A stretch of DNA of 64,000 nt from Mesorhizobium sp. BR1-1-16 (lineage in GTDB: Bacteria; Pseudomonadota; Alphaproteobacteria; Rhizobiales; Kaistiaceae), in assembly GCF_020165495.1 (NCBI RefSeq), contig NZ_JAIUIE010000001.1, positions 372,001 to 436,000 on the forward strand, written 5' to 3'. Shown piece by piece: positions 1-64,000 of the stretch (positions are counted from its first letter, which is position 1; each line of letters opens with the position of its first letter). Below the pieces are notes generated by a model. That model made no database searches. It was not told the origin of the DNA and was given only the letters and a program-made list of their open reading frames with translations. The position numbers were made by a program, and so were the translations under genes.

Positions 1-631
1 GGCCGGATTGCGTCGTGAAGCTGTCTCGGATCGAGCCGAGATCACCCGCAACGAGGGCGAACAGATAGGACGGCTTCGGGAACGGGTCGTGCCAGATCGC
101 AAAATGGCGGTTGGTGCCGGGAATGTCGCCATGGCCTGCGGGATTGCCATTGCCGAGCAGGATCGGCGCCTCGTCCTTCCGCGCCTCGATGCGGGTCGTA
201 TAGACGGCCAGCACGTCGGGCCGGTCGAGGAAATAGGTGATGCGCCTGAAGCCCTCGGCCTCGCATTGGGTGCAATAGGTGCCGCTGCTGCGATAAAGCC
301 CCATCAGCTTGGTGTTCGCGGACGGGTCGACGATCGTTTCGACCTCGAGCGTAAACGGACCGCTTGGGACGTCGATGACCGTCAGCAGCGACGGAGTCGC
401 GGTGAAGCGGCCCGGCGCAAGAACAACGCCATTGAGCTTCAACCCCGAAAACTGGAGTTCATCGCCGATGAGCTCGAGCGTGGTTGGCGCGCCGGGCTCG
501 GGGCGGATCGCCAGCCGCGCCGCAATGCGCGTCGCCGACTTGTCCAGCCGCACGTCGAGATCGACTTTGTCGATGCGAAAAGACGGCGGCGTATAGTCGA
601 CCAGTCTGAACGGCGCCTCGGCTGCCTTCAT
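1..631 (-). CDS. pepN: Aminopeptidase N (M1 family), N-terminal 210 residues
   Basis: Leftward gene whose 3' part lies outside the window. Translation from the ATG at 631-629 gives MKAAEAPFRLVDYTPPSF and then the PepN N-terminal beta-domain motif GLYRSSGTYCTQCEAEGF followed by RRITYFLDRP. This is the conserved segment before the catalytic domain in M1 zinc aminopeptidases of the E. coli PepN type. The HExxH zinc site is expected beyond the window edge and is not visible. A GGGAGGA ribosome site lies directly upstream of the start. The enzyme releases N-terminal residues from cytoplasmic peptides. The gene is divergent from the LacI-type regulator. Confidence 0.9.
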   Translation of the reverse strand, partial: MKAAEAPFRLVDYTPPSFRIDKVDLDVRLDKSATRIAARLAIRPEPGAPTTLELIGDELQFSGLKLNGVVLAPGRFTATPSLLTVIDVPSGPFTLEVETIVDPSANTKLMGLYRSSGTYCTQCEAEGFRRITYFLDRPDVLAVYTTRIEARKDEAPILLGNGNPAGHGDIPGTNRHFAIWHDPFPKPSYLFALVAGDLGSIRDSFTTQSG

Positions 632-690
632 CTTGTCCTCCCGAACGGTGCCGTCTTGAGATGACGGTTCACATATCTCTTGCAGGTGTG

Positions 691-708
691 GCAGACAGCG
701 CTGTCTGC
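691..708. promoter_or_regulatory. Perfect 18-bp palindrome, candidate LacI-type operator
   Basis: The sequence GCAGACAGCGCTGTCTGC is a perfect inverted repeat with a central CG, the usual geometry of LacI-family operators. It lies in the divergent intergenic region between pepN and the LacI-family gene, about 210 bp before that gene's start. Assigning it to this regulator is inference. Confidence 0.45.
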
Positions 709-915
709 ACCGCTTTCCCGATGCTGGACCCATGCCTTGAGGGAATCTTCCATAACTTCAGCCCCGGCGCAAACGATCAACCGACGATTGTGGGTGAAAG
801 GCAAAGTGGGTCCACCGAAAATATGTGGGGTGCCTTACGAACCGGGTGCACACCGCTCCGATTGAGTTGCCTACCTCAGTTTCTGATGGTAACTCATCAG
901 GCGGGAGGACAGCGC

Positions 916-1941
916 TTGACCAAGACCACGCTCCAGGATGTTGCGCGGGAAGCAGGCGTCAGCCTCGCGACGGTCGATCGCGTGCTGAATGGCCGTGCCG
1001 GCGTCCATGCGCGGACCATCGAGCGCGTCCAGGCCGCCATTGACCGGCTCAACTACCAACCGGATCGATTGGCCTCGCGCCTCGCCCGCGGCCGAGACTA
1101 TCGTTTCGAGGTCGTCCTGCCGACCGGGGCGAACGACTTCATGCGCCTGCTCGAGCAGGAGTTTCGCGATACCGCCGATCGCTACATGCATGAACGGGTT
1201 CGCATCACCTTCACCCATGTCGACGTCTTCGATGGCGAGGCGCTGGCAATGGCGCTCGAGCGCCTTCCCGTCGACCTCGACGGCGTCGCCCTGGTCGCGC
1301 TCGATCATCCGGCTGTCGCCGAGGCGGTCAATATGTTGACCGATCGGGGCACGACTGTCGTGACGCTCGTCTCCGACCTGCCGGGGACCCGCCGCGCGCA
1401 TTTCGTCGGCATCGACAACTACGCCGCCGGCCGCACTGCTGCGACGCTGCTCGGCCGGTTCCTCGGTCACCGCAGCGGCAAGGTCGGCCTCATCGCCGGC
1501 TCGCTCGCCTTGCGCGATCACACCGAACGCCAATATGGCTTCGAGCAGGTGGTCCAGCGCGAATATCCGGATCTTGAGGTCCTGCCGATCAGGGAGGGTC
1601 GCGACGACGACGACCGCGTCGAGCGCGTCGCCGACGCGCTGCTCGCCGATCACGCCGATCTCGTCGGCATCTATAATGTCGGCGCAGGAACGGCCGGCAT
1701 CGTCGCCGCGCTCGATCGATCCGGGCGCGCGCGCGAGGTGGTGTTCATCGCGCATGAACTGACGCCGCCCAATCGTCGCCAGCTGATCCGCGGCACCATC
1801 GACGCCCTGATCAATCAGGACGCTGGCCACATGGCCCGCAGCGCGGCCCGCATTCTGCTGGCGGCGCGCGAGGGCATGCCGATCGTTCCCGGGCAGGAGC
1901 GGATTCGGATCGACATCTTTGTCAGGGACAATGTTCCCTGA
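916..1941 (+). CDS. LacI-family transcriptional regulator
   Basis: Predicted 341-residue sugar-responsive repressor or activator. Residues 4-25 form the LacI helix-turn-helix (TLQDVAREAGVSLATVDRVL); the usual TVSRVLN is TVDRVLN here. The hinge helix follows and then a periplasmic-binding-protein-like sensor domain. I chose the TTG start at 916 because GGGAGG at 903-908 sits 7 bases upstream and the HTH begins immediately after. An in-frame ATG at 886 (MVTHQAGG...) is the alternative. The next two genes, an isomerase-like TIM barrel and an NAD-dependent dehydrogenase, follow on the same strand without an obvious promoter, so it probably controls their shared transcript. The effector is unknown. 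Confidence 0.88.
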   Translation: MTKTTLQDVAREAGVSLATVDRVLNGRAGVHARTIERVQAAIDRLNYQPDRLASRLARGRDYRFEVVLPTGANDFMRLLEQEFRDTADRYMHERVRITFTHVDVFDGEALAMALERLPVDLDGVALVALDHPAVAEAVNMLTDRGTTVVTLVSDLPGTRRAHFVGIDNYAAGRTAATLLGRFLGHRSGKVGLIAGSLALRDHTERQYGFEQVVQREYPDLEVLPIREGRDDDDRVERVADALLADHADLVGIYNVGAGTAGIVAALDRSGRAREVVFIAHELTPPNRRQLIRGTIDALINQDAGHMARSAARILLAAREGMPIVPGQERIRIDIFVRDNVP

Positions 1942-2001
1942 TGCCCGATCGGCGCGGCCGATGCCGTGCCCGGAGGCTTTATTTCAACAAGGAGGATGCT
2001 C

Positions 2002-3057
2002 ATGAAGACGATCAAGGGTCCGGCGATTTTTCTCGCCCAGTTCGCCGGCGACGCGGCCCCGTTCAATTCGTTCGACGCCATCTGCGGATGGGCCGCTTCG
2101 CTCGGCTACAAGGGCGTCCAGATCCCGACCTGGGACAGCCGCCTGATCGACCTCGACAAGGCTTCGGATTCCAAGGATTACTGCGACGAACTCGCCGGCA
2201 CTGCCGCCAAGCATGGCCTGGAGATCACCGAGCTCGCCTCGCACATCATCGGCCAGCTCGTCGCCGTTCATCCCGTCTATGACGAACTGATGGATGGCTT
2301 CGCCGCTCCCGCGGTGCGCGGCAATTCGAAGGCACGCCAGGAATGGGCCGTCGATCATCTGAAGCGCTGTGCGCGCGCCTCGAAGAATCTCGGCCTGAAG
2401 GCGCATCCGACCTTCTCGGGCGCGCTCGCCTGGCCGTTCCTCTATCCGTTCCCGCAGCGGCCGGCTGGCCTCGTCGAGGAAGCCTTCGCCGAGCTCGGCC
2501 GTCGCTGGACGCCGATCCTCGAAGTGTTCGAGGAGAACGGCGTCGACGTCGCCTACGAGATTCATCCGAGCGAGGATCTGCATGACGGCATCACCTTCGA
2601 GATGTTCCTCGCCGAAGTGAAGGATCATCCGCGCGCCAACCTGCTCTACGATCCCTCGCACTTCGTGCTGCAGCAGCTCGACTATCTCGACTACATCGAT
2701 ATCTATCACGAGCGCATCAAGGCGTTTCATGTGAAGGATGCCGAGTTCAACCCGACCGGCCGCCAGGGCGTCTATGGCGGCTATCAGAGCTGGGTGAATC
2801 GCGCCGGCCGCTTCCGCTCGCTCGGCGACGGGCAGGTCGATTTCGGCGCCATCTTCTCGAAGCTGACGGCCTATGACTATGACAGCTGGGCCGTGCTCGA
2901 ATGGGAATGCGCCCTGAAGCATCCCGAGGACGGCGCGCGCGAGGGTGCCGAGTTCATCAAGCACCACATCATCCGCGTCACCGAGCACGCCTTTGACGAT
3001 TTCGCCGGTGCTGGCACCGACGAGGCCGCCAACCGCCGTATTCTCGGCATCGCCTGA
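2002..3057 (+). CDS. Sugar phosphate isomerase/epimerase-family TIM-barrel protein
   Basis: A 351-residue protein of the xylose-isomerase-like TIM barrel superfamily (AP endonuclease 2 fold). Recognisable metal-site segments are YEIHPSEDLHDG, LLYDPSHFVLQ, FHVKDAEF and a C-terminal WECALKHPEDG, giving the usual Glu/Asp/His/Glu ligands. AAGGAGG at 1989-1995 selects the ATG at 2002 over the ATG at 1996. It lies between a LacI regulator and a Gfo/Idh/MocA dehydrogenase. That set of three is typical of catabolism of inositols or modified sugars, where a dehydrogenase makes a keto-sugar that the TIM barrel isomerises, epimerises or hydrates. The exact substrate cannot be read from sequence. Confidence 0.85.
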   Translation: MKTIKGPAIFLAQFAGDAAPFNSFDAICGWAASLGYKGVQIPTWDSRLIDLDKASDSKDYCDELAGTAAKHGLEITELASHIIGQLVAVHPVYDELMDGFAAPAVRGNSKARQEWAVDHLKRCARASKNLGLKAHPTFSGALAWPFLYPFPQRPAGLVEEAFAELGRRWTPILEVFEENGVDVAYEIHPSEDLHDGITFEMFLAEVKDHPRANLLYDPSHFVLQQLDYLDYIDIYHERIKAFHVKDAEFNPTGRQGVYGGYQSWVNRAGRFRSLGDGQVDFGAIFSKLTAYDYDSWAVLEWECALKHPEDGAREGAEFIKHHIIRVTEHAFDDFAGAGTDEAANRRILGIA

Positions 3058-3170
3058 CGCATCGCGGCTTCGCGGACCGGAGTTCGCGAGGCCGCTTCAC
3101 GTCCGCTTATCCTGCGTCGTCGCCGGTCCTCCGCGGATCGCCCGGCAACGCTTCAGTGAAGGAACACGAC

Positions 3171-4343
3171 ATGGCCATTGAAGGCAGCAAGGAAGAAGCC
3201 GCGGGCGGACGCATCCGTCTCGGCATGGTGGGCGGCGGGCAGGGCGCGTTCATCGGCGCAGTCCACCGTATCGCGTCGCGCATCGACGACCAGTATGAAC
3301 TCGTCGCTGGCGCGCTATCCTCCGAGCCCGCGCGGGCGAAGGCATCGGCCAAGGATCTCGGCATCGCCGACGATCGCGCCTATGGCTCGTTCGCCGAAAT
3401 GGCGAAAGTGGAAGCCGCGCGTCCCGATGGCATCGAGGCCGTTGCGATCGTGACGCCGAACAACATGCATGCGCCTGCCGCCAAGGCGTTCCTCGAAGCC
3501 GGCATCCACGTCATCTGCGACAAGCCGCTGACGACGACCGTCGCCGAAGCCGAGGAACTCGTCGCGCTCGCGAAGAAGTCCGGCAAGGTCTTCGCCGTCA
3601 CGCACAACTACACCGGCTATCCGATGATCCGCCAGGCGCGGGCCATGGTCGCGGCCGGCGAACTCGGCACCCTCCGCCTCGTGCAGGCCGAATATCCCCA
3701 GGATTGGCTGACCGAGAAGGCCGAGGCCACGGGCTCCAAGCAGGCCGAGTGGCGCACCGATCCGAAGCGTTCCGGCGCCGGCGGCTGCATTGGCGATATC
3801 GGCACGCATGCCTATAACCTCGCCTGTTTCGTCACGGGCCTCGAGCTCGACGAACTGCTGGCGCAGCTCTCGACCTTCGTCGAGGGACGGCTGCTCGACG
3901 ACGACGTCGAGATCCTGCTGCGCTGGAAGGGCGGTGCCCGCGGCATGCTCTGGGCGAGCCAGGTGGCCGTCGGCCATGAGAACGGACTGAAGCTCAGGGT
4001 CTACGGCACCAAGGGCGGCCTCGAATGGACGCAGGCCGATCCGAACTATCTGTGGTTCACGAAGTTCGGAGAGCCGAAGCAGCTGCTGACCCGTGGCGGC
4101 GCTGGCGCATGGCCGGAAGCGGCGCGCGTCACCCGCGTGCCGGGTGGCCATCCCGAAGGCTATCTCGAGGGTTTCGCCACCATCTATACCGAAGCGGCCC
4201 GCGCCATCCGCGCTGCCCGCGAAGGCAAGCCGGTCGATGCCGACGTGATCTATCCCTCGATCGAGGATGGCCTCATCGGCATGAAGTTCATCGAAGCGGC
4301 TGTGAAGTCATCGCAGGCGGGTAACGTCTGGACCAAGGTCTGA
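3171..4343 (+). CDS. Gfo/Idh/MocA-family NAD(P)-dependent oxidoreductase
   Basis: A 390-residue dehydrogenase. The N-terminal Rossmann fold starts with RLGMVGGGQGAFIGAVH, and the family's EKP-type motif appears as CDKPLTTT at about residue 118. The C-terminal alpha/beta substrate domain contains GGCIGDIGTHAYNL with the conserved Asp/His pair. The ATG at 3171 is chosen because AAGGA at 3159-3163 lies 7 bases upstream; a GTG at 3156 is also in frame. It is the last gene of the LacI/TIM-barrel/dehydrogenase set and is followed by a strong terminator. It probably oxidises a sugar or cyclitol hydroxyl with NAD(P)+; the substrate is not identifiable. Confidence 0.9.
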   Translation: MAIEGSKEEAAGGRIRLGMVGGGQGAFIGAVHRIASRIDDQYELVAGALSSEPARAKASAKDLGIADDRAYGSFAEMAKVEAARPDGIEAVAIVTPNNMHAPAAKAFLEAGIHVICDKPLTTTVAEAEELVALAKKSGKVFAVTHNYTGYPMIRQARAMVAAGELGTLRLVQAEYPQDWLTEKAEATGSKQAEWRTDPKRSGAGGCIGDIGTHAYNLACFVTGLELDELLAQLSTFVEGRLLDDDVEILLRWKGGARGMLWASQVAVGHENGLKLRVYGTKGGLEWTQADPNYLWFTKFGEPKQLLTRGGAGAWPEAARVTRVPGGHPEGYLEGFATIYTEAARAIRAAREGKPVDADVIYPSIEDGLIGMKFIEAAVKSSQAGNVWTKV

Positions 4344-4380
4344 ACGAAGGCGGCGGTAGCCGCTGTGGGCTGTGATGGAA

Positions 4381-4405
4381 GGGGCGCCTCCGGGTGCCCC
4401 TTTTT
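4381..4405 (+). terminator. Rho-independent terminator after the dehydrogenase operon
   Basis: An 8-bp GC-rich stem (GGGGCGCC / GGTGCCCC) with a TCCG loop is followed by TTTTT. It ends the LacI / TIM-barrel / oxidoreductase transcript. Confidence 0.88.
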
Positions 4406-4831
4406 CGCTTAAGAGATCAATCGTCGCGCCAATGCTCGCGACGAGCGCAATGGAAACGAAGCTGAATCGGGCGGCGGTGTTGCCGCCGGGCCACGCATGC
4501 ACCATCTATCGGCACTAGGCCGCCACATCGTTGGTCTGCCTCGGCCGGTCACTGGTCGCCACCGCTTCGTCCTGGCGGCGGGGCCCGGCAAACAAGGCGG
4601 CGCCGGTTCGATAAATCTTGAAGCGGATGCGAATTAATCATTGTTTGCGGAGAAGCGCGAAAAAGCGTCAACATTCGTTAACGCCCATTGCGGCTTGGTT
4701 TCGGCGGGCGGCGGGGCGCTGCGAAGAGGCATTTGTCTCGACCCGCTGTTCCGCTATCGTTGTGCGGTGCACTCCATCTGCTATAAGCACGCCCGGCCGC
4801 CGGTGCGCGCGGTGAACGAGATGACCTGTCA
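4406..4831. other. Gene-free stretch before kup
   Basis: About 425 bp with no convincing coding frame on either strand and no RNA gene or repeat recognised. It presumably carries the kup promoter, but no clear -35/-10 pair was identified. Confidence 0.5.
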
Positions 4832-6781
4832 ATGGTTCTGAATGTGCAGGGCGGAGACGAGGCTCAGGCCACGGCTCCTGTGGCGGGCTCGCCCGCCGCC
4901 GAGCAATCCGGTCACGGTTCCGTGCATGCCGGCTTCTGGACGCTGGCCCTCGGCTCGGTCGGCGTCGTCTATGGCGACATCGGCACGAGCGTCATCTACG
5001 CGCTGCGCGAGGCGCTGCATGCCGCGCGGAGCGCGCATGGCATGGTCATCCGCGAGGATGTCATCAGCATCATTTCGCTGATCCTCTGGACGCTGACCAT
5101 CATCGTCACGCTGAAATATGTCGTCATTTTGCTCCGCGCCGACAACAATGGCGAAGGCGGCACGCTGTCGCTGATGGCGCTCGCGACCCGCACCGTGGGC
5201 AAGTCGGCGCCGATCATCTTCGTTCTCGGCGTGGCCGGCGCGGCGCTGTTTTACGGCGATGCCGTCATCACGCCAGCCATCTCGGTGCTCTCCGCCGTAG
5301 AAGGCATCAAGCTGGTGACACCGGCGCTCGACGATTTCGTCGTGCCGATCACCATTGCCATCATCGCGGCGCTGTTCCTCGTGCAACGCTATGGCACGGC
5401 GCGCGTCGCCTCGCTGTTCGGTCCGATCACCGCCGTCTGGTTCATCGTCATGACGATCGGCGGCTTCATGCATATTGCCGACGATCCTGCGATTTTCGCG
5501 GCGCTCAACCCCTATCACGCGGTGCGCTATATCTGGGTCAACGGCCACACCGGCCTGATCGTCATCGGCGCGGTGTTCCTGTCGGTGACCGGGGCCGAGG
5601 CGCTCTATGCCGATCTCGGGCATTTCGGTCGCAAGCCGATCCAGGCTGCCTGGCTCGGCTTTGTGTTTCCGGCGCTTGCCGCCAACTATCTGGGGCAGGG
5701 CGCGCTGGTGCTGGCCCACCCCGAGGCTATCGCCAATCCCTTCTTCCTGCTGTTCCCGGAATGGGCGGTGCTGCCCGTCGTGATTCTCGCCACCATGGCG
5801 ACCGTGATCGCGTCACAGGCCGTCATCACCGGTGCGTTCTCGATGACGCGTCAGGCGATCCAGCTGAAGCTGCTGCCGCGCATGGATATCGAGCACACGT
5901 CGGAGCAGCATGCCGGCCAGATCTACATGCCGCAGGTCAATACGCTGCTGATGATCGCTGTGCTGATGCTGGTCGTGCTGTTTGGCTCGTCCAGCCGCCT
6001 GGCGACCGCCTATGGCATCTCGGTGACCGGCGAAATGGTCATCACGGCCTGCCTCGCCTTCATCGTCGTCTGGCGCTTCTGGCGCTGGCCGGTTTGGGTC
6101 GCCGCGCTGCTCATCGCGCCGTTCCTCGTCATCGATCTCGTCTTCCTCGGCGCCAATCTGATCAAGATCACCGAGGGTGGTTGGGTGCCGCTGCTCTTCG
6201 CCTTCTCGATCATGGTGATCATGCGGTCCTGGGTTCGTGGCACCAAGATCCTGTTCGACAAGAGCCGCCGCAACGACGTGCCGCTCAACGAACTCGTCAA
6301 GAACCTCGAAAAGAGCAGCGTCGTCCGCGTTCCCGGGACGGCGGTGTTCCTGACCAGCGACCCGGAAACCGCGCCGTCCTCGCTGCTGCACAGTCTCAAG
6401 CACTATCGCGTGCTGCATCAGAAGAACGTGCTGCTGACGGTCATCTCGTCCAACGTGCCGCATATCGACGATGCCGACCGCATCCGCATCGAGCCGGTCA
6501 ATGACAGCTTCACGCGGGTGTTCATGACCTTCGGCTATATGGAGACGCCGAACGTGCCGAAGGCGCTTGGCCTCTGCCGCAAGCAGGGCTGGAAATACGA
6601 CATCATGTCGACGTCGTTCTTCCTGTCGCGCCGCTCGATCAAGCCGGCGAAGGACCGCATCTTCTCGCGCCTGCAGGACAAGCTGTTCATCAAGCTTGCG
6701 ATCAATGCAAGCGATGCGACCGAATATTTCCACATCCCGACCGGCCGCGTGGTCGAAATCGGGACGCAAATGACGATCTGA
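4832..6781 (+). CDS. kup: Kup-family potassium uptake protein
   Basis: A 649-residue KUP/HAK/KT transporter, probably a proton-coupled K+ importer of the inner membrane. The family signature [18 protein letters not shown] is near residue 48; most members have GDIGTSPLYA. Further family segments are [13 protein letters not shown] and [19 protein letters not shown]. About twelve hydrophobic helices are followed by a hydrophilic C-terminal domain from roughly residue 470, containing [10 protein letters not shown]. Length matches the family. The ATG at 4832 has only a weak ribosome site. It converges on the MFS gene with a 13-bp gap. Rhizobia often carry more than one kup copy, so paralog numbering is not possible. 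Confidence 0.95.
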
Positions 6782-6794
6782 TCCGAGAGCCGGT

Positions 6795-7958
6795 TCAGAC
6801 GTCTCTTCTGCTTGGCTGGCGCGCCGGCCTGGCCAGGAACACCATCAGCGCCAGGAAGCCGGCGGCGACCGACACCGGCAGTGCTTCGGCGCCGAACAGG
6901 TCGATGAGATAACCGATCGGCGTCGCGCCGATGACCGATCCGGCGGAATAGGCCATGCCGAAGCCCGTCGAGACGATGGCCAGACGTTGGCCGCGGAAGT
7001 CCTGCCCGATCAGCACGATGCCGAGTGTATAGACGCCGGCGATCGTGCCGCCGGCCATGAACAGGACGGGCTGCAGCGCGATTCCCTCGCCCATGACGAA
7101 GGGCAACAATGCCGTCGCGACAGCCGCGATGAGAGTCGCGCCGACCAGCACGATGCGTCGTCCGTGGCGGTCGGCCAACCAGCCGAGCGCAACGACCAGC
7201 ACAGCCTCGCCGAGCGCGAACGTCGCCACGAGGCGGGACGCGGCCGCATCGGACAGTCCATGTGCCAGGCCATAGAGCGGCAGCAGGCTCTGCATGGCCG
7301 TCTCGCCGATGCCCGACATGAAGGCAACGAGCAGGATCGGCCCGCCGAGGCCGATGGCGAGGCGCCACTGGCTGATGCCCTCCGGCGCCGCATCATGCTC
7401 GGTCTCGACGACGGACGCGGAACGCGTCGACAGCACGGCCGAAAGCAGGGCACCGACGGCGAGCGGGATCATGGCGGCGATCAGCGGCCAGGATCCGGTG
7501 ACGCCGGTTGCGCCGAGCGCAAGCGGTCCGAGAAACTGGCAGATCGCGTAAAGCGTCCCGGAGGCAGCGATGATGCGGCCACGACGCCTGTCGTCGAGTT
7601 CGCCGTTGAGCCAGATTTCCGTCGTCGTCCACAGCGCCGAAAAGCACGTGCCCATCACGAAGCGCGCGACGAACCAGACCGCGACATGGGGAACGAGCAG
7701 GATGGCGCCAAAGGACAGGAAGGGCACCGCGAATAGCACCGCGACCAGCCGGCCGATGCCGAGTCGTTCGATCGTCGCGGGCAGGAACGGACCGACGAAG
7801 AGGATGCCAACGCCGGCCAGCGAAGCGTTGAAACCGATCAGCCAGCTCGCGAGTTCGCGCTTTTCCAGGGCCAGCGAGAAGAAGGGATAGCTGTAGCCAT
7901 AAAGCAGCGCCTCGGTTCCGATCAGGCATAAAATGCCAGCGACACGCCATGACCGCAC
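6795..7958 (-). CDS. MFS transporter (YcaD-like major facilitator)
   Basis: A 387-residue protein with about twelve transmembrane helices, beginning MRSWRVAGILCLIGTEALLY. Between helices 2 and 3 and in the second half there are MFS loop motifs such as GWLADRHGRRIVLVGA. The segment WTTTEIWLNGELDDRRRGR after helix 4 resembles the YcaD/UMF-type group. I chose the GTG at 7958 because AGGGAG lies 10 bases upstream on the minus strand. A longer frame reaches 8096 but overlaps the upstream gene and lacks a ribosome site. It lies 52 bp downstream of an uncharacterised gene on the same strand, possibly in one operon. Substrate unknown. Confidence 0.85.
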   Translation of the reverse strand: MRSWRVAGILCLIGTEALLYGYSYPFFSLALEKRELASWLIGFNASLAGVGILFVGPFLPATIERLGIGRLVAVLFAVPFLSFGAILLVPHVAVWFVARFVMGTCFSALWTTTEIWLNGELDDRRRGRIIAASGTLYAICQFLGPLALGATGVTGSWPLIAAMIPLAVGALLSAVLSTRSASVVETEHDAAPEGISQWRLAIGLGGPILLVAFMSGIGETAMQSLLPLYGLAHGLSDAAASRLVATFALGEAVLVVALGWLADRHGRRIVLVGATLIAAVATALLPFVMGEGIALQPVLFMAGGTIAGVYTLGIVLIGQDFRGQRLAIVSTGFGMAYSAGSVIGATPIGYLIDLFGAEALPVSVAAGFLALMVFLARPARQPSRRDV

Positions 7959-8010
7959 GATCGGCAAGCTCCCTGGAGGCTGCGGCCGGAGCCGGACGGC
8001 CGTGTTCCGC

Positions 8011-8970
8011 TCAGAAACGGAGCTCCGAGACGATATCCTGTACGGGCAGGTACATGCCGCCCGACTGACCGTCGCGGCCTGCGACGAACTCGGCACCTTC
8101 GAAGCGCGCGGCGATCCACTTGCGGCAGAGCCTTTCGGCGTAGACCACCGGCATCTCGTGGCTATGGGTTTCCTTCACCGTTTCGGCAAAGACCGGATCG
8201 TTGTGCGGGGCGGTCCAGGAGCGGCGATCTTCGGACAGCGCGACGGAGCGCTGCGGCACGGCCGAGACCCGGTTGTACATCGAGATCGTATTCTCGGACA
8301 TGTTCTGCCAGGCCGTTGCACAGCGATGCAGGAGCCGCTCGAAGTCCGATCGCTTGTCGATCTGATGCGGCGCGCAGTGGAAGTGCCGCTTGGCGAGATC
8401 CTTGACCAGCATGCCGAACGCAAACGCGTCCGACGTCGTGTTGATCGCCAGGAACGGGGCGCTCAGCGATGGGTCGTAAAGTGGATCGGCGATCGCTCCG
8501 GCGTGGCGGCAGAAGGCGACCGGAAAGAACTCGTAGGTGGTGGTCAGCCCTGTGACCGGGCACTCAATCTCGAAGGGAATCGCGATCGTCTGCGCGTTGA
8601 TCAAAGCGCCGGCGCTGTCGGCAAACCCGGCATCGGTCATGATCTCGCCGAGCTTGCGCAATTCCCCGAGCGAATCGGCATAGTCGGTCTCGAGGCTCGG
8701 AACGATGGCCAGAAAACCCGTCTTGCGATGCGCCTCAACTTCGCTTCGGAACGATTCCAGCGCGGTCAGGAACTGATAGCCGTTGCGAATATGCTCGACC
8801 ATATAGCGACCGAGCTGGAATTCCCGCTTGCCCGCCGAGCAGCGGACATCGTTGTCACGCCATTGCTCGAAATCGGATTCTGAAACAACGCCCGTTGCCG
8901 ACGAGACAGGGCAGCGGCCCATCCCGGACGGAGCCGCAACCGGCTCCTCATCGACCTGTCCCCGACGCAT
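8011..8970 (-). CDS. Conserved-looking hypothetical protein, 319 aa
   Basis: I do not recognise the family. The protein is soluble, with no signal peptide or membrane helix. It has a mixed alpha/beta composition and several distinctive segments: CPVTGLTTTYEFFPVAFCRH, LAINTTSDAFAFGMLVKDL and HFHCAPHQIDKRSDFERLL. The ATG at 8970 is preferred over 8997 because AGAGG lies 6 bases upstream. It has the codon usage of its neighbours and a good ribosome site, so it looks like a real gene. It is followed 52 bp later by the MFS gene in the same orientation. No function is proposed. Confidence 0.75.
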   Translation of the reverse strand: MRRGQVDEEPVAAPSGMGRCPVSSATGVVSESDFEQWRDNDVRCSAGKREFQLGRYMVEHIRNGYQFLTALESFRSEVEAHRKTGFLAIVPSLETDYADSLGELRKLGEIMTDAGFADSAGALINAQTIAIPFEIECPVTGLTTTYEFFPVAFCRHAGAIADPLYDPSLSAPFLAINTTSDAFAFGMLVKDLAKRHFHCAPHQIDKRSDFERLLHRCATAWQNMSENTISMYNRVSAVPQRSVALSEDRRSWTAPHNDPVFAETVKETHSHEMPVVYAERLCRKWIAARFEGAEFVAGRDGQSGGMYLPVQDIVSELRF

Positions 8971-9254
8971 TGCGTGCCTCTTTACGCAGAACAACAAGAC
9001 TTGGCCAGTTGCGTGGCGACAACCTGAGCGAGAAAATCAACGCATTGTTAACTTTAGTGGAGCGCGCGATCGAGTTCAAGAACGCCTCGCACTCCTGTGC
9101 TAGTTTTTAGGTGTCGAGTGGTCGCTCCACCCCGGCAGCTTGCTAGCCGTCAGAAGGGGGCAAGCCCGGAAAATGGCGGCGATATGCGCGTGCTTCTTAA
9201 GCCAATGTCAAATTTCATGGCGGAGAATGCGGCGTAGATTGGAGCCTGTTGCCG

Positions 9255-11450
9255 ATGTCGAATGTTGCCGGCCGGATCACCATGAATCTCGTCGCGGCGA
9301 TTTTCGTCACCGTCGTCACGGTGACCGCAGCCGTGTCGTGGATGGCTGAGGAGCAGAACAAGCAGGCTCAGATCAACACGGGCACGATGGTCACGGGTGG
9401 CATCGTGGCCATGGAGGACAACGTCAAGGCGTTTGCCAATGACTACGCCTGGTGGGAAGCCGGCTACAACGCCTACATGGCCCATGACACGGCCTGGGTC
9501 GACGCGAATTTCGGTTCCGGTATCAAGGATACGCAGATCTCCGACATTCTGGTGATCATCTCACCGAAGGGAGATATCCCCTATGCCTGGGCCATCGACG
9601 ACGACCATGGCGCGCCGCGCGAGATTTTCTCGCCCGATATCCGCGCCAAGATTGCGAAACTCGCAATCGGCATGCCTGTGGAGAACGAGGCTGCGCGGGT
9701 TGCCTATTTCCGCGTTGGCGACAGCATCCTGCTGATCGCGGTCGCGCGGATAGCTCCCGTCTCACGTGCCTCGGAAGTGGACCCGGCGACGCTGCCCTTC
9801 CTTGTGCAGGGCATCTACCTCGACCAGAAGCGGCTGCATGAACTCGGCAAGCAGTTCCTGATCGAAGATCTCACGATCAAGTTCAATCCCAGTCAGGCCG
9901 AGCTCAACGACGATTATCCTGCGATCCGGGATTTTGACGGAAGTCTGATCGGGGCCTTTGTGTGGACGCCGCCGACACCCGGCTTCGCTGTCCTGAAAAA
10001 CGTCGTCGCGCCAATCGCTGGCGGGCTTTTCGTCTTTTGCCTCATCGCGATGTGGACGGTGCTCCGTGCCCGGCGCCTCGCATTGCTGCAGGCTCAGAGC
10101 GAAAAGCATGCCGTCAGCGCCGCCCGAACCGACAGCCTGACCGGGCTGACCAATCGCTTCGGTTTCAGCGAGCTCAGCGAGGGGCCGGCATTTGCCGAGG
10201 CATGTCGGCGCGGCGAGGCGGCGATCGTCTATCTGGACGTCAATGGCTTCAAGGCAGTCAACGATTCGATCGGTCATCAGGGCGGCGACGAACTCGTGCG
10301 CCGGCTGGCCGAACGGCTCTCGATGATCATGCCGCCGGACGCGCGGTTTGCCCGCGTCGGCGGCGACGAATTCGCGCTGGCGCTTGTCGGCCGCGCCGCG
10401 CCGCAGGCCGTCGCCGGCGTCGCCTCGGCGATGGTGCATGCGCTCGATCAATCCTTCACGGTTGGCGGCTTCCAGTTCCAGGTGACGGCCGCCGTCGGCT
10501 ATGCTGTTGCCGAAGGCGACGAAACGACCCCATCCGAACTGCTGCGCCGGGCTGATCTGGCGATGTATCAGGCCAAGAATTCCGCCGAGCGCGAAGCGGT
10601 TCCCTATCATTCGGGACTCGAGACCGGCGCACTGCACAAGAAGCGGCTCGGCTTCGCGCTGCGCACGGCTCTCGACGAGAAGGCGCTCTCCGTCGTCTAT
10701 CAGCCGATCGTCCGCGCCAGCGATCTTGCGGTCGTCTCGCTCGAGGCGCTTGTGCGCTGGAATTCGAAGGAGTTCGGCCCTGTCTCGCCGGCCGATTTCA
10801 TCCCCGTCGCGGAAGAGACGGGCTTCATCCACGACATCGGCCGCTTCGTTTTTCAGCAGGCCTGCGAGGACATGGCGGATTGGCCTGGCCTCAAGATCTC
10901 GGTCAATGTTTCACCGGCGCAGCTCCGCGACCCGAACTTCGCCAATGATCTCGCCTCCATTGCACGTCGCAACGGTGTCGTGCCGAACCGCTTCAAGCTC
11001 GAATTGACGGAAGGGCTGCTGGTCCGCAATCCCACGATCGCCAAGCGCAAGCTGGCGCGGCTGAAGTCCATGGGATTCGGTCTCTCGCTCGACGATTTCG
11101 GAACCGGCTTCTCGTCGATCGGCTATCTGCGCCAATTCCCGTTCGACTGGCTCAAGATCGACAAATCGTTCATTTCCGAGCTCGGCACCAATCCGACGGC
11201 AAACGCGCTGATCCAGTCGATGATCGCCCTCGGCGACGCGATGGATATCGCCGTGGTGGCCGAAGGGATCGAGACAGGCGAACAACTCAAGCTGCTGCGG
11301 CTGCTGCAATGTGAGTTCGTGCAGGGCTATCATCTCGCGAAACCGATGCCGGCGGCCGACATCACGGCCTTGCTTGCGCGTCTCGGCGAGGGAAGGCGGA
11401 TGTTTTCCGGCCCCTCCGACTCGGGTTACGCAGCCGAACGCACCAGTTGA
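9255..11450 (+). CDS. Membrane CHASE4-GGDEF-EAL cyclic-di-GMP enzyme
   Basis: A 731-residue inner membrane protein. A helix near residues 10-28 is followed by a periplasmic CHASE4 sensor with the hallmark NDYAWWEAGYNAYM. A second helix lies near 245-263, followed by a GGDEF domain (ARVGGDEFALAL) and an EAL domain. No RxxD inhibitory site precedes GGDEF. The EAL domain keeps its metal and catalytic residues: LEALVRW, NVSPAQL, LELTEG, LDDFGTGFSS, KIDKSF, AEGIET and the Gln of FVQGYH. Both domains therefore look catalytically competent for making and breaking cyclic di-GMP. GGAG precedes the ATG at 9255. A second protein of the same architecture starts at 12859, with an AlkZ-type gene between. 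Confidence 0.93.
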   Translation: MSNVAGRITMNLVAAIFVTVVTVTAAVSWMAEEQNKQAQINTGTMVTGGIVAMEDNVKAFANDYAWWEAGYNAYMAHDTAWVDANFGSGIKDTQISDILVIISPKGDIPYAWAIDDDHGAPREIFSPDIRAKIAKLAIGMPVENEAARVAYFRVGDSILLIAVARIAPVSRASEVDPATLPFLVQGIYLDQKRLHELGKQFLIEDLTIKFNPSQAELNDDYPAIRDFDGSLIGAFVWTPPTPGFAVLKNVVAPIAGGLFVFCLIAMWTVLRARRLALLQAQSEKHAVSAARTDSLTGLTNRFGFSELSEGPAFAEACRRGEAAIVYLDVNGFKAVNDSIGHQGGDELVRRLAERLSMIMPPDARFARVGGDEFALALVGRAAPQAVAGVASAMVHALDQSFTVGGFQFQVTAAVGYAVAEGDETTPSELLRRADLAMYQAKNSAEREAVPYHSGLETGALHKKRLGFALRTALDEKALSVVYQPIVRASDLAVVSLEALVRWNSKEFGPVSPADFIPVAEETGFIHDIGRFVFQQACEDMADWPGLKISVNVSPAQLRDPNFANDLASIARRNGVVPNRFKLELTEGLLVRNPTIAKRKLARLKSMGFGLSLDDFGTGFSSIGYLRQFPFDWLKIDKSFISELGTNPTANALIQSMIALGDAMDIAVVAEGIETGEQLKLLRLLQCEFVQGYHLAKPMPAADITALLARLGEGRRMFSGPSDSGYAAERTS

Positions 11451-11520
11451 TCGCATGCGCGACCTGGTAGCCCCCATCGACGGTTAGCTGTTTCCGCGAC
11501 CGCCAGCACGAGGCTCCGGC

Positions 11521-12756
11521 ATGCCCACTCTTCCCGACACGGCCGGTGTAAGCCTTTCCGCCGACGATGCGCGCCATCTCTTTCTTGCCGCGCAAGGGTT
11601 CGGTGGACGCCGTACGGCTGCCGCCTCGCGCTGGCCGCAGATCGAGGCGGCGGTGGCGCGGATGGCGCTGCTGCAGATCGATTCCGTCAATATTCTGGTG
11701 CGCTCGCACTATCTGCCGGTGTTCAGCCGGATCGGCGCCTATCCACGTGCCGCGCTCGATACCCGCGCCTTCGAGAGCGGCAAGCGCCGCGCATTTTTCG
11801 AGTTCTGGGCGCATGAGGCCTCGCTGCTGCCGCTCGAACTCTACCCACTGATGAAGTGGCGAATGCGCCGCGCGGCGGCAGGCAGCGGCATCTATGGCGG
11901 GGTCCATCGCTTCGCCAGTGAGAATGCACCTTATGTCGCTGCGGTTCTCGCCGAAATCGGCGCCCGCGGCGCGCTGGCCGCCTCCGAACTCGATGACCCC
12001 GGCGAACGCAGTGGACCATGGTGGGGCTGGCACAAGGGCAAGACGGCGCTCGAATATCTGTTCTGGACCGGAGAGGTCACAACCGCGTTCCGGCGCGGCT
12101 TCGAGCGTGTCTATGATTTACCCGAGCGTGTGTTGCCAGCCGCAATCCTGGCCGCGCCGGAGCCCAACGAGTCTGACGCGATCCGCAGCCTCGTCGCCCG
12201 GTCGGCGGTCGCGCTGGGCGTCGCCACCGAGGTTGATCTTCGCGATTATTTTCGCTTGCCCGTGACTGAGACCCGCCAGGCCATCGCGGCGCTGGTCGAG
12301 GAGGGCACGTTGCTGCCGGCAACGGTGGCGGGCTGGCGCCATCCAGCCTTCCTGGCGGCCGGTGCAAGCTCGCCCGGAAAGCTCGGCCCTTCGGGGCTGC
12401 TGTCGCCATTCGACCCGCTCGTCTGGCACCGGCCGCGGACGGAGCGGATCTTCGATTTTCACTATCGGCTGGAGTTCTACACGCCGGGACCAAAACGCGT
12501 GTTTGGCTATTTCGTGATGCCGTTCCTCTATCGCGGCGCTCTTGTCGGCCGCGTCGACCTGAAGGCGGATCGCGCTGCCAGCGTCCTGCGCGTTCCTGGC
12601 GTCTTTCTCGAGCCGAAGGTCAAGCGGTCCGAGCCTGTACTCGCCGCGCTCGCCGCCGAACTAGTTCACCTCGCGACATGGCTCGAGCTTGGCGAGATCG
12701 CTATTGGCGGGACGGATGCGGCGGCTCTCTCACTGTCGGCAATGCTATCGCGATAG
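11521..12756 (+). CDS. AlkZ/YcaQ-type winged-helix DNA glycosylase
   Basis: A 411-residue protein of the HTH_42 / AlkZ family, which unhooks DNA interstrand crosslinks or excises alkylated bases. The N-terminal half contains the family's catalytic QxD-type motif in ALLQIDSVNILVRSHYLPVF, then FEFWAHEASLLPLELYPL and GPWWGWHKGKTALEYLFWTG. The C-terminal half has SPFDPLVWHRPRTERIFDF, also typical. Length fits the family. The ATG at 11521 follows AGCACGAGGCTCCGGC, a weak ribosome site. It stands alone between two cyclic-di-GMP enzyme genes. The QxD form resembles E. coli YcaQ (AlkZ) more than the QxQ form of Streptomyces AlkZ. Lesion specificity is inferred only. Confidence 0.85.
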   Translation: MPTLPDTAGVSLSADDARHLFLAAQGFGGRRTAAASRWPQIEAAVARMALLQIDSVNILVRSHYLPVFSRIGAYPRAALDTRAFESGKRRAFFEFWAHEASLLPLELYPLMKWRMRRAAAGSGIYGGVHRFASENAPYVAAVLAEIGARGALAASELDDPGERSGPWWGWHKGKTALEYLFWTGEVTTAFRRGFERVYDLPERVLPAAILAAPEPNESDAIRSLVARSAVALGVATEVDLRDYFRLPVTETRQAIAALVEEGTLLPATVAGWRHPAFLAAGASSPGKLGPSGLLSPFDPLVWHRPRTERIFDFHYRLEFYTPGPKRVFGYFVMPFLYRGALVGRVDLKADRAASVLRVPGVFLEPKVKRSEPVLAALAAELVHLATWLELGEIAIGGTDAAALSLSAMLSR

Positions 12757-12858
12757 ACCTGCATTTTCAGAATCGCCCCGCGTTTTGTGCGAAGACTTCA
12801 TCTGTCTTTAAATCTCCAGGGCCTCTTAATGGCTAGATTGTAGCGGGCCCTGGATCCA

Positions 12859-15039
12859 ATGAGACTTTTCCGACGGCCGACGGCGAGGTTCGCTGTCCAG
12901 GTGGCGCTTCCCGCGCTGTTGATCGTCGCCGCCGCGATCTTCGCCGGACATCTTATTCTCAACGACATGGCCGATCAGGTCGACCGCAGTGAAACGCGGA
13001 GCGTCGAACGCTCGGTCAACGCAGCGCTTAATTCGTTCCTGACGCGGCTGCGCGAGACCCATGGCGATTACGCAGTGTGGGACGATGCCGTCCGTGATCT
13101 CTACGGCAAGGTCGATCTCGCTTTTGCCGAAAGCAATCTCGCCGACTCGACGCGTCAGGCAATTCTCTTCGACACCGCCTATCTCCTCGACGAGAACGAC
13201 CGGTCGATCCTCGGCTACACGCATGGCAGCGTGGCGATGCGGGCGGCGAGCGACGAATTCGGCCAGGCGCTCGAAGTGCTCGTCGCCAAGGTTCGTGCTC
13301 AGTCGAAGCCCTATGACGCCGAGACGGGTTTCCTGCGCGACCGCGCGGGCGCGATCTATGCGATCGCCGTCGGGTCGGTCATGCCTTCGAGCAATGCGGT
13401 GGCGAGACCGCTCGGCCGCCCGAGGCTCCTGGTACTCGGCCGCTCGCTGGATGGCGCCGCGTTGCAGCGGATAGGCCAGGAATTCGCGCTGGACGGGCTG
13501 GCATTCGTTTCCAGTTCAGCACCGCTGCGACCCGGCGTCCGCATCAACGATCCCTCCGGCAACGAAATCGCGACGCTGACATGGTCGCCCTCGATCGAGG
13601 GGTTGGAGGCCTTTCAGCGGGTGCTGCCGACGGCCTTTCTGGCGGTCGGCCTCATCTGCCTGACAATGCTGTTCCTGATGGCGATCGGCTATTTCAATCT
13701 GGTCGAGCTCAGCAAGCGCGAGCGGCAGGCAGTGTTTGCCGCCAATCATGACGAGCTCACCGGTCTATCCAACCGTGCGGCGTTCAGCCGAATGCTCGAC
13801 AGGGCCACGGTCGAGCATCGGCGAGAGGAAACGCCGGTGGCCCTCGTCTACATGGATCTGGACGGCTTCAAGGAGGTCAACGACGCCTATGGTCACGCGT
13901 CTGGCGACTTCCTGCTGAAATATGTCGCGTCCGGCTTCGCCTCGATCTGCGAGGGTTCGGGCACGCTTGCCCGCGTCGGCGGTGATGAGTTCGCCCTGCT
14001 GCTCGATCGGGCCGAAACCGTCGAGCGGGCCGAGGTTTTGTGCGAGCGGTTCATCCGCTTCCTGGATCAGCCTGCGGCGGTCAATGGCCGCATGGTCTCG
14101 ATCGGCATCAGCATCGGCGTGGCAGTGATGGCGCAGGAAGCGCTGTCGGCAGAGGAATTGCTGCGGCGATCCGATGTCGCGATGTATCTCGCCAAGGAGT
14201 TCGGCCGCAACCGGGTCGCGTTCTACGACCGGTCCATCGATGCGGCCCGGTCGGAGCGCATGGCGCTCGCCGACAAGCTGCGCGAAGCGATCAAGGCTGA
14301 TCAGCTTGCGGTCGTCTACCAGCCGATCTTCGATGCGGGTTCGATGCAGCCGACCGGTGTCGAGGCGCTGGTCCGCTGGCTGCATCCGGAGATCGGGCTG
14401 GTGCCGCCGGACATCTTTGTACCGATCGCGGAGGAAAGTGGGCTCATCGATCAGATCGGCGCCTTCGTCATCCGGCGCGCCTGCCGCGATGCCCTTGACT
14501 GGCCCGACGTCAGGCTGTCGGTCAATGTCTCGGCGGTCCAGTTCCGCAATCCGAAGTTCGATGTCGCGCTGGCCGAAATGCTCTCCGAGGTCGGCTTTCC
14601 GGCCGAACGCCTCGAGATCGAGATGACCGAAACCCATCTCGTCGCCAATCCTGAGCGCGCCCAGGCCATCATCGCCAACCTGCGCGCGCGCGGCGTCACC
14701 ATTGCGCTTGACGATTTCGGCACTGGCTATTCGTCGATCGGCTATCTCCGGCGCTTTGCGTTCGACAAGTTGAAACTCGACCGCTCGCTCGTGGTCGGCA
14801 TCACCTCCGACGAGACGGCGCGAGAGCTCTGCGAAGCGACGATCGCGCTCGCGCGGGCGCTCGACCTCAGGGTGACGGCCGAAGGCGTCGAGACGGAGCG
14901 CGAAGCTGCGCTGCTGCGAATGGCCGGCTGCGACTATCTGCAAGGCTACGCGTTCGCACGGCCCATGACCGCCCAGGCGGTGGCGAGTTTTCTTCTCTCC
15001 ACCCTTCCTTCGGCGTTTGTCTTGCCCTGGTCAGGCTGA
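12859..15039 (+). CDS. Membrane CHASE4-GGDEF-EAL cyclic-di-GMP enzyme (second copy)
   Basis: A 726-residue protein with the same layout as the one at 9255. A first membrane helix lies near residues 13-33, then CHASE4 with THGDYAVWDDAVRDLYG, a second helix near 255-275, GGDEF (ARVGGDEFALLL, no RxxD inhibitory site) and EAL. EAL catalytic residues are intact: VEALVRW, NVSAVQF, IEMTETHL, LDDFGTGYSS, KLKLDRS, AEGVETE and DYLQGYAF. It can in principle both synthesise and hydrolyse cyclic di-GMP under control of a periplasmic signal. Identity to the first copy is visibly moderate, so this is an old duplication or separate acquisition. It converges on the SGNH hydrolase gene with an 11-bp gap. Confidence 0.93.
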   Translation: MRLFRRPTARFAVQVALPALLIVAAAIFAGHLILNDMADQVDRSETRSVERSVNAALNSFLTRLRETHGDYAVWDDAVRDLYGKVDLAFAESNLADSTRQAILFDTAYLLDENDRSILGYTHGSVAMRAASDEFGQALEVLVAKVRAQSKPYDAETGFLRDRAGAIYAIAVGSVMPSSNAVARPLGRPRLLVLGRSLDGAALQRIGQEFALDGLAFVSSSAPLRPGVRINDPSGNEIATLTWSPSIEGLEAFQRVLPTAFLAVGLICLTMLFLMAIGYFNLVELSKRERQAVFAANHDELTGLSNRAAFSRMLDRATVEHRREETPVALVYMDLDGFKEVNDAYGHASGDFLLKYVASGFASICEGSGTLARVGGDEFALLLDRAETVERAEVLCERFIRFLDQPAAVNGRMVSIGISIGVAVMAQEALSAEELLRRSDVAMYLAKEFGRNRVAFYDRSIDAARSERMALADKLREAIKADQLAVVYQPIFDAGSMQPTGVEALVRWLHPEIGLVPPDIFVPIAEESGLIDQIGAFVIRRACRDALDWPDVRLSVNVSAVQFRNPKFDVALAEMLSEVGFPAERLEIEMTETHLVANPERAQAIIANLRARGVTIALDDFGTGYSSIGYLRRFAFDKLKLDRSLVVGITSDETARELCEATIALARALDLRVTAEGVETEREAALLRMAGCDYLQGYAFARPMTAQAVASFLLSTLPSAFVLPWSG

Positions 15040-15050
15040 GGCGCCGGGCC

Positions 15051-15695
15051 TCAGGCGAGCGTCGCAACCGTGGCCGCTACAGCCTTCCCCAAGGCGTCAT
15101 GCGCATCCGGATCGAAATGCAGCCCGTCATAGGCGCTCGATTTGATGACGGTGCCGGCATCGAGAAACGCGACGCCGTGGGTGGCCGCGACAGCTGCGTA
15201 GAGCGCGCCGAGCTGCAGCGATTTTTCATAGCCGCCGACGAACATGCGCTCGATATGCACTGCTTCACCGCAATGGTTGAGCATCGGTGGTGGCGCGATG
15301 AGGAGAATCTTCGGCACGCCGCCATCGCGTCCAGCTTCGGCGAGCTTCGCGAGCTTGATCAATTCGCCAGCGCCCGCTGCAATGTCGGCTGCGGGCAACG
15401 CGAACCGCGCCTTCAAATCATTGCTGCCGAGCATGATCGCGACGACGTCGAGCGGCCGGTGGCTCCTGAGGCAAGCCAGCAGATAGGCTTTCCCGTTCAT
15501 ATGGGCCCCCTCGATCGGGTCGTCATGAACGGTGGTGCGACCTGGCAGCCCTTCCTCGATGACGCGCCAGCTGCTGCCCAGCGTTGCCTGCATGATTCCA
15601 GGCCAGCGCTCTTCGAAGGCATAGCGGCTGTCCGGCCGTGAAACCGTCGCCTCGCCGAAGGTATTGGAGTCGCCAAAGGCGAGCACCGTCTTCAT
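15051..15695 (-). CDS. SGNH/GDSL-family hydrolase (arylesterase-like)
   Basis: A 214-residue cytoplasmic esterase of the GDSL fold. Block I is VLAFGDSNTFGE with the catalytic Ser. Block III is IMLGSNDLK, giving the oxyanion Asn. Block V is YDGLHFDPDAH, giving the catalytic Asp and His. GLPGRTTVHDDP near residue 50 is typical of the acyltransferase/arylesterase subgroup seen in rhizobia and mycobacteria. GGGGAGGAAG upstream selects the ATG at 15695. No signal peptide was found. The natural substrate is unknown. Confidence 0.9.
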   Translation of the reverse strand: MKTVLAFGDSNTFGEATVSRPDSRYAFEERWPGIMQATLGSSWRVIEEGLPGRTTVHDDPIEGAHMNGKAYLLACLRSHRPLDVVAIMLGSNDLKARFALPAADIAAGAGELIKLAKLAEAGRDGGVPKILLIAPPPMLNHCGEAVHIERMFVGGYEKSLQLGALYAAVAATHGVAFLDAGTVIKSSAYDGLHFDPDAHDALGKAVAATVATLA

Positions 15696-15906
15696 GGTCT
15701 TCCTCCCCGATATCGGTTGATTGCCGATTGCGACGGCCGTCCGTGCAGGCAACTCAATAGCGGACTAATCCGCTGCTGCAACGCCCTATGAGGGCTGGCG
15801 GCGCTTTGCGCCTGTCGCTCCTGACCATGGCTGGCAAGCGGGCGGCGGTCGCCCTAGTCTCCGTTCGGCCGGATGCAGCCGGCGTCCCCTAAAGCAGGAA
15901 CCCCCG

Positions 15907-16485
15907 ATGCGGAAGCCAGCCGAGACCGACATACCCATCCTTGACGTCATCGTGGAGCGCTGGAGCCCGCGCGCGTTCGATCCTGAGCGGAAGATGACAG
16001 AGGCCGATCTCGTCCCGCTGTTCGAGGCGGCACGCTGGGCGCCGTCGTCCAGCAACTCCCAACCCTGGCGCTTTGTTTATGCCTTCCGCGGCGAGCCGGC
16101 CTTCGACGCGCTGCTTGCCGCGGCGGTCCCCGGCAATCAGGCCTGGGTCAAGCGAGCCTCGGTGCTTGCCTATTCGGTTGCCCGGCTTCATTCCGACAGC
16201 GGCCGCGCGCTCTGGCATAACCGACACGACACGGGCATGGCGCTCGGATATCTCCTGCTGCAGGCGACCGCGAACGGATTTGCCGTGCATCCATTTGGCG
16301 GCTTCGACAGCGAAAAGGTCATCGCGGCCGCAGGTATCCCAAGCGATTTCGAGCCCGTGGCCGGCCTCGCCATTGGTTACGCGGGCGATCCGGCGCTGCT
16401 TGGCGAGGGGGCCGCACGCGAGATGGAGCCTCGCCATCGGCGCAAGGTTGCCGAGTTTCTGTTCCACGGCCACTGGCCGCAATAG
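15907..16485 (+). CDS. Nitroreductase-family FMN oxidoreductase
   Basis: A 192-residue flavoprotein of the nitroreductase superfamily. The N-terminal ERWSPRAFDPERKMTEADL and the FMN-binding segment AARWAPSSSNSQPWRF are diagnostic. It presumably reduces nitro or other electrophilic compounds using NAD(P)H. An AGCAGGA site precedes the ATG. The gene stands alone, with no linked regulator. Its physiological substrate cannot be inferred. Confidence 0.9.
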   Translation: MRKPAETDIPILDVIVERWSPRAFDPERKMTEADLVPLFEAARWAPSSSNSQPWRFVYAFRGEPAFDALLAAAVPGNQAWVKRASVLAYSVARLHSDSGRALWHNRHDTGMALGYLLLQATANGFAVHPFGGFDSEKVIAAAGIPSDFEPVAGLAIGYAGDPALLGEGAAREMEPRHRRKVAEFLFHGHWPQ

Positions 16486-16879
16486 GGCTGGCCGGTCAAT
16501 TGCGATGAGCGGGTTGAGCCCACCCGATCGCTGTTTGCGGTCCAAGGCTGGCTGAAACGGTTCCGGAATCGTTGGCTGAAAATCCGGAATAGTAAGTTTG
16601 ACCACAAAGGCTGGTGATCAACGTGCAGCGCAGCATATCAATATGTTGTGCTTTGCTGCATCGTTGATGGCATATGTTGATCAGGCTCTATTTACTTCAG
16701 GAGTGTGAGAAAGGTGCTGCCTAAAAGGGTGCGACAGCTTGACAATATGCGCCCCGACACTCCTAATGATCCCGGAATTGAGGCGGATGAACGCGCTCGG
16801 CGTGTCGCGCGGGAGGAGATGGCGAATGGCCATTCTGCTCGGTGCGTCGGGCGGGATCCGGACATAACGGGAGGGTCTG
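16486..16879. promoter_or_regulatory. Regulatory region upstream of the sugar ABC operon
   Basis: This 394-bp gene-free stretch is locally AT-rich. It contains the palindrome CATATcaATATG at 16634-16645 and the element ATATGTTG, present at 16641-16648 and again at 16672-16679. These are plausible sites for an unlinked sugar regulator. No confident -35/-10 pair was found. Confidence 0.4.
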
Positions 16880-18181
16880 ATGAGAAAGATGACGCAATTG
16901 GGATTTGGCGCGCGGGCGGGTGGTCGCCTTGCGGCCGCTCTGGTCGGTGCCGCGATGCTGGCGAGCAGTGCCTTCGTCGGCGCTGCCTCGGCATCCGAGC
17001 TCACCGTCTGGTGCTGGGATCCGAATTTCAACATTCCGGCCATGAAGGACGCGAGCGAGCGCTATACGAAAGCGCATCCCGACACGACCTTCAACGTCGC
17101 CAACATCACCCAGGATGAAATCAACCAGAAGCTGCAGACGCAGTTCCTTGCGGGCGTCACCGATGGCCTGCCCGACATCGTCCTGATTCAGGACGACAAC
17201 ATCCAGCGCTTCCTGCAGTCGTTCCCCGGCTCTTTCGTGCCGCTGTCCGATTCCATCGACATGAAGAAGTTCGCCGACTACAAGGTCGCCGCGGCGACCT
17301 ATGACGGCAAGTCCTACTCGCTGCCCTTTGACTCCGGTGTCGCGGGCCTCTTCTACCGCACCGACTATCTGGAGCAGGCCGGCTACAAGCCCGAGGATCT
17401 GCAGAGCATCTCCTGGGACAAGCTGCTCGAGATCGGCAAGGACGTGCTGGCCAAGACCGGCCATCCGCTGATCAGCATGGACTATAACGGCGACGACCTC
17501 ATCGTTCTGATGATGCAGTCGACCGGCCAGTGGTATCTCAAGAACGGCAAAGAGCCGAACATCCTCGAAAATCCCGCGCTCAAGACGGCGCTCGAGACCT
17601 TCCAGAAGATGGCGCAGGCTGGCGTTATCAAGTCCGTCTCGGGCTGGACCGACTACACCGGCTCGTTCACCTCCGGCCAGGTCGCCACGGTGCCGCAGGG
17701 CGTGTGGATCACCGGCACGATCAAGTCGGTGCCTGAGCAGTCTGGCAAGTGGCGCGTGGCGCCGATGCCGATCCTCGAGGGTGTGGAAGGGGCGACCCAC
17801 TTCACCAGCAATGGCGGTTCGAGCTGGTATGTGCTCGCCTCGTCCAAGCATCAGGATGAGGCTGTCGACTTCCTCAAGACCGTCTGGGGTTCGGATGTCG
17901 ATTTCTACCAGGGCATCCTGATCAACCAGGGCGCCGTTGGTTCGCTGCTCGCCGCTCGCGAAGGCGCTGCCTACAAGGCCAGCGACCCGTTCTTCAACGG
18001 CGAGCCGGTCTGGCAGAACTTCTCCGACTGGCTGGCCAAGGTCCCGACCGTCGACTACGGCACCTTCACGCCTGAGGCTCGCATGGCCGTCCGGGCGCAG
18101 ATCCCGAACATCGCCAATGGCGGCAATATCGACGACGCTCTGAAGGCGATCGACGCGCAGCTGCGCCAGCAGATGCAATAA
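16880..18181 (+). CDS. Carbohydrate ABC transporter, extracellular substrate-binding protein (family 1)
   Basis: A 433-residue periplasmic protein. A Sec signal peptide covers about residues 1-38 and ends GAASAS before ELTVWCWDPNF. The mature part has the family 1 sugar-binding pattern: GLPDIVLIQDDNIQRFL, YSLPFDSGVAGLFYRTDYL and GGSSWYVLASSKHQDEAV. GGGAGG upstream supports the ATG at 16880. It is the first gene of an importer operon with two permeases, an ATPase and a fused oxidoreductase. The set resembles lactose/arabinose-type (LacEFGK, AraNPQ) importers, but the ligand cannot be determined. A hairpin just downstream probably boosts its expression over the permeases. Confidence 0.93.
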   Translation: MRKMTQLGFGARAGGRLAAALVGAAMLASSAFVGAASASELTVWCWDPNFNIPAMKDASERYTKAHPDTTFNVANITQDEINQKLQTQFLAGVTDGLPDIVLIQDDNIQRFLQSFPGSFVPLSDSIDMKKFADYKVAAATYDGKSYSLPFDSGVAGLFYRTDYLEQAGYKPEDLQSISWDKLLEIGKDVLAKTGHPLISMDYNGDDLIVLMMQSTGQWYLKNGKEPNILENPALKTALETFQKMAQAGVIKSVSGWTDYTGSFTSGQVATVPQGVWITGTIKSVPEQSGKWRVAPMPILEGVEGATHFTSNGGSSWYVLASSKHQDEAVDFLKTVWGSDVDFYQGILINQGAVGSLLAAREGAAYKASDPFFNGEPVWQNFSDWLAKVPTVDYGTFTPEARMAVRAQIPNIANGGNIDDALKAIDAQLRQQMQ

Positions 18182-18198
18182 TCGCGTTTCCTTTCCAT

Positions 18199-18221
18199 GG
18201 GGCGGGCCGAAGGCCCGTCCC
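18199..18221 (+). promoter_or_regulatory. Intra-operon hairpin after the binding-protein gene
   Basis: A 10-bp stem (GGGGCGGGCC / GGCCCGTCCC, one G-T pair) with a 3-base loop and no T tract. Hairpins in this position commonly stabilise the binding-protein mRNA or partly terminate transcription, so that it outnumbers the permeases. Confidence 0.6.
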
Positions 18222-18294
18222 GATCCAGCAGGTTCTTCCCGGTGCGGCTCAGGGGCTACACCGTGATGTGCGGCATCGATGATCGGAAGGGCGC

Positions 18295-19185
18295 ATGGCG
18301 CAGACGCGTTTAGACCGTAGCGAGCAAGTCAACGGCTGGGCATTCGTCATGCCTGCTCTGGTCCTGCTCGGCATCTTCATGATCTACCCCATCATCTGGT
18401 CGCTCTGGATGAGCTTCCAGGTTGGTCGCGGCGCAAACTTCTCCTTCGGCGGCCTGGCCAATATCCAGCGCCTCGCCAATGACGCCCTGCTGATCAAGGC
18501 GCTCACCAACACCTGCATATTCTTCTTCATCCAGGTGCCGATCATGATCGTCCTGGCACTGCTGTTTGCAGTTGCCCTCAACGATCCGACGCTGCGGTTC
18601 CGGGGCCTGTTCAGGACGGCGCTGTTCCTGCCCTGCGTCACGTCGCTCATCGCCTATTCGAGCCTGTTCAAGTCGATGTTCTCGGCTGATGGCATTATCA
18701 ACCAGACCTTGCTGACGCTCCATGTGATCGGCACGCCGATCCCCTGGCTGTCGGACCCCTTCTGGGCGCGGGTCGTCATCATCACCGCCATCACGTGGCG
18801 CTGGACCGGCTACAACATGATCTTCTATCTGGCCGCATTGCAGAATGTGGACAAGTCGATCTACGAGGCCGCCAGAATCGATGGCGTCCCGGCATGGGCC
18901 CGCTTCACGCGCATCACGATCCCGATGCTGAAGCCGGTGATCCTCTTCACGACGATCCTGTCGACCATCGGGACGTTGCAGCTCTTCGACGAGGTCAACA
19001 ACATCACGCAGGGCGGCCCGGGCAATGCCACGCTGACGCTCTCGATGTATATCTACAATCTGACCTTCCGCATGATGCCCAGCTTCGGTTACTCGGCCAC
19101 CGTCTCCTGGGTCATCGTCGTGATCGTCGCGATCCTCAGCTTCATCCAGTTCATGATCGCCCGCGATCGACGGAGGGCGTCATGA
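18295..19185 (+). CDS. Sugar ABC transporter permease (MalF/LacF type)
   Basis: A 296-residue inner membrane permease with six predicted helices. The first is near residues 14-34 (FVMPALVLLGIFMIYPIIWS). The cytoplasmic EAA loop that docks the ATPase is visible as YEAARIDGVPAWARFTRITI. Length and topology match MalF/UgpA-type subunits. GGAAGGG lies upstream of the ATG at 18295. Its stop overlaps the start of the next permease (ATGA), indicating translational coupling. Confidence 0.93.
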   Translation: MAQTRLDRSEQVNGWAFVMPALVLLGIFMIYPIIWSLWMSFQVGRGANFSFGGLANIQRLANDALLIKALTNTCIFFFIQVPIMIVLALLFAVALNDPTLRFRGLFRTALFLPCVTSLIAYSSLFKSMFSADGIINQTLLTLHVIGTPIPWLSDPFWARVVIITAITWRWTGYNMIFYLAALQNVDKSIYEAARIDGVPAWARFTRITIPMLKPVILFTTILSTIGTLQLFDEVNNITQGGPGNATLTLSMYIYNLTFRMMPSFGYSATVSWVIVVIVAILSFIQFMIARDRRRAS

Positions 19186-19994
19186 GCTTCGCGCTCCTGC
19201 GCCGGGGTGGCGTCTACGTCTTTCTCTCGATCGCCACCTTCCTGTCGGTGTTTCCGTTCTACTGGATGGCGGTCGGCGCGACCAATCAGTCGCCGGATAT
19301 CGTTCGCGGCAAGCTGGGCTTCGGCGGCAATCTGCTGGTCAATTTCCAGCACCTCATGACCCAGGTCGACCTGCCGCGGGTGTTCGGCAATTCGTTTTTC
19401 ATCGCCGTTGTCTCGACGTTGCTGACGCTCATCGTTTCGTCGCTCGCCGGCTACGGGTTCGAAATGTTCCGCTCGCGGATCCGCGAGCGCATCTTCCAGC
19501 TGCTGCTATTGCTGCTCTCGATCCCGTTCGCCGCGCTGATGGTGCCGCTGTTCGTGATGATCTCGCGCGCTCAGCTGAACAACACCTTCACGGCCGTCAT
19601 CCTGCCGGGCATCGCATCGATCTTCATCGTGTTCTATTTCCGCCAGGCCACGAAGGCTTTCCCGCGGGAACTGCGCGATGCGGCCCGCGTCGACGGACTG
19701 AAGGAATGGCAGATCTTCCTCTTCGTCTACATGCCGACCATGCGTTCGACCTATGCGGCGGCGACGATCATTGTCTTCATGAACGCCTGGAACAATTATC
19801 TCTGGCCGCTGATCGTATTGCAGACGCCGGATAACAAGACGATCACGCTCGTGATCTCGACACTCACTGCAGCTTACACGCCCGACTACGGCGTCATCCT
19901 GCTCGCCACCGTGCTCGCCACGGCTCCCACGCTCGTCATCTTCTTCGTTCTGCAGCGGCAATTCGTGCAGGGAATGCTGGGAGCGGTCAAATGA
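19182..19994 (+). CDS. Sugar ABC transporter permease (MalG/LacG type)
   Basis: A 270-residue permease with six predicted helices, starting MSFALLRRGGVYVFLSIATF. The EAA loop appears as LRDAARVDGLKEWQIFLFVY and the C-terminal region as LVIFFVLQRQFVQGMLGAVK, which is characteristic of the MalG group. The ATG at 19182 overlaps the upstream stop codon and has GGAGGG at 19172-19177. It pairs with the preceding permease to form the membrane channel of the importer. Confidence 0.93.
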   Translation: MSFALLRRGGVYVFLSIATFLSVFPFYWMAVGATNQSPDIVRGKLGFGGNLLVNFQHLMTQVDLPRVFGNSFFIAVVSTLLTLIVSSLAGYGFEMFRSRIRERIFQLLLLLLSIPFAALMVPLFVMISRAQLNNTFTAVILPGIASIFIVFYFRQATKAFPRELRDAARVDGLKEWQIFLFVYMPTMRSTYAAATIIVFMNAWNNYLWPLIVLQTPDNKTITLVISTLTAAYTPDYGVILLATVLATAPTLVIFFVLQRQFVQGMLGAVK

Positions 19995-20004
19995 GGAATG
20001 CATC

Positions 20005-21084
<1,080 letters not shown>

Positions 21085-21124
21085 TTCCAAGCTCTTGATT
21101 CGATCGATTGAAGAGGACCACCAA

Positions 21125-23134
21125 GTGACTTCCAATCCTGTCCGCTGGGGCATTCTCGGCCCCGGCAGCATCGCAAAGACCTTTGCAGGCGGCGTTGCCC
21201 ATTCGAAGACCGGCAAGCTGGTCGCCATCGCAACCCGCGATCCTGAGCGTCCGGGCCTCGGCGACGGTTTCCCCGGCGCGCGTATCCTCGATGGCTATGA
21301 CGCGCTGCTCGCCGATCCCGAGGTCGAGGCGATCTACATCGCGACGCCGCATCCAGGCCACGCCGAATGGGCGATCAAGGCCGCTGAAGCCGGCAAGCAT
21401 GTCCTCGTCGAAAAGCCGCTCGCGCTGACGTCGTTCGAGGCTGGCGCGGTGTTCCACGCGGCGAAGAAGGCCGGCACCTTTGCTGCCGAAGCCTTCATGT
21501 ACCGCGTCCATCCGCAGACCGCGAAGCTGGTGGAACTGGTCAAGGCCGGGACGATTGGCGAGGTTCGTGCGATCAAGTCGAGCTTCGGCTTCGCCATGCC
21601 GCGTTTCGATGCCTCGCATCGCCTCTATGCCAATGAACTGGCCGGCGGCGGCATCCTCGATGTTGGCTGCTATCCGGTATCGATGGCCCGACTGATCGCC
21701 GGCGCGGCGGCAGGCCAGCCATTCCTCGAGCCCGAAAAAGTTTACGGCATCGGACATCTCGGCAAGTCCGGCGTCGATGAATGGGCTTCGGCGCTGCTGA
21801 AATTCCCGAACGAGATTCTCGCGGAAGTTTCATGCTCGGTGTCACTGGCGCAGGACAATGTGCTTCGCATCCTCGGAACCACGGGCCGGATCGAGGTCAA
21901 GGATTTCTGGTTCGCGGGCGGCCGCGAGGGCGGCACGGGTGCGATCACGGTCCATCGTCCGGACGGCTCGGTTGAAACCGTCACCGTGCCGGAAGAGGGC
22001 TGGCTCTATTCCTTCGAAGTCGATGCCGCCGGCGAGGCGATCCGCGCTGGGAAGCAGGAACTGTCGCCGCCTGGAATGACCTGGGCCGACACGCTCGGCA
22101 ATCTCGCGGTTCTCGACAAGTGGCGCGCCGCCATCGGCCTCGAATATGACATCGAGCGCCCGGCCAATCGGCCGCGCACCGTTTCCGGCCGCGTCATCAG
22201 CCGGCCGAGCGCGGGTATTCCGAAGCGGTCGCTGCCGGGCGTCAGCCGTGACACTTCGCTGGTCGCGCTCGGCTTCGAGTTCTTCCCGAACTTCTCGGGC
22301 GCCTCGATCCTGCTCGACGCCTTCTATGAGGCGGGCGGAAACCTGTTCGACACAGCCTATGTCTATGGCAATGGCAAGACCGAGGCGCTGTTCGGTGAGT
22401 GGCAGTCCTCGCGGGGCATCGCACGTGACGATTTCGTCGTGATCGGCAAGGGCGCCCATTCGCCGCTCGTCTATCCCGACATCATCAGCAAGCAACTGAC
22501 GCAGACGCTCGACCGGCTCAAGACCGACCATGTCGACGTCTACTTCATGCATCGCGACAATCCCGACGTGCCGGTTGGCGAATTCGTCGATGCGATGGAT
22601 GCCGAGGTGAAGGCCGGCCGTATCCGCGGGCCATTCGGCGGCTCCAACTGGACGCGCGAACGTCTCGACGCCGCGATCGCCTATGCCGAGAAGAACGGCA
22701 AGACCAAGCCCGGCGCGCTCTCCAACAATTTCTCGCTCGCCGAGATGGTCGATCCGATCTGGGCCGGCTGCGTCCATGCTTCGGATGACGAGTGGAAGTC
22801 CTGGCTGAACGCGCATCAGATCCCGAACTTCGCCTGGTCGAGCCAGGGCCGCGGCTTCTTCACGGAGCGTGCGGGCCGGGGCAAGATGGACGACGAGGAG
22901 ATCGTGCGCTGCTGGTATTCGGAGAAGAACTTCGGGCGTCGCGACCGGGCGATCGAACTCGCAGGCAAGCTCGGCCGCAGCCCGATCCATATCGCGCTCG
23001 CCTATGTGCTCGCCCAGCCGTTCCCGGTTGTCCCGCTGATCGGTCCGCGTACGCCGGCCGAACTGGAGGATAGCCTCTCGGCGCTCGATATCCGCCTGAC
23101 GCCGGACCAGGTCGCCTGGCTCGACAAGGGCTAA
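21125..23134 (+). CDS. Fused Gfo/Idh/MocA dehydrogenase and aldo/keto reductase
   Basis: A single 669-residue frame with two enzyme domains. Residues 1 to about 345 are a Gfo/Idh/MocA dehydrogenase: RWGILGPGSIAKTFAGG for NAD(P) binding, VLVEKPLALTS, and the substrate domain AGGGILDVGCYPVSMARL. From about residue 370 to the end there is a complete aldo/keto reductase with Asp and Tyr in NLFDTAYVYG, Lys in VVIGKGAH and His in VYFMHRD, so the tetrad is present. The GTG at 21125 is chosen because AGAGGA lies 7 bases upstream; it is 40 bp after the ATPase stop. Two redox steps on the imported carbohydrate, perhaps with cofactor exchange, are inferred. The fusion is clean, with no frameshift. Confidence 0.9.
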   Translation: MTSNPVRWGILGPGSIAKTFAGGVAHSKTGKLVAIATRDPERPGLGDGFPGARILDGYDALLADPEVEAIYIATPHPGHAEWAIKAAEAGKHVLVEKPLALTSFEAGAVFHAAKKAGTFAAEAFMYRVHPQTAKLVELVKAGTIGEVRAIKSSFGFAMPRFDASHRLYANELAGGGILDVGCYPVSMARLIAGAAAGQPFLEPEKVYGIGHLGKSGVDEWASALLKFPNEILAEVSCSVSLAQDNVLRILGTTGRIEVKDFWFAGGREGGTGAITVHRPDGSVETVTVPEEGWLYSFEVDAAGEAIRAGKQELSPPGMTWADTLGNLAVLDKWRAAIGLEYDIERPANRPRTVSGRVISRPSAGIPKRSLPGVSRDTSLVALGFEFFPNFSGASILLDAFYEAGGNLFDTAYVYGNGKTEALFGEWQSSRGIARDDFVVIGKGAHSPLVYPDIISKQLTQTLDRLKTDHVDVYFMHRDNPDVPVGEFVDAMDAEVKAGRIRGPFGGSNWTRERLDAAIAYAEKNGKTKPGALSNNFSLAEMVDPIWAGCVHASDDEWKSWLNAHQIPNFAWSSQGRGFFTERAGRGKMDDEEIVRCWYSEKNFGRRDRAIELAGKLGRSPIHIALAYVLAQPFPVVPLIGPRTPAELEDSLSALDIRLTPDQVAWLDKG

Positions 23135-23213
23135 GGAGCCTTAAGACGGCCATTGCCGGCAAAGTCCGGCAGTGGCTTCACGACAGTGCGCGGCGCCCAG
23201 CGGCGCCGCCGCA

Positions 23214-23387
23214 TCAATCCATGTCGGAATCACCGCCGCATGGCTCCGGACGCTCGCGCTGTTCCGGCTGGCGGGCATGCAGGACCGCCGCCCGCAGATG
23301 CGGCCCCAGCGACTTGTAGTGGTCCTGCAGCCGCTGCTCGCCCGCCTCGTGATGGCGGGCGTTCTGATCGGCGACGTCAAGCGACAT
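23214..23387 (-). CDS. Small hypothetical protein, 57 aa
   Basis: Translation from the ATG at 23387 begins MSLDVADQNARHHEAGEQRL and ends CGGDSDMD. An AAAGGAG ribosome site sits immediately upstream, which is the main evidence that it is expressed. It is hydrophilic, lacks a signal peptide or membrane helix, and resembles no family I know. It lies 27 bp downstream of another tiny gene in the same direction; together they are divergent from a LysR gene. No function is proposed. Confidence 0.6.
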   Translation of the reverse strand: MSLDVADQNARHHEAGEQRLQDHYKSLGPHLRAAVLHARQPEQRERPEPCGGDSDMD

Positions 23388-23414
23388 GGTCTTCTCCTTT
23401 ATTGTGCCGCCGCG

Positions 23415-23597
23415 TCAGGCGCAGCGGTCTTGTTTGGCCGCGTCAAAGGCGGCGCCTTCGTCTTCGGGTTCGGGACCGATCGGCAGATCGGCAATTTCGT
23501 GGGCGCTCATGCGCCAGAGGGCGTTCTCGTTGTCATGCGTGAGCACCGGGCGTGAGGCCCAGTCGGTGATGGCGCGATAGAGGCTGGCGAGGAACAT
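23415..23597 (-). CDS. Small protein with weak DUF1127-like helix, 60 aa
   Basis: Starts MFLASLYRAITDWASRPVL, with an AGGAGAG ribosome site 6 bases before the ATG. The central segment LWRMSAHEIADLPIGPEPED recalls the 'L..LSDRELADIG' core of rhizobial DUF1127 proteins, but the match is partial and the usual Arg-rich tail is missing. It is the first gene of a two-gene unit divergent from a LysR regulator. In rhizobia, LysR/DUF1127 pairs are common neighbours, so this LysR may control it. The function is unknown. Confidence 0.65.
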   Translation of the reverse strand: MFLASLYRAITDWASRPVLTHDNENALWRMSAHEIADLPIGPEPEDEGAAFDAAKQDRCA

Positions 23598-23689
23598 GGC
23601 TGCTCTCCTGTGGCTGACATCACCGAATATGGAGATAGACCGGAGCCGAACCCATCGACATGATCTCGGTCACACTATAGAAAATCTCT

Positions 23690-24589
23690 ATGGCCAACCC
23701 CTTCAAGGTGCCGCTCAACGCCCTTAGGGCAATAGAAATTGTCGGACGCGGCGGCACGCTTTCGACTGCGGCGGACGAGCTCGGGGTCACGCCAGGAGCA
23801 GTAAGTCAACATATCCGCAGGGCCGAAGAGCGGCTCGGTTATGTTCTTTTCGAGAGGGATCGCGCCGGATTGCGGCCGACGCCCGCCCTCGACGTGGCGC
23901 TGCCACATTTGCATCGCGGCTTTCAGGCGCTCGCTGCCGGTGTCGCGGCCATCGAGCAGAGCCATAGCGGCACGCTGACGCTTTCGGCCGCGCCAGCCTT
24001 CGCTGCGCGCTGGCTGGTGCCGAGGCTCGGGCGGTTCTCCCGCGAAAATCCGGAGATCGAAATCCGCTTCTCGGCCACCGTTGCGCTGGTCGACCTCAAT
24101 CATAGCGACATCGATTGCGCGGTCCGCCTCGGTCGGGGCAACTGGCCGGATCTCAAGGCGGAATGCCTGCTGCCTCAGCCCTTCTTCCCAGTTGCGACGC
24201 CGGAATGGCGCGCGAAGCTGAGGTCCCCGGCCGATCTCGCCACGGTCCCCGTCATCCACGACGAAGGGACGATGGTCGACTGGCGTGAGTGGTTCGCTGC
24301 AGCCGGCACGCCGATGCCGGAACTCGCCGGTCCGCGCTTTTCCGATCCTGTCCTCGGTCTCGAAGCCGCCATGGCCGGGCAGGGCGTCATGCTGGCATGG
24401 GACATGGTTGTCGCCGATGCGCTGGCGCTCGGCCGCCTCGTCCGACCGTTCGATATCGAGGTCGAAAGCCGGTTCGCCTATTGGTTCGTCAGCACGGCTG
24501 CTTCATCGCGCAGCAACAAGGTTCGCCGCTTCCGCGATTGGCTGAAGCGCGAGATCGCCCTGACGCATGGCCGTCCGACGTCTGTCTGA
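23690..24589 (+). CDS. LysR-family transcriptional regulator (GcvA-like)
   Basis: A 299-residue LysR protein. The N-terminal winged HTH (LNALRAIEIVGRGGTLSTAA, then DELGVTPGAVSQHIRRAEER) and ERDRAGLRPTPA resemble GcvA-group regulators. The effector domain runs from about residue 95 and includes FAARWLVPRLGRFSRENPEI and DCAVRLGRGNWP. A TATAGAAA element lies 10-17 bases before the start, so the leader must be very short or the start slightly different. It is divergent from two tiny genes, the most likely targets. Effector unknown. Confidence 0.9.
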   Translation: MANPFKVPLNALRAIEIVGRGGTLSTAADELGVTPGAVSQHIRRAEERLGYVLFERDRAGLRPTPALDVALPHLHRGFQALAAGVAAIEQSHSGTLTLSAAPAFAARWLVPRLGRFSRENPEIEIRFSATVALVDLNHSDIDCAVRLGRGNWPDLKAECLLPQPFFPVATPEWRAKLRSPADLATVPVIHDEGTMVDWREWFAAAGTPMPELAGPRFSDPVLGLEAAMAGQGVMLAWDMVVADALALGRLVRPFDIEVESRFAYWFVSTAASSRSNKVRRFRDWLKREIALTHGRPTSV

Positions 24590-24598
24590 GCGAAAGGC

Positions 24599-24633
24599 GC
24601 AGGGCGTCCGTCATGCGGGTCCGGACGCCCTGC
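24599..24633. terminator. Bidirectional hairpin between convergent genes
   Basis: A perfect 12-bp stem (GCAGGGCGTCCG / CGGACGCCCTGC) with an 11-base loop lies between the LysR stop and the stop of the leftward DGPF gene. It has no T tract on either side. Confidence 0.5.
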
Positions 24634-24642
24634 CGCGCCGCC

Positions 24643-25065
24643 TCAGCCGCCCGTGATCTTGTCGCGATTGCCGTCGTGAAGTGCGGTGAGATCGGGCGTC
24701 AGTACATCGGCGAAATCCTCCATTTCATAGAGCGGACGGATTTCTATCTCGCTCGGACCCGGCATCGGATTGGGGCAGCGCTTCACCCATGCGATCGCCT
24801 CGTCGAGATCCTTCACCTGCCAGAGCCAATAGCCGGCGACGACCTCTTTCGTTTCCGCGAACGGGCCATCGATGACCATGCGGCTCGCGCCATCGAAGGC
24901 AACGCGCTTTCCCTTCGAGGATGGCTTCAGCCCGTCGCCGGACAGCATGATGCCGGCCGCGATGAGTTCCTCATTGAAACGGCCCATCGCCTCGAACAGC
25001 TCCGTCGTCGGCATGACGCCGGCTTCCGAATCCGCTGTCGCCTTCACAAAGACCATCACACGCAT
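24643..25065 (-). CDS. YciI-related DGPF-domain protein
   Basis: A 140-residue protein of the YCII/DGPF family. The diagnostic motif is MVIDGPFAETKEVVAGYWLW, followed by a helix and the PSEIEIRPLYEMEDF tail. These proteins have a ferredoxin-like fold of uncertain activity and are typically targets or partners of ECF42-type sigma factors. GGGAGAAAG upstream selects the ATG at 25065. A variant of the promoter motif found before the window's own ECF42 operon lies at 25117-25144 on this strand. It is therefore a likely member of that regulon, although it is 11 kb away. Confidence 0.85.
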   Translation of the reverse strand: MRVMVFVKATADSEAGVMPTTELFEAMGRFNEELIAAGIMLSGDGLKPSSKGKRVAFDGASRMVIDGPFAETKEVVAGYWLWQVKDLDEAIAWVKRCPNPMPGPSEIEIRPLYEMEDFADVLTPDLTALHDGNRDKITGG

Positions 25066-25116
25066 TGCTTTCTCCCTTCGCGGTTCGTTGCGGCCCCGAT
25101 GGGGCACCATCTTGAT

Positions 25117-25144
25117 GACGATCGGGGGTGCGGACGAGACGACA
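25117..25144 (-). promoter_or_regulatory. Candidate ECF42-type promoter (variant)
   Basis: Read on the minus strand, TGTCGT is followed by 18 bases and CGTC, about 50 bp before the DGPF gene start. It differs from the two plus-strand copies by one base in the -35 element and one extra spacer base. Confidence 0.4.
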
Positions 25145-25273
25145 TTTTGCCTGAACTTTTTTCGGCCCGGGCTGCCGGCCGCTGCGCTCTGTCGCGGCAT
25201 GAAATCAGCCGCCCCCCGTTTCCTCGCTCTCCCGATCGGCTATGCATGCCGAAGCGTGACCTGAGGGAATCCC

Positions 25274-25864
25274 ATGACCGATTGGAACGACCGCGTCCGT
25301 CTCGTCGAGACGGTCGAACTCTCCCGCAACTGGGGCAAGCTCGACCGGAACGTCTTCGACTATCAGCGCTCGGACGGATCGTGGCAACGTCAGACCCGCG
25401 AAACCTATGATCGCGGCGACGGCGCTGGTGTCCTCGCCTATGATCCGGATCGCGGCACGGTCCTGCTCATTCGGCAATTCCGCTTTCCCGCCTGGAAACG
25501 CGGCCACCATGAACCGCTGATCGAGGTGTGCGCGGGCCTGCTCGACGCAGACGATCCGGTGACTTGCATCAAGAAGGAAGCCGAGGAGGAAATGGGCGTC
25601 GCCATCGACGAGCCCGAACTGGTGATGGCGGCGTTCATGTCGCCGGGCAGCATCGTCGAAAAGGTGCATCTCTTCGTCGCCCGCTACCGCCCGGGCGATC
25701 GCCACGGCGCCGGCGGCGGTCATGTTTCCGAAGGCGAGGATATCGAAGTGCTCGAGCTTCCTTTCGAGGAGGCCTTGGCCATGAGCTTCGATGGCCGCAT
25801 CTGCGATGCCAAGACCATCATGCTCCTGCAATATGCCGCGCTGAAGGGCCTTCTTGCCCGCTGA
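25274..25864 (+). CDS. NudK-like Nudix hydrolase (GDP-mannose / ADP-sugar pyrophosphatase)
   Basis: A 196-residue Nudix protein. The box reads GLLDADDPVTCIKKEAEEEM followed by GV: the first Glu of the consensus is Asp and the Arg is Lys. The same kind of GLLDxDxP...KEAxEExG pattern occurs in E. coli NudK, which hydrolyses GDP-mannose and related nucleotide sugars. Upstream, TYDRGDGAGVLAYDPDRGTV and LLIRQFRFPAWKRGHHEPLI are the dimerisation and substrate strands of that family. The ATG at 25274 gives the expected family N-terminus. No clear operon partner was found. Confidence 0.87.
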   Translation: MTDWNDRVRLVETVELSRNWGKLDRNVFDYQRSDGSWQRQTRETYDRGDGAGVLAYDPDRGTVLLIRQFRFPAWKRGHHEPLIEVCAGLLDADDPVTCIKKEAEEEMGVAIDEPELVMAAFMSPGSIVEKVHLFVARYRPGDRHGAGGGHVSEGEDIEVLELPFEEALAMSFDGRICDAKTIMLLQYAALKGLLAR

Positions 25865-25983
25865 TCACACCTTCGGTTGGAGCGCCGCGCAGGACCTTGG
25901 CGCCCGCCTTCATTGATGTATCCTCCGCCACACGCATTTTTTGCCGCCGCTACAGGCGGCTCGCCAGGAACGGAAATTCCCTC

Positions 25984-26373
25984 ATGTTCAGATCCTCGCT
26001 TCTCCTTGCCGCCGCCGCCGTCTCTTTCGCCTGTCTCGCCGGCGGCACAGCTGCGGCCGCAGCCAAGGATCCGGCTTGCAGGCCGAGCAAATGGACCCTC
26101 TCGGTTCCGCAGGGCATGAGCGAGGGCGAGGCGCTGATCGCCGAGACGCCGGAGAATCACATCTGGCGGGTTGGGGTCGGCGGCGTTCCGGCCGACGCGA
26201 TGCTGATCATCGAGTACAAGAGCACGGTCGGCACCAAGGGAGAGGTCGTCCTGAACGCGGGCGCCGCCGAACTGGTGCAGGGATCGAGCGTCACCATGCG
26301 GCTGAAGCGCAGCGGCATGGGCGCCAAGGGCGTCGCGGTCGCCGGCACCTACAACATCAAGTGCGGCAAATAA
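25984..26373 (+). CDS. Hypothetical exported protein, 129 aa
   Basis: The N-terminus MFRSSLLLAAAAVSFACLAG followed by GTAAAAAKD is a clear Sec signal peptide, cleaved near residue 26. The mature part (about 100 residues) has one Cys near its start (DPACRPSKWTL) and one near its end (YNIKCGK), which could form a disulphide linking the two termini. The rest is beta-rich (EALIAETPENHIWRVGVGG, VVLNAGAAELVQGSSVTMRL). I do not recognise the family; a small periplasmic beta-sandwich is a reasonable guess. The frame is open further upstream, but the signal peptide fixes the start. Confidence 0.78.
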   Translation: MFRSSLLLAAAAVSFACLAGGTAAAAAKDPACRPSKWTLSVPQGMSEGEALIAETPENHIWRVGVGGVPADAMLIIEYKSTVGTKGEVVLNAGAAELVQGSSVTMRLKRSGMGAKGVAVAGTYNIKCGK

Positions 26374-26417
26374 TTCGCCAGGGGCAGTCGTTCGCCCGGG
26401 CTGGGTCGGCCGAGGGC

Positions 26418-26867
26418 TCAGGCCGGCAGCGTGTCGTACCGCGCGCGGGCCGCGCGGACGCTGTCATGGTTTGTGGCCGCCCAACGGGTGAGGGCGGTCA
26501 TCGGCTCGACCAGGGAATTCCCCAGCGCGGTCAGCCGGTATTCGACCCGCGGCGGCGTGGTCGGAAAGACGGTACGATCGACGAGCCCGTCACGCTCCAG
26601 GCCGCGCAGTGTCACGGTCAACATGCGCTGTGAAACGCCGCCGACCTGCCGCTTCAGTTCATTGAAACGCACAGGTCCGTCGGCAAGGCGCAGAACCACC
26701 AGGAAGCTCCAGGCGTCGCCCAGACGATCGAGGACGTCGCGCACCGGGCAATCAGCCGCCGACCGGGCTGACGCGCCGAAGCCGCCGACGAGCGCACCCA
26801 GCGCCCCGGCGCAGTTGTCCGCCTCGCTCCAGTCGGCCTCGATCGGAGCTGGTGCCGCGTCGACCAT
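26418..26867 (-). CDS. HxlR-family transcriptional regulator (QorR/YtfH-like)
   Basis: A 149-residue winged-helix regulator. The HxlR signature is present as [20 protein letters not shown], with [20 protein letters not shown] as recognition helix and [20 protein letters not shown] as wing. The Cys in DCPVR is the residue conserved in redox- or aldehyde-sensing members. It is divergent from a QorB-like quinone/NAD(P)-binding reductase, the same pairing as E. coli ytfH-ytfG. A palindrome in the shared intergenic region is the likely operator. AGAACAGGA precedes the ATG at 26867. Confidence 0.9.
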
Positions 26868-26960
26868 GTCCTGTTCTCCACGCTTTTGCCCGGCACGGTT
26901 CCGCCGGTGTGCCCTGGCGACGTAGAGATGCGTTCTTCACGGATGCAGGTCAAGCGCCTA

Positions 26961-26975
26961 GTTACGGTTCGTAAC
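26961..26975. promoter_or_regulatory. Candidate HxlR operator GTTACG-GTT-CGTAAC
   Basis: A perfect 6-bp inverted repeat with a 3-base centre, midway between the divergent HxlR and QorB-like starts. GTTAC...GTAAC half-sites are typical of HxlR-family operators. Binding by this regulator is inferred. Confidence 0.6.
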
Positions 26976-27027
26976 CACTTGGGCCGGCCTTTGCCGCGCA
27001 CATCCCTCTGCTGTCGAAGGAATGGAC

Positions 27028-27918
27028 ATGACCAGCGACTCAACACTTCTCGTCACGGGCGCGAGCGGCCATCTCGGCCGCCAGGTTATCGAGGCGCTAT
27101 TGGCGGCCAAGGCCGGCAAGGTGATCGGCACGACGCGCGATCCCGCGAAGCTTGCGGATCTGGCGGCCAAGGGGGCGGACATCCGCCACGCCGACTTCGA
27201 CAAGCCAGAGACGCTGGCCGCGGCCTTCGCAGGCGCCGACCGCATGCTGCTGATTTCGACCGATGCCGTTGGAGCCGACGGCAGGCGCATTGCTCAGCAG
27301 CGCGCAGCAGTGAAGGCGGCGGTCGCGGCCGGGGTGAAGCACATCGTCTATCTCTCGGCGCCAGCGCCTTATCCGACTCCCGAGCCGAGCCTGATTGGCG
27401 ACCATTACTGGACCGAGCAGGCCATTGCCGCCAGCGGCGCGGACTTCACGTTCCTGCGCGACCATCTCTATACCGATCTGCTCCTCTATTCGCTGCCGCA
27501 CGCGATCGAGACCGGGACGCTCTATACGGCGACCGGGACCGGAGGCCGCTCCTATGTCACGCGGGAAGATTGCGCACACACGGCGACCGCAGTGCTCGCG
27601 AAGGCGACCGGAAAGTCCGCGCTCGACGTCACCGGCCCGGCGCCGCTGACGCAGGACGAGATCGCGGCGCTGGCCAGCGAGATTTCGGGCAAACCGGTGA
27701 AGCATGTCGCGGTCCCGGCAGAGGGCCTGCGCCAGGGATTGACGGCTGCAGGGCTACCGGCCGGCCTGGTCGAAGGTCTGGTGGCCTTCGACGTCGCGGC
27801 CGCCGAAGGCTTCCATGCAATCACGACGTCGGTCGTCAAGGATTGGACGGGACGGGAGCCGCAGAGCGTCCGCGACTTCCTGTTTGAGAACCGCACGGCG
27901 CTCGCGCCGAAGGGCTGA
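27028..27918 (+). CDS. QorB/YtfG-like NAD(P)H-dependent quinone reductase (atypical SDR)
   Basis: A 296-residue NmrA-type atypical short-chain dehydrogenase. The nucleotide motif LVTGASGHLGRQVIEALLAA is near the N-terminus, followed by GADIRHADFDKPETLAAAF, HIVYLSAPAPYPTPEPSLIG and YVTREDCAHTATAVLAK, all patterns of the E. coli QorB group. It probably reduces quinones with NADPH in the cytoplasm. AAGGA at 27017-27021 selects the ATG at 27028 rather than 27022. Divergent from the HxlR regulator, which probably represses it until a quinone or electrophile is sensed. Confidence 0.88.
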   Translation: MTSDSTLLVTGASGHLGRQVIEALLAAKAGKVIGTTRDPAKLADLAAKGADIRHADFDKPETLAAAFAGADRMLLISTDAVGADGRRIAQQRAAVKAAVAAGVKHIVYLSAPAPYPTPEPSLIGDHYWTEQAIAASGADFTFLRDHLYTDLLLYSLPHAIETGTLYTATGTGGRSYVTREDCAHTATAVLAKATGKSALDVTGPAPLTQDEIAALASEISGKPVKHVAVPAEGLRQGLTAAGLPAGLVEGLVAFDVAAAEGFHAITTSVVKDWTGREPQSVRDFLFENRTALAPKG

Positions 27919-27921
27919 TCC

Positions 27922-29049
27922 TCACTCTATGACGATACGCGGCGCCGGCCTTGCTCCGGCGCCGCCCGCGATTGCTGCGCCGATTCGCGTGGCGATGTCG
28001 CGATAGACGCGCGCATGGGGGCCATCCGGCGCGCTGGCGACAATCGGCCTGCCGGCGTCGGACGTCTCGCGGATGACGAGATCGAGCGGCACCTCGCCGA
28101 GGAAGGGCACCCCGAGTCGTTCCGCCTCATGCCGCGCGCCACCATGGCTGAAGATGTCGGAACGGCCGCCGCAATGCGGGCAGAGGAAATAGCTCATGTT
28201 CTCGACGATGCCGAGCACCGGCACGTCGACCTTGCGGAACATTGCGAGGCCCTTGCGCGCATCGATGAGGGCGAGATCTTGCGGGGTCGAGACGATCACC
28301 GCGCCGGCGAGCGGCACCTGCTGCGCCATGGTGAGCTGCGCGTCGCCCGTGCCTGGCGGCATGTCCACCACCAGCACATCGAGCGGCGCCCAGGCGACTT
28401 CGCGCAGCATCTGCGTCAGCGCCGACATCACCATCGGGCCGCGCCAGATCATCGGTGTCTCCTCCTCGACGAGGAAGCCCATCGACATCGCCTTGATGCC
28501 GAAAGCCTCCATCGGCTTCAGCGTGCGCCCGTCCTGCGTTTCGGGCTTGCCGGAAAGGCCGAGAAGGCGCGGCACCGAGGGACCATAGATATCGGCGTCG
28601 AGCAGGCCGACCTTCAGCCCATTGGCGGCGAGCCCGAGCGCGATGTTGACGGCGGTGGTCGACTTGCCGACGCCGCCCTTGCCGGAGGCGACGGCGATGA
28701 TCGCGCCGACGCCGGGAATGCCGGGCTTGCCACTGGCCGAGGTCGCTGGCGGCGCGGGCCGTGCGGGCCGAGGCGGTGGCGGCGCGCCCGCGCCGCCTTT
28801 ACGCTCGGCGGTCAGGATCACCAGCGTGCTCTCGACGCCCGGCAGCGCCTGCACTGCAGCTGCCGCCTGCTCGCGGAGCGGCTCAAGCGCGTTGGCGCGC
28901 GCGGCATCGACGGTGATCGAGAACATGACCTTGCCGCCATGGATGACGATATCGGAGATGAGCCCGAGCGAAACGAGGTTCCCGTTCCCGTCCGGTCCGG
29001 GAACGTCTGTGAGTCGCGCGAGAATCGCGTCGCGGTCGATAGAGGCCAT
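27922..29049 (-). CDS. mrp: Mrp/NBP35-family ATP-binding iron-sulfur carrier protein
   Basis: A 375-residue P-loop ATPase. An N-terminal MIP18-like domain covers residues 1-80. A Pro/Ala-rich linker near 85-105 contains GAPPPPRPARPAPPA. The deviant Walker A VASGKGGVGKSTTAVNIALG is near residue 118, with DADIYGPSVPRLLG next and the cluster-ligand CxxC as YFLCPHCGG near residue 290. Mrp/ApbC proteins carry and deliver [4Fe-4S] clusters in the cytosol. Its stop is 3 bp from that of the convergent QorB-like gene. Confidence 0.95.
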   Translation of the reverse strand: MASIDRDAILARLTDVPGPDGNGNLVSLGLISDIVIHGGKVMFSITVDAARANALEPLREQAAAAVQALPGVESTLVILTAERKGGAGAPPPPRPARPAPPATSASGKPGIPGVGAIIAVASGKGGVGKSTTAVNIALGLAANGLKVGLLDADIYGPSVPRLLGLSGKPETQDGRTLKPMEAFGIKAMSMGFLVEEETPMIWRGPMVMSALTQMLREVAWAPLDVLVVDMPPGTGDAQLTMAQQVPLAGAVIVSTPQDLALIDARKGLAMFRKVDVPVLGIVENMSYFLCPHCGGRSDIFSHGGARHEAERLGVPFLGEVPLDLVIRETSDAGRPIVASAPDGPHARVYRDIATRIGAAIAGGAGARPAPRIVIE

Positions 29050-29449
29050 GGCTTGGAATCCTTGAGCTGTTTTTCGGCGGCAACCATGCGTCTACCTCGG
29101 CTTTCGCGCAAGGCGACGCCCCGGCGCATGGCTCGAAAGCTGTTCGTTGTCAGTGTGTTAATAGATGTTACCGAAGCCTTAAGCGTCGAAGCATGACGAT
29201 ACCCTGCAGTGTTGCATTTCCGTCATAGCGCCCCCGGCCCCTTTCGCTATGATCACTTTACGGAATCGAAAGCGGTTCCGGTTGCTTTGCCTGTCACCCA
29301 GGGGTGGGGGACAAATCGGGCAGATGCAGCTGAACGGGGATTTGACGGACTTCGAGCGAGCCGACTGACTGGGATGATCGAATAGATCGTCTCGGGGGCG
29401 ACGAGAAGAAAGAAACAGTCTCCTGGTTTAACCTTTTGGAGGTCAGGAT
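29050..29449. other. Gene-free divergent region between mrp and the porin
   Basis: 400 bp with no supported coding frame. It presumably carries the mrp and porin promoters. A TTTTGGAGG ribosome site for the porin begins near 29434. A long antisense frame crosses this region but has no family resemblance. Confidence 0.5.
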
Positions 29450-30727
29450 ATGAACTTCAAGACCCTTCTCCTCGGCTCTGCCGCTGCGATGATCGTGGCT
29501 GGTGGCGCTCAGGCGGCGGATCTCACGGTCGCCGAGCCGGTCGACTACGTGAAGGTCTGCGACGCTTTTGGCGCTGGCTTCTTCTACTCTCCCGGCACCG
29601 ACACCTGCATCAAGGTCGGTGGCTACTTGAAGTTCGGTACCGCCTTTGGCGACACCGACTTCGGTACGTACAACTCGATCTACCCGAACAGCCAGTGGTC
29701 GAACTTCTACACGGAAGCTTCGGTTCAGCTGACGGCTTCGTCGGTCACCGAGTTCGGTAACCTGACCGGCTTCATCGACTATCGTGCTCAGTCCGGCAAC
29801 ACCGGCTCGTTCACGCAGTCGGCGACGCAGACGGTCAACGCCTCCACCAATTCGGCTTATATCGACAGCGGCTGGCTGTCGCTTGGTCCGATCAAGGCTG
29901 GTCGCTTCACCTCGCTGTATGACTTCGGCCGTGGCTACACCGACACCGGCGCGTTCGGTTCGGACACCACCACCGATCACATCCAGCTGACCTACGCCGT
30001 CAACGGCTTCGGTCTGGCGATCTCGGTCGAAGATCAGCGCGATCGTGGCGCTGCTGGCAACACCGGCGACCCGGTGTCTGGCGGCACGGCTTACTACCAG
30101 GGCGGTCAGAACAACATCCCCGACATCGTCGGTGCTGTGACCTACGCCTCGGGCATCTTCTCGACGAAGATCGCTGCGGCGTATGTCAATAACGCGATCG
30201 ACGTCAACGGCGGCTCGGGCACCATTGCCGATCCGTACGACATCAACGCGAAGACGGGCTGGGCCATCGGCGGCAGCGTCGAGTTCGCTCTCGACAGCTT
30301 CTCGCCCGGCGACAAGTTCTTCGTCACCGGTTCGTATGGCGACAACGCCAACTCGTACACCGGCATCGCCGGCGGTACGTCGGTTGCGAACCTGACCGGC
30401 AGCTACGATGGCTCGTTCATCGCTTCGGCCGCTCCTGGTTCCAGCTGGTCGGCTCTTGCTTCGTACAAGCATGTCTGGACCCCGACCGTCTGGTCGGCGA
30501 TCTCGGGCGGTTACGCTTCGTATGACGGCGACGGCTACTTCGACAACTTCACCGTCGATGCTTATCGCGGTGTGTTCTCGACGGGCTGGACCCCGGTTAC
30601 CGGTCTCGACCTGATGCTCGATGGCCAGTACTCGCATGTCGATATCTCGGACGGCCGCGGCCTTGTCCAGAATGACGACGATGGCGACGCCTGGACCGTC
30701 AACCTCTGGATGAAGCGCTCCTGGTAA
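29450..30727 (+). CDS. Outer membrane porin, Porin_2 family
   Basis: A 425-residue porin. The signal peptide is MNFKTLLLGSAAAMIVAGGA, cleaved after QAA or nearby. The mature N-terminus DYVKVCDAFGAGFFYSPGTD with a disulphide-type Cys pair (VCDAF...DTCIKVGGYLKFG) is the hallmark of rhizobial/Brucella Omp2b-type porins. The body alternates short beta strands (Ser/Thr/Gly/aromatic-rich) and ends in TVNLWMKRSW, a terminal aromatic residue fitting a 16-strand barrel. Codon use is more uniform than in neighbours, as expected for an abundant protein. A strong terminator follows. Confidence 0.95.
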   Translation: MNFKTLLLGSAAAMIVAGGAQAADLTVAEPVDYVKVCDAFGAGFFYSPGTDTCIKVGGYLKFGTAFGDTDFGTYNSIYPNSQWSNFYTEASVQLTASSVTEFGNLTGFIDYRAQSGNTGSFTQSATQTVNASTNSAYIDSGWLSLGPIKAGRFTSLYDFGRGYTDTGAFGSDTTTDHIQLTYAVNGFGLAISVEDQRDRGAAGNTGDPVSGGTAYYQGGQNNIPDIVGAVTYASGIFSTKIAAAYVNNAIDVNGGSGTIADPYDINAKTGWAIGGSVEFALDSFSPGDKFFVTGSYGDNANSYTGIAGGTSVANLTGSYDGSFIASAAPGSSWSALASYKHVWTPTVWSAISGGYASYDGDGYFDNFTVDAYRGVFSTGWTPVTGLDLMLDGQYSHVDISDGRGLVQNDDDGDAWTVNLWMKRSW

Positions 30728-30749
30728 GCTCTTCTCCTCGGAGATAAAG

Positions 30750-30782
30750 AGGCCCGGCGGATCATTCCGCCGGGCCTTTTCG
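30750..30782 (+). terminator. Terminator of the porin gene
   Basis: A 12-bp stem (AGGCCCGGCGGA / TCCGCCGGGCCT) with a TCAT loop is followed by TTT. Confidence 0.92.
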
Positions 30783-31234
30783 TTTGTGGCGGTGTCGCTC
30801 TGCTCCTGTAAAAAGAAGCGCTTCTTGTTATCGGCGGTCTGCGCTGATCGAAGTGGCCGCGAGGGCCGCTGTTCCATTTGACGGCCGCGAATTCAGTCTG
30901 CGAAATCAGTCCCGGAAGCCCATATAGACGCCCTGACGCCGTGCTGGCCTGGTTGCCGCTGTGCCGGCATTGCCGAGACTCTGAGGCGGTCGGGACCGAG
31001 ATTACCTGCGATGAGTGTCATGCCGGTGCCTTTGCGACGCTGCTGCATAGGTTCAGTCCAGATGAAACAGCCTTGGCCATCGAGCCGGACCCTGGCTCGT
31101 GCCGGCAGATCGCTGGACGGGGAGGGCAGTCGCGCCTCGTTCAACCCGGCCGGTCGCCAGTTTTTCACGACAGATCCTGCCGGCGTTCCGAACGACCGGC
31201 CTTGTCGTTTCCCTCGCCTGCCCGTGAGTCGCTG
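30783..31234. other. Gene-free stretch between porin and recO
   Basis: About 450 bp lacking a supported gene. A perfect short palindrome AAGAAGCGCTTCTT lies at 30813-30826. The recO frame is open upstream into this region, but the extra sequence has no family resemblance. In many Rhizobiales era precedes recO; it is absent here. Confidence 0.5.
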
Positions 31235-32011
31235 ATGCAGTGGACCGATCAGGCCATCGTGCTGGGTATGCGACGACTTGGTGATTCGAGCGCCATTCTG
31301 GAGCTGATGACGGCCAAGCGCGGCCGGCATCTTGGCGTGGTGCGCGGCGCGCGTTCGCGCCGCCTCGCGCCGATGCTTCAGCCGGGCAACCGGGTCGAGG
31401 CAACCTGGCGCGCGCGTCTCGACGAGCAATTGGGGCTATTCACCATCGAGCCAGTGACCTTGCGGGCGGCACGATTGATCGAACGGCCGCTGGCGCTGTT
31501 TGCGCTGCAGGTTCTTGCTGGCCATCTGGGCCTGCTCGCCGAGCGCGAAAGCCATCCGGAACTTCATGGCGCCGTCGATTCCGCGCTCGACAGCTTCGCA
31601 GAACGGCCGGGGCCAGGCGCGTTGGCGATTGCCGGTTTCGTGGCCCGCTTCGAACTCGCGCTCCTCAACGAAAGCGGCTTTGGCCTCGACCTCTCCCGAT
31701 GTGCCGTAACCGGGGATACGGAGGGGCTCGTCTTCGTTTCGCCGCGGACCGGGCGTGCGGTCAGCGGATCGGCGGCGGCTGGCTATGAGGATCGCCTCTT
31801 GCCTCTGCCGCGTCTCTTGCTCGGGCAGCATGGCGCGAATGACGGACGCGGCGCTGTGGATGAAGCCTTCCGCCTTACGGGTCATTTTCTGGAGCGGCAT
31901 ATCTACCAGCCGCGCGGTATGGCTGAACCGGCGGCTCGCCGGGAATTCCTGACATGGATCGGCCGCGAACTCGCCGATAGCGAGCCGCGGCCGGGTTTCA
32001 GGCCTCTATAG
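31235..32011 (+). CDS. recO: DNA repair protein RecO
   Basis: A 258-residue RecO. The N-terminal OB-fold begins MQWTDQAIVLGMRRLGDSSA and continues LMTAKRGRHLGVVRGARSRR. The helical C-terminal domain includes FVARFELALLNESGFGLDL, the most conserved RecO segment. RecO mediates RecA loading in the RecFOR pathway of gap repair. The start is set by family length; the ATG at 31235 has only a weak ribosome site. The zinc-finger cysteines of some RecO proteins are absent, as in other alphaproteobacteria. Confidence 0.93.
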   Translation: MQWTDQAIVLGMRRLGDSSAILELMTAKRGRHLGVVRGARSRRLAPMLQPGNRVEATWRARLDEQLGLFTIEPVTLRAARLIERPLALFALQVLAGHLGLLAERESHPELHGAVDSALDSFAERPGPGALAIAGFVARFELALLNESGFGLDLSRCAVTGDTEGLVFVSPRTGRAVSGSAAAGYEDRLLPLPRLLLGQHGANDGRGAVDEAFRLTGHFLERHIYQPRGMAEPAARREFLTWIGRELADSEPRPGFRPL

Positions 32012-32014
32012 GCG

Positions 32015-32374
32015 CTATTTCAGCTGGTCGCAGAAGCTCTTGACCGCCGTGGAATAGCGCACCGGGTCGATGGTGACGTTGTCGCGGCATGTATTCTGGG
32101 CAGCCGTCAGCTGCTCAGGCGTCAGATTCGCCGTGCCCATCGTGATGTCGAAACCAAATACGTCCTGGTCGGCGATCGGTCCGCCCGGCTTGTCGGCTTC
32201 GCTCGTCGATTCGGCCGACTGGCCATTGTCGGACTGAGCCGGCGTCGGCGTTGACACTGCTGGCGGTGTCTGCACGGCAGGGTTGTTGGCGTCCTGCGCG
32301 AAGGCCGGAGCGATGGACAAAGTCGCGAAGATAGCACCGGCGGTCAAAAGTTTGCTATACTTGGAAATAATCAC
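32015..32374 (-). CDS. Small secreted protein with VFGFD / RYS-FC signature, 119 aa
   Basis: GTG start with AGGGAGA 7 bases upstream. A Sec signal peptide (MIISKYSKLLTAGAIFATLS, then IAPAFAQ) is followed by a Pro/Thr/Ser/Gln-rich spacer, residues about 28-65. The conserved C-terminal core has DQDVFGFDITMG, NTCRDN and DPVRYSTAVKSFC. The two cysteines could pair. The next leftward gene, at 32582-32887, shares the same core signature. I know no family name; a periplasmic or secreted role is inferred. It converges on recO with a 3-bp gap. Confidence 0.75.
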   Translation of the reverse strand: MIISKYSKLLTAGAIFATLSIAPAFAQDANNPAVQTPPAVSTPTPAQSDNGQSAESTSEADKPGGPIADQDVFGFDITMGTANLTPEQLTAAQNTCRDNVTIDPVRYSTAVKSFCDQLK

Positions 32375-32458
32375 TGGCCGTCTCCCTGAACATGCCGCAC
32401 TGCAATGAAGTCGAGTGCAGCGAATGTGATTTCGGCGGATGACATCGCCGTAACCTCG

Positions 32459-32495
32459 TTAGATCGACGGTGAACTGTTCCGTCACTGGATCTAA
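32459..32495. repeat. Imperfect inverted repeat upstream of a small secreted-protein gene
   Basis: TTAGATC-GACGG pairs with CCGTC and then, after a 4-base ACTG bulge, GATCTAA, around a 9-base loop. It lies about 85 bp upstream of the 32374 start, in the only intergenic space between the two related genes. It may be an operator or the terminator of the upstream gene. Confidence 0.4.
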
Positions 32496-32581
32496 ACGAT
32501 CAGGGAGCAAGTTTGTTCCGACAGGATTGTTGCGTTCTGGTTCGCGATGCTAGACCGACACCGCGTCAGCCAAGGGTAGGG

Positions 32582-32887
32582 CTAGTGTCCCCAGCAGAAC
32601 ATGCGGACCTTCGGAGAGTAGCGCCAGGGCATCGAAACGATGTCCTGCTTGCAGCGGTTGTTAATGGCCACTTGCAGTCTCGGGTCGAGCGACGCCTTGA
32701 AGGCCATCAGTGACGCGACATCGCCGGGAACACTGGTGAGGTCGAAACCGAACACCTCCCAGTCCGGCACCGGGGCGGTGTGCCCGTCGTAGTAGCTGAA
32801 CGCTTGCGCCGAACCGGTCGACGCTGCCATCAGCGCGAGAGCCGAAGCGAAGGCGGCGGCAATGGGCATCGTGGCTGAGCGGATCAT
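32582..32887 (-). CDS. Small secreted protein, paralog of the 32015-32374 product, 101 aa
   Basis: Signal peptide MIRSATMPIAAAFASALALM with AQA cleavage, then a short mature protein. The core PDWEVFGFDLTSVPG, NNRCKQDI and PWRYSPKVRMFCWGH aligns with VFGFDIT, NTCRDN and VRYSTAVKSFC of the neighbouring product; the two Cys and the RYS motif are conserved. Unlike its neighbour it lacks the Pro/Thr-rich spacer. AGGAA sits 5 bases before the ATG. Function unknown; the tandem pair suggests a duplicated exported family. Confidence 0.75.
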   Translation of the reverse strand: MIRSATMPIAAAFASALALMAASTGSAQAFSYYDGHTAPVPDWEVFGFDLTSVPGDVASLMAFKASLDPRLQVAINNRCKQDIVSMPWRYSPKVRMFCWGH

Positions 32888-33094
32888 GGCGGGCGTTCCT
32901 GGTCTCTGTCGTCAACGGGCCTCAAGCGAGGGCTATCATGCCCGATCGCCGTGAGTGTTTCTATAACGTGGCGGCGCGCGGCCGGTTCGCTGCGACGATG
33001 AAAAGCGACAGTGCGTCATGCGTTTGTCCGGACTTCGGCGATAATGGGATGATTCGGCCATGCGCCGCCGTCCTGTTCACGTCCGAGGCCTTCC

Positions 33095-33793
33095 TTGCGC
33101 TACGCTCTCTACGCCACGCCAGCCGCCGATGATCCGCTCTGCCGCGCCGCCACCCGATGGCTTGGGCGCGACGCGTTCGGAGACGTCGAAGGGCCGCTGC
33201 CGGAGGTTGAGGGGCTCGCGGCGGGCACTCTGGAAGCCTATCTCGCTGATCCGGCTCGTTACGGTTTTCACGGCACGCTCAAGGCGCCCTTCTCTTTGGC
33301 TGAGGGGGCCGACGAGGCGGGGTTGTTGGCGGCCGTTGACCGCGTTGCCGCCGCCTCGGCTCGAATTACGATTCCGGAATTGGTCGTTCGCCGCCTTGGT
33401 CGGTTCTTCGCCTTGGTGCCGAATGAGCCGGTAGCAGCACTCGATGCCTGGGCGGGCCGGATCGTCCGCGACTTCGACGCCTTTCGGGCGCCTCTCTCGG
33501 AGGCGGATATCGAGCGCCGGCGCAAGTCGGGCTTGACGCTCGATGAAGAGGCCAATCTGCTGCGCTGGGGCTATCCTTATGTCTTCGATGCGTTTCGCTT
33601 CCACATGTCCTTGACGGGCCGGGTTCCGCGTGAGGACATGGAAGTGGTTGATGCGGCCTTGCGACGCCACTTCGCCGGTCTCGAGGGGCGGCCGTTCGTG
33701 ATCGATCGCCTGGCTGTTTTCGTGGAGCCCGAGCGCGGCGCGCCCTTCGAAATCCGCCATGTGGCCGAGTTTGGCGGCGTCGAGCCGGTCTGA
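33095..33793 (+). CDS. DUF1045 family protein (2H-phosphoesterase fold)
   Basis: A 232-residue protein that starts RYALYATPAADDPLCRAATR, the family N-terminus. It has the two HxT/S motifs of 2H phosphoesterases in YGFHGTLKAPFSL and FRFHMSLTGRVP. DUF1045 proteins are often found in phosphonate-utilisation clusters, where they may act on cyclic phosphates, but no phn gene is present here. The TTG at 33095 is chosen because GAGG lies 7 bases upstream and it gives the family N-terminus. Confidence 0.88.
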   Translation: MRYALYATPAADDPLCRAATRWLGRDAFGDVEGPLPEVEGLAAGTLEAYLADPARYGFHGTLKAPFSLAEGADEAGLLAAVDRVAAASARITIPELVVRRLGRFFALVPNEPVAALDAWAGRIVRDFDAFRAPLSEADIERRRKSGLTLDEEANLLRWGYPYVFDAFRFHMSLTGRVPREDMEVVDAALRRHFAGLEGRPFVIDRLAVFVEPERGAPFEIRHVAEFGGVEPV

Positions 33794-33878
33794 GCGCGCT
33801 GCTTCTTGAGCTTGGCTGTTTCCTGAGCTTGGCTTAGGTTGGAATTGCGCTCCTGCGTCGCGCTTTCGGGATTTCACG

Positions 33879-34511
33879 ATGAGACCTTTGACCACCCTCA
33901 CGCTGCTGCTCGTGTTCCTTGCCGGCCCGGCTCTTGCTGACGGCTCGCGGCTGACCGGCCTGCCATCCGCATTGCTCTCGGGCGATGCTGCCGAGGGCAC
34001 GCAGCATGAAATACCGAATATGCCGGCTCCGACGATTACGGCGGGAGCGGCAACGATCGTGCTTGGGCAGACCAAGCTCGGGGACCTGTACGACGCCTTT
34101 GGCGGCACGCTGCAGCATGCAGGCGATGGCACCGCATCCGCGAACTGGCTCTGCTATGCCGCGGGATCGGGCAGCACACAGCAATTGATCTGGTTCGTCT
34201 CCGACGGCCACGCCGGCGGGCCCGAGCAGGAGGTCACGCTCGTTGCCGCTAATTATGCGCCGCCGAAGGATGGCTGCGACGCGGCGCCCTCGTCCCTCAC
34301 CGAATTGAAGATGCAATCGCCCGGCCTCGGCGCGAGCGCTTCGGATCTCCAGGCAGCCTTCGGGCAGGTCGCTGCCCGCGACAACATGGTGGCTTACCTC
34401 AATCAGAGCGCTGCGATGCAGGGCGGCGCAACGACCTTTCAGAGTCTCAACTACCTGCTGAGCGGCGATACGATCATCGGCTTCGCGGTCAGCCAGGTTA
34501 CGGTTCCCTGA
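33879..34511 (+). CDS. Hypothetical exported protein, 210 aa
   Basis: Signal peptide MRPLTTLTLLLVFLAGPALA with cleavage before DGSRL. The mature domain has a repeated alpha/beta flavour: IVLGQTKLGDLYDAFGGTLQ early and SPGLGASASDLQAAFGQVAA later, each 'G.....L..AFG', suggesting two copies of a small fold like SmpA/OmlA or BLIP-like modules. Cysteines occur in NWLCYAAG and KDGCDAA. No family is assigned with confidence. It stands alone between the DUF1045 gene and a convergent thioesterase. Confidence 0.75.
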   Translation: MRPLTTLTLLLVFLAGPALADGSRLTGLPSALLSGDAAEGTQHEIPNMPAPTITAGAATIVLGQTKLGDLYDAFGGTLQHAGDGTASANWLCYAAGSGSTQQLIWFVSDGHAGGPEQEVTLVAANYAPPKDGCDAAPSSLTELKMQSPGLGASASDLQAAFGQVAARDNMVAYLNQSAAMQGGATTFQSLNYLLSGDTIIGFAVSQVTVP

Positions 34512-34553
34512 CGGGGGCTCCTCGCGAGCGCTCGATTTCGGGACTGATCCGGC

Positions 34554-35009
34554 TCAGCCGGCCGCGTCGTCCGCATTTGGCAAGGGGCGTGGCTTACGGG
34601 CCGCGTCGATCGCAACGAAGGTGAAAGTGGCGTGGGTCACCTTGGTGATGTCGTCGCTTTCCCGGTTGCGTCGCCAGGCCTCGACGAAAACCCGCATCGA
34701 GCTGCGTCCGGTCGAGACAATGCGGCCATAGATCGTCACCTCGTCGCCGACCTGAACCGGGCTGAGGAACGACATGCCTTCGACGGCTGCCGTCACCGTG
34801 CGGCCACGCGCGCGGCGTGTGGCGATCGTGCTGGCGCCGAGATCCATCTGCGACATCAGCCAGCCGCCGAAAATGTCACCCGCCGGATTGGTGTCGTGCG
34901 GCATGGCGATCGTGCGAATCACCGGGATGGTGGTCCGGTCCGGCGTGGCGTCGAGCGATGTCTCGACATGGGCGGGGGGGGCCTTCGTCGTTTTCGGATC
35001 GTGGCTCAA
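34554..35009 (-). CDS. Acyl-CoA thioesterase, hotdog fold (YciA-like)
   Basis: A 151-residue cytoplasmic thioesterase. The family motif TIAMPHDTNPAGDIFGGWLM with the catalytic Asn/Asp is followed by SQMDLGASTIATRRARGRTV. GMSFLSPVQVGDEVTIYGRI is also standard for the YciA/acyl-CoA hydrolase group. It hydrolyses acyl-CoA esters and helps control free CoA. The single-domain length matches YciA rather than the double-hotdog enzymes. Confidence 0.9.
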   Translation of the reverse strand: MSHDPKTTKAPPAHVETSLDATPDRTTIPVIRTIAMPHDTNPAGDIFGGWLMSQMDLGASTIATRRARGRTVTAAVEGMSFLSPVQVGDEVTIYGRIVSTGRSSMRVFVEAWRRNRESDDITKVTHATFTFVAIDAARKPRPLPNADDAAG

Positions 35010-35139
35010 CGCGAACTCCAGCTTGTTGTCACGGTCAAGTCTAGGCTATCGCGCCGGCATTGAGCACCCCCGTATGCGAGCTGCTCCCGCCGCGTTTGCA
35101 ACGGTGCTACATTCCTCGCGCATTTTCGGGGAGTTTTCG

Positions 35140-35550
35140 ATGCACAGGCTATTCAGAATTCTGGTGCTGACATTGGGTGTACTTGCCACCGTCGCGCTGC
35201 CGCTGCTGGCCGCTGCGCCGGCCGAGGCGCGTGCCGCCGCCGCCTGCGGCCCGCGGGGCTGCGCGGCAGCCGGCTGCGGTCGATATGGATGCGCCGCCGG
35301 CGCAACCCGCCGTCCGGCTTATCGGCCGGCGCCGGTCTACCGCCATCCGGTCTATCGCCCGCCGGGCGTCGTGGTGGTCAATCCGCGCCGTTACTGGGCG
35401 CCGGGCGGCGCCGTTGCAGCAGGCGCAGCGATTGGCTTCATTGCTGGCGCTGCCGCCGTCTCGGTAGCGGGCGCTGCGCCGAAGCCCGGCTATTGCTGGT
35501 ATTATACCAACCCGCAGAAGACGACCGGCTTCTGGGACGTTTGTCCCTAG
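35140..35550 (+). CDS. Gly/Ala/Cys-rich exported or membrane-anchored protein, 136 aa
   Basis: MHRLFRILVLTLGVLATVAL begins a signal peptide ending AEARA. It is followed by a Cys-rich stretch with the near-repeats CGPRGCAAAGCGRYGCAAG, then a Pro/Tyr/Arg segment ([19 protein letters not shown]), a Gly/Ala hydrophobic stretch (AAGAAIGFIAGAAAVSVAGA) and a tail with YCWYY and DVCP. Small proteins with this layout are common in rhizobial genomes and unassigned. GGGGAG sits 6 bases before the ATG. Envelope location is inferred. Confidence 0.78.
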   Translation: MHRLFRILVLTLGVLATVALPLLAAAPAEARAAAACGPRGCAAAGCGRYGCAAGATRRPAYRPAPVYRHPVYRPPGVVVVNPRRYWAPGGAVAAGAAIGFIAGAAAVSVAGAAPKPGYCWYYTNPQKTTGFWDVCP

Positions 35551-35560
35551 GAAGATCAAC

Positions 35561-35589
35561 GGACGGCCGGCTCATCCGGCCGGCCGTCC
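35561..35589 (+). terminator. Hairpin after the Cys-rich protein gene
   Basis: A perfect 10-bp stem (GGACGGCCGG / CCGGCCGTCC) with a 9-base loop lies 10 bp after the stop codon. It has no T tract, so it is a weaker terminator or an mRNA-stabilising hairpin. Confidence 0.55.
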
Positions 35590-35881
35590 CGTCCAAGCGT
35601 GGACCGGTGCCCCCATTGATCGGTCACCGGCCCCTTCCTTCGTGGAATTACATCTTCCATCTGCAGCCCGGTTCTTTGCCGGCTGGTGCTGGGCAGCGCG
35701 CGGTGTCGGTCGTCTCGAAAGCCTTCGGCAATTGCACGAAAGGCTTCGGTGAACGCCAGCTTCGTCATCGAGAAAAACGATCGGATCGGCAGGATCTGGC
35801 GTGCCGGGTCCGACACTCCCCCCTTGATCGCGACAGCAAGTTGCGCTGGCATCGGCAATCGTCACTCATTCTGTGATCATC
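35590..35881. other. Gene-free stretch before the ECF42 operon
   Basis: About 290 bp without a supported gene. Overlapping open frames on both strands lack ribosome sites and family resemblance. The ECF42-type promoter follows immediately. Confidence 0.5.
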
Positions 35882-35908
35882 TGTCGGTCGGCGGTCGTGC
35901 CAATCGTC
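35882..35908 (+). promoter_or_regulatory. ECF42-type promoter of the DGPF-sigma operon
   Basis: TGTCGG, 17 bases, CGTCC, 27 bp upstream of the DGPF start. A TGTCGA -35 and CGA/TC -10 have been described for ECF42 sigma factors in Streptomyces. The same motif with the same spacing occurs before the VOC gene at 37580. Autoregulation by the downstream sigma factor is inferred. Confidence 0.7.
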
Positions 35909-35935
35909 CTAGCTTCGATGTGGAAGGGAACACCC

Positions 35936-36307
35936 ATGCTCTACGCCATCCTTTGCTATCATTCCGAAGATGTCGTTGGTTCCTGGACCAAGGAGGAGGA
36001 TGCGGCCGTCATGGCAAAGCTCGCCATCGTCCAGCAGAAGCTGGCCAGCGAGGGCCGGCTCGGTCCCGTGGCACGGTTGCTACCGACGACGGCCGCGACG
36101 ACGCTGCGCAAGGATCAGGATCCTCCGCTGGTTCTCGATGGCCCCTTTGCCGAGACCAAGGAGCAGCTCCTCGGCTTTTATCTCGTCGAGGGCGGCTCGC
36201 TCGAGGACATTCTCGACACGACGCGCGAACTCGCGGCGGCCAATCCCGGCGGGGCCTATGAGGTTCGGCCGGTCGGCGACTTCTTTCCAGGGGCATTGAG
36301 ACCGTGA
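35936..36307 (+). CDS. YciI-related DGPF-domain protein, ECF42 partner
   Basis: A 123-residue protein starting MLYAILCYHSEDVVGSWTKE, with the diagnostic LVLDGPFAETKEQLLGFYLV. GGAAGGGAA upstream selects the ATG at 35936. Its stop overlaps the GTG of the sigma factor (GTGA), so the two are translationally coupled. DGPF proteins are the constant genetic partners of ECF42 sigma factors; their biochemical role is not established. A second DGPF gene occurs at 24643-25065. Confidence 0.9.
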   Translation: MLYAILCYHSEDVVGSWTKEEDAAVMAKLAIVQQKLASEGRLGPVARLLPTTAATTLRKDQDPPLVLDGPFAETKEQLLGFYLVEGGSLEDILDTTRELAAANPGGAYEVRPVGDFFPGALRP

Positions 36308-37569
36308 CCGATATCGGCTGGATCGAGACGGCGGTTTCGGCGGCGCGCCCCAAGGCGATCAGCGCGCTGCTCCGCTATTTCCGAGACCTCGACATCGCCG
36401 AGGAGGCTTTCCAGGAGGCTTGCCTCAAGGCGCTGAATCTCTGGCCCCAGAACGGGCCTCCGCGTGATCCCTGTGCCTGGCTAATCTTCGTTGGCCGCAA
36501 CGCCGCCATCGATGTCGTCCGCCGACGCAGTCGCGAGGCCGAGCTTCCCGAAGAGGCGGTGCTGTCCGACCTCGGGGATGCCGAGAGCTCGCTGGCTGAC
36601 AGGCTCGACGACGCGCATTATCGCGACGATATCCTGCGGCTGCTCTTCATCTGCTGCCACCCTGACCTCGCCGCCACGCAGCAGGTCGCGCTGGCCCTCC
36701 GGATCGTCTCCGGCCTCACGGTGCCGCAGATCGCACGGGCCTTCCTGGTCGGGGAGAGCGCGATGGAACAGCGCATCACCCGCGCCAAGAGCCGGGTGGC
36801 AAAGGCGGGCGTGCCGTTCGAGACGCCAGGCCCGATCGAACGCGCCGAACGTCTCGCGGCAGTCGCGACCATGATCTACCTCGTCTTCAACGAGGGTTAC
36901 TCTGCCGCGTCCGGAGATATTGCCCGCGCGAGGCTCTGTGACGAGGCGATCCGGCTGGCGCGGCTGTTGCTGCGCCTCTTCCCGGCAGAGCCCGAAATTA
37001 TGGGCCTGACGGCGATGATGCTGCTCCAGCACGCTCGCCTTGCCGCCCGCTTTGATGCGGATGGCGCCGTCGTCCTGCTCGACGATCAGGATCGAAGCCG
37101 CTGGAACGGCGCCATGATTGCCGAAGGCCTTGCGCTGATCGACAAGGCGATGCGCCATCGCCGACCGGGATCTTATCTCATCCAGGCAGCAATCGCCGCG
37201 TTGCATGCGCGCGCCGCGCGACCGGAGGATACCGACTGGCCGCAGATCGATCTTCTCTATGCGACGCTGGAGCACATCCAGCCCTCGCCGGTGGTGACGC
37301 TGAACCGAGCCGTCGCCGTCTCCAAAGTCGCAGGACCTGAGGCGGCGCTGGCGATGATCGATCCGTTGGCTGATCCGCTCGGCGGCTATTTCCATTATTT
37401 TGGCCTGCGGGGCGCGCTGCTCACTCAGCTTGGGCGCGTCGACGAGGCGCGCGACGCCTATGATCGGGCGATCGCGCTGGCGCGGACAGCGCCGGAAGCG
37501 GCCCATATCCGCATGCATCTCGACCGTCTGGCGGCGTCGCCGGCAACGATACCGGCCTCCGGCGGTTGA
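36304..37569 (+). CDS. ECF42-type RNA polymerase sigma factor with C-terminal TPR-like extension
   Basis: A 421-residue protein. Region 2 (AISALLRYFRDLDIAEEAFQ and CAWLIFVGRNAAIDVVRRRS) and region 4 (LALRIVSGLTVPQIARAFLV, ESAMEQRITRAKSR) occupy the first 165 residues. They are followed by a helical extension of about 250 residues with ATMIYLVFNEGYSAASGD and VVTLNRAVAVSKVAGPEAAL. This long extension and the DGPF gene upstream define the ECF42 group, which has no classical anti-sigma factor; the C-terminal domain is thought to control activity. GTG start overlapping the DGPF stop. Confidence 0.93.
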   Translation: MTDIGWIETAVSAARPKAISALLRYFRDLDIAEEAFQEACLKALNLWPQNGPPRDPCAWLIFVGRNAAIDVVRRRSREAELPEEAVLSDLGDAESSLADRLDDAHYRDDILRLLFICCHPDLAATQQVALALRIVSGLTVPQIARAFLVGESAMEQRITRAKSRVAKAGVPFETPGPIERAERLAAVATMIYLVFNEGYSAASGDIARARLCDEAIRLARLLLRLFPAEPEIMGLTAMMLLQHARLAARFDADGAVVLLDDQDRSRWNGAMIAEGLALIDKAMRHRRPGSYLIQAAIAALHARAARPEDTDWPQIDLLYATLEHIQPSPVVTLNRAVAVSKVAGPEAALAMIDPLADPLGGYFHYFGLRGALLTQLGRVDEARDAYDRAIALARTAPEAAHIRMHLDRLAASPATIPASGG

Positions 37570-37579
37570 ACGGCACTTC

Positions 37580-37606
37580 TGTCGGTTCGCGACCCGTTTG
37601 ATCGTC
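37580..37606 (+). promoter_or_regulatory. ECF42-type promoter of the VOC gene
   Basis: TGTCGG, 17 bases, CGTCC. It matches the promoter at 35882 in both boxes, in spacing and in flanking bases (ATCGTCCT before -10 end). It starts 11 bp after the sigma stop codon and lies 53 bp before the VOC start, implying separate ECF42-dependent transcription. Confidence 0.7.
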
Positions 37607-37659
37607 CTTGCAGTGAAGCTGGCCGAAGCGCGGCTTGGCTCGACATGAAGGAGCAGAAG

Positions 37660-38061
37660 ATGACCGAGACGACGGCCCCATCCAACACGATCGTCGGCGT
37701 TGTGCCCTATCTGAGCGTCGACGGCGCCGTGAAGGCGGCTGAGCTCTATATGCGGGCGTTCGGCGCCGAGGAGCTCATGCGCCATCCCGTCGACGATCAG
37801 GGACGCACCATGCATATCCACCTTAAGATCCACGGCGGATCGGTCATGCTGTGCGACTTCTATCCGGAGCATGGCTATCCGCCCGTGCCGCCGCAGGCTT
37901 TCACGATGCATCTGCAGGTGGCCGATCCGGACGTCTGGTGGAACCGCGCCGCTGAAGCGGGCCTCGAAATCGTCGTGCCGCTGGAAAAGATGTTCTGGGG
38001 TGATCGCTACGGCCAGCTCAAGGACGCCTTTGGCGTCCGCTGGTCGATCGGGGGCACCTGA
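37660..38061 (+). CDS. VOC-family (glyoxalase/PhnB-like) protein
   Basis: A 133-residue vicinal-oxygen-chelate protein. Typical PhnB-like features are VVPYLSVDGAVKAAELYMRA, MHIHLKIHGGSVMLCDFYPE and a C-terminal MFWGDRYGQLKDAFGVRWSI. AAGGAG at 37649-37653 selects the ATG at 37660 over the ATG at 37645. It follows the ECF42 sigma gene and has its own ECF42-type promoter. VOC proteins are frequent in ECF42 neighbourhoods. Enzymatic reaction unknown; the metal ligands are only partly recognisable. Confidence 0.88.
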   Translation: MTETTAPSNTIVGVVPYLSVDGAVKAAELYMRAFGAEELMRHPVDDQGRTMHIHLKIHGGSVMLCDFYPEHGYPPVPPQAFTMHLQVADPDVWWNRAAEAGLEIVVPLEKMFWGDRYGQLKDAFGVRWSIGGT

Positions 38062-38075
38062 ACCTCCACTGCAAC

Positions 38076-38110
38076 GAAAAACGGCGGCGCGGATCGCTCC
38101 GCACCGCCGT
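38076..38110 (-). terminator. Terminator of glnII
   Basis: Stem ACGGCGGTGCGGA / TCCGCGCCGCCGT on the minus strand (one mismatch, 4-base loop) followed by TTTTC. It also separates glnII from the convergent VOC gene. Confidence 0.75.
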
Positions 38111-38129
38111 GTCAGTCGTTCCTGTCTGA

Positions 38130-39170
38130 TCAGGCAGCGGCAGTCGCCTCGCTCTCGATCGACACTTCCGAGATCGTCTTCAGGATCTGCGAAGCGATCT
38201 GGTAGGGGTCGCCCTGAGAATTCGGGCGGCGATCTTCGAGATAGCCCTTGTAGTCGTTCTTGATGAACGAGTGCGGGACGCGGATCGAGGCGCCGCGATC
38301 AGCCACGCCGTAGCTGAACTTGTTCCACGGGGCGGTCTCGTGCTTGCCAGTCAGGCGCTTGTCGTTGTCCGGACCATAGACCGCGATGTGGTCGTGCAGG
38401 TTCTTCTCGAAAGCCGCCATGAGCTGCTCGAAATAACCCTTGCCGCCGACTTCACGCATATATTTGGTCGAGAAGTTGGCGTGCATGCCCGAGCCGTTCC
38501 AGTCCGTGTCGCCAAGCGGCTTGCAGTGGAACTCGATGTCGACGCCGTACTTTTCGGTGAGGCGCAGCAGCAGGTAGCGGGCCATCCAGACTTCGTCGGC
38601 CGCCTTCTTGGAGCCCTTGCCGAAAATCTGGAATTCCCACTGGCCCTTCGCGACTTCCGCGTTGATGCCTTCGTGGTTGATGCCGGCCGCGAGGCAGAGC
38701 TCAAGATGCTCCTCGACGATCTCGCGTGCGACATTGCCGACATTCTTGAAGCCGACGCCGGTGTAATACGGACCCTGCGGAGCGGGGTAGCCGCTCTCCG
38801 GGAAGCCGAGCGGGCGGCCGTCCTTGTAGAAGAAATATTCCTGCTCGAAGCCGAACCAGGCGCCGGCATCATCAAGGATCGTGGCGCGCTTGTTCGAGGA
38901 ATGCGGCGTGACGCCATCGGGCATCATGACCTCGCACATGACGAGGGCGCCGTTCTTGCGGGCAGGATCAGGATAGACAGCGACCGGCTTCAGCACGCAA
39001 TCCGAGCTGCGGCCCTCGGCCTGCATGGTCGACGAACCGTCGAAGCCCCAAAGCGGAAGCTCTTCAAGGGTCGGGAATACGTCGAACTCCTTGATCTGCG
39101 TCTTGCCACGCAGACTCGGAACGGGCGTGTACCCGTCGAGCCAAATGTACTCCAGTTTGAACTTTGTCAT
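38130..39170 (-). CDS. glnII: Glutamine synthetase II (eukaryote-type)
   Basis: A 346-residue GSII, the shorter eukaryote-like octameric or decameric enzyme typical of rhizobia. It begins MTKFKLEYIWLDGYTPVPSL. Active-site segments are LPLWGFDGSSTMQAEGRSSD, WFGFEQEYFFYKDGRPLG, INAEVAKGQWEFQIFG, GSGMHANFST and DRGASIRVPHSF. It condenses glutamate and ammonia with ATP. GSII lacks the adenylylation Tyr and is controlled mainly at transcription by NtrC and sigma-54 in rhizobia; a -24/-12 element is present at 39264-39279. The window also encodes GlnA (type I). Confidence 0.96.
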   Translation of the reverse strand: MTKFKLEYIWLDGYTPVPSLRGKTQIKEFDVFPTLEELPLWGFDGSSTMQAEGRSSDCVLKPVAVYPDPARKNGALVMCEVMMPDGVTPHSSNKRATILDDAGAWFGFEQEYFFYKDGRPLGFPESGYPAPQGPYYTGVGFKNVGNVAREIVEEHLELCLAAGINHEGINAEVAKGQWEFQIFGKGSKKAADEVWMARYLLLRLTEKYGVDIEFHCKPLGDTDWNGSGMHANFSTKYMREVGGKGYFEQLMAAFEKNLHDHIAVYGPDNDKRLTGKHETAPWNKFSYGVADRGASIRVPHSFIKNDYKGYLEDRRPNSQGDPYQIASQILKTISEVSIESEATAAA

Positions 39171-39263
39171 TTAGGTCTCTCGTTAGGTGATGACGCAAAG
39201 CGCCCCAGAACCTCTCGCTGCCAGCCCGCGGCCTGCTCGGATCGCTAGCGCCGTCCATGATGA

Positions 39264-39279
39264 AGCATTTTGCATGCCA
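39264..39279 (-). promoter_or_regulatory. Candidate sigma-54 promoter of glnII
   Basis: On the minus strand TGGCATGCAAAATGCT has GG and GC separated by exactly 10 bases (consensus TGGCACG-N4-TTGCA; ATGC instead of TTGC). It lies about 95 bp before glnII. Two TGGTGC half-sites, at 39493-39498 and 39519-39524, lie at an NtrC enhancer distance upstream. Confidence 0.55.
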
Positions 39280-39659
39280 TTCTACGCGGCACGGCGTCGC
39301 GACCGGTTCGCCGGCGGATGAATCGACAGGCATGCCGCATTCTACGGCGCCGCTGCCGGGGGTGGGGGCCGCGATTGGGGCAGTAGATACGCACCGTTCT
39401 TGAGCGCCAAAAAGCGGCATGACGCATTGTGAGGCAGCAGGGCGCGTCAAAACGCCCATGCAGCGGGCGGTGCAGCGCCGTCGCCACGAGAAGCACCATC
39501 CAGCGACTGCTGATCCGAGCACCAAAAGTCATGGTTGATCATATTGTAGTCAACTGCTGCATATTTTGCATCTTTATAGCGCAAGACGTGTGCAATCCAT
39601 GTTATGAATCACCATATGCAGTGACCAGCGGATGACCGCGCAACAATGGAGTGAGTGCA
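39280..39659. other. Divergent regulatory region between glnII and DUF2735 gene
   Basis: 380 bp without a supported gene. It becomes AT-rich from about 39535 (TGATCATATTGTAGTCAAC), consistent with promoter DNA for the rightward DUF2735 gene. It holds the possible NtrC half-sites for glnII. Confidence 0.5.
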
Positions 39660-39863
39660 GTGACTGCAAGTGTTCAAAGAGAATCTGCGAAGATCTATGA
39701 ATTTCCCACTGGTGGACGTGCAGCACGTGCGCGCGGTCTTGAGGCTCATCTCGGCCTGACCAGCATCGAGCGCGAAATGGCGTCGCTGCCGAATACGGTT
39801 TATGGCGACAGCTGGTATCACGATGTGGCCATCGACGAAGACGACACGGCCGGCCGCCACTGA
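39660..39863 (+). CDS. DUF2735 family small protein
   Basis: A 67-residue protein with the family hallmark RESAKIYEFPTGGRAARARG near the N-terminus and NTVYGDSWYHDVAIDED near the end. DUF2735 proteins occur almost only in Rhizobiales and are commonly encoded beside glnII, as here, suggesting a nitrogen-related role. GTG at 39660 is preferred because GGAG lies 8 bases upstream and the family begins shortly before RESAKIY; a GTG at 39651 is the alternative. Followed by a strong terminator. Confidence 0.88.
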   Translation: MTASVQRESAKIYEFPTGGRAARARGLEAHLGLTSIEREMASLPNTVYGDSWYHDVAIDEDDTAGRH

Positions 39864-39922
39864 TGCCCGCACCGGATGCAGACGGCCACAGGCGACGATC
39901 CGCTTCGTTGGAAGAAGAATTC

Positions 39923-39957
39923 AAAGGGCCGATGCAGCTGATGCATCGGCCCTTTTC
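39923..39957 (+). terminator. Terminator of the DUF2735 gene
   Basis: A 13-bp stem (AAGGGCCGATGCA / TGCATCGGCCCTT) with a 5-base loop, followed by TTTTC. It can also act on the convergent gene. Confidence 0.9.
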
Positions 39958-39986
39958 GTTTCGGCCCGCCAGCTGATCCGCCGCGT

Positions 39987-41033
39987 CTAGGGATTGGCAG
40001 GCGCCGCGCTGAGCGGAGGACGAACAGCGGGATCATAGCTTTCGCTCTCGACGGCGATCCGCGTCCCGCTCTTGAATGACCGGATGGCCGCGTCGGCGAG
40101 CATCAGCGCCCTTCGCCCGGCCCGCGCATGCACCGGCGGCGGCTCACCCGCCTGCAGCGCGGCGATCACGGCGTCCATGTGCGCATCGAATGTCAGGTAG
40201 AAGCTGCGATCGCGATCGTTGAAATAGCCGGCCTGCCAGACTTCCGCCGTTTCGCTGCCGGCGGCGTTGAAGGTGAACCGTCGCACGGTGTCCTCGATCA
40301 GGAGACGGCCAGCCGTGCCGCTGATCTCGACGCGGTGCGTATCGGGATAGGCGTAGGAGGTGTCATAGGAGCCGATCAAGCTTCCTACCGCGCCATTTGC
40401 GAACCGCAGCGACAGCGCCATCGTCCGGAACGTGCCTGCCTCGGTGATGTCGGTCATCTCGGCCATCACCGAAACGATCGGCCCGACGAGGAACTCCAGC
40501 ATGTCGAAGCCGTGGCACTGCGTTTCGATCAGATTGTTGAACGGATGGCTGAGTCCGCCTTCGCCGCCGAAACGCCAACTGGCAAAGGTCATGGCGCCGA
40601 GCCGCCCCGCATCGATGGCGTGGCGGGCCATCACGACAGGCCGCGCGTAGCGGTGATTGAAATTGATCGCGAAGAAGAGATCGCGCTGCGATGCCGCCTC
40701 GATCAAGGCGTCGGCCTCGGCAAGATCGAACACCAGCGGTTTCTCGACAAAGAGCGGGATGCCCGCTTTGATCAGGTCCAGCGTCGGTGCGAAATGCTGT
40801 TCGTTGGGCAGCGAGACGCAGATGAGATCGGGACGCTCAGCCTCGATCATCGCGGCAACGTCCGTGTAGCCGCGAACGCCGAATGCTTCCGCGCGCCGGG
40901 CGACACGCTCCGGATTTCGGCCGACCACGGCCCGGAAGTCGACATCCTCGCGCGCCGCCAGCACACGCGCATGCTGCAGGCCCCAGTTACCGACACCGAC
41001 GACGGCGATCCTCAAGCGGTCATGAGCTGACAT
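39987..41033 (-). CDS. Gfo/Idh/MocA-family oxidoreductase
   Basis: A 348-residue dehydrogenase. Nucleotide motif IAVVGVGNWGLQHARVLAAR, the EKP motif in LFVEKPLVFDLAEAD, and the substrate-domain segment NLIETQCHGFDMLEFLVGP with the catalytic His. GGGGGAAA upstream selects the ATG at 41033. It is monocistronic and not linked to the other Gfo/Idh genes at 3171 and 21125. The substrate is unknown; sugars, cyclitols and glycosides are the usual range. Confidence 0.9.
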   Translation of the reverse strand: MSAHDRLRIAVVGVGNWGLQHARVLAAREDVDFRAVVGRNPERVARRAEAFGVRGYTDVAAMIEAERPDLICVSLPNEQHFAPTLDLIKAGIPLFVEKPLVFDLAEADALIEAASQRDLFFAINFNHRYARPVVMARHAIDAGRLGAMTFASWRFGGEGGLSHPFNNLIETQCHGFDMLEFLVGPIVSVMAEMTDITEAGTFRTMALSLRFANGAVGSLIGSYDTSYAYPDTHRVEISGTAGRLLIEDTVRRFTFNAAGSETAEVWQAGYFNDRDRSFYLTFDAHMDAVIAALQAGEPPPVHARAGRRALMLADAAIRSFKSGTRIAVESESYDPAVRPPLSAAPANP

Positions 41034-41341
41034 GGTTTCCCCCAGATGGCGCCAGCCAGAGTGCGGCGGGCGTTTCGCGGCTATCAAGAAGCGTGACCGC
41101 CGCGGAGACCGGCATGGCCGGACCGCTGTTCAGCCTTGGGCCCGCGAAGGACGACCGGCAATTCCGGTCGGTTGACAATCGCGTGTATCTAGTCGCCAGC
41201 GAAGCTCGTAACGTCAAGCACATGACGACAGGGATCGATGCTTCGTGAAGGGGCATCAAGACAGGAATCGGGAAAGCCATCTCAGCACAGAAGACTATCG
41301 TTCGCACGGCCGGCTGGCGCCTTTGCTGGGCGGCCCTCCTC

Positions 41342-41812
41342 ATGAGCCTCGCCGCTGCCACAGGCGCCTCGGCAGGCGAGGTCGTATCCTTCGACAGCGC
41401 TGGCGCCGTGAACGGGACGATCATCGTCCACACGAAGGAGCGCCGGCTCTATCTCGTCGTCGCCCCTGGCGTTGCCATGCGATACAGCGTCGGCGTTGGC
41501 AAGACCGGGCGCCAGTGGAAGGGTGCTTCCTCCATCAGCGGCAAATATCTCAAGCCGAACTGGGAGCCACCGAGCGAGATCCGTCGCGACAGTCCGACGC
41601 TGCCTGAGATCATTCCATCCGGATCGCCTCAAAACCCGATGGGCGCCGCCGCCATGACGATCGCCGGCGGTCTCTATGCCATTCACGGAACGAACAAGCC
41701 GGCTTCGATCGGCAAATTCGTGTCCTATGGCTGTATCCGGATGTTCAATGAGGACATTCTCGATCTCTTCGACCGCGTCAGCGTCGGCACGCCGGTCGTC
41801 GTCACCCCCTGA
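41342..41812 (+). CDS. L,D-transpeptidase (YkuD domain), start uncertain
   Basis: Exported peptidoglycan cross-linking or lipoprotein-anchoring enzyme of the ErfK/YbiS/YkuD type. The catalytic block reads YAIHGTNKPASIGKFVSYGC followed by IRM, keeping the His and Cys; the usual SHGC is SYGC, a variant seen in rhizobial paralogs. From the ATG at 41342 the signal sequence is truncated. In the same frame upstream, IVRTAGWRLCWAALL completes an ideal signal peptide, but no ATG, GTG or TTG occurs between the in-frame stop at 41246 and 41342. An ATC start (41267 or 41279) is possible. Its 3' end overlaps the convergent Crp/Fnr gene by 11 bp. Confidence 0.85.
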   Translation: MSLAAATGASAGEVVSFDSAGAVNGTIIVHTKERRLYLVVAPGVAMRYSVGVGKTGRQWKGASSISGKYLKPNWEPPSEIRRDSPTLPEIIPSGSPQNPMGAAAMTIAGGLYAIHGTNKPASIGKFVSYGCIRMFNEDILDLFDRVSVGTPVVVTP

Positions 41813-42551
41813 ACCTGGGTTCGGCGCCCTGCGGTTGCATGATGGACGCCGCGGGGAACGCGCCGGACTCATGTTCTGAAGGGCGGCCGGTATCGTCGGG
41901 TTCGTCGACGAGAACGTTCAGCAAGGACGCGTGGATCTCAAGTTGAGCCTTGTAGCTGATATAGCCCAAACGCCTGAATTTGTTCATGAAGAAGCTGACG
42001 CGCGAGCGGGTTGTCCCGATCATTTCCGCCAATGTTTCCTGGCTGATCTTCGGGAGTACAGGCTCGACAGGGGTGTCGCTGCCATAATTGGCTAGCAGCA
42101 GCAGCGCACGCGCCAGGCGTTTTTCGCTGGAATTGAACAATTGGTCGACCAAGTCTTCATCCGCGCGAATGGACCGCTTGAGCATTCGCTCGAGAAAGAA
42201 TCGCGAAAACGCAGGATCGGTCTGGAGAAGCGCTGAAATCGAATCCTGATCGAACCGTGTGATCGCGCAATCGGTCAGGGCGGTCGCGGTCGCCATGCGC
42301 CGGGTCTGTCCCGCGAGGCAACCTTGGCCGAAGAATTCGTCGCGCCCGAGCAATGCGATGACGACTTCTTTGCCGCCTGAAGACGCGACCGTCAGCTTGA
42401 TCTTTCCGCGGCGGATATAGAAAACCGACTCGGCGATCGAACCTTGCGTGAAGAGTGTGAATTTTTTCGGATAGTTCGAGAGAGAGCGTCCCGATCCAGC
42501 GATATTGAGGAAATGCTCGCTGTCTACATCAGGCGGGTCTTGGAGTGTCAC
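41802..42551 (-). CDS. Crp/Fnr-family transcriptional regulator
   Basis: A 249-residue regulator. The cyclic-nucleotide-binding-like domain covers about residues 15-135 (FTLFTQGSIAESVFYIRRGK and LLGRDEFFGQGCLAGQTRRM). The helix-turn-helix is near 165-200 with ISQETLAEMIGTTRSRVSFF and MNKFRRLGYISY. It lacks the Cys cluster of oxygen-sensing FNR, so it is Crp-like or of an uncharacterised rhizobial group. A Pro/Glu-rich tail follows the HTH. GTG start with AGGG upstream. It is divergent from the ice-binding autotransporter, and a 16-bp palindrome of CRP geometry lies between them, making the autotransporter its probable target. Confidence 0.9.
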   Translation of the reverse strand: MTLQDPPDVDSEHFLNIAGSGRSLSNYPKKFTLFTQGSIAESVFYIRRGKIKLTVASSGGKEVVIALLGRDEFFGQGCLAGQTRRMATATALTDCAITRFDQDSISALLQTDPAFSRFFLERMLKRSIRADEDLVDQLFNSSEKRLARALLLLANYGSDTPVEPVLPKISQETLAEMIGTTRSRVSFFMNKFRRLGYISYKAQLEIHASLLNVLVDEPDDTGRPSEHESGAFPAASIMQPQGAEPRFRG

Positions 42552-42604
42552 AAATATATCCCTGTCTTGGTTATTCGCTTTTTTGTCGTTTATTGAGAAA
42601 ATAG

Positions 42605-42620
42605 TGAGCTATCCTGCTCA
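42605..42620. promoter_or_regulatory. CRP-type palindrome TGAGC-N6-GCTCA
   Basis: A perfect 5-bp inverted repeat with a 6-base spacer, the same geometry as the CRP site TGTGA-N6-TCACA. It lies in the AT-rich 130-bp divergent region, 53 bp from the Crp/Fnr start and 61 bp from the autotransporter start. Confidence 0.55.
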
Positions 42621-42681
42621 TAATAACTTCGTGAAACCCGGTAAGTTCCATAAATATAAATTGGCGCCCGGGGATATAAAT

Positions 42682-44883
42682 ATGAAGCATCTGGAGACGA
42701 CAAATCTAGCCAGAACTGCGTTGGCATTGGCTGGAATCACGGTTGCCGGCCCCGCCGTTGTGCATGCGGAAGATTTGTCGAGCTTCGCGATTCTCGCCGG
42801 ATCGACCATTACCAATACCGGAACAAGCGTGATCAGCGGCAATATCGGGCTCAGCCCGGGCACGGCGCTGACCGGCTTTCCGCCGGGCGTCGTGGTAGCG
42901 CCGTCAGCGATCCATCTCAATGATGGCGTTGCCGTTCAGGCCAAGGTCGATCTCGTGGCCGCCTATAACAATCTCGGCAATCGTCCTGCGACGTCAGATC
43001 TGACCGGAAAAGATCTCGCCGGCCTTGTACTGGCTCCGGGCGTGTATTCGTATAACACCTCGGCGCAGTTGACCGGAACCGTCACCCTCGACGCCAAGAA
43101 CAATCCGAACGCCATCTTCATCATCAATGTCGGCAGCACGCTGACCACCGGTAGCGGCTCCAGTGTGGCGCTCATCAATGGTGCGCAGGCTAACAATGTC
43201 TACTTCGTGGTGGGCAGCTCGGCGACCCTCGGAACCTCGACGTCTTTCGCCGGCCAGATCCTGGCGCTGACCAGCATCACGCTCAATACCAGCGCCAACG
43301 TGCTGTGTGGTGCGGTGCTGGCGCGAAACGGTGCGGTCACGCTCGACACCAACCGGATCTCCGTGTGTACGGTCAACAAGGCGACCTTCGGCGCCGTCGT
43401 CACCACGCCGACCGATACGGGTGGCGGCACGCCCACGACCGGCGGCACGCCGACCACAGGTGGTACGCCGACCACGGGTGGTACGCCCACCACCGGGGGA
43501 ACGCCCACCACCGGGGGAACGCCAACGACCGGCGGCACGTCCACGACGGGCGGCACGCCTGCCACCGGTGGCACGGTTGGAGGCGCGACGTCTGGCGTTG
43601 GAGGCACGACTACACCCACCGCCGGCGGTGCGTCGACGCCTCCTGTCGGCAGCAATGTGGTGAATGTCGCCGGTGCGCTCGATAGCTTCGTCGCCGCAGG
43701 CAATACGGCACCGCTGGTTCTCAATCTCCTGACCGCCGACCAGTTGAAGACCACCTTTTCCGAGATTGCCGGCGAGACGAGCACGGCCGTGGCGCCGGCC
43801 GGCAACCAGGCGATGAATGCCTTTCTGACCGAGATCTTCAGCCGCCTCGGCGACCAGCATGGCGCATTCGGCACCAATCAGCCGGTCCCGCGCGAGAGCG
43901 ACAAGCCGATGACGGTCAAGGCGCTCGGTTACGTCACGGAGGATCCCCGGATCCAGCAGGCGGCAACGACGATTTCAGCGGTCGAAAAGCTGCCTGCGAG
44001 CGCCTATGTCGATCCCCGGCCCATCAGTGCCTGGCTGGCCGGTTATGGCGACCAGAGCTACACGGATGGTGATGCCTATGACGGCTCGCATGATCGCTCG
44101 ATCAGCACGGTGGGCTTTGCTGGCGGCTTTGACTATCTCGTCAGCCCGGACACGCGAATCGGCCTCGCCGTTGGCGCCGGACGAGCCGATTTCGCTCTCT
44201 CCGACGAACTTGGAAGCGGCAGTTCCGATATCTATCAGGCGGCCATCTATGGGCGGACGAATTTCGGCCAAGCCTATGTCTCGACGGCGCTTGCGACCGC
44301 CTGGAACGACGTGTCCACCGATCGCAGCATCAGCACTGTCGGCTATGACCGCTTCACCGCCGATTTCTCGGCCTATGACGTGGCCGGCCAGATCGAGGGC
44401 GGTTACCGATTTGATCTTCCCGCCATGGCCGGCGTTCCGGGCGCAGGATGGGTCACACCCTATGCCGCGCTGCAATTGCAGGCGTTCTTCACCCCGGCCT
44501 ACGGCGAGACCAGCTATTCGGGGGCCTCGCCATTCTCGCTCGACTATGGCTCGGACACCACCACCATGGCGCATACGGAACTCGGCGTGCGCCTCGGTCG
44601 CAGCTTCGTTATCGATCAGGGATCGACGCTGGCGCTCAGGATGCGTCTCGCCTGGGCGCATAATGAGGGCGGCAACGCGCTCATCGACGCAAGCTTCCAG
44701 ACGCTGCCCGGATCGGATTTCACCGTGAGCGGTGCCAATATCGCGTCCAATGCCCTGCTGGCGTCGGCGGGTGCGGACATCAATCTCTCGCAGGGCCTCT
44801 CGGTCGGCGCCTATTTCGACAGCCAGCTGTCCGACTCGTCGCAGACCTATGCCGGCACCGGCCGCCTGACCTACTCCTGGTAG
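42682..44883 (+). CDS. Ice-binding-like (DUF3494) autotransporter
   Basis: A 733-residue protein in three parts. After a signal peptide (about 1-28) residues 31-232 form a DUF3494 ice-binding-like beta-solenoid: FAILAGSTITNTGTSVISGN, LSPGTALTGFPPGVV, NPNAIFIINVGSTLTTGSGS and LALTSITLNTSANVLCGAVL. Residues 248-295 are eight tandem GGTPTT-type units, a flexible linker. From about residue 445 to the end is an autotransporter beta-barrel (ISAWLAGYGDQSY) ending GRLTYSW, with the expected terminal aromatic. The passenger should be displayed at the cell surface, where it could bind ice, minerals or act as adhesin. The ATG at 42682 gives the signal peptide. Divergent from a Crp/Fnr gene. Confidence 0.9.
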   Translation: MKHLETTNLARTALALAGITVAGPAVVHAEDLSSFAILAGSTITNTGTSVISGNIGLSPGTALTGFPPGVVVAPSAIHLNDGVAVQAKVDLVAAYNNLGNRPATSDLTGKDLAGLVLAPGVYSYNTSAQLTGTVTLDAKNNPNAIFIINVGSTLTTGSGSSVALINGAQANNVYFVVGSSATLGTSTSFAGQILALTSITLNTSANVLCGAVLARNGAVTLDTNRISVCTVNKATFGAVVTTPTDTGGGTPTTGGTPTTGGTPTTGGTPTTGGTPTTGGTPTTGGTSTTGGTPATGGTVGGATSGVGGTTTPTAGGASTPPVGSNVVNVAGALDSFVAAGNTAPLVLNLLTADQLKTTFSEIAGETSTAVAPAGNQAMNAFLTEIFSRLGDQHGAFGTNQPVPRESDKPMTVKALGYVTEDPRIQQAATTISAVEKLPASAYVDPRPISAWLAGYGDQSYTDGDAYDGSHDRSISTVGFAGGFDYLVSPDTRIGLAVGAGRADFALSDELGSGSSDIYQAAIYGRTNFGQAYVSTALATAWNDVSTDRSISTVGYDRFTADFSAYDVAGQIEGGYRFDLPAMAGVPGAGWVTPYAALQLQAFFTPAYGETSYSGASPFSLDYGSDTTTMAHTELGVRLGRSFVIDQGSTLALRMRLAWAHNEGGNALIDASFQTLPGSDFTVSGANIASNALLASAGADINLSQGLSVGAYFDSQLSDSSQTYAGTGRLTYSW
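43423..43566 (+). repeat. Eight tandem 18-bp repeats encoding GGTPTT
   Basis: Eight in-frame 18-bp units of the form GGNGGNACGCCNACNACN encode GGTPTT, with variant units GGTSTT and GGTPAT at the 3' end and a degenerate ninth. Silent third-position differences show the array is not very recent, but it could still vary in copy number. Confidence 0.92.
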
Positions 44884-44904
44884 GCGCTCGTCCAGAGCGC
44901 AAAA

Positions 44905-44944
44905 AGAAGGGCAGGCAGCGGAAACGCTGCCTGCCCATTTTCTT
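44905..44944 (+). terminator. Terminator of the autotransporter gene
   Basis: A perfect 12-bp stem (GGGCAGGCAGCG / CGCTGCCTGCCC) with a GAAA loop, followed by ATTTTCTT. Confidence 0.9.
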
Positions 44945-45047
44945 GTCTGCCCCATCCCGCGCCGTGCTGGTTATCGGCACTGCCCCGGCAGGAAAGGGCG
45001 ACGAAGCCGTGCGGAAAGCCGCTGACTCCGCCGCGTTCGCGTTCTGA

Positions 45048-46457
45048 TCAGACCGAGAAGTACATCTCGAACTCGATCGGATGCGGCGTCATCTCATAGG
45101 CCATCAGTTCCTCCCACTTCAGCTCGATATAGCTCTCGATGAAGTCGCGGGTGAACACGTCGCCGGCGAGCAGGAAGGCGTGATCCTTGCGCAGCGTGTC
45201 GAGCGCCTCGCGCAGAGAGCCGCAGACCGTCGGGATCTTCTTCAGCTCCTTTGGCGGCAGGTCGTAGAGATTCTTGTCCATCGCCTCGCCGGGATGGATC
45301 TTGTTCTTGATGCCGTCGAGGCCGGCCATCAGCAGCGCCGAGAAGGCGAGATACGGATTGGCGGTCGGGTCGGGGAAACGAACCTCGAGGCGCTTGGCCT
45401 TCGGCGACGTGGTGTAGGGGATGCGCACCGAGGCCGAGCGATTGCGCGCCGAATAGGCGAGCAGAACAGGTGCCTCATAGCCGGGAACGAGACGCTTGTA
45501 GGAGTTGGTCGACGGATTGGTGAAGGCGTTCAGCGCCTTCGCGTGCTTCAGGATGCCGCCGATATAATAGAGGCAGGTCTCCGAGAGGTCGGCATACTGG
45601 TTGCCGGCGAACACCGGCTTGCCGTCCTTCCAGATCGACTGGTGCACATGCATGCCAGAGCCGTTGTCGCCGAACACCGGCTTCGGCATGAAGGTTGCCG
45701 TCTTGCCATAGGCCTGCGCGACCTGGTGGATGGCGTATTTGTAGATCTGAAGGTGATCGGCGACGCGGGTCAGCGGCGCGAACTTGATGCCGAGTTCGTG
45801 CTGGGCCGACGCGACTTCGTGATGGTGCTTCTCGACCGAGACGCCCATCGCCTTCATCTGGGCGAGCATCTCGCCGCGGAGATCCTGGTAGGCGTCGATC
45901 GGCGGAACCGGGAAATAGCCGCCCTTCTTCTTCACGTGATGGCCGAGATTGCCACCCTCGTAATCGGTGTCGGTATTGATCGGCAATTCCTGGTCGTCGA
46001 GCTTGAAGCCGGTGTTGTACGGATCGACCTTGTACTTGACGTCGGAGAAGATGAAGAACTCGGCCTCAGGACCAAAATAGACGGTGTCGCCGATGCCGGT
46101 CTGCTTGAGATAGGCCTCTGCCTTCTTGGCGATCGAGCGCGGATCGCGGTTATAGCTCTCGCCCGAGATCGGATCGATGATGTCGCCGACGATGACGAGT
46201 GTCGTCTGCGCGAAGAACGGATCGATGAAGGCGGTGTCCGGATCCGGCACCAGCGTCATGTCGGATTCGTTGATCGCCTTCCAGCCGGCAATCGACGAGC
46301 CATCGAAGGCCGTGCCTTCCGCAAAGATGTCCTCGTCGATCAGATCGATGTCGAAAGTGACGTGCTGCCACTTGCCGCGCGGGTCAGTGAAGCGGAAGTC
46401 CACATATTTCACATCCTGATCCTTGATCAGTTTCAGGATGTCCTTGGCGGTCGTCAT
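45048..46457 (-). CDS. glnA: Glutamine synthetase I
   Basis: A 469-residue type I dodecameric enzyme. Family segments are [43 protein letters not shown] (within [20 protein letters not shown]) and [20 protein letters not shown]. The adenylylation Tyr is Tyr398 in [14 protein letters not shown], so activity is tunable by GlnE. It catalyses ATP-dependent amination of glutamate, the entry step of ammonia assimilation. It is second in the glnB-glnA operon, 115 bp after glnB. Confidence 0.97.
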
Positions 46458-46572
46458 GACGGGTGTCCTCTCTCAGACTCAAGGGGCCGGCACGGCCCAA
46501 AGGCACTGCCGGCTCCCAGCGGATACGGTCCAAGAGATTATCAGGGCTGGCGGAGCTTGCCAGTGGGGAACG

Positions 46573-47001
<429 letters not shown>

Positions 47002-47190
47002 TCACGAAACGCCGAAAAATCGGGCTTCCAGATTTCGCGATCAGCGCATAGCGGCAATGAAGCGCGGCTTTGGCGGTGCATCAATAGGCAAATGAACAAA
47101 CTGTGTGCAACAGATGGCTTTTCCATCGTCGCATCGACCTTGTGAGGCTAAAACGGGACGCCGCCGCCATAGCTTTGCGAGGACGACCGA

Positions 47191-48663
47191 ATGAGCGAAT
47201 TGCTGACGCCTGCCGAGATGGGCGCCGCCGACGCCGCGACCATTGCTGCGGGCACCTCCGGCCTCAAGCTGATGCTCGCCGCCGGGCGCGCGGTCGCCGA
47301 TGTCGCTACGCGTCGACCGCTCGGCACGCGGGTCGCGATCGCCTGCGGCCCCGGCAATAATGGCGGCGATGGCTTCGTGGCGGCCGAGATCCTCGTCCAG
47401 CGCGGCTACCGCGTCAGCCTCGGTCTCCTCGGCCCCGTCGCGGCGCTGAAGGGCGACGCGGCGCTGGCGGCGGAGCGCTGGAAAGGGGAGGTCGTGCCGC
47501 TTTCGGCGCTCGATTTCGCCAAGGCCGATCTTGTCATCGACGCGCTGTTCGGAGCCGGTCTCGATCGGCCGCTGACGGGTGAAGCGGCCGAAGCCGTCAG
47601 GCGCATGAATGCCGCGAGTGCCGAGATCATCGCCGTCGACCTGCCGAGCGGCGTCAACGGTGCCACCGGCGCGGCGATGGGCGAGGCGGTCCAGGCCGAC
47701 GAGACGGTTACGTTCTTCCGGCCGAAGCCGGGTCACATGCTGTTGCCGGGCCGTCTTCGCTGCGGCCGCCTGTCGGTGGCCGATATCGGCATCAGTCCAG
47801 ATGTCCTCGCCGCGATCGCGCCGCGCGCCTTCCAGAATCGCAAGAATCTCTGGCTGCCGCATTTTCCTGTCCCGCGGATCGACGGGCATAAATACGACAA
47901 GGGGCATCTCGTCGTCGTTTCCGGCCCGGCCTGGCATACGGGTGCGGCGCGCATGGCCGCGCGGTCGGGTTTGCGCATCGGCGCCGGGCTCGCGACGCTG
48001 GCCTCGCCGGTCGACGCTTTGCCCGAGAATGCCGCTCAACTGACTGCGATCATGCTCCGGCCGATGGATGGCGCCGCCGGTCTGGCCGAGATCCTTGGCG
48101 ATGAACGGCTGAACGTCGTCGTGCTTGGTCCGGGCCTTGGTGGCGGCGATGCGACGCGCGCCTTGGTCGAGGCTGCGCTCGCCTCGGAAGCCGCCGTCGT
48201 GCTCGACGCTGATGGCATCTCGGCCTTTCGCGAAGCGCCGGAACGGCTGTTCTCTGCCATTGCCGGGCGCCAGGCGCCGGTCACGCTGACGCCGCATGAT
48301 GGCGAGTTCGCGCGCCTCTTCCCCGATCTCGCCGAGGAGCCGGGCAAGCTCGATCGGGCACGCGCGGCCGCAGAGCGGGCAGGGGCAGTGGTGCTGCTGA
48401 AAGGGCCGGATACGGTGGTCGCGGCGCCTGACGGACGCGCCTCGATCGCCGACAACGCGCCGCCCTTTCTCGCCACTGCCGGGTCAGGCGATGTGCTGGC
48501 CGGAATGATCGGCGGGCTGCTGGCGCAGCGCATGCCGGCCTTCGAGGCGGCAAGCGCTGCGACCTTCCTGCATGGCGATGCGGCCCTCGTTCTTGGGCGC
48601 GGTTTGATCGCCGAGGACCTGCCCGAGGCGTTGCCGCGGGTGTTCCAGCGGCTTTTTGATTGA
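47191..48663 (+). CDS. nnr: Bifunctional NAD(P)H-hydrate epimerase / ADP-dependent dehydratase
   Basis: A 490-residue fusion of the two NAD(P)HX repair enzymes (NnrE and NnrD, YjeF type). The epimerase half includes GPGNNGGDGFVAAEILVQRG and DLVIDALFGAGLDRPLTGEA. The dehydratase half includes GHKYDKGHLVVVSGPAWHTG, VVLGPGLGGGDATRALVEAA, VTLTPHDGEFARLFPDL and ATAGSGDVLAGMIGGLLAQR, the nucleotide-binding motif. Together they restore damaged NAD(P)H hydrates. It is divergent from glnB. The -35 box of the tRNA-Leu promoter overlaps its stop codon. Confidence 0.95.
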   Translation: MSELLTPAEMGAADAATIAAGTSGLKLMLAAGRAVADVATRRPLGTRVAIACGPGNNGGDGFVAAEILVQRGYRVSLGLLGPVAALKGDAALAAERWKGEVVPLSALDFAKADLVIDALFGAGLDRPLTGEAAEAVRRMNAASAEIIAVDLPSGVNGATGAAMGEAVQADETVTFFRPKPGHMLLPGRLRCGRLSVADIGISPDVLAAIAPRAFQNRKNLWLPHFPVPRIDGHKYDKGHLVVVSGPAWHTGAARMAARSGLRIGAGLATLASPVDALPENAAQLTAIMLRPMDGAAGLAEILGDERLNVVVLGPGLGGGDATRALVEAALASEAAVVLDADGISAFREAPERLFSAIAGRQAPVTLTPHDGEFARLFPDLAEEPGKLDRARAAAERAGAVVLLKGPDTVVAAPDGRASIADNAPPFLATAGSGDVLAGMIGGLLAQRMPAFEAASAATFLHGDAALVLGRGLIAEDLPEALPRVFQRLFD

Positions 48664-48687
48664 CCCGACCCTTGCGGATGCTATAGA
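48660..48687 (+). promoter_or_regulatory. Sigma-70 promoter of tRNA-Leu
   Basis: TTGACC, 16 bases, TATAGA. The -35 box overlaps the nnr stop codon and the -10 box ends 35 bp before the tRNA. Confidence 0.65.
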
Positions 48688-48722
48688 GGCGGCGCCTTGG
48701 CCGGACCAATAAAACGGCAGCT

Positions 48723-48807
48723 GCGGGCGTGGTGGAATTGGTAGACACGCTGGATTTAGGTTCCAGTGGCTTGCGCCGTGGGGGTTCAAGTCCCTCCGCC
48801 CGCACCA
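48723..48807 (+). tRNA. tRNA-Leu (UAG anticodon)
   Basis: An 85-nt class II tRNA. The acceptor GCGGGCG pairs with CGCCCGC. The anticodon arm is CTGGA-TTTAGGT-TCCAG (anticodon TAG, reading CUA and related codons). There is a long variable arm, T arm GGGGGTTCAAGTCCCTC and an encoded CCA end. Confidence 0.96.
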
Positions 48808-48879
48808 AAGCGCCGCGAAGAAGACAAAAACGGCGGCGATACGCCAATTCAACAATCGACGACACGGAAAGCGCTGAAC

Positions 48880-50235
48880 ATGCAGGTGACCGAGACCCTC
48901 GCAGAGGGCCTGAAACGTGAAATCAAGATCGTGGTCCCCGCGACTGAACTCGACAGCCGCCTTTCGGCGCGTCTCGAAGAGCTCAAGGGCCAGGTCAAGC
49001 TGAACGGCTTCCGCCCCGGCAAGGTGCCGACCGCGCATCTGCGCCGGCTCTACGGCAAGTCGGCGATGGCCGAGATCGTCCAGAACATCCTGAACGAGAC
49101 CGCCCGCAAGACGATCGAGGAGCGCGGCGAGCGCGCCGCCATGCAGCCGAATTTCGTGCTGCCGGAGGACGAGGCCGAGGCGGGCGAGGTTCTGGAAGGC
49201 AAGAAGGACCTTGCCTACACGATGACCTATGAAGTGCTGCCGAGCTTCGAGCTGGGCGACTTCGCGGGCATCAAGATCGATCGTCCCGTCGCAGAGATTT
49301 CGGACGCCGAGGTCGATGCCGAGGTTGGCAAGCTGGCCCGCGATTCGGCCGACTTCCAGCCGAAGGACGGCGAGGCCGCCGACGGCGACCGCGTCACGAT
49401 CTCCTATGTCGGTAAAATCGACGGCGAGCCCTTCGAGGGCGGCGCCGACGAAAACGGCCAGGTGACGATCGGCTCGGGCCGCTTCATCCCCGGTTTCGAG
49501 GAACAGCTCGTCGGCGCAAAGGTCGGCGAGGAACGTGTCCTCAATGTCAGCTTCCCCGAGGAATACGGCGCCAAGCATCTGGCCGGCAAGGCCGCGACCT
49601 TCGACGTTGTCGTCAAGGAAGTGGCGTCGCCTGTCGAAGCTCAGCTCGACGATGAATGGGCCAAGAAGTTCGGCCTCGAATCGCTCGAGAAGCTGCGCGA
49701 GACCATGCGCGAGCAGATGCAGAACCAGCTCGGCGCGGTCACCCGCACCAAGATCAAGCGTCAGTTGCTCGACAAGCTCGATGAACTTCATGCATTCGAA
49801 CTGCCGCCGACCATGGTCGAGCAGGAGTTCCAGAATGTCTGGGGCCAGGTGACGCAGGATCTCGAGCGCTCGGGCCGCAGCTTCGCGGACGAAGGCACCA
49901 CCGAAGACGACGCCAAGGCCGACTATCGCAAGATTGCCGAGCGCCGCGTCCGTCTCGGCCTCGTGCTCTCCGAGATCGGCGAGAAGGCGAATGTCCAGGT
50001 CACCGACGAAGAGGTGCAGCGCGCCCTCGTCGACCGGATCCGCCAGTTCCCGGGCCAGGAGAAGCAGGTCTACGACTTCTACAAGGAAAATCCGGAAGCG
50101 CTGGCCAGCCTGCGCGCCCCGATCTTCGAGGAGAAGGTCGTCGACCACGTGCTGACGCTTGCCGACATCACCGATCGCAACGTCTCCCGCGAGGAACTGA
50201 TGAAGGAAGACGAGGACGCCGAGGCGAAGGCCTGA
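48880..50235 (+). CDS. tig: Trigger factor
   Basis: A 451-residue ribosome-bound chaperone and prolyl isomerase. The N-terminal ribosome-binding domain has the signature GFRPGKVP in VKLNGFRPGKVPTAHL. The FKBP-like domain, about residues 160-240, has GDRVTISYVGKIDGEPFEGG and GSGRFIPGFEEQLVGAKVGE. The C-terminal helical arms follow. The ATG at 48880 is the family start; the frame is open into the tRNA upstream but that part is not coding. It precedes clpP and clpX as in many proteobacteria. Confidence 0.97.
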   Translation: MQVTETLAEGLKREIKIVVPATELDSRLSARLEELKGQVKLNGFRPGKVPTAHLRRLYGKSAMAEIVQNILNETARKTIEERGERAAMQPNFVLPEDEAEAGEVLEGKKDLAYTMTYEVLPSFELGDFAGIKIDRPVAEISDAEVDAEVGKLARDSADFQPKDGEAADGDRVTISYVGKIDGEPFEGGADENGQVTIGSGRFIPGFEEQLVGAKVGEERVLNVSFPEEYGAKHLAGKAATFDVVVKEVASPVEAQLDDEWAKKFGLESLEKLRETMREQMQNQLGAVTRTKIKRQLLDKLDELHAFELPPTMVEQEFQNVWGQVTQDLERSGRSFADEGTTEDDAKADYRKIAERRVRLGLVLSEIGEKANVQVTDEEVQRALVDRIRQFPGQEKQVYDFYKENPEALASLRAPIFEEKVVDHVLTLADITDRNVSREELMKEDEDAEAKA

Positions 50236-50461
50236 GCGCGTCCTGACTGATCGCCTTTCGGCGCCGCGGCCTCATCGCCTCGGCGCCGTTCATCCGGCCG
50301 CGGGATCGTCGCGGCGGCGCTCTGCGAGGGCGCCTCTTCCGAAGCGGTACCGGCTACCATATGTATGGTCCTCCAACGCCCCGGGATTCGGTCGAACCGA
50401 GTGAGGTCGGCCGGGGCGAATGGGCGGAACCTGTGGCAATTCGAGACGCCGAAGGAAGATC

Positions 50462-51097
50462 ATGAGAGACCCCATCGACCTCTATATGAACACGCTCGTG
50501 CCGATGGTCGTCGAACAGACGAACCGTGGCGAGCGTGCCTATGACATCTATTCCCGGCTGCTCAAGGAGCGGGTGATTTTCGTCACCGGCCCGGTCGAGG
50601 ACTACATGTCGACCCTCATCACCGCGCAGCTTCTCTTTCTCGAGGCCGAAAACCCGAAGAAAGAGATCGCGATGTATATCAACTCGCCGGGCGGCGTGGT
50701 GACATCGGGCCTGGCGATCTATGACACGATGCAGTTCATCAAGCCGGCCGTGTCGACGCTGTGCATTGGTCAGGCTGCCTCAATGGGCTCGCTGCTGCTG
50801 ACGGCCGGCGAAAAGGGCCTGCGCTTCGCGCTGCCGAACGCCCGCATCATGGTGCACCAGCCTTCGGGCGGTTATCAGGGCCAGGTGACGGACATTCTCA
50901 TCCACGCCCGCGAGGTCGAGAGCCTCAAGCGGCGCCTGAACGAGATTTATGTCCATCACACCGGCAATGATTACCAGACGATCGAGCATGCGCTCGAGCG
51001 TGACAATTTCCTCGTTGCGGATGCAGCGGTGGAGTTCGGCCTCATCGATCAGGTGCTGACCAATCGCGACGCGCTCGACCAGGTGAAGAAGGACTGA
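50462..51097 (+). CDS. clpP: ATP-dependent Clp protease proteolytic subunit
   Basis: A 211-residue serine protease subunit. The catalytic triad is Ser107 in [11 protein letters not shown], His132 in MVHQPSGG and Asp181 in LERDNFLVA. It forms the tetradecameric chamber that works with ClpX and ClpA. GAAGGAAG lies just before the ATG at 50462. Upstream, the palindrome ACCATA-TG-TATGGT at 50356-50369 contains a CCATAT that could be a heat-shock -10 element. clpX follows 248 bp later with its own leader. Confidence 0.97.
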
Positions 51098-51345
51098 TCC
51101 GGCTAAGCCGGAAGCCTCTGTCGATGGCTGGCCTGTGATCGGGTCTCGATTTGGCCAGCCTCGACGTTAAGTATGTCTTGATCAAGTCCCGACTAGCATG
51201 GTTGGATCGCAATCAGCCGATTGCGTCCGTCGGCTAGGGGCTTTAGACGGCCGGATTCCGGTCAAGAGGTCGGAAGGATCGAACCGACTGACATGTGAGA
51301 TGAGTCGTCCCGCTTCCCCGGGCCCGACGACAGCGAGGTAGACGG

Positions 51346-52617
51346 ATGAGCAAAGTCAGCGGCAGCGACACCAAGAATACGCTCTACTGCTCGTTTTGCG
51401 GCAAGAGCCAGCACGAGGTGCGCAAGCTGATCGCGGGGCCGACGGTTTTCATCTGCGATGAATGCGTCGAGCTCTGCATGGATATCATCCGCGAGGAATC
51501 GAAGTCCTCGCTGGTGAAGTCACGCGACGGCGTTCCGACGCCGCAGGAGATCTGCGCGGTGCTGGATGACTATGTCATCGGCCAGCGCCACGCCAAGCGC
51601 GTGCTCTCTGTCGCCGTGCACAATCATTACAAGCGCCTCAACCACGCGACGAAGAACAACGACGTCGAGCTGGCGAAGTCCAACATCCTGCTGATCGGAC
51701 CGACCGGTTGCGGCAAGACGCTGCTCGCGCAGACGCTGGCCCGCATCCTCGACGTGCCCTTCACGATGGCCGATGCGACGACGCTGACCGAAGCCGGCTA
51801 TGTCGGCGAGGATGTCGAGAACATCATCCTCAAGCTGCTGCAGTCGGCCGATTACAATGTCGAGCGGGCGCAGCGCGGCATCGTCTATATCGACGAGGTC
51901 GACAAGATCAGCCGCAAGTCCGACAACCCGTCCATCACGCGTGATGTCTCGGGCGAGGGCGTGCAGCAGGCGCTGCTGAAGATCATGGAAGGCACGGTCG
52001 CCTCCGTGCCGCCGCAGGGCGGGCGCAAGCATCCCCAGCAGGAATTCCTGCAGGTCGACACGACGAACATCCTGTTCATCTGCGGTGGCGCGTTCGCCGG
52101 CCTCGAGCGGATCATCTCCGATCGCGGCCGTTCGACGTCGATCGGCTTCGGTGCCCGCGTCGCTGGTCCGGAAGATCGCCGCACGGGCGAGCTGTTCCGT
52201 CATGTCGAGCCCGAGGATCTGCTGAAGTTCGGCCTGATCCCCGAATTCGTCGGCCGTCTGCCGGTCCTGGCGACGCTCGAGGATCTCGACGAAGCTGCGC
52301 TGATCACGATCCTGACCGAGCCGAAGAATGCGCTCGTCAAGCAGTACCAGCGTCTGTTCGAGATGGAGAATGTCGACCTGACCTTCCATCCCGACGCGCT
52401 GACGGCGATCGCCAAGCGCGCCATCGAGCGCAAGACCGGCGCGCGTGGCCTTCGCTCCATCATGGAGCAGATCCTGCTCGAGACCATGTTCGACCTGCCG
52501 GGCCTTGATGGCGTGCAGGAAGTCGTGATCTCGGCCGAGGTTGTCGAGGGCAAGGCGCGTCCGCTTTATATCTATGCAGAGCGCCAGGAAGAAACGGCGA
52601 CCGCCACGGCTGGCTGA
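51346..52617 (+). CDS. clpX: ATP-dependent Clp protease ATP-binding subunit
   Basis: A 423-residue AAA+ unfoldase. The N-terminal C4 zinc domain is [16 protein letters not shown] with [10 protein letters not shown], needed for substrate and adaptor binding. Walker A is [16 protein letters not shown], Walker B is [10 protein letters not shown], and sensor 2 is in [17 protein letters not shown]. The ClpP-binding IGF-type loop is present as [19 protein letters not shown] precedes the ATG. It ends at a strong bidirectional terminator. Confidence 0.97.
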
Positions 52618-52639
52618 CGCTCTCTTTGTGACGGAATTG

Positions 52640-52674
52640 AAAAAGCCCGGCGGAGCGATCCGCCGGGCCTTTTT
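52640..52674. terminator. Bidirectional terminator after clpX
   Basis: A 10-bp stem (GCCCGGCGGA / TCCGCCGGGC) with a GCGA loop, flanked by AAAAA and TTTTT, so it can work on both strands. Confidence 0.92.
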
Positions 52675-52772
52675 GTGCTCAGTCGAGATTGGCGAAGGCC
52701 AGGCCGTCGCAGCTGGAATCCTATCCGCAGAGCGTCCAGGCGCCGTCTCGCCGCGATGCCGGGCGATCGAAG

Positions 52773-52802
52773 GGAAGGCCGCGTTCGAGAACGCGACCTT
52801 CC
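52773..52802 (-). terminator. Hairpin at the 3' end of the Ntn amidohydrolase gene
   Basis: A 14-bp stem (GGAAGGTCGCGTTC / GAACGCGGCCTTCC, one mismatch) with a 2-base loop, 8 bp after the stop codon. T content after it is low. Confidence 0.55.
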
Positions 52803-52809
52803 GCGCCGG

Positions 52810-53901
52810 CTACATTCCTGTCGAAGGAAGGAACGTGAAGGCAGGCGTTGCATCGAATTTGTCGGCCGCATTGCCGGAGTAAACCTTCCCTCCGGCTACA
52901 GTGAGCTTCTTCACCGGCGCACCTTCCTTAAGGTCGAGATCGGCGAGCGGCACCCAGAAGCCGTTGGGACTGGTCGCGCTGTCGAAATAATAGATCTTGT
53001 CGGTCTGGTCAGACACCGTGCGCCAAAGCGTCGACGAGATGTTCGGCTGGCCCGGTGTGGTGATGCCGAGCGGCACGCTGACGCTGCGCATCACGCCGAG
53101 CACGCTGGCGGCCGCCTGGAAGGCAAACTTCTGGTCCGGCACCGCAGTGATATAGGCTGGGTCGGCCTTCTTCGGGATCGCCTCGACAAGGAATGAGGCC
53201 CGTGCGAAGCGGTCCGCCGCGCGGTTCGTGCCCGGCAGGAAGGTCAGGCCGCCAATGCCCTGCCAATAGGCGTTGAGCGCCAACTGCTGGTCGAAGCTCG
53301 GCGAATTGGTCATCACGTTGAATTGCTTGCCGTGATGAACCACCAGCTTGCCGCCGATATACTCGAAGATCGCGCTATCGCCGGTCGCGTCGGAAATGGC
53401 GAGATGCAGCTGCGCACCCTGGCCGTTCGGAAGTTTTGGCGCGACGATGCGGAACGGCTCTTTCGATAGCGCTTCGACGGCATCGGAAACGGTGGCGAAG
53501 TTGTCGAGTGCGTACTGAGCCCAGACGCTGATCGAGAGGACCGGCTTGCCGTCTGGCTGGCCGTAGTCGGATTCGGCAAGGTAGAGCAGATTGGCGACGA
53601 GGCCCTGTTCGTTCATGCCGTCGGCCGTGCCGACGTCGTAGCCCGTGGCAACGACGCTTCCATACTTCGAGACCCATTTCGGGGTTCCAGCCCCGCCTGC
53701 ACCGTCGCGAGCGATGCCGCGCGGCATCGACCAGAGATTGGTGTGCATGTCTTCGGCCCAGTCCATCGACCGACCGGTGATGACAAGGCCGTCATCGCCG
53801 ACATAGAGCGCGCGCGTGCAAGCGGCGGCCGACTGGATACTGGCAGCGGCTATCGCCAAAGCCGCGACGCTGCCAACCAGCTTCGAAACACAGAACTTCA
53901 T
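52810..53901 (-). CDS. Exported choloylglycine hydrolase-family Ntn amidohydrolase
   Basis: A 363-residue linear amide C-N hydrolase. The signal peptide MKFCVSKLVGSVAALAIAAA continues to AAA, and the next residue is Cys in CTRALYVG. In this family the Cys becomes the N-terminal nucleophile, here exposed by signal peptidase. Conserved segments are VITGRSMDWAEDMHTNLWSM (with the catalytic Arg and Asp), DGMNEQGLVANLLYL and VMTNSPSFDQQLALNAYW. Substrates of the family include bile salts, penicillin V and N-acyl homoserine lactones; a periplasmic amidase role is inferred. The ATG at 53901 gives the signal peptide. Confidence 0.92.
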   Translation of the reverse strand: MKFCVSKLVGSVAALAIAAASIQSAAACTRALYVGDDGLVITGRSMDWAEDMHTNLWSMPRGIARDGAGGAGTPKWVSKYGSVVATGYDVGTADGMNEQGLVANLLYLAESDYGQPDGKPVLSISVWAQYALDNFATVSDAVEALSKEPFRIVAPKLPNGQGAQLHLAISDATGDSAIFEYIGGKLVVHHGKQFNVMTNSPSFDQQLALNAYWQGIGGLTFLPGTNRAADRFARASFLVEAIPKKADPAYITAVPDQKFAFQAAASVLGVMRSVSVPLGITTPGQPNISSTLWRTVSDQTDKIYYFDSATSPNGFWVPLADLDLKEGAPVKKLTVAGGKVYSGNAADKFDATPAFTFLPSTGM

Positions 53902-54243
53902 GATCTTCCCCGATTTCCGCGCCCGAGTGGTGAGAGGCGGGACACGCGAATGACCGTCGCACAAAGACGTTCGGAAAGCCTTGATGACTTCGATCGACGT
54001 CGACGCATTTCCGGACAGTAGCCGGTCGCCCACGGCCGGCGCGCGGTGGACGCTGATGTCGCCGCATAGTGGGATGCGGCGCCGCTTGACACCCCCATGC
54101 TGCAACGCCACCTAATGGGACAACCGCGTCGCAAGACGCAGCGCTGACGAGTCGAACGGGATCGCTTCCCTCCAGCCCATAAGACGCGTCCATGAGCCGA
54201 ACGGTGCCTATCAAGGGCCGTGCCGGTCGCGAAAGGAACGAGC
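53902..54243. other. Divergent region between Ntn amidohydrolase and lon
   Basis: 342 bp without a supported gene. A CTTGACA at 54085-54091 followed by CCTAAT at 54111-54116 could be a lon promoter, but the 19-20 base spacing is long for sigma-70 or RpoH. Confidence 0.4.
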
Positions 54244-56676
<2,433 letters not shown>

Positions 56677-56700
56677 GCAAACTGAGCCCGCAAAACGACG

Positions 56701-56726
56701 ACGCCCGCCCTCCGGCGGGCGTTTTC
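56701..56726 (+). terminator. Terminator of lon
   Basis: A 9-bp stem (ACGCCCGCC / GGCGGGCGT) with a CTCC loop, then TTTTC. Confidence 0.9.
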
Positions 56727-56869
56727 GTGTCGAAATTCACCGAATTGTGCTCCAAACCCGCGGAAAACAGCCATTTTCCCTTGCCAGCGGCGCTCAATTC
56801 GGTGAGATGTCGCGCCAAGGTCAGGTTCGACTCAGGCGAACCGACCTCGAGACCAGGGAAAGGATCATC

Positions 56870-57142
56870 ATGAACAAGAACGATCTCATCGCAGCCGTTG
56901 CCGAGCGTACCAACTCTTCGAAGGCCGCTGCCGCGGAGGCTGTCGATGCAACGTTCGACGCGATCACCGCCGCCCTGAAGTCCGGTGACGAAGTCAAGAT
57001 CATCGGTTTCGGCAATTTCAGCGTTGCGGCTCGCGCCGCGAGCGAGGGCCGTAATCCCCGCACCGGCGAAACGATCGCCATCGCTGCCTCGAAGACGCCG
57101 AAGTTCAAGGCCGGCAAGGGCCTCAAGGACGCCGTCAACTAG
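56870..57142 (+). CDS. hupB: DNA-binding protein HU
   Basis: A 90-residue histone-like nucleoid protein. It begins [20 protein letters not shown]; the DNA-binding arm has [20 protein letters not shown] with the intercalating Pro, and the end is [24 protein letters not shown] lies upstream of the ATG at 56870. It dimerises and bends DNA without sequence preference. The position directly after lon is conserved in proteobacteria. It is ended by its own terminator. Confidence 0.96.
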
Positions 57143-57158
57143 GGCGGTCGTTATTTTG

Positions 57159-57202
57159 GAGGCGGCCCTGCGCCATTCGCGCCGGGGCCGCCTCTTGCTT
57201 TT
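57159..57202 (+). terminator. Terminator of hupB
   Basis: A 10-bp stem (GAGGCGGCCC / GGGCCGCCTC, minor internal pairing) with a longer loop, followed by TTGCTTTT. Confidence 0.8.
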
Positions 57203-57227
57203 CTATGAGGACGATTGCGGGATCAGC

Positions 57228-57256
57228 TTGAAAGCGAAGCCCGTGTTGGCCTAGAC
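57228..57256 (+). promoter_or_regulatory. Candidate sigma-70 promoter of tRNA-Val
   Basis: TTGAAA, 17 bases, CTAGAC. The -10 box ends 51 bp upstream of the tRNA. Confidence 0.5.
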
Positions 57257-57307
57257 CGATACGACGGGCCGCCAGTCGGCCCACCGGAGGCATTCCCTCC
57301 AGCGTGC

Positions 57308-57383
57308 GGGCGGTTAGCTCAGTTGGTAGAGCGCCTCGTTTACACCGAGGATGTCGGGAGTTCGAGTCTCTCACCGCCCACCA
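57308..57383 (+). tRNA. tRNA-Val (UAC anticodon)
   Basis: A 76-nt tRNA. The acceptor GGGCGGT pairs with ACCGCCC. D arm GCTC-AGTTGGTA-GAGC, anticodon arm CCTCG-TTTACAC-CGAGG (TAC), T arm GGGAG-TTCGAGT-CTCTC, and an encoded CCA. Confidence 0.97.
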
Positions 57384-57760
57384 TCATCCGGCCTGCACGG
57401 CGCGGGTGTCAGCGCACAGAACGGTCAGCAGCGCCACGAACGCCTTGAGCGGGGTGGTAGCCGCACTCCGGTGACGAAACGCCTCCCCACGATTGCGCCC
57501 GTCGCCTCACAGGCAAGACTCTCTCCTTCGGCCGCTCTCGCGACCGCGACGCGAGCCGCAAGGGAGATTGCGGCCGCGAGCATCGGCTCGTCACAATCGA
57601 CAATGGCTGGAAGATCGGAAGGCGTCTGCGCGGTCATCGGAGGCGATTCCGGATCGGGGGCAGGGCTGGCGCCTGAGCCGGATCGGCCCCTGCTGTCACG
57701 GCCTCTGTCTGCGATGACAAATGCGTTGTCGGCTTATCCACAAGGCGGGCGCCACCGCGC
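57384..57760. other. Gene-free stretch between tRNA-Val and tRNA-Asp
   Basis: About 375 bp. Several short open frames overlap here on both strands without ribosome sites or recognisable products. Nothing else was seen before the tRNA-Asp promoter. Confidence 0.5.
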
Positions 57761-57789
57761 TTGACTTGTCCCAAGGCGTGCCGTACCAG
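57761..57789 (+). promoter_or_regulatory. Candidate sigma-70 promoter of tRNA-Asp
   Basis: TTGACT, 17 bases, TACCAG. The -10 box ends 52 bp before the tRNA. Confidence 0.5.
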
Positions 57790-57841
57790 ACGCCCACACG
57801 ACGCGGCGACGCCGCTTCGGCCCTCCACGAGGGACCCCAGC

Positions 57842-57918
57842 GGGGGTGTAGCTCAGTTGGTTAGAGCGTCGGCCTGTCACGCCGAAGGTCGCGGGTTCGA
57901 GCCCCGTCACTCCCGCCA
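57842..57918 (+). tRNA. tRNA-Asp (GUC anticodon)
   Basis: A 77-nt tRNA. The acceptor GGGGGTG pairs with CACTCCC (one G-U pair). D arm GCTC...GAGC, anticodon arm TCGGC-CTGTCAC-GCCGA (GTC), T arm GCGGG-TTCGAGC-CCCGT, discriminator G and encoded CCA. Confidence 0.96.
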
Positions 57919-58262
57919 TTTATCTCCTCACGACATCGATGATCACTGCGGCCGCGCTGGGCTTCTTGCTTCGCGAGCCGGCTTGCCATCCGGCTGCTGC
58001 CGTGATCCCGCTCGCGCCAACCTGCCCGCGATCTGCTGCGCTTGATCGCCCGCGGCCGTTTCGATTTCCGACCCTCAACCCATGACAGGTTTGGCCGCTC
58101 GGCGCACAACGCCTGCGCGAGAGGACGCGGCCGGTTTGCCTGACGGCGAAAAGCGGTTGTATCGCTGTAAAATGCACGCCAAGGCCGTGACTCCAATAAG
58201 TTGTATCACTATCGTTCTGCCACCCAGGCGCAACATGCGTCGACGTGACAGACGGGTGGTGG
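57919..58262. other. Gene-free stretch after tRNA-Asp
   Basis: 344 bp with no supported gene. A leftward open frame runs from here across the tRNA, but its end encodes the familiar artefact peptide produced by reading a tRNA antisense. Confidence 0.5.
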
Positions 58263-59237
58263 ATGTCCGACCTAACCATGCGGATCAGCCGGCGGCGCTT
58301 TGTTGTGCGTTCCGGAATGGGGCTGGCCGGCCTCTTGGCGCTCGGCTTTGCAGCGCCCGTGGCTTATTCAGACTTGAGAAACCGTGGATTGCTCGGTCCC
58401 AAAGGGCCGCCGTTGATTGCAGCACGGCCGCTGCCGGATTCCGCGCCGGGCCGTGCACCACCGGGATTCACCGGCACAGGCCTCGACAGGATCGCTCGCG
58501 GCGACTGGTCTGGTTATTGGGTGGTCGGCGACGACGGTCGCTTGAAAGAGGGCGACGGGTCCCCCTTGCGCGGCGCGATCCATATCGTGGCGCCTGACTG
58601 GTCTAGGGTGGTTGCAACGATCCCTGGTGCGCCGGGGGCCAGTCTGCAGGGTGTCGCGGTGGACAGGTCCGGCGAGATCGACACCGTCTGGGCCGCCTGC
58701 TCGGCGACCGGCACCGTGCGACGCTATGATCTCTATGGTGAGGACGCGGGCCGGGAGAGGGTCGCCGATCGCATCGACCTTGCCGATTTCGGCATAGCCG
58801 GATCGGCGAACGGCCTTGCGATCGACCTCTCGACCGACACGGTGCTGGTGTCGCTCTATCAAGGCAACAAGGTCTACCGGATCGGGCGTGAGACGGAGCG
58901 CCTCGTCGAGACGATCACGCTCGGGGTCGAGGGCACCAATCTCGATTCGACGCCCGACCATCTCGTCTATGACGCGCCGTCACGCCGGCTCTTCTACAGC
59001 GTGGGTCGGAACGGTCGGAACGGCTCGATCCGCTCCTATGACCTCGCGGGCGGCCGTGATGTCGTCGCTTTCGCCAATCTCGACCAGTGCCAGGCGATCG
59101 AGGGCTTCTACATCGATGCCGACCATAGCCTGCTGACGGTGGTCAGCGATGGCGGCTTCCACGTTTCGGCAAGACCGCCGCGAAATCAGGCGCTGACCTA
59201 CAGGATCGGACTGCCGAAGACGGTTGCCGCCGGCTGA
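58263..59237 (+). CDS. Exported Tat-type beta-propeller (NHL/SMP-30-like) protein
   Basis: A 324-residue protein. A twin-arginine-type signal MRISRRRFVVRSGMGLAGLL (SRRRFVV) is followed by a hydrophobic core and an Ala-rich cleavage region. The mature part has repeated beta blades: ASLQGVAVDRSGEIDTVWAA, SANGLAIDLSTDTVLVSLYQ, DHLVYDAPSRRLFYSVGRNG and CQAIEGFYIDADHSLLTVVS. This resembles NHL, SMP-30 or SdiA-regulated propellers. No enzymatic metal site is evident. Start is either the ATG at 58263 or the ATG at 58278, directly at the twin-arginine region; the former has GGTGG upstream. Function unknown. Confidence 0.78.
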   Translation: MSDLTMRISRRRFVVRSGMGLAGLLALGFAAPVAYSDLRNRGLLGPKGPPLIAARPLPDSAPGRAPPGFTGTGLDRIARGDWSGYWVVGDDGRLKEGDGSPLRGAIHIVAPDWSRVVATIPGAPGASLQGVAVDRSGEIDTVWAACSATGTVRRYDLYGEDAGRERVADRIDLADFGIAGSANGLAIDLSTDTVLVSLYQGNKVYRIGRETERLVETITLGVEGTNLDSTPDHLVYDAPSRRLFYSVGRNGRNGSIRSYDLAGGRDVVAFANLDQCQAIEGFYIDADHSLLTVVSDGGFHVSARPPRNQALTYRIGLPKTVAAG

Positions 59238-59256
59238 GAAGGGGTCTCTGCGCCGG

Positions 59257-60312
59257 TCAAGACGACCTGGTGGCAGTAGCGTCCTGAAGCAGCTTGAACG
59301 CGGCGAGCCCGATCACTGCGGCAAGCGCGCCGATGATCGTATCGGTGAGACGCTCATGCAGGAGCAGCGCCGTCATCCGGCTGTCTGGCGAGACGATCTC
59401 CACCATCAGCAGGACGAACAACGTCAGGCAGAACACACCAAGCGCATTGTGGAATTGCTGGGCCGGCCAGCGCACGAAGGCAGCGAGCGCCATGGCGAAG
59501 AGCGTCAGCCGATGATTGCCGACATCGGCGATGAGGACGGCCGCGAACACGCCGCCGAGTGTTCCGACCACGCGTTCGACTGCAAGGCGGAAGCTGCTGA
59601 CGACCTCTGAGCGCATGACGAGGAGGACGGTGAGGCATGTCCAGGATGGCCGCAGCGAGCCAAGCAGCTGCGCCGCGAGCAGCGCCGCGCCGATCGAGAG
59701 CATCACGGCGATGGCGAAGGCGACGCGCGGACCGGCGGGGCCCTTGAGGCTGAGCCCGATCGAGGCGGCAGGCGGCACGGATAGCGGATGCCATTGCCCG
59801 TCCTGCAGGTCGCTTGCCAGGGAAATCAGCCAGGAAATGCCGAGCATCACGAGGATGGCGAGGAAATCGACCGGCACCGGTGCGCCGACCAGCCCGGCGA
59901 GCACGACACCAAAGGCGAAGAAGCGAGTCGCCAGCAGCAGATGCGGATGGGCGGTCTCGACAAGGCCATAGGCAAGGCCCGCCAACATCGAGAGCGCGAA
60001 GACGAACACGAGATGTCCGGTCGCCAGCGCGCCGAGCGCAAGCCCGATCGAAAGGGCCAGCGGGCCGATCGCCATCCAGCCGAGCCGGGCGAGGGGAGGG
60101 CCGCCGGCATCGCCGGCAAAGGCCACGATGGCGGAGACCATTGCATAGACGAGCCAGTTTTTCGGCCCGGTCGCGAGCGTGACGATGATTGGCGCCATCA
60201 CGGTGAAGGTGAAGCGGATCGACCGCTCCATCGTCTCGCGATCGAAACCGAGACGCACGGCGCCGTCGATCGCCGACCTGATCGTGTCTCTTGCCGACAA
60301 GCGAGCCTCCAT
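59257..60312 (-). CDS. FUSC-family inner membrane protein (aromatic acid exporter-like)
   Basis: A polytopic membrane protein, about ten helices in two clusters: LATGPKNWLVYAMVSAIVAF and LALSIGLALGALATGHLVFV in the first, IAVMLSIGAALLAAQLLGSL and LTVLLVMRSEVVSSFRLAVE, then RVVGTLGGVFAAVLIADVG in the second. The segment RLAVERVVGTLGGVFAAVL resembles the FUSC/YccS/AaeB family motif, R.....G...G. Members export aromatic acids or fusaric acid. The start is uncertain: the ATG at 60312 gives MEARLSARDTIRSAIDGAVR and a normal cytoplasmic N-terminus, while an ATG at 60450 is in frame but adds unconserved sequence. Confidence 0.75.
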   Translation of the reverse strand: MEARLSARDTIRSAIDGAVRLGFDRETMERSIRFTFTVMAPIIVTLATGPKNWLVYAMVSAIVAFAGDAGGPPLARLGWMAIGPLALSIGLALGALATGHLVFVFALSMLAGLAYGLVETAHPHLLLATRFFAFGVVLAGLVGAPVPVDFLAILVMLGISWLISLASDLQDGQWHPLSVPPAASIGLSLKGPAGPRVAFAIAVMLSIGAALLAAQLLGSLRPSWTCLTVLLVMRSEVVSSFRLAVERVVGTLGGVFAAVLIADVGNHRLTLFAMALAAFVRWPAQQFHNALGVFCLTLFVLLMVEIVSPDSRMTALLLHERLTDTIIGALAAVIGLAAFKLLQDATATRSS

Positions 60313-60728
60313 CGGCACGGGGCTTTGGTCGCCCGTGAAGGTGAACCGCGCGACAAGACCAGATCGCCGGACCTTGGGGAAGTCCACCCTTCGTGAGTCG
60401 CCGCTGGTGCAGACGGCGGCCAGCCATCTGAGGCTGCGGCGACGGGACATTTCGCCGCGCGGAGATTTGTTTTCGTTGTTCCAATTCCAGGATGGGCGCA
60501 ATTCCGCCAAGATGCTGCGGCGCTGACCCGGCAGCACCTTGCCGCAGCAATGGCACGGGGCTTGCCACGCCTAACCGCCTCCGCTAAGGCTCGCGTAATG
60601 TTTTCGACCGTCGCGCGTGCGGGTCAGGTGGCCTTGTCGCCGTCCGATATGATAACAGAGTGAAGCGCTTGGCGGCGTTTTGCGCCGCAGCACCGGCCGC
60701 CCGGCCGGTGGAGCATCGGAGCCGGATC
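60313..60728. other. Divergent region between FUSC gene and nuoA
   Basis: 416 bp without a firmly supported gene. It may hold the true FUSC start. A TATGAT at 60648-60653 is a candidate -10 for the nuo operon, without a convincing -35. Confidence 0.45.
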
Positions 60729-61094
60729 ATGGACGTCTTGTTGCGCGAATATCTTCCGATCGTCGTGTTCTTCGGCATAGCGCTCGTGATCGGTCTCGCG
60801 CTGCTGGTTTCGCCGTTCCTCATCGCCTACCGCAATCCCGATCCGGAAAAGCTTTCGGCCTTCGAGTGCGGCTTCAATGCCTTTGACGACGCGCGCATGA
60901 AGTTCGACGTGCGCTTCTATCTCGTCGCCATCCTGTTCATCATCTTCGATCTCGAGGTCGCCTTCCTGTTTCCGTGGGCGGTGACGTTCGGCAGCCTCGG
61001 CTGGTTCGGCTTCTGGTCGATGATGATCTTCCTCGGCGTTCTCACGATCGGCTTTGTCTACGAATGGAAGAAGGGAGCGCTCGAATGGGATTGA
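60729..61094 (+). CDS. nuoA: NADH-quinone oxidoreductase subunit A
   Basis: A 121-residue membrane subunit of complex I with three helices. It starts [20 protein letters not shown]. The conserved loop [20 protein letters not shown] carries the Cys and acidic residues characteristic of NuoA/ND3. [20 protein letters not shown] is the third conserved block. CGGAG upstream selects the ATG at 60729. First gene of the nuo operon; it overlaps nuoB by 10 bp. Confidence 0.96.
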
Positions 61095-61681
61095 CCCCGA
61101 CCCCCGCACCGGCGCCCGCCAAGGGGCCGCTCGTCGCCGAGCGCCCGCGTGGTCTGGTCGATGCCTCCGGGCGCGCCATCGGCCATGACGATCGCTTCTT
61201 CATGGAAGTGAATGGCGAGCTGGCCGACAAGGGCTTCTTTGTCGCCGCCGCGTCCGATCTCATCACCTGGGCCCGCACGGGCTCGCTGATGTGGATGCAG
61301 TTCGGTCTCGCCTGCTGCGCCGTCGAGATGATGCAGGTCTCGATGCCGCGCTATGACGTCGAGCGCTTCGGTTTCGCGCCGCGCGCTTCGCCGCGCCAGT
61401 CCGACGTCATGATCGTCGCCGGCACGCTGACCAACAAGATGGCCCCGGCGCTGCGCAAGGTCTATGACCAGATGCCGGAGCCGCGCTACGTCATCTCGAT
61501 GGGCTCCTGCGCCAATGGCGGCGGCTATTATCATTATTCCTACGCCGTCGTGCGGGGCTGCGACCGCGTCGTTCCGGTCGACATCTATGTACCCGGCTGC
61601 CCGCCGACCGCTGAGGCGCTGCTCTACGGCGTCCTGCTTCTGCAGAAGAAGATCCGCCGCACCGGCACCATTGAGCGCTGA
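61085..61681 (+). CDS. nuoB: NADH-quinone oxidoreductase subunit B
   Basis: A 198-residue hydrophilic subunit that binds the N2 [4Fe-4S] cluster next to the quinone site. Cluster cysteines are in [12 protein letters not shown] (two adjacent Cys), [12 protein letters not shown] and [15 protein letters not shown]. An Ala/Pro-rich N-terminal extension (about 15 residues) precedes the conserved core. Its start overlaps the end of nuoA; AAGGGAG lies upstream within nuoA. Confidence 0.97.
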
Positions 61682-61689
61682 GGACTGAG

Positions 61690-62319
61690 ATGGACGAGAC
61701 GCTCAACGAGCTTGGCGACTATATCGCGGCGACCAAGGGCGAGGCGATCCTCGGCCATTGCGTTGCCTATGGCGAGCTGACCGTCAACGTTGCCCGTGAG
61801 GCTATCCTCGACGTCGTCGGCTGGCTGATGGATGATCCGAAGGGCGGTTTCGTGAACATCGTCGACGTTTGCGGCGTCGACTATCCCGAGCGCGAGAACC
61901 GCTTCGACGTGGTCTATCACCTTACGAGCCCGAAGCGGAACCTGCGCATCCGCCTTAAGGTCGAGACCGACGAGGTCACGCCGGTTCCCTCGATTACGCC
62001 GATCCTGCCGGGTGCCGGCTGGTTCGAGCGCGAGGCCTATGATCTTTACGGCATTCTCTTCGTCGGCCATCCGGACCTGCGCCGCATCCTGACCGATTAT
62101 GGTTTCGACGGTCATCCGCTGCGCAAGGATTTCCCGCTGACCGGCTATGTCGAGGTCCGCTATGACGACGAGCAGAAGCGCGTCGTCTATGAGCCGGTCC
62201 GCCTCACCCAGGAATTTCGCGATTTCGACTTTCTCTCGCCTTGGGAGGGGACGGACTACGTCATCCCCGGCGACGAGAAGGCCAAGGAAACCGCTCCGCC
62301 TGCAACGAAGCCGAGCTGA
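61690..62319 (+). CDS. nuoC: NADH-quinone oxidoreductase subunit C
   Basis: A 209-residue peripheral-arm subunit (30-kDa type). The signature [20 protein letters not shown] and then [19 protein letters not shown] is unmistakable. It is separate from nuoD, as in alphaproteobacteria, not fused as in E. coli. It starts 8 bp after nuoB and ends 8 bp before nuoD. Confidence 0.97.
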
Positions 62320-62327
62320 GGCCCTGA

Positions 62328-63518
62328 ATGTCTGAAGCCCAGGTTCGCACCTTCAATATCAATTTCGGCCCCGAGCATCCCTCGGCGCATGGCGTGCTGC
62401 GCCTTGTGCTGGAGCTCGACGGCGAAATCGTCGATCGCGTCGACCCGCATATCGGCCTGCTGCACCGCGGCACCGAGAAGCTCATCGAAGCCAAGACCTA
62501 TCTGCAGGCTGTGCCCTATTTCGATCGGCTCGACTATGTCGCGCCGATGAATCAGGAGCATGCCTTCGCTCTCGCGGTCGAGAAGCTGCTCGAGATCGAA
62601 GTGCCGAAGCGCGGCCAGCTGATCCGCGTCCTCTACAGCGAGATCGGCCGCTTGCTTTCGCATGTGCTGAACGTGACGACCTGGGCCATGGACTGCGGCG
62701 CGCTGACGCCGCCGCTCTGGGGCTTCGAGGAACGCGAGAAGCTCATGATCTTCTACGAGCGTGCTTCCGGTTCGCGCATGCACGCCGCCTATTTCCGTCC
62801 CGGCGGTGTTCATCAGGACCTGCCCGAGGCGCTGATCCGCGACATTGGTGATTTCTGCGACCCCTATCTGAAGCGTCTCGACGATCTCGACCGCCTCGTG
62901 ACCGGCAACCGTATCTTCAAGCAGCGCAATGTCGATATCGGCGTCGTGACGCTCGAGGAAGCCTGGCGCTGGGCCTATTCGGGCGTGATGGTGAGGAGCT
63001 GTGGCGCGCCCTGGGATCTGCGCCGTTCGCAGCCCTATGAGTGCTATTCAGAACTCGATTTCGATATTCCGACCGGCTCGCATGGCGACTGCTACGATCG
63101 CTATCTCGTCCGCATGGAAGAGATGCGCCAATCGATCCGCATCATGAAGCAGTGCGTCGCGCGCCTTCTCGGTACCGAGCGCAGCGGTCCGGTGTCCTAT
63201 ACGGACAACAAGATCGTTCCGCCGAAGCGCGGCGAGATGAAGCGCTCGATGGAGGCGCTCATCCACCACTTCAAGCTCTATACCGAGGGCTACCACGTGC
63301 CGGCCGGCGAGGTTTATGCCGCCGTCGAGGCGCCGAAGGGCGAGTTCGGCGTCTATCTCGTCTCTGACGGCACCAACAAGCCCTATCGCTGCAAGATCCG
63401 CGCGCCCGGCTTCGCGCATCTCCAGTCGATGGACTTCCTCTGCCGCGGCCACATGCTGGCCGACGTCTCGGCGGTGCTGGGTTCGATCGACATCGTGTTC
63501 GGAGAGGTTGACCGCTGA
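62328..63518 (+). CDS. nuoD: NADH-quinone oxidoreductase subunit D
   Basis: A 396-residue 49-kDa-type subunit forming the quinone pocket with NuoB. It has [20 protein letters not shown] with the pocket His, [40 protein letters not shown] and C-terminal [20 protein letters not shown]. The terminal segment [12 protein letters not shown] is the classic NuoD end. The stop codon overlaps the nuoE start by one base (TGATG). Confidence 0.97.
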
Positions 63519-64000
63519 TGTCCGTTCGTCGTCTCGCATCCGAACAGCCCGAAAGCTTCGCGTTCACGCCGGAGAATCTCGTCTGGGCGGAGAAGCAGAT
63601 CCTGAAATTCCCCGCCGGGCGCCAGGCCTCGGCGGTGATCCCGATCCTGTGGCGCGTCCAGGAGCAGGAAGGTTGGATTTCCGAGCCGTCGATCCGCTTT
63701 GTCGGCGAGCTGCTCGACATGCCGTTCATCCGCGTGCTCGAGATCGCGACCTTCTACACGATGTTCCTGCTCGCTCCGGTAGGCCGGAAGGCGCATATCC
63801 AGGTCTGCGGCACCACGCCTTGCGCGCTGCGCGGCGCTGGTGATCTGCTCAAGGTCTGCCGCAGCCGCATCCATGCCGAGCCGCTGCATGTTTCGGCGAA
63901 CGGGGATCTCTCCTGGGAAGAGGTCGAGTGCCTCGGCGCCTGCGTCAACGCGCCGATGGTCCAGATCGTCCCGGATACCTATGAGGACCTCACCGTCGAG
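63518..64000 (+). CDS. nuoE: NADH-quinone oxidoreductase subunit E (cut by window end)
   Basis: The first 161 residues of the 24-kDa subunit. They include the helical N-terminal domain ([37 protein letters not shown]) and the start of the thioredoxin-like domain. The [2Fe-2S] N1a ligands are all seen: [11 protein letters not shown] and [10 protein letters not shown]. The 3' part lies beyond position 64000. Translation is coupled to nuoD by the TGATG overlap. nuoF and later genes are expected next. Confidence 0.95.

Follow-up and report, generated by a model that had tools for sequence, protein, structure and literature searches.

The ECF42 sigma factor of Streptomyces venezuelae, the subject of work by Liu in 2018, is said to carry a TPR-rich C-terminal extension and to read promoters with the boxes TGTCGA and CG(A/T)C. 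RpoE10 of Sinorhizobium meliloti is also an ECF42 factor. A 2018 paper (PMC6180224) described its motif promoters, among them that of the gene directly following sigma. It places TGTCGG-N17-CGTC at SMc01151 (YCII), SMc01149 and SMb20475, and reports that RpoE10 overexpression raised six genes, including SMc01149-SMc01148 and SMb20475-SMb20474. The SMc01149 start lies 8 nt past CGTCC (PMC6180224, Table 1); SMc01151, whose start overlaps the motif, is reported there as unchanged under RpoE10 overexpression. Pseudomonas putida ECF-10 is assigned to the ECF42 group with a similar context (PMC6180224; also named in PMC8999054).

We have analyzed a stretch of 64,000 nucleotides, hereafter the window, from a Kaistia genome deposited as Mesorhizobium sp. 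BR1-1-16 (C1:372001-436000). Neither a Kaistia regulon nor a comparable one was listed by our literature searches. The window resembles the published description of S. meliloti RpoE10 in having a YCII gene before the sigma gene and TGTCGG-N17-CGTC boxes, and an S. meliloti sigma that is 74.6% identical to that of the window adjoins YciI and SRPBCC genes, with both boxes at the locus. The gene after sigma, however, is of the SRPBCC type in S. meliloti and encodes a VOC protein in the window, and whereas six genes were raised in S. meliloti, the operon not among them (PMC6180224), we predict 11 sites in Kaistia. We estimate at roughly 0.87 the probability that the YCII(DGPF)-ECF42 operon of the window and its VOC gene are each served by a separate ECF42 promoter, within a sigma regulon of about eleven promoters.

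Layout of the locus and its two boxes

The features are collected in Table 1. The sigma gene starts with GTG and overlaps the YCII stop codon. Its product has the build of an ECF factor, with Pfam Sigma70_r2 and r4_2 as the only sigma regions and NCBIfam TIGR02937 above cut-off, and continues into a C-terminal extension of about 200 residues that matches DUF6596 (120.8 bits), while all TPR matches in it stay below their cut-offs. An adjacent YCII/DGPF gene and the group motif, in its TGTCGG form, 5' of its own operon complete the ECF42 picture. Both the box architecture and the extension resemble those that S. venezuelae ECF42 reportedly has. When the sigma was used in a structure search, no solved relative of the sigma part was found and designed TPR-like proteins were the sole matches. 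Several plasmids of Klebsiella, Escherichia and Acinetobacter are also listed with C-terminal ECF42 fragments (query residues 227-377).

Table 1. Features of the ECF42 locus, in window coordinates.
Feature	Position	Strand	Basis
P1, predicted ECF42-type promoter of the YCII-sigma operon, TGTCGG-N17-CGTCC	35882..35909	+	exact box at 92 of the 108 related loci
YCII-related (DGPF) protein, 123 aa	35936..36307	+	Pfam YCII, 1.6e-17; LDGPF present
ECF42 sigma factor, 421 aa	36304..37569	+	Pfam; 74.6% identity to an S. meliloti sigma adjoining YciI
Glu155 codon, in the helix-turn-helix of region 4; may set the sixth -35 base	36766..36768	+	inference
P2, predicted ECF42-type promoter of the VOC gene, TGTCGG-N17-CGTCC	37580..37607	+	exact after sigma in 45 of 108 loci; exact in 13 of 30 VOC relatives
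VOC (glyoxalase-fold) protein, 133 aa	37660..38061	+	Pfam Glyoxalase PF00903, 4.5e-13, over cut-off
Terminator-like hairpin after the VOC gene, ahead of a convergent gene for glutamine synthetase	38081..38110		

The earlier note had described two matching boxes with identical spacing. Both are present on the plus strand with a 17-nt spacer and share the flanking bases ATCGTCCT, although the end coordinates given there reach only CGTC, one base short of CGTCC. The gap between the end of P1 and the YCII ATG is 26 nt. From the end of P2 to the VOC ATG it is 52 nt, or 37 nt if a second possible in-frame ATG at 37645 is taken. By analogy with S. meliloti SMc01149, transcription would start near 35917 (P1) and 37615 (P2). 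The A/T tract 5' of the window boxes is weak (0.60 and 0.40), which counts against them. No AHSA1/SRPBCC-type gene was recognised 5' of YCII in the window (35552-35881); two other Kaistia (L061, L062) have a divergent gene of this type there, with its own box.

The loose pattern TGTCGG-N16-18-CGTC has six matches in the window, where 1.03 are expected and none of 100 shuffles reaches six. Since four of the six lie at sites other than P1 and P2, this pattern alone is weak evidence. The genome-wide search that the earlier note had proposed with it did reveal an excess (170 matches against 56 for the reversed pattern), but too many of the matches are coding, and we adopted N17-CGTCYT instead. In the 5.2 Mb of the genome, exact TGTCGG-N17-CGTC occurs 26 times (13 reversed) and TGTCGG-N17-CGTCYT 11 times (2 reversed), and base composition predicts about 1.3 occurrences of N17-CGTCCT. 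The 170 loose matches could be taken to mean that both boxes arose by chance in a GC-rich genome, but the strand and spacing of the boxes, their positions, the extended motif and their conservation make this exceedingly improbable.

Conservation at related sigma loci and VOC genes

Related loci were placed by tblastn. Removal of the window locus and two duplicates from the 111 found left 108 (27 and 80 from two genome sets and one further Kaistia) with no identical sigma genes among them; being the closest relatives (best matches), they are no random sample, and p-values ignore relatedness. An exact box lies 5' of YCII in 92 of the 108 loci, and 103 have one with at most one mismatch. The minus strand of the same zones yields three exact matches and four with one mismatch, and at least two of the three exact ones are promoters of divergent AHSA1 genes in Kaistia. 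Spacers of 15, 16 and 19 were never found upstream, and a spacer of 18 once. After the sigma gene, 45 loci have an exact box and 52 one with at most one mismatch, compared with no exact match and one with a single mismatch on the minus strand, and one N16 spacer. Both boxes are exact in 40 loci, and no exact N17 box falls within the sigma gene in any of the 108.

T is found at the second position past CGTC in 90 of the 92 upstream and 44 of the 45 downstream sites, with C or T before it in 77 and 43, respectively. The upstream spacers fall into 51 groups that differ at more than 4 of 17 bases, and an A/T tract precedes 77% of operon and 75% of downstream boxes, compared with 38-46% further upstream. 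Even with one mismatch allowed, five loci lack an upstream box (L061, L077, L079, L101, L106). The first is Kaistia soli, the closest named relative (sigma 95% identical to that of the window), where the operon box has the 18-nt spacer; these exceptions count against the promoter reading. On these sequence comparisons, the two window boxes are very probably ECF42 promoters.

The earlier note had also matched the boxes to the TGTCGA motif of Streptomyces and had seen in them a sign that the actinobacterial rule holds in an alphaproteobacterium. The ECF42-like architecture stands, but the sixth -35 base differs, being G in the window clade and A in the TGTCGA quoted for Streptomyces; TGTCGA-N17-CGTC occurs in none of the 108 upstream zones and in two downstream zones. 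One of four Streptomyces plasmid loci has a match, TGTCGA-N16-CGAC. Nor would the rule be new, because the S. meliloti RpoE10 work had made known both the alphaproteobacterial motif and a gene with its own promoter after sigma (PMC6180224).

The assignment of a separate ECF42 promoter to the VOC gene has fared better, being supported by the sigma loci and by the VOC relatives. A VOC match was present in 116 genomes, and 30 of these relatives were compared as loci. Thirteen have an exact box and 21 have one within a single mismatch, with none on the minus strand; five of the near-matches, all from one genus, share a TGTAGG form and so are not independent. The box is present in 20 of 23 VOC relatives from genomes with a sigma orthologue (our own included) and in one of seven from genomes without (Fisher p = 9e-4, relatedness ignored). 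Of the 20, fourteen are separated from the sigma gene by 11 kb or more or sit on another contig, and seven of the 14 boxes are exact. It is thus very likely, judging from sequence, that the VOC gene has its own ECF42 promoter.

The spacers of the operon boxes frequently contain a CATACT-like hexamer: T15, A16 and T18 occur together in 59 of 92 operon boxes and in none of 45 downstream boxes, or in 23 of 51 and none of 38 after thinning. The best sigma-70-like score, out of 12, is 6.41 in operon spacers, compared with 5.38 in shuffles and 4.59 downstream. The hexamer may act as a housekeeping -10, which would place a start within the CGTC box. Such elements, together with the S. meliloti gene SMc01151, reported as unresponsive to RpoE10 overexpression and with a start that overlaps the motif (PMC6180224), favor a scheme in which the targets comprise only the VOC gene and the scattered genes. 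The YCII-sigma operon would then depend chiefly on a housekeeping promoter for its transcription, with little or no contribution from its ECF42 box. However, the operon box has been kept with fixed spacing in most of the loci and P1 itself lacks the sigma-70-like hexamer; we consider this scheme unlikely and retain the reading in which P1 is an ECF42 promoter.

The predicted regulon and its distribution

Eleven of the 26 exact N17-CGTC sites in the genome run on as CGTCCT, and all 11 have an ATG 21-59 nt past CGTCC. Besides the YCII-sigma operon and the VOC gene, the predicted targets are a second YCII gene (L144) and genes for DoxX (L146), VOC (L148), DUF1428 (L150), MFS (L151), SDR (L154) and SMP-30-like (L157, below Pfam cut-offs) proteins and for two PF06983 proteins (L152, L153), which we take to be kin of the VOC proteins. 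In an automatic test for a start, defined as an ORF of at least 100 aa with Shine-Dalgarno-like bases, nine of ten CGTCCT sites passed, L153 not being among the ten, compared with two of 15 other N17 sites; two CGTCC sites without the T (L155, C25:743) have no such start. The ORF after the SMP-30-like site (G000:C24:329376-329402) runs for 134 aa before continuing in another frame, and its counterparts in three other Kaistia have 278-284 aa; either the gene is broken or the sequence contains an error.

Comparison of four Kaistia genomes, our own and three others with a sigma orthologue, showed the box kept in all four at the second YCII, SDR, SMP-30-like and VOC genes, in three at DUF1428 and the L153 protein, and in two at DoxX and MFS; the L148 and L152 boxes are found in our genome only. 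The three relatives, for which the contexts of 12 of 14, eight of 10 and 13 of 15 CGTCC sites were taken, also have a box upstream of a DUF899 gene (Pfam applied to one of them), and a divergent AHSA1-type gene is preceded by a box in both of the other Kaistia examined. Among the 26 CGTCCT sites off the sigma locus that were examined in these relatives, four resemble background (L256, L260, L263, L270) and one is ambiguous (L241). The earlier note had spoken of a small regulon of two promoters. Both boxes do behave like conserved promoters, but the extended motif precedes 11 units, and the regulon is therefore larger than that.

Activation of the sigma, whatever its signal, would probably proceed via the C-terminal extension. 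The active sigma would drive transcription of its own operon and the VOC gene, together with about nine scattered genes for predicted small enzymes or transporters from promoters of the form TGTCGG (-35), 17-nt spacer and CGTCYT (-10).

We counted TGTCGG-N17-CGTCYT and its reversed pattern in 249 genomes of the order, taking at least 57% identity as the mark of a sigma orthologue. The 53 genomes with an orthologue contain 453 sites against 62 reversed, and 52 of the 53 exceed the control. Counts are 23 against 13 in eight genomes with a relative of 49-54% identity, 27 against 57 in 51 genomes with only other ECF42-like sigmas, and 124 against 113 in 137 genomes without an ECF42-like sigma (rank test, orthologue group versus the last group, p = 3e-25, relatedness ignored). 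The motif therefore tracks the clade of the window sigma, not ECF42 factors generally. Within Kaistia, five genomes with the orthologue have 64 TGTCGG-N17-CGTCC sites and 12 reversed, and nine without it have 49 and 29. Two of the genus without an orthologue count against this pattern (G250 and G254, nine versus one and eight versus one); the one site checked in each is not followed by T.

Residue 155 and the sixth base of the -35 box

The genome encodes a second DUF6596 sigma of the ECF42 type (C1:299530-300735), 37% identical to that of the window. Given the likeness among ECF promoters, the two boxes could be read by another sigma, such as this one. Its own YCII gene, however, is preceded by a different box, TGTCGA-N17-CGAC-ATGG, common to three other Kaistia, and the TGTCGG motif is not in excess where a genome has only other ECF42-like sigmas; recognition by another sigma is very unlikely, and the sigma encoded between P1 and P2 is the one we favor. 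A separate regulon for the second ECF42 was considered and rejected: among 30 TGTCGA-N17-CGAC sites, only that of its own operon (L328) joined ATGG, an A/T tract and a YCII-like ORF.

Glu155 is present in all 109 sigmas of the window clade. It is also found in all eight sigmas of the group with 49-54% identity, where TGTCGG-N17-CGTC is exact in six and has one mismatch in two. An N17 box accompanies 21 of the 51 other ECF42-like sigmas (17 TGTCGA, four TGTCGT and no TGTCGG); the remaining 30 gave none. Glu155 requires two changes on a tree of 80 sequences. We advance its link with the sixth base as a hypothesis, because the residue has about one origin and marks essentially one clade. Ala155 sigmas inside the Glu155 clade (L294, L295), which offered a test by reversion, had no box that we could find. 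Residue 66 (Asn) was considered as setting the third -10 base and was rejected, Asn66 sigmas being found with both CGTC and CGAC.

Tentatively, and with rather less than even confidence, we put these observations together as follows. Glu155, in the recognition helix of region 4, would read G at the sixth -35 base and sigmas with Ala, Gly, Ser or Thr would read TGTCGA or TGTCGT, keeping the two Kaistia ECF42 paralogues apart. In many alphaproteobacteria the operon ECF42 promoter would in addition overlap a housekeeping promoter whose -10 sits inside the ECF spacer, and this would account for the unresponsive S. meliloti start; the Kaistia operon of the window, without this element, may be purely autoregulated.

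The general motif was already published, and the window is a well-supported added case of a known system. The observation of two boxes has become a testable regulon of about eleven promoters, in which the place of a target in the genome would not limit its recognition; VOC homologues far from the sigma gene carry the box too. If the link between Glu155 and base six is true, it would offer an easy way into the question of how cross-talk among paralogous ECF42 sigmas is avoided.
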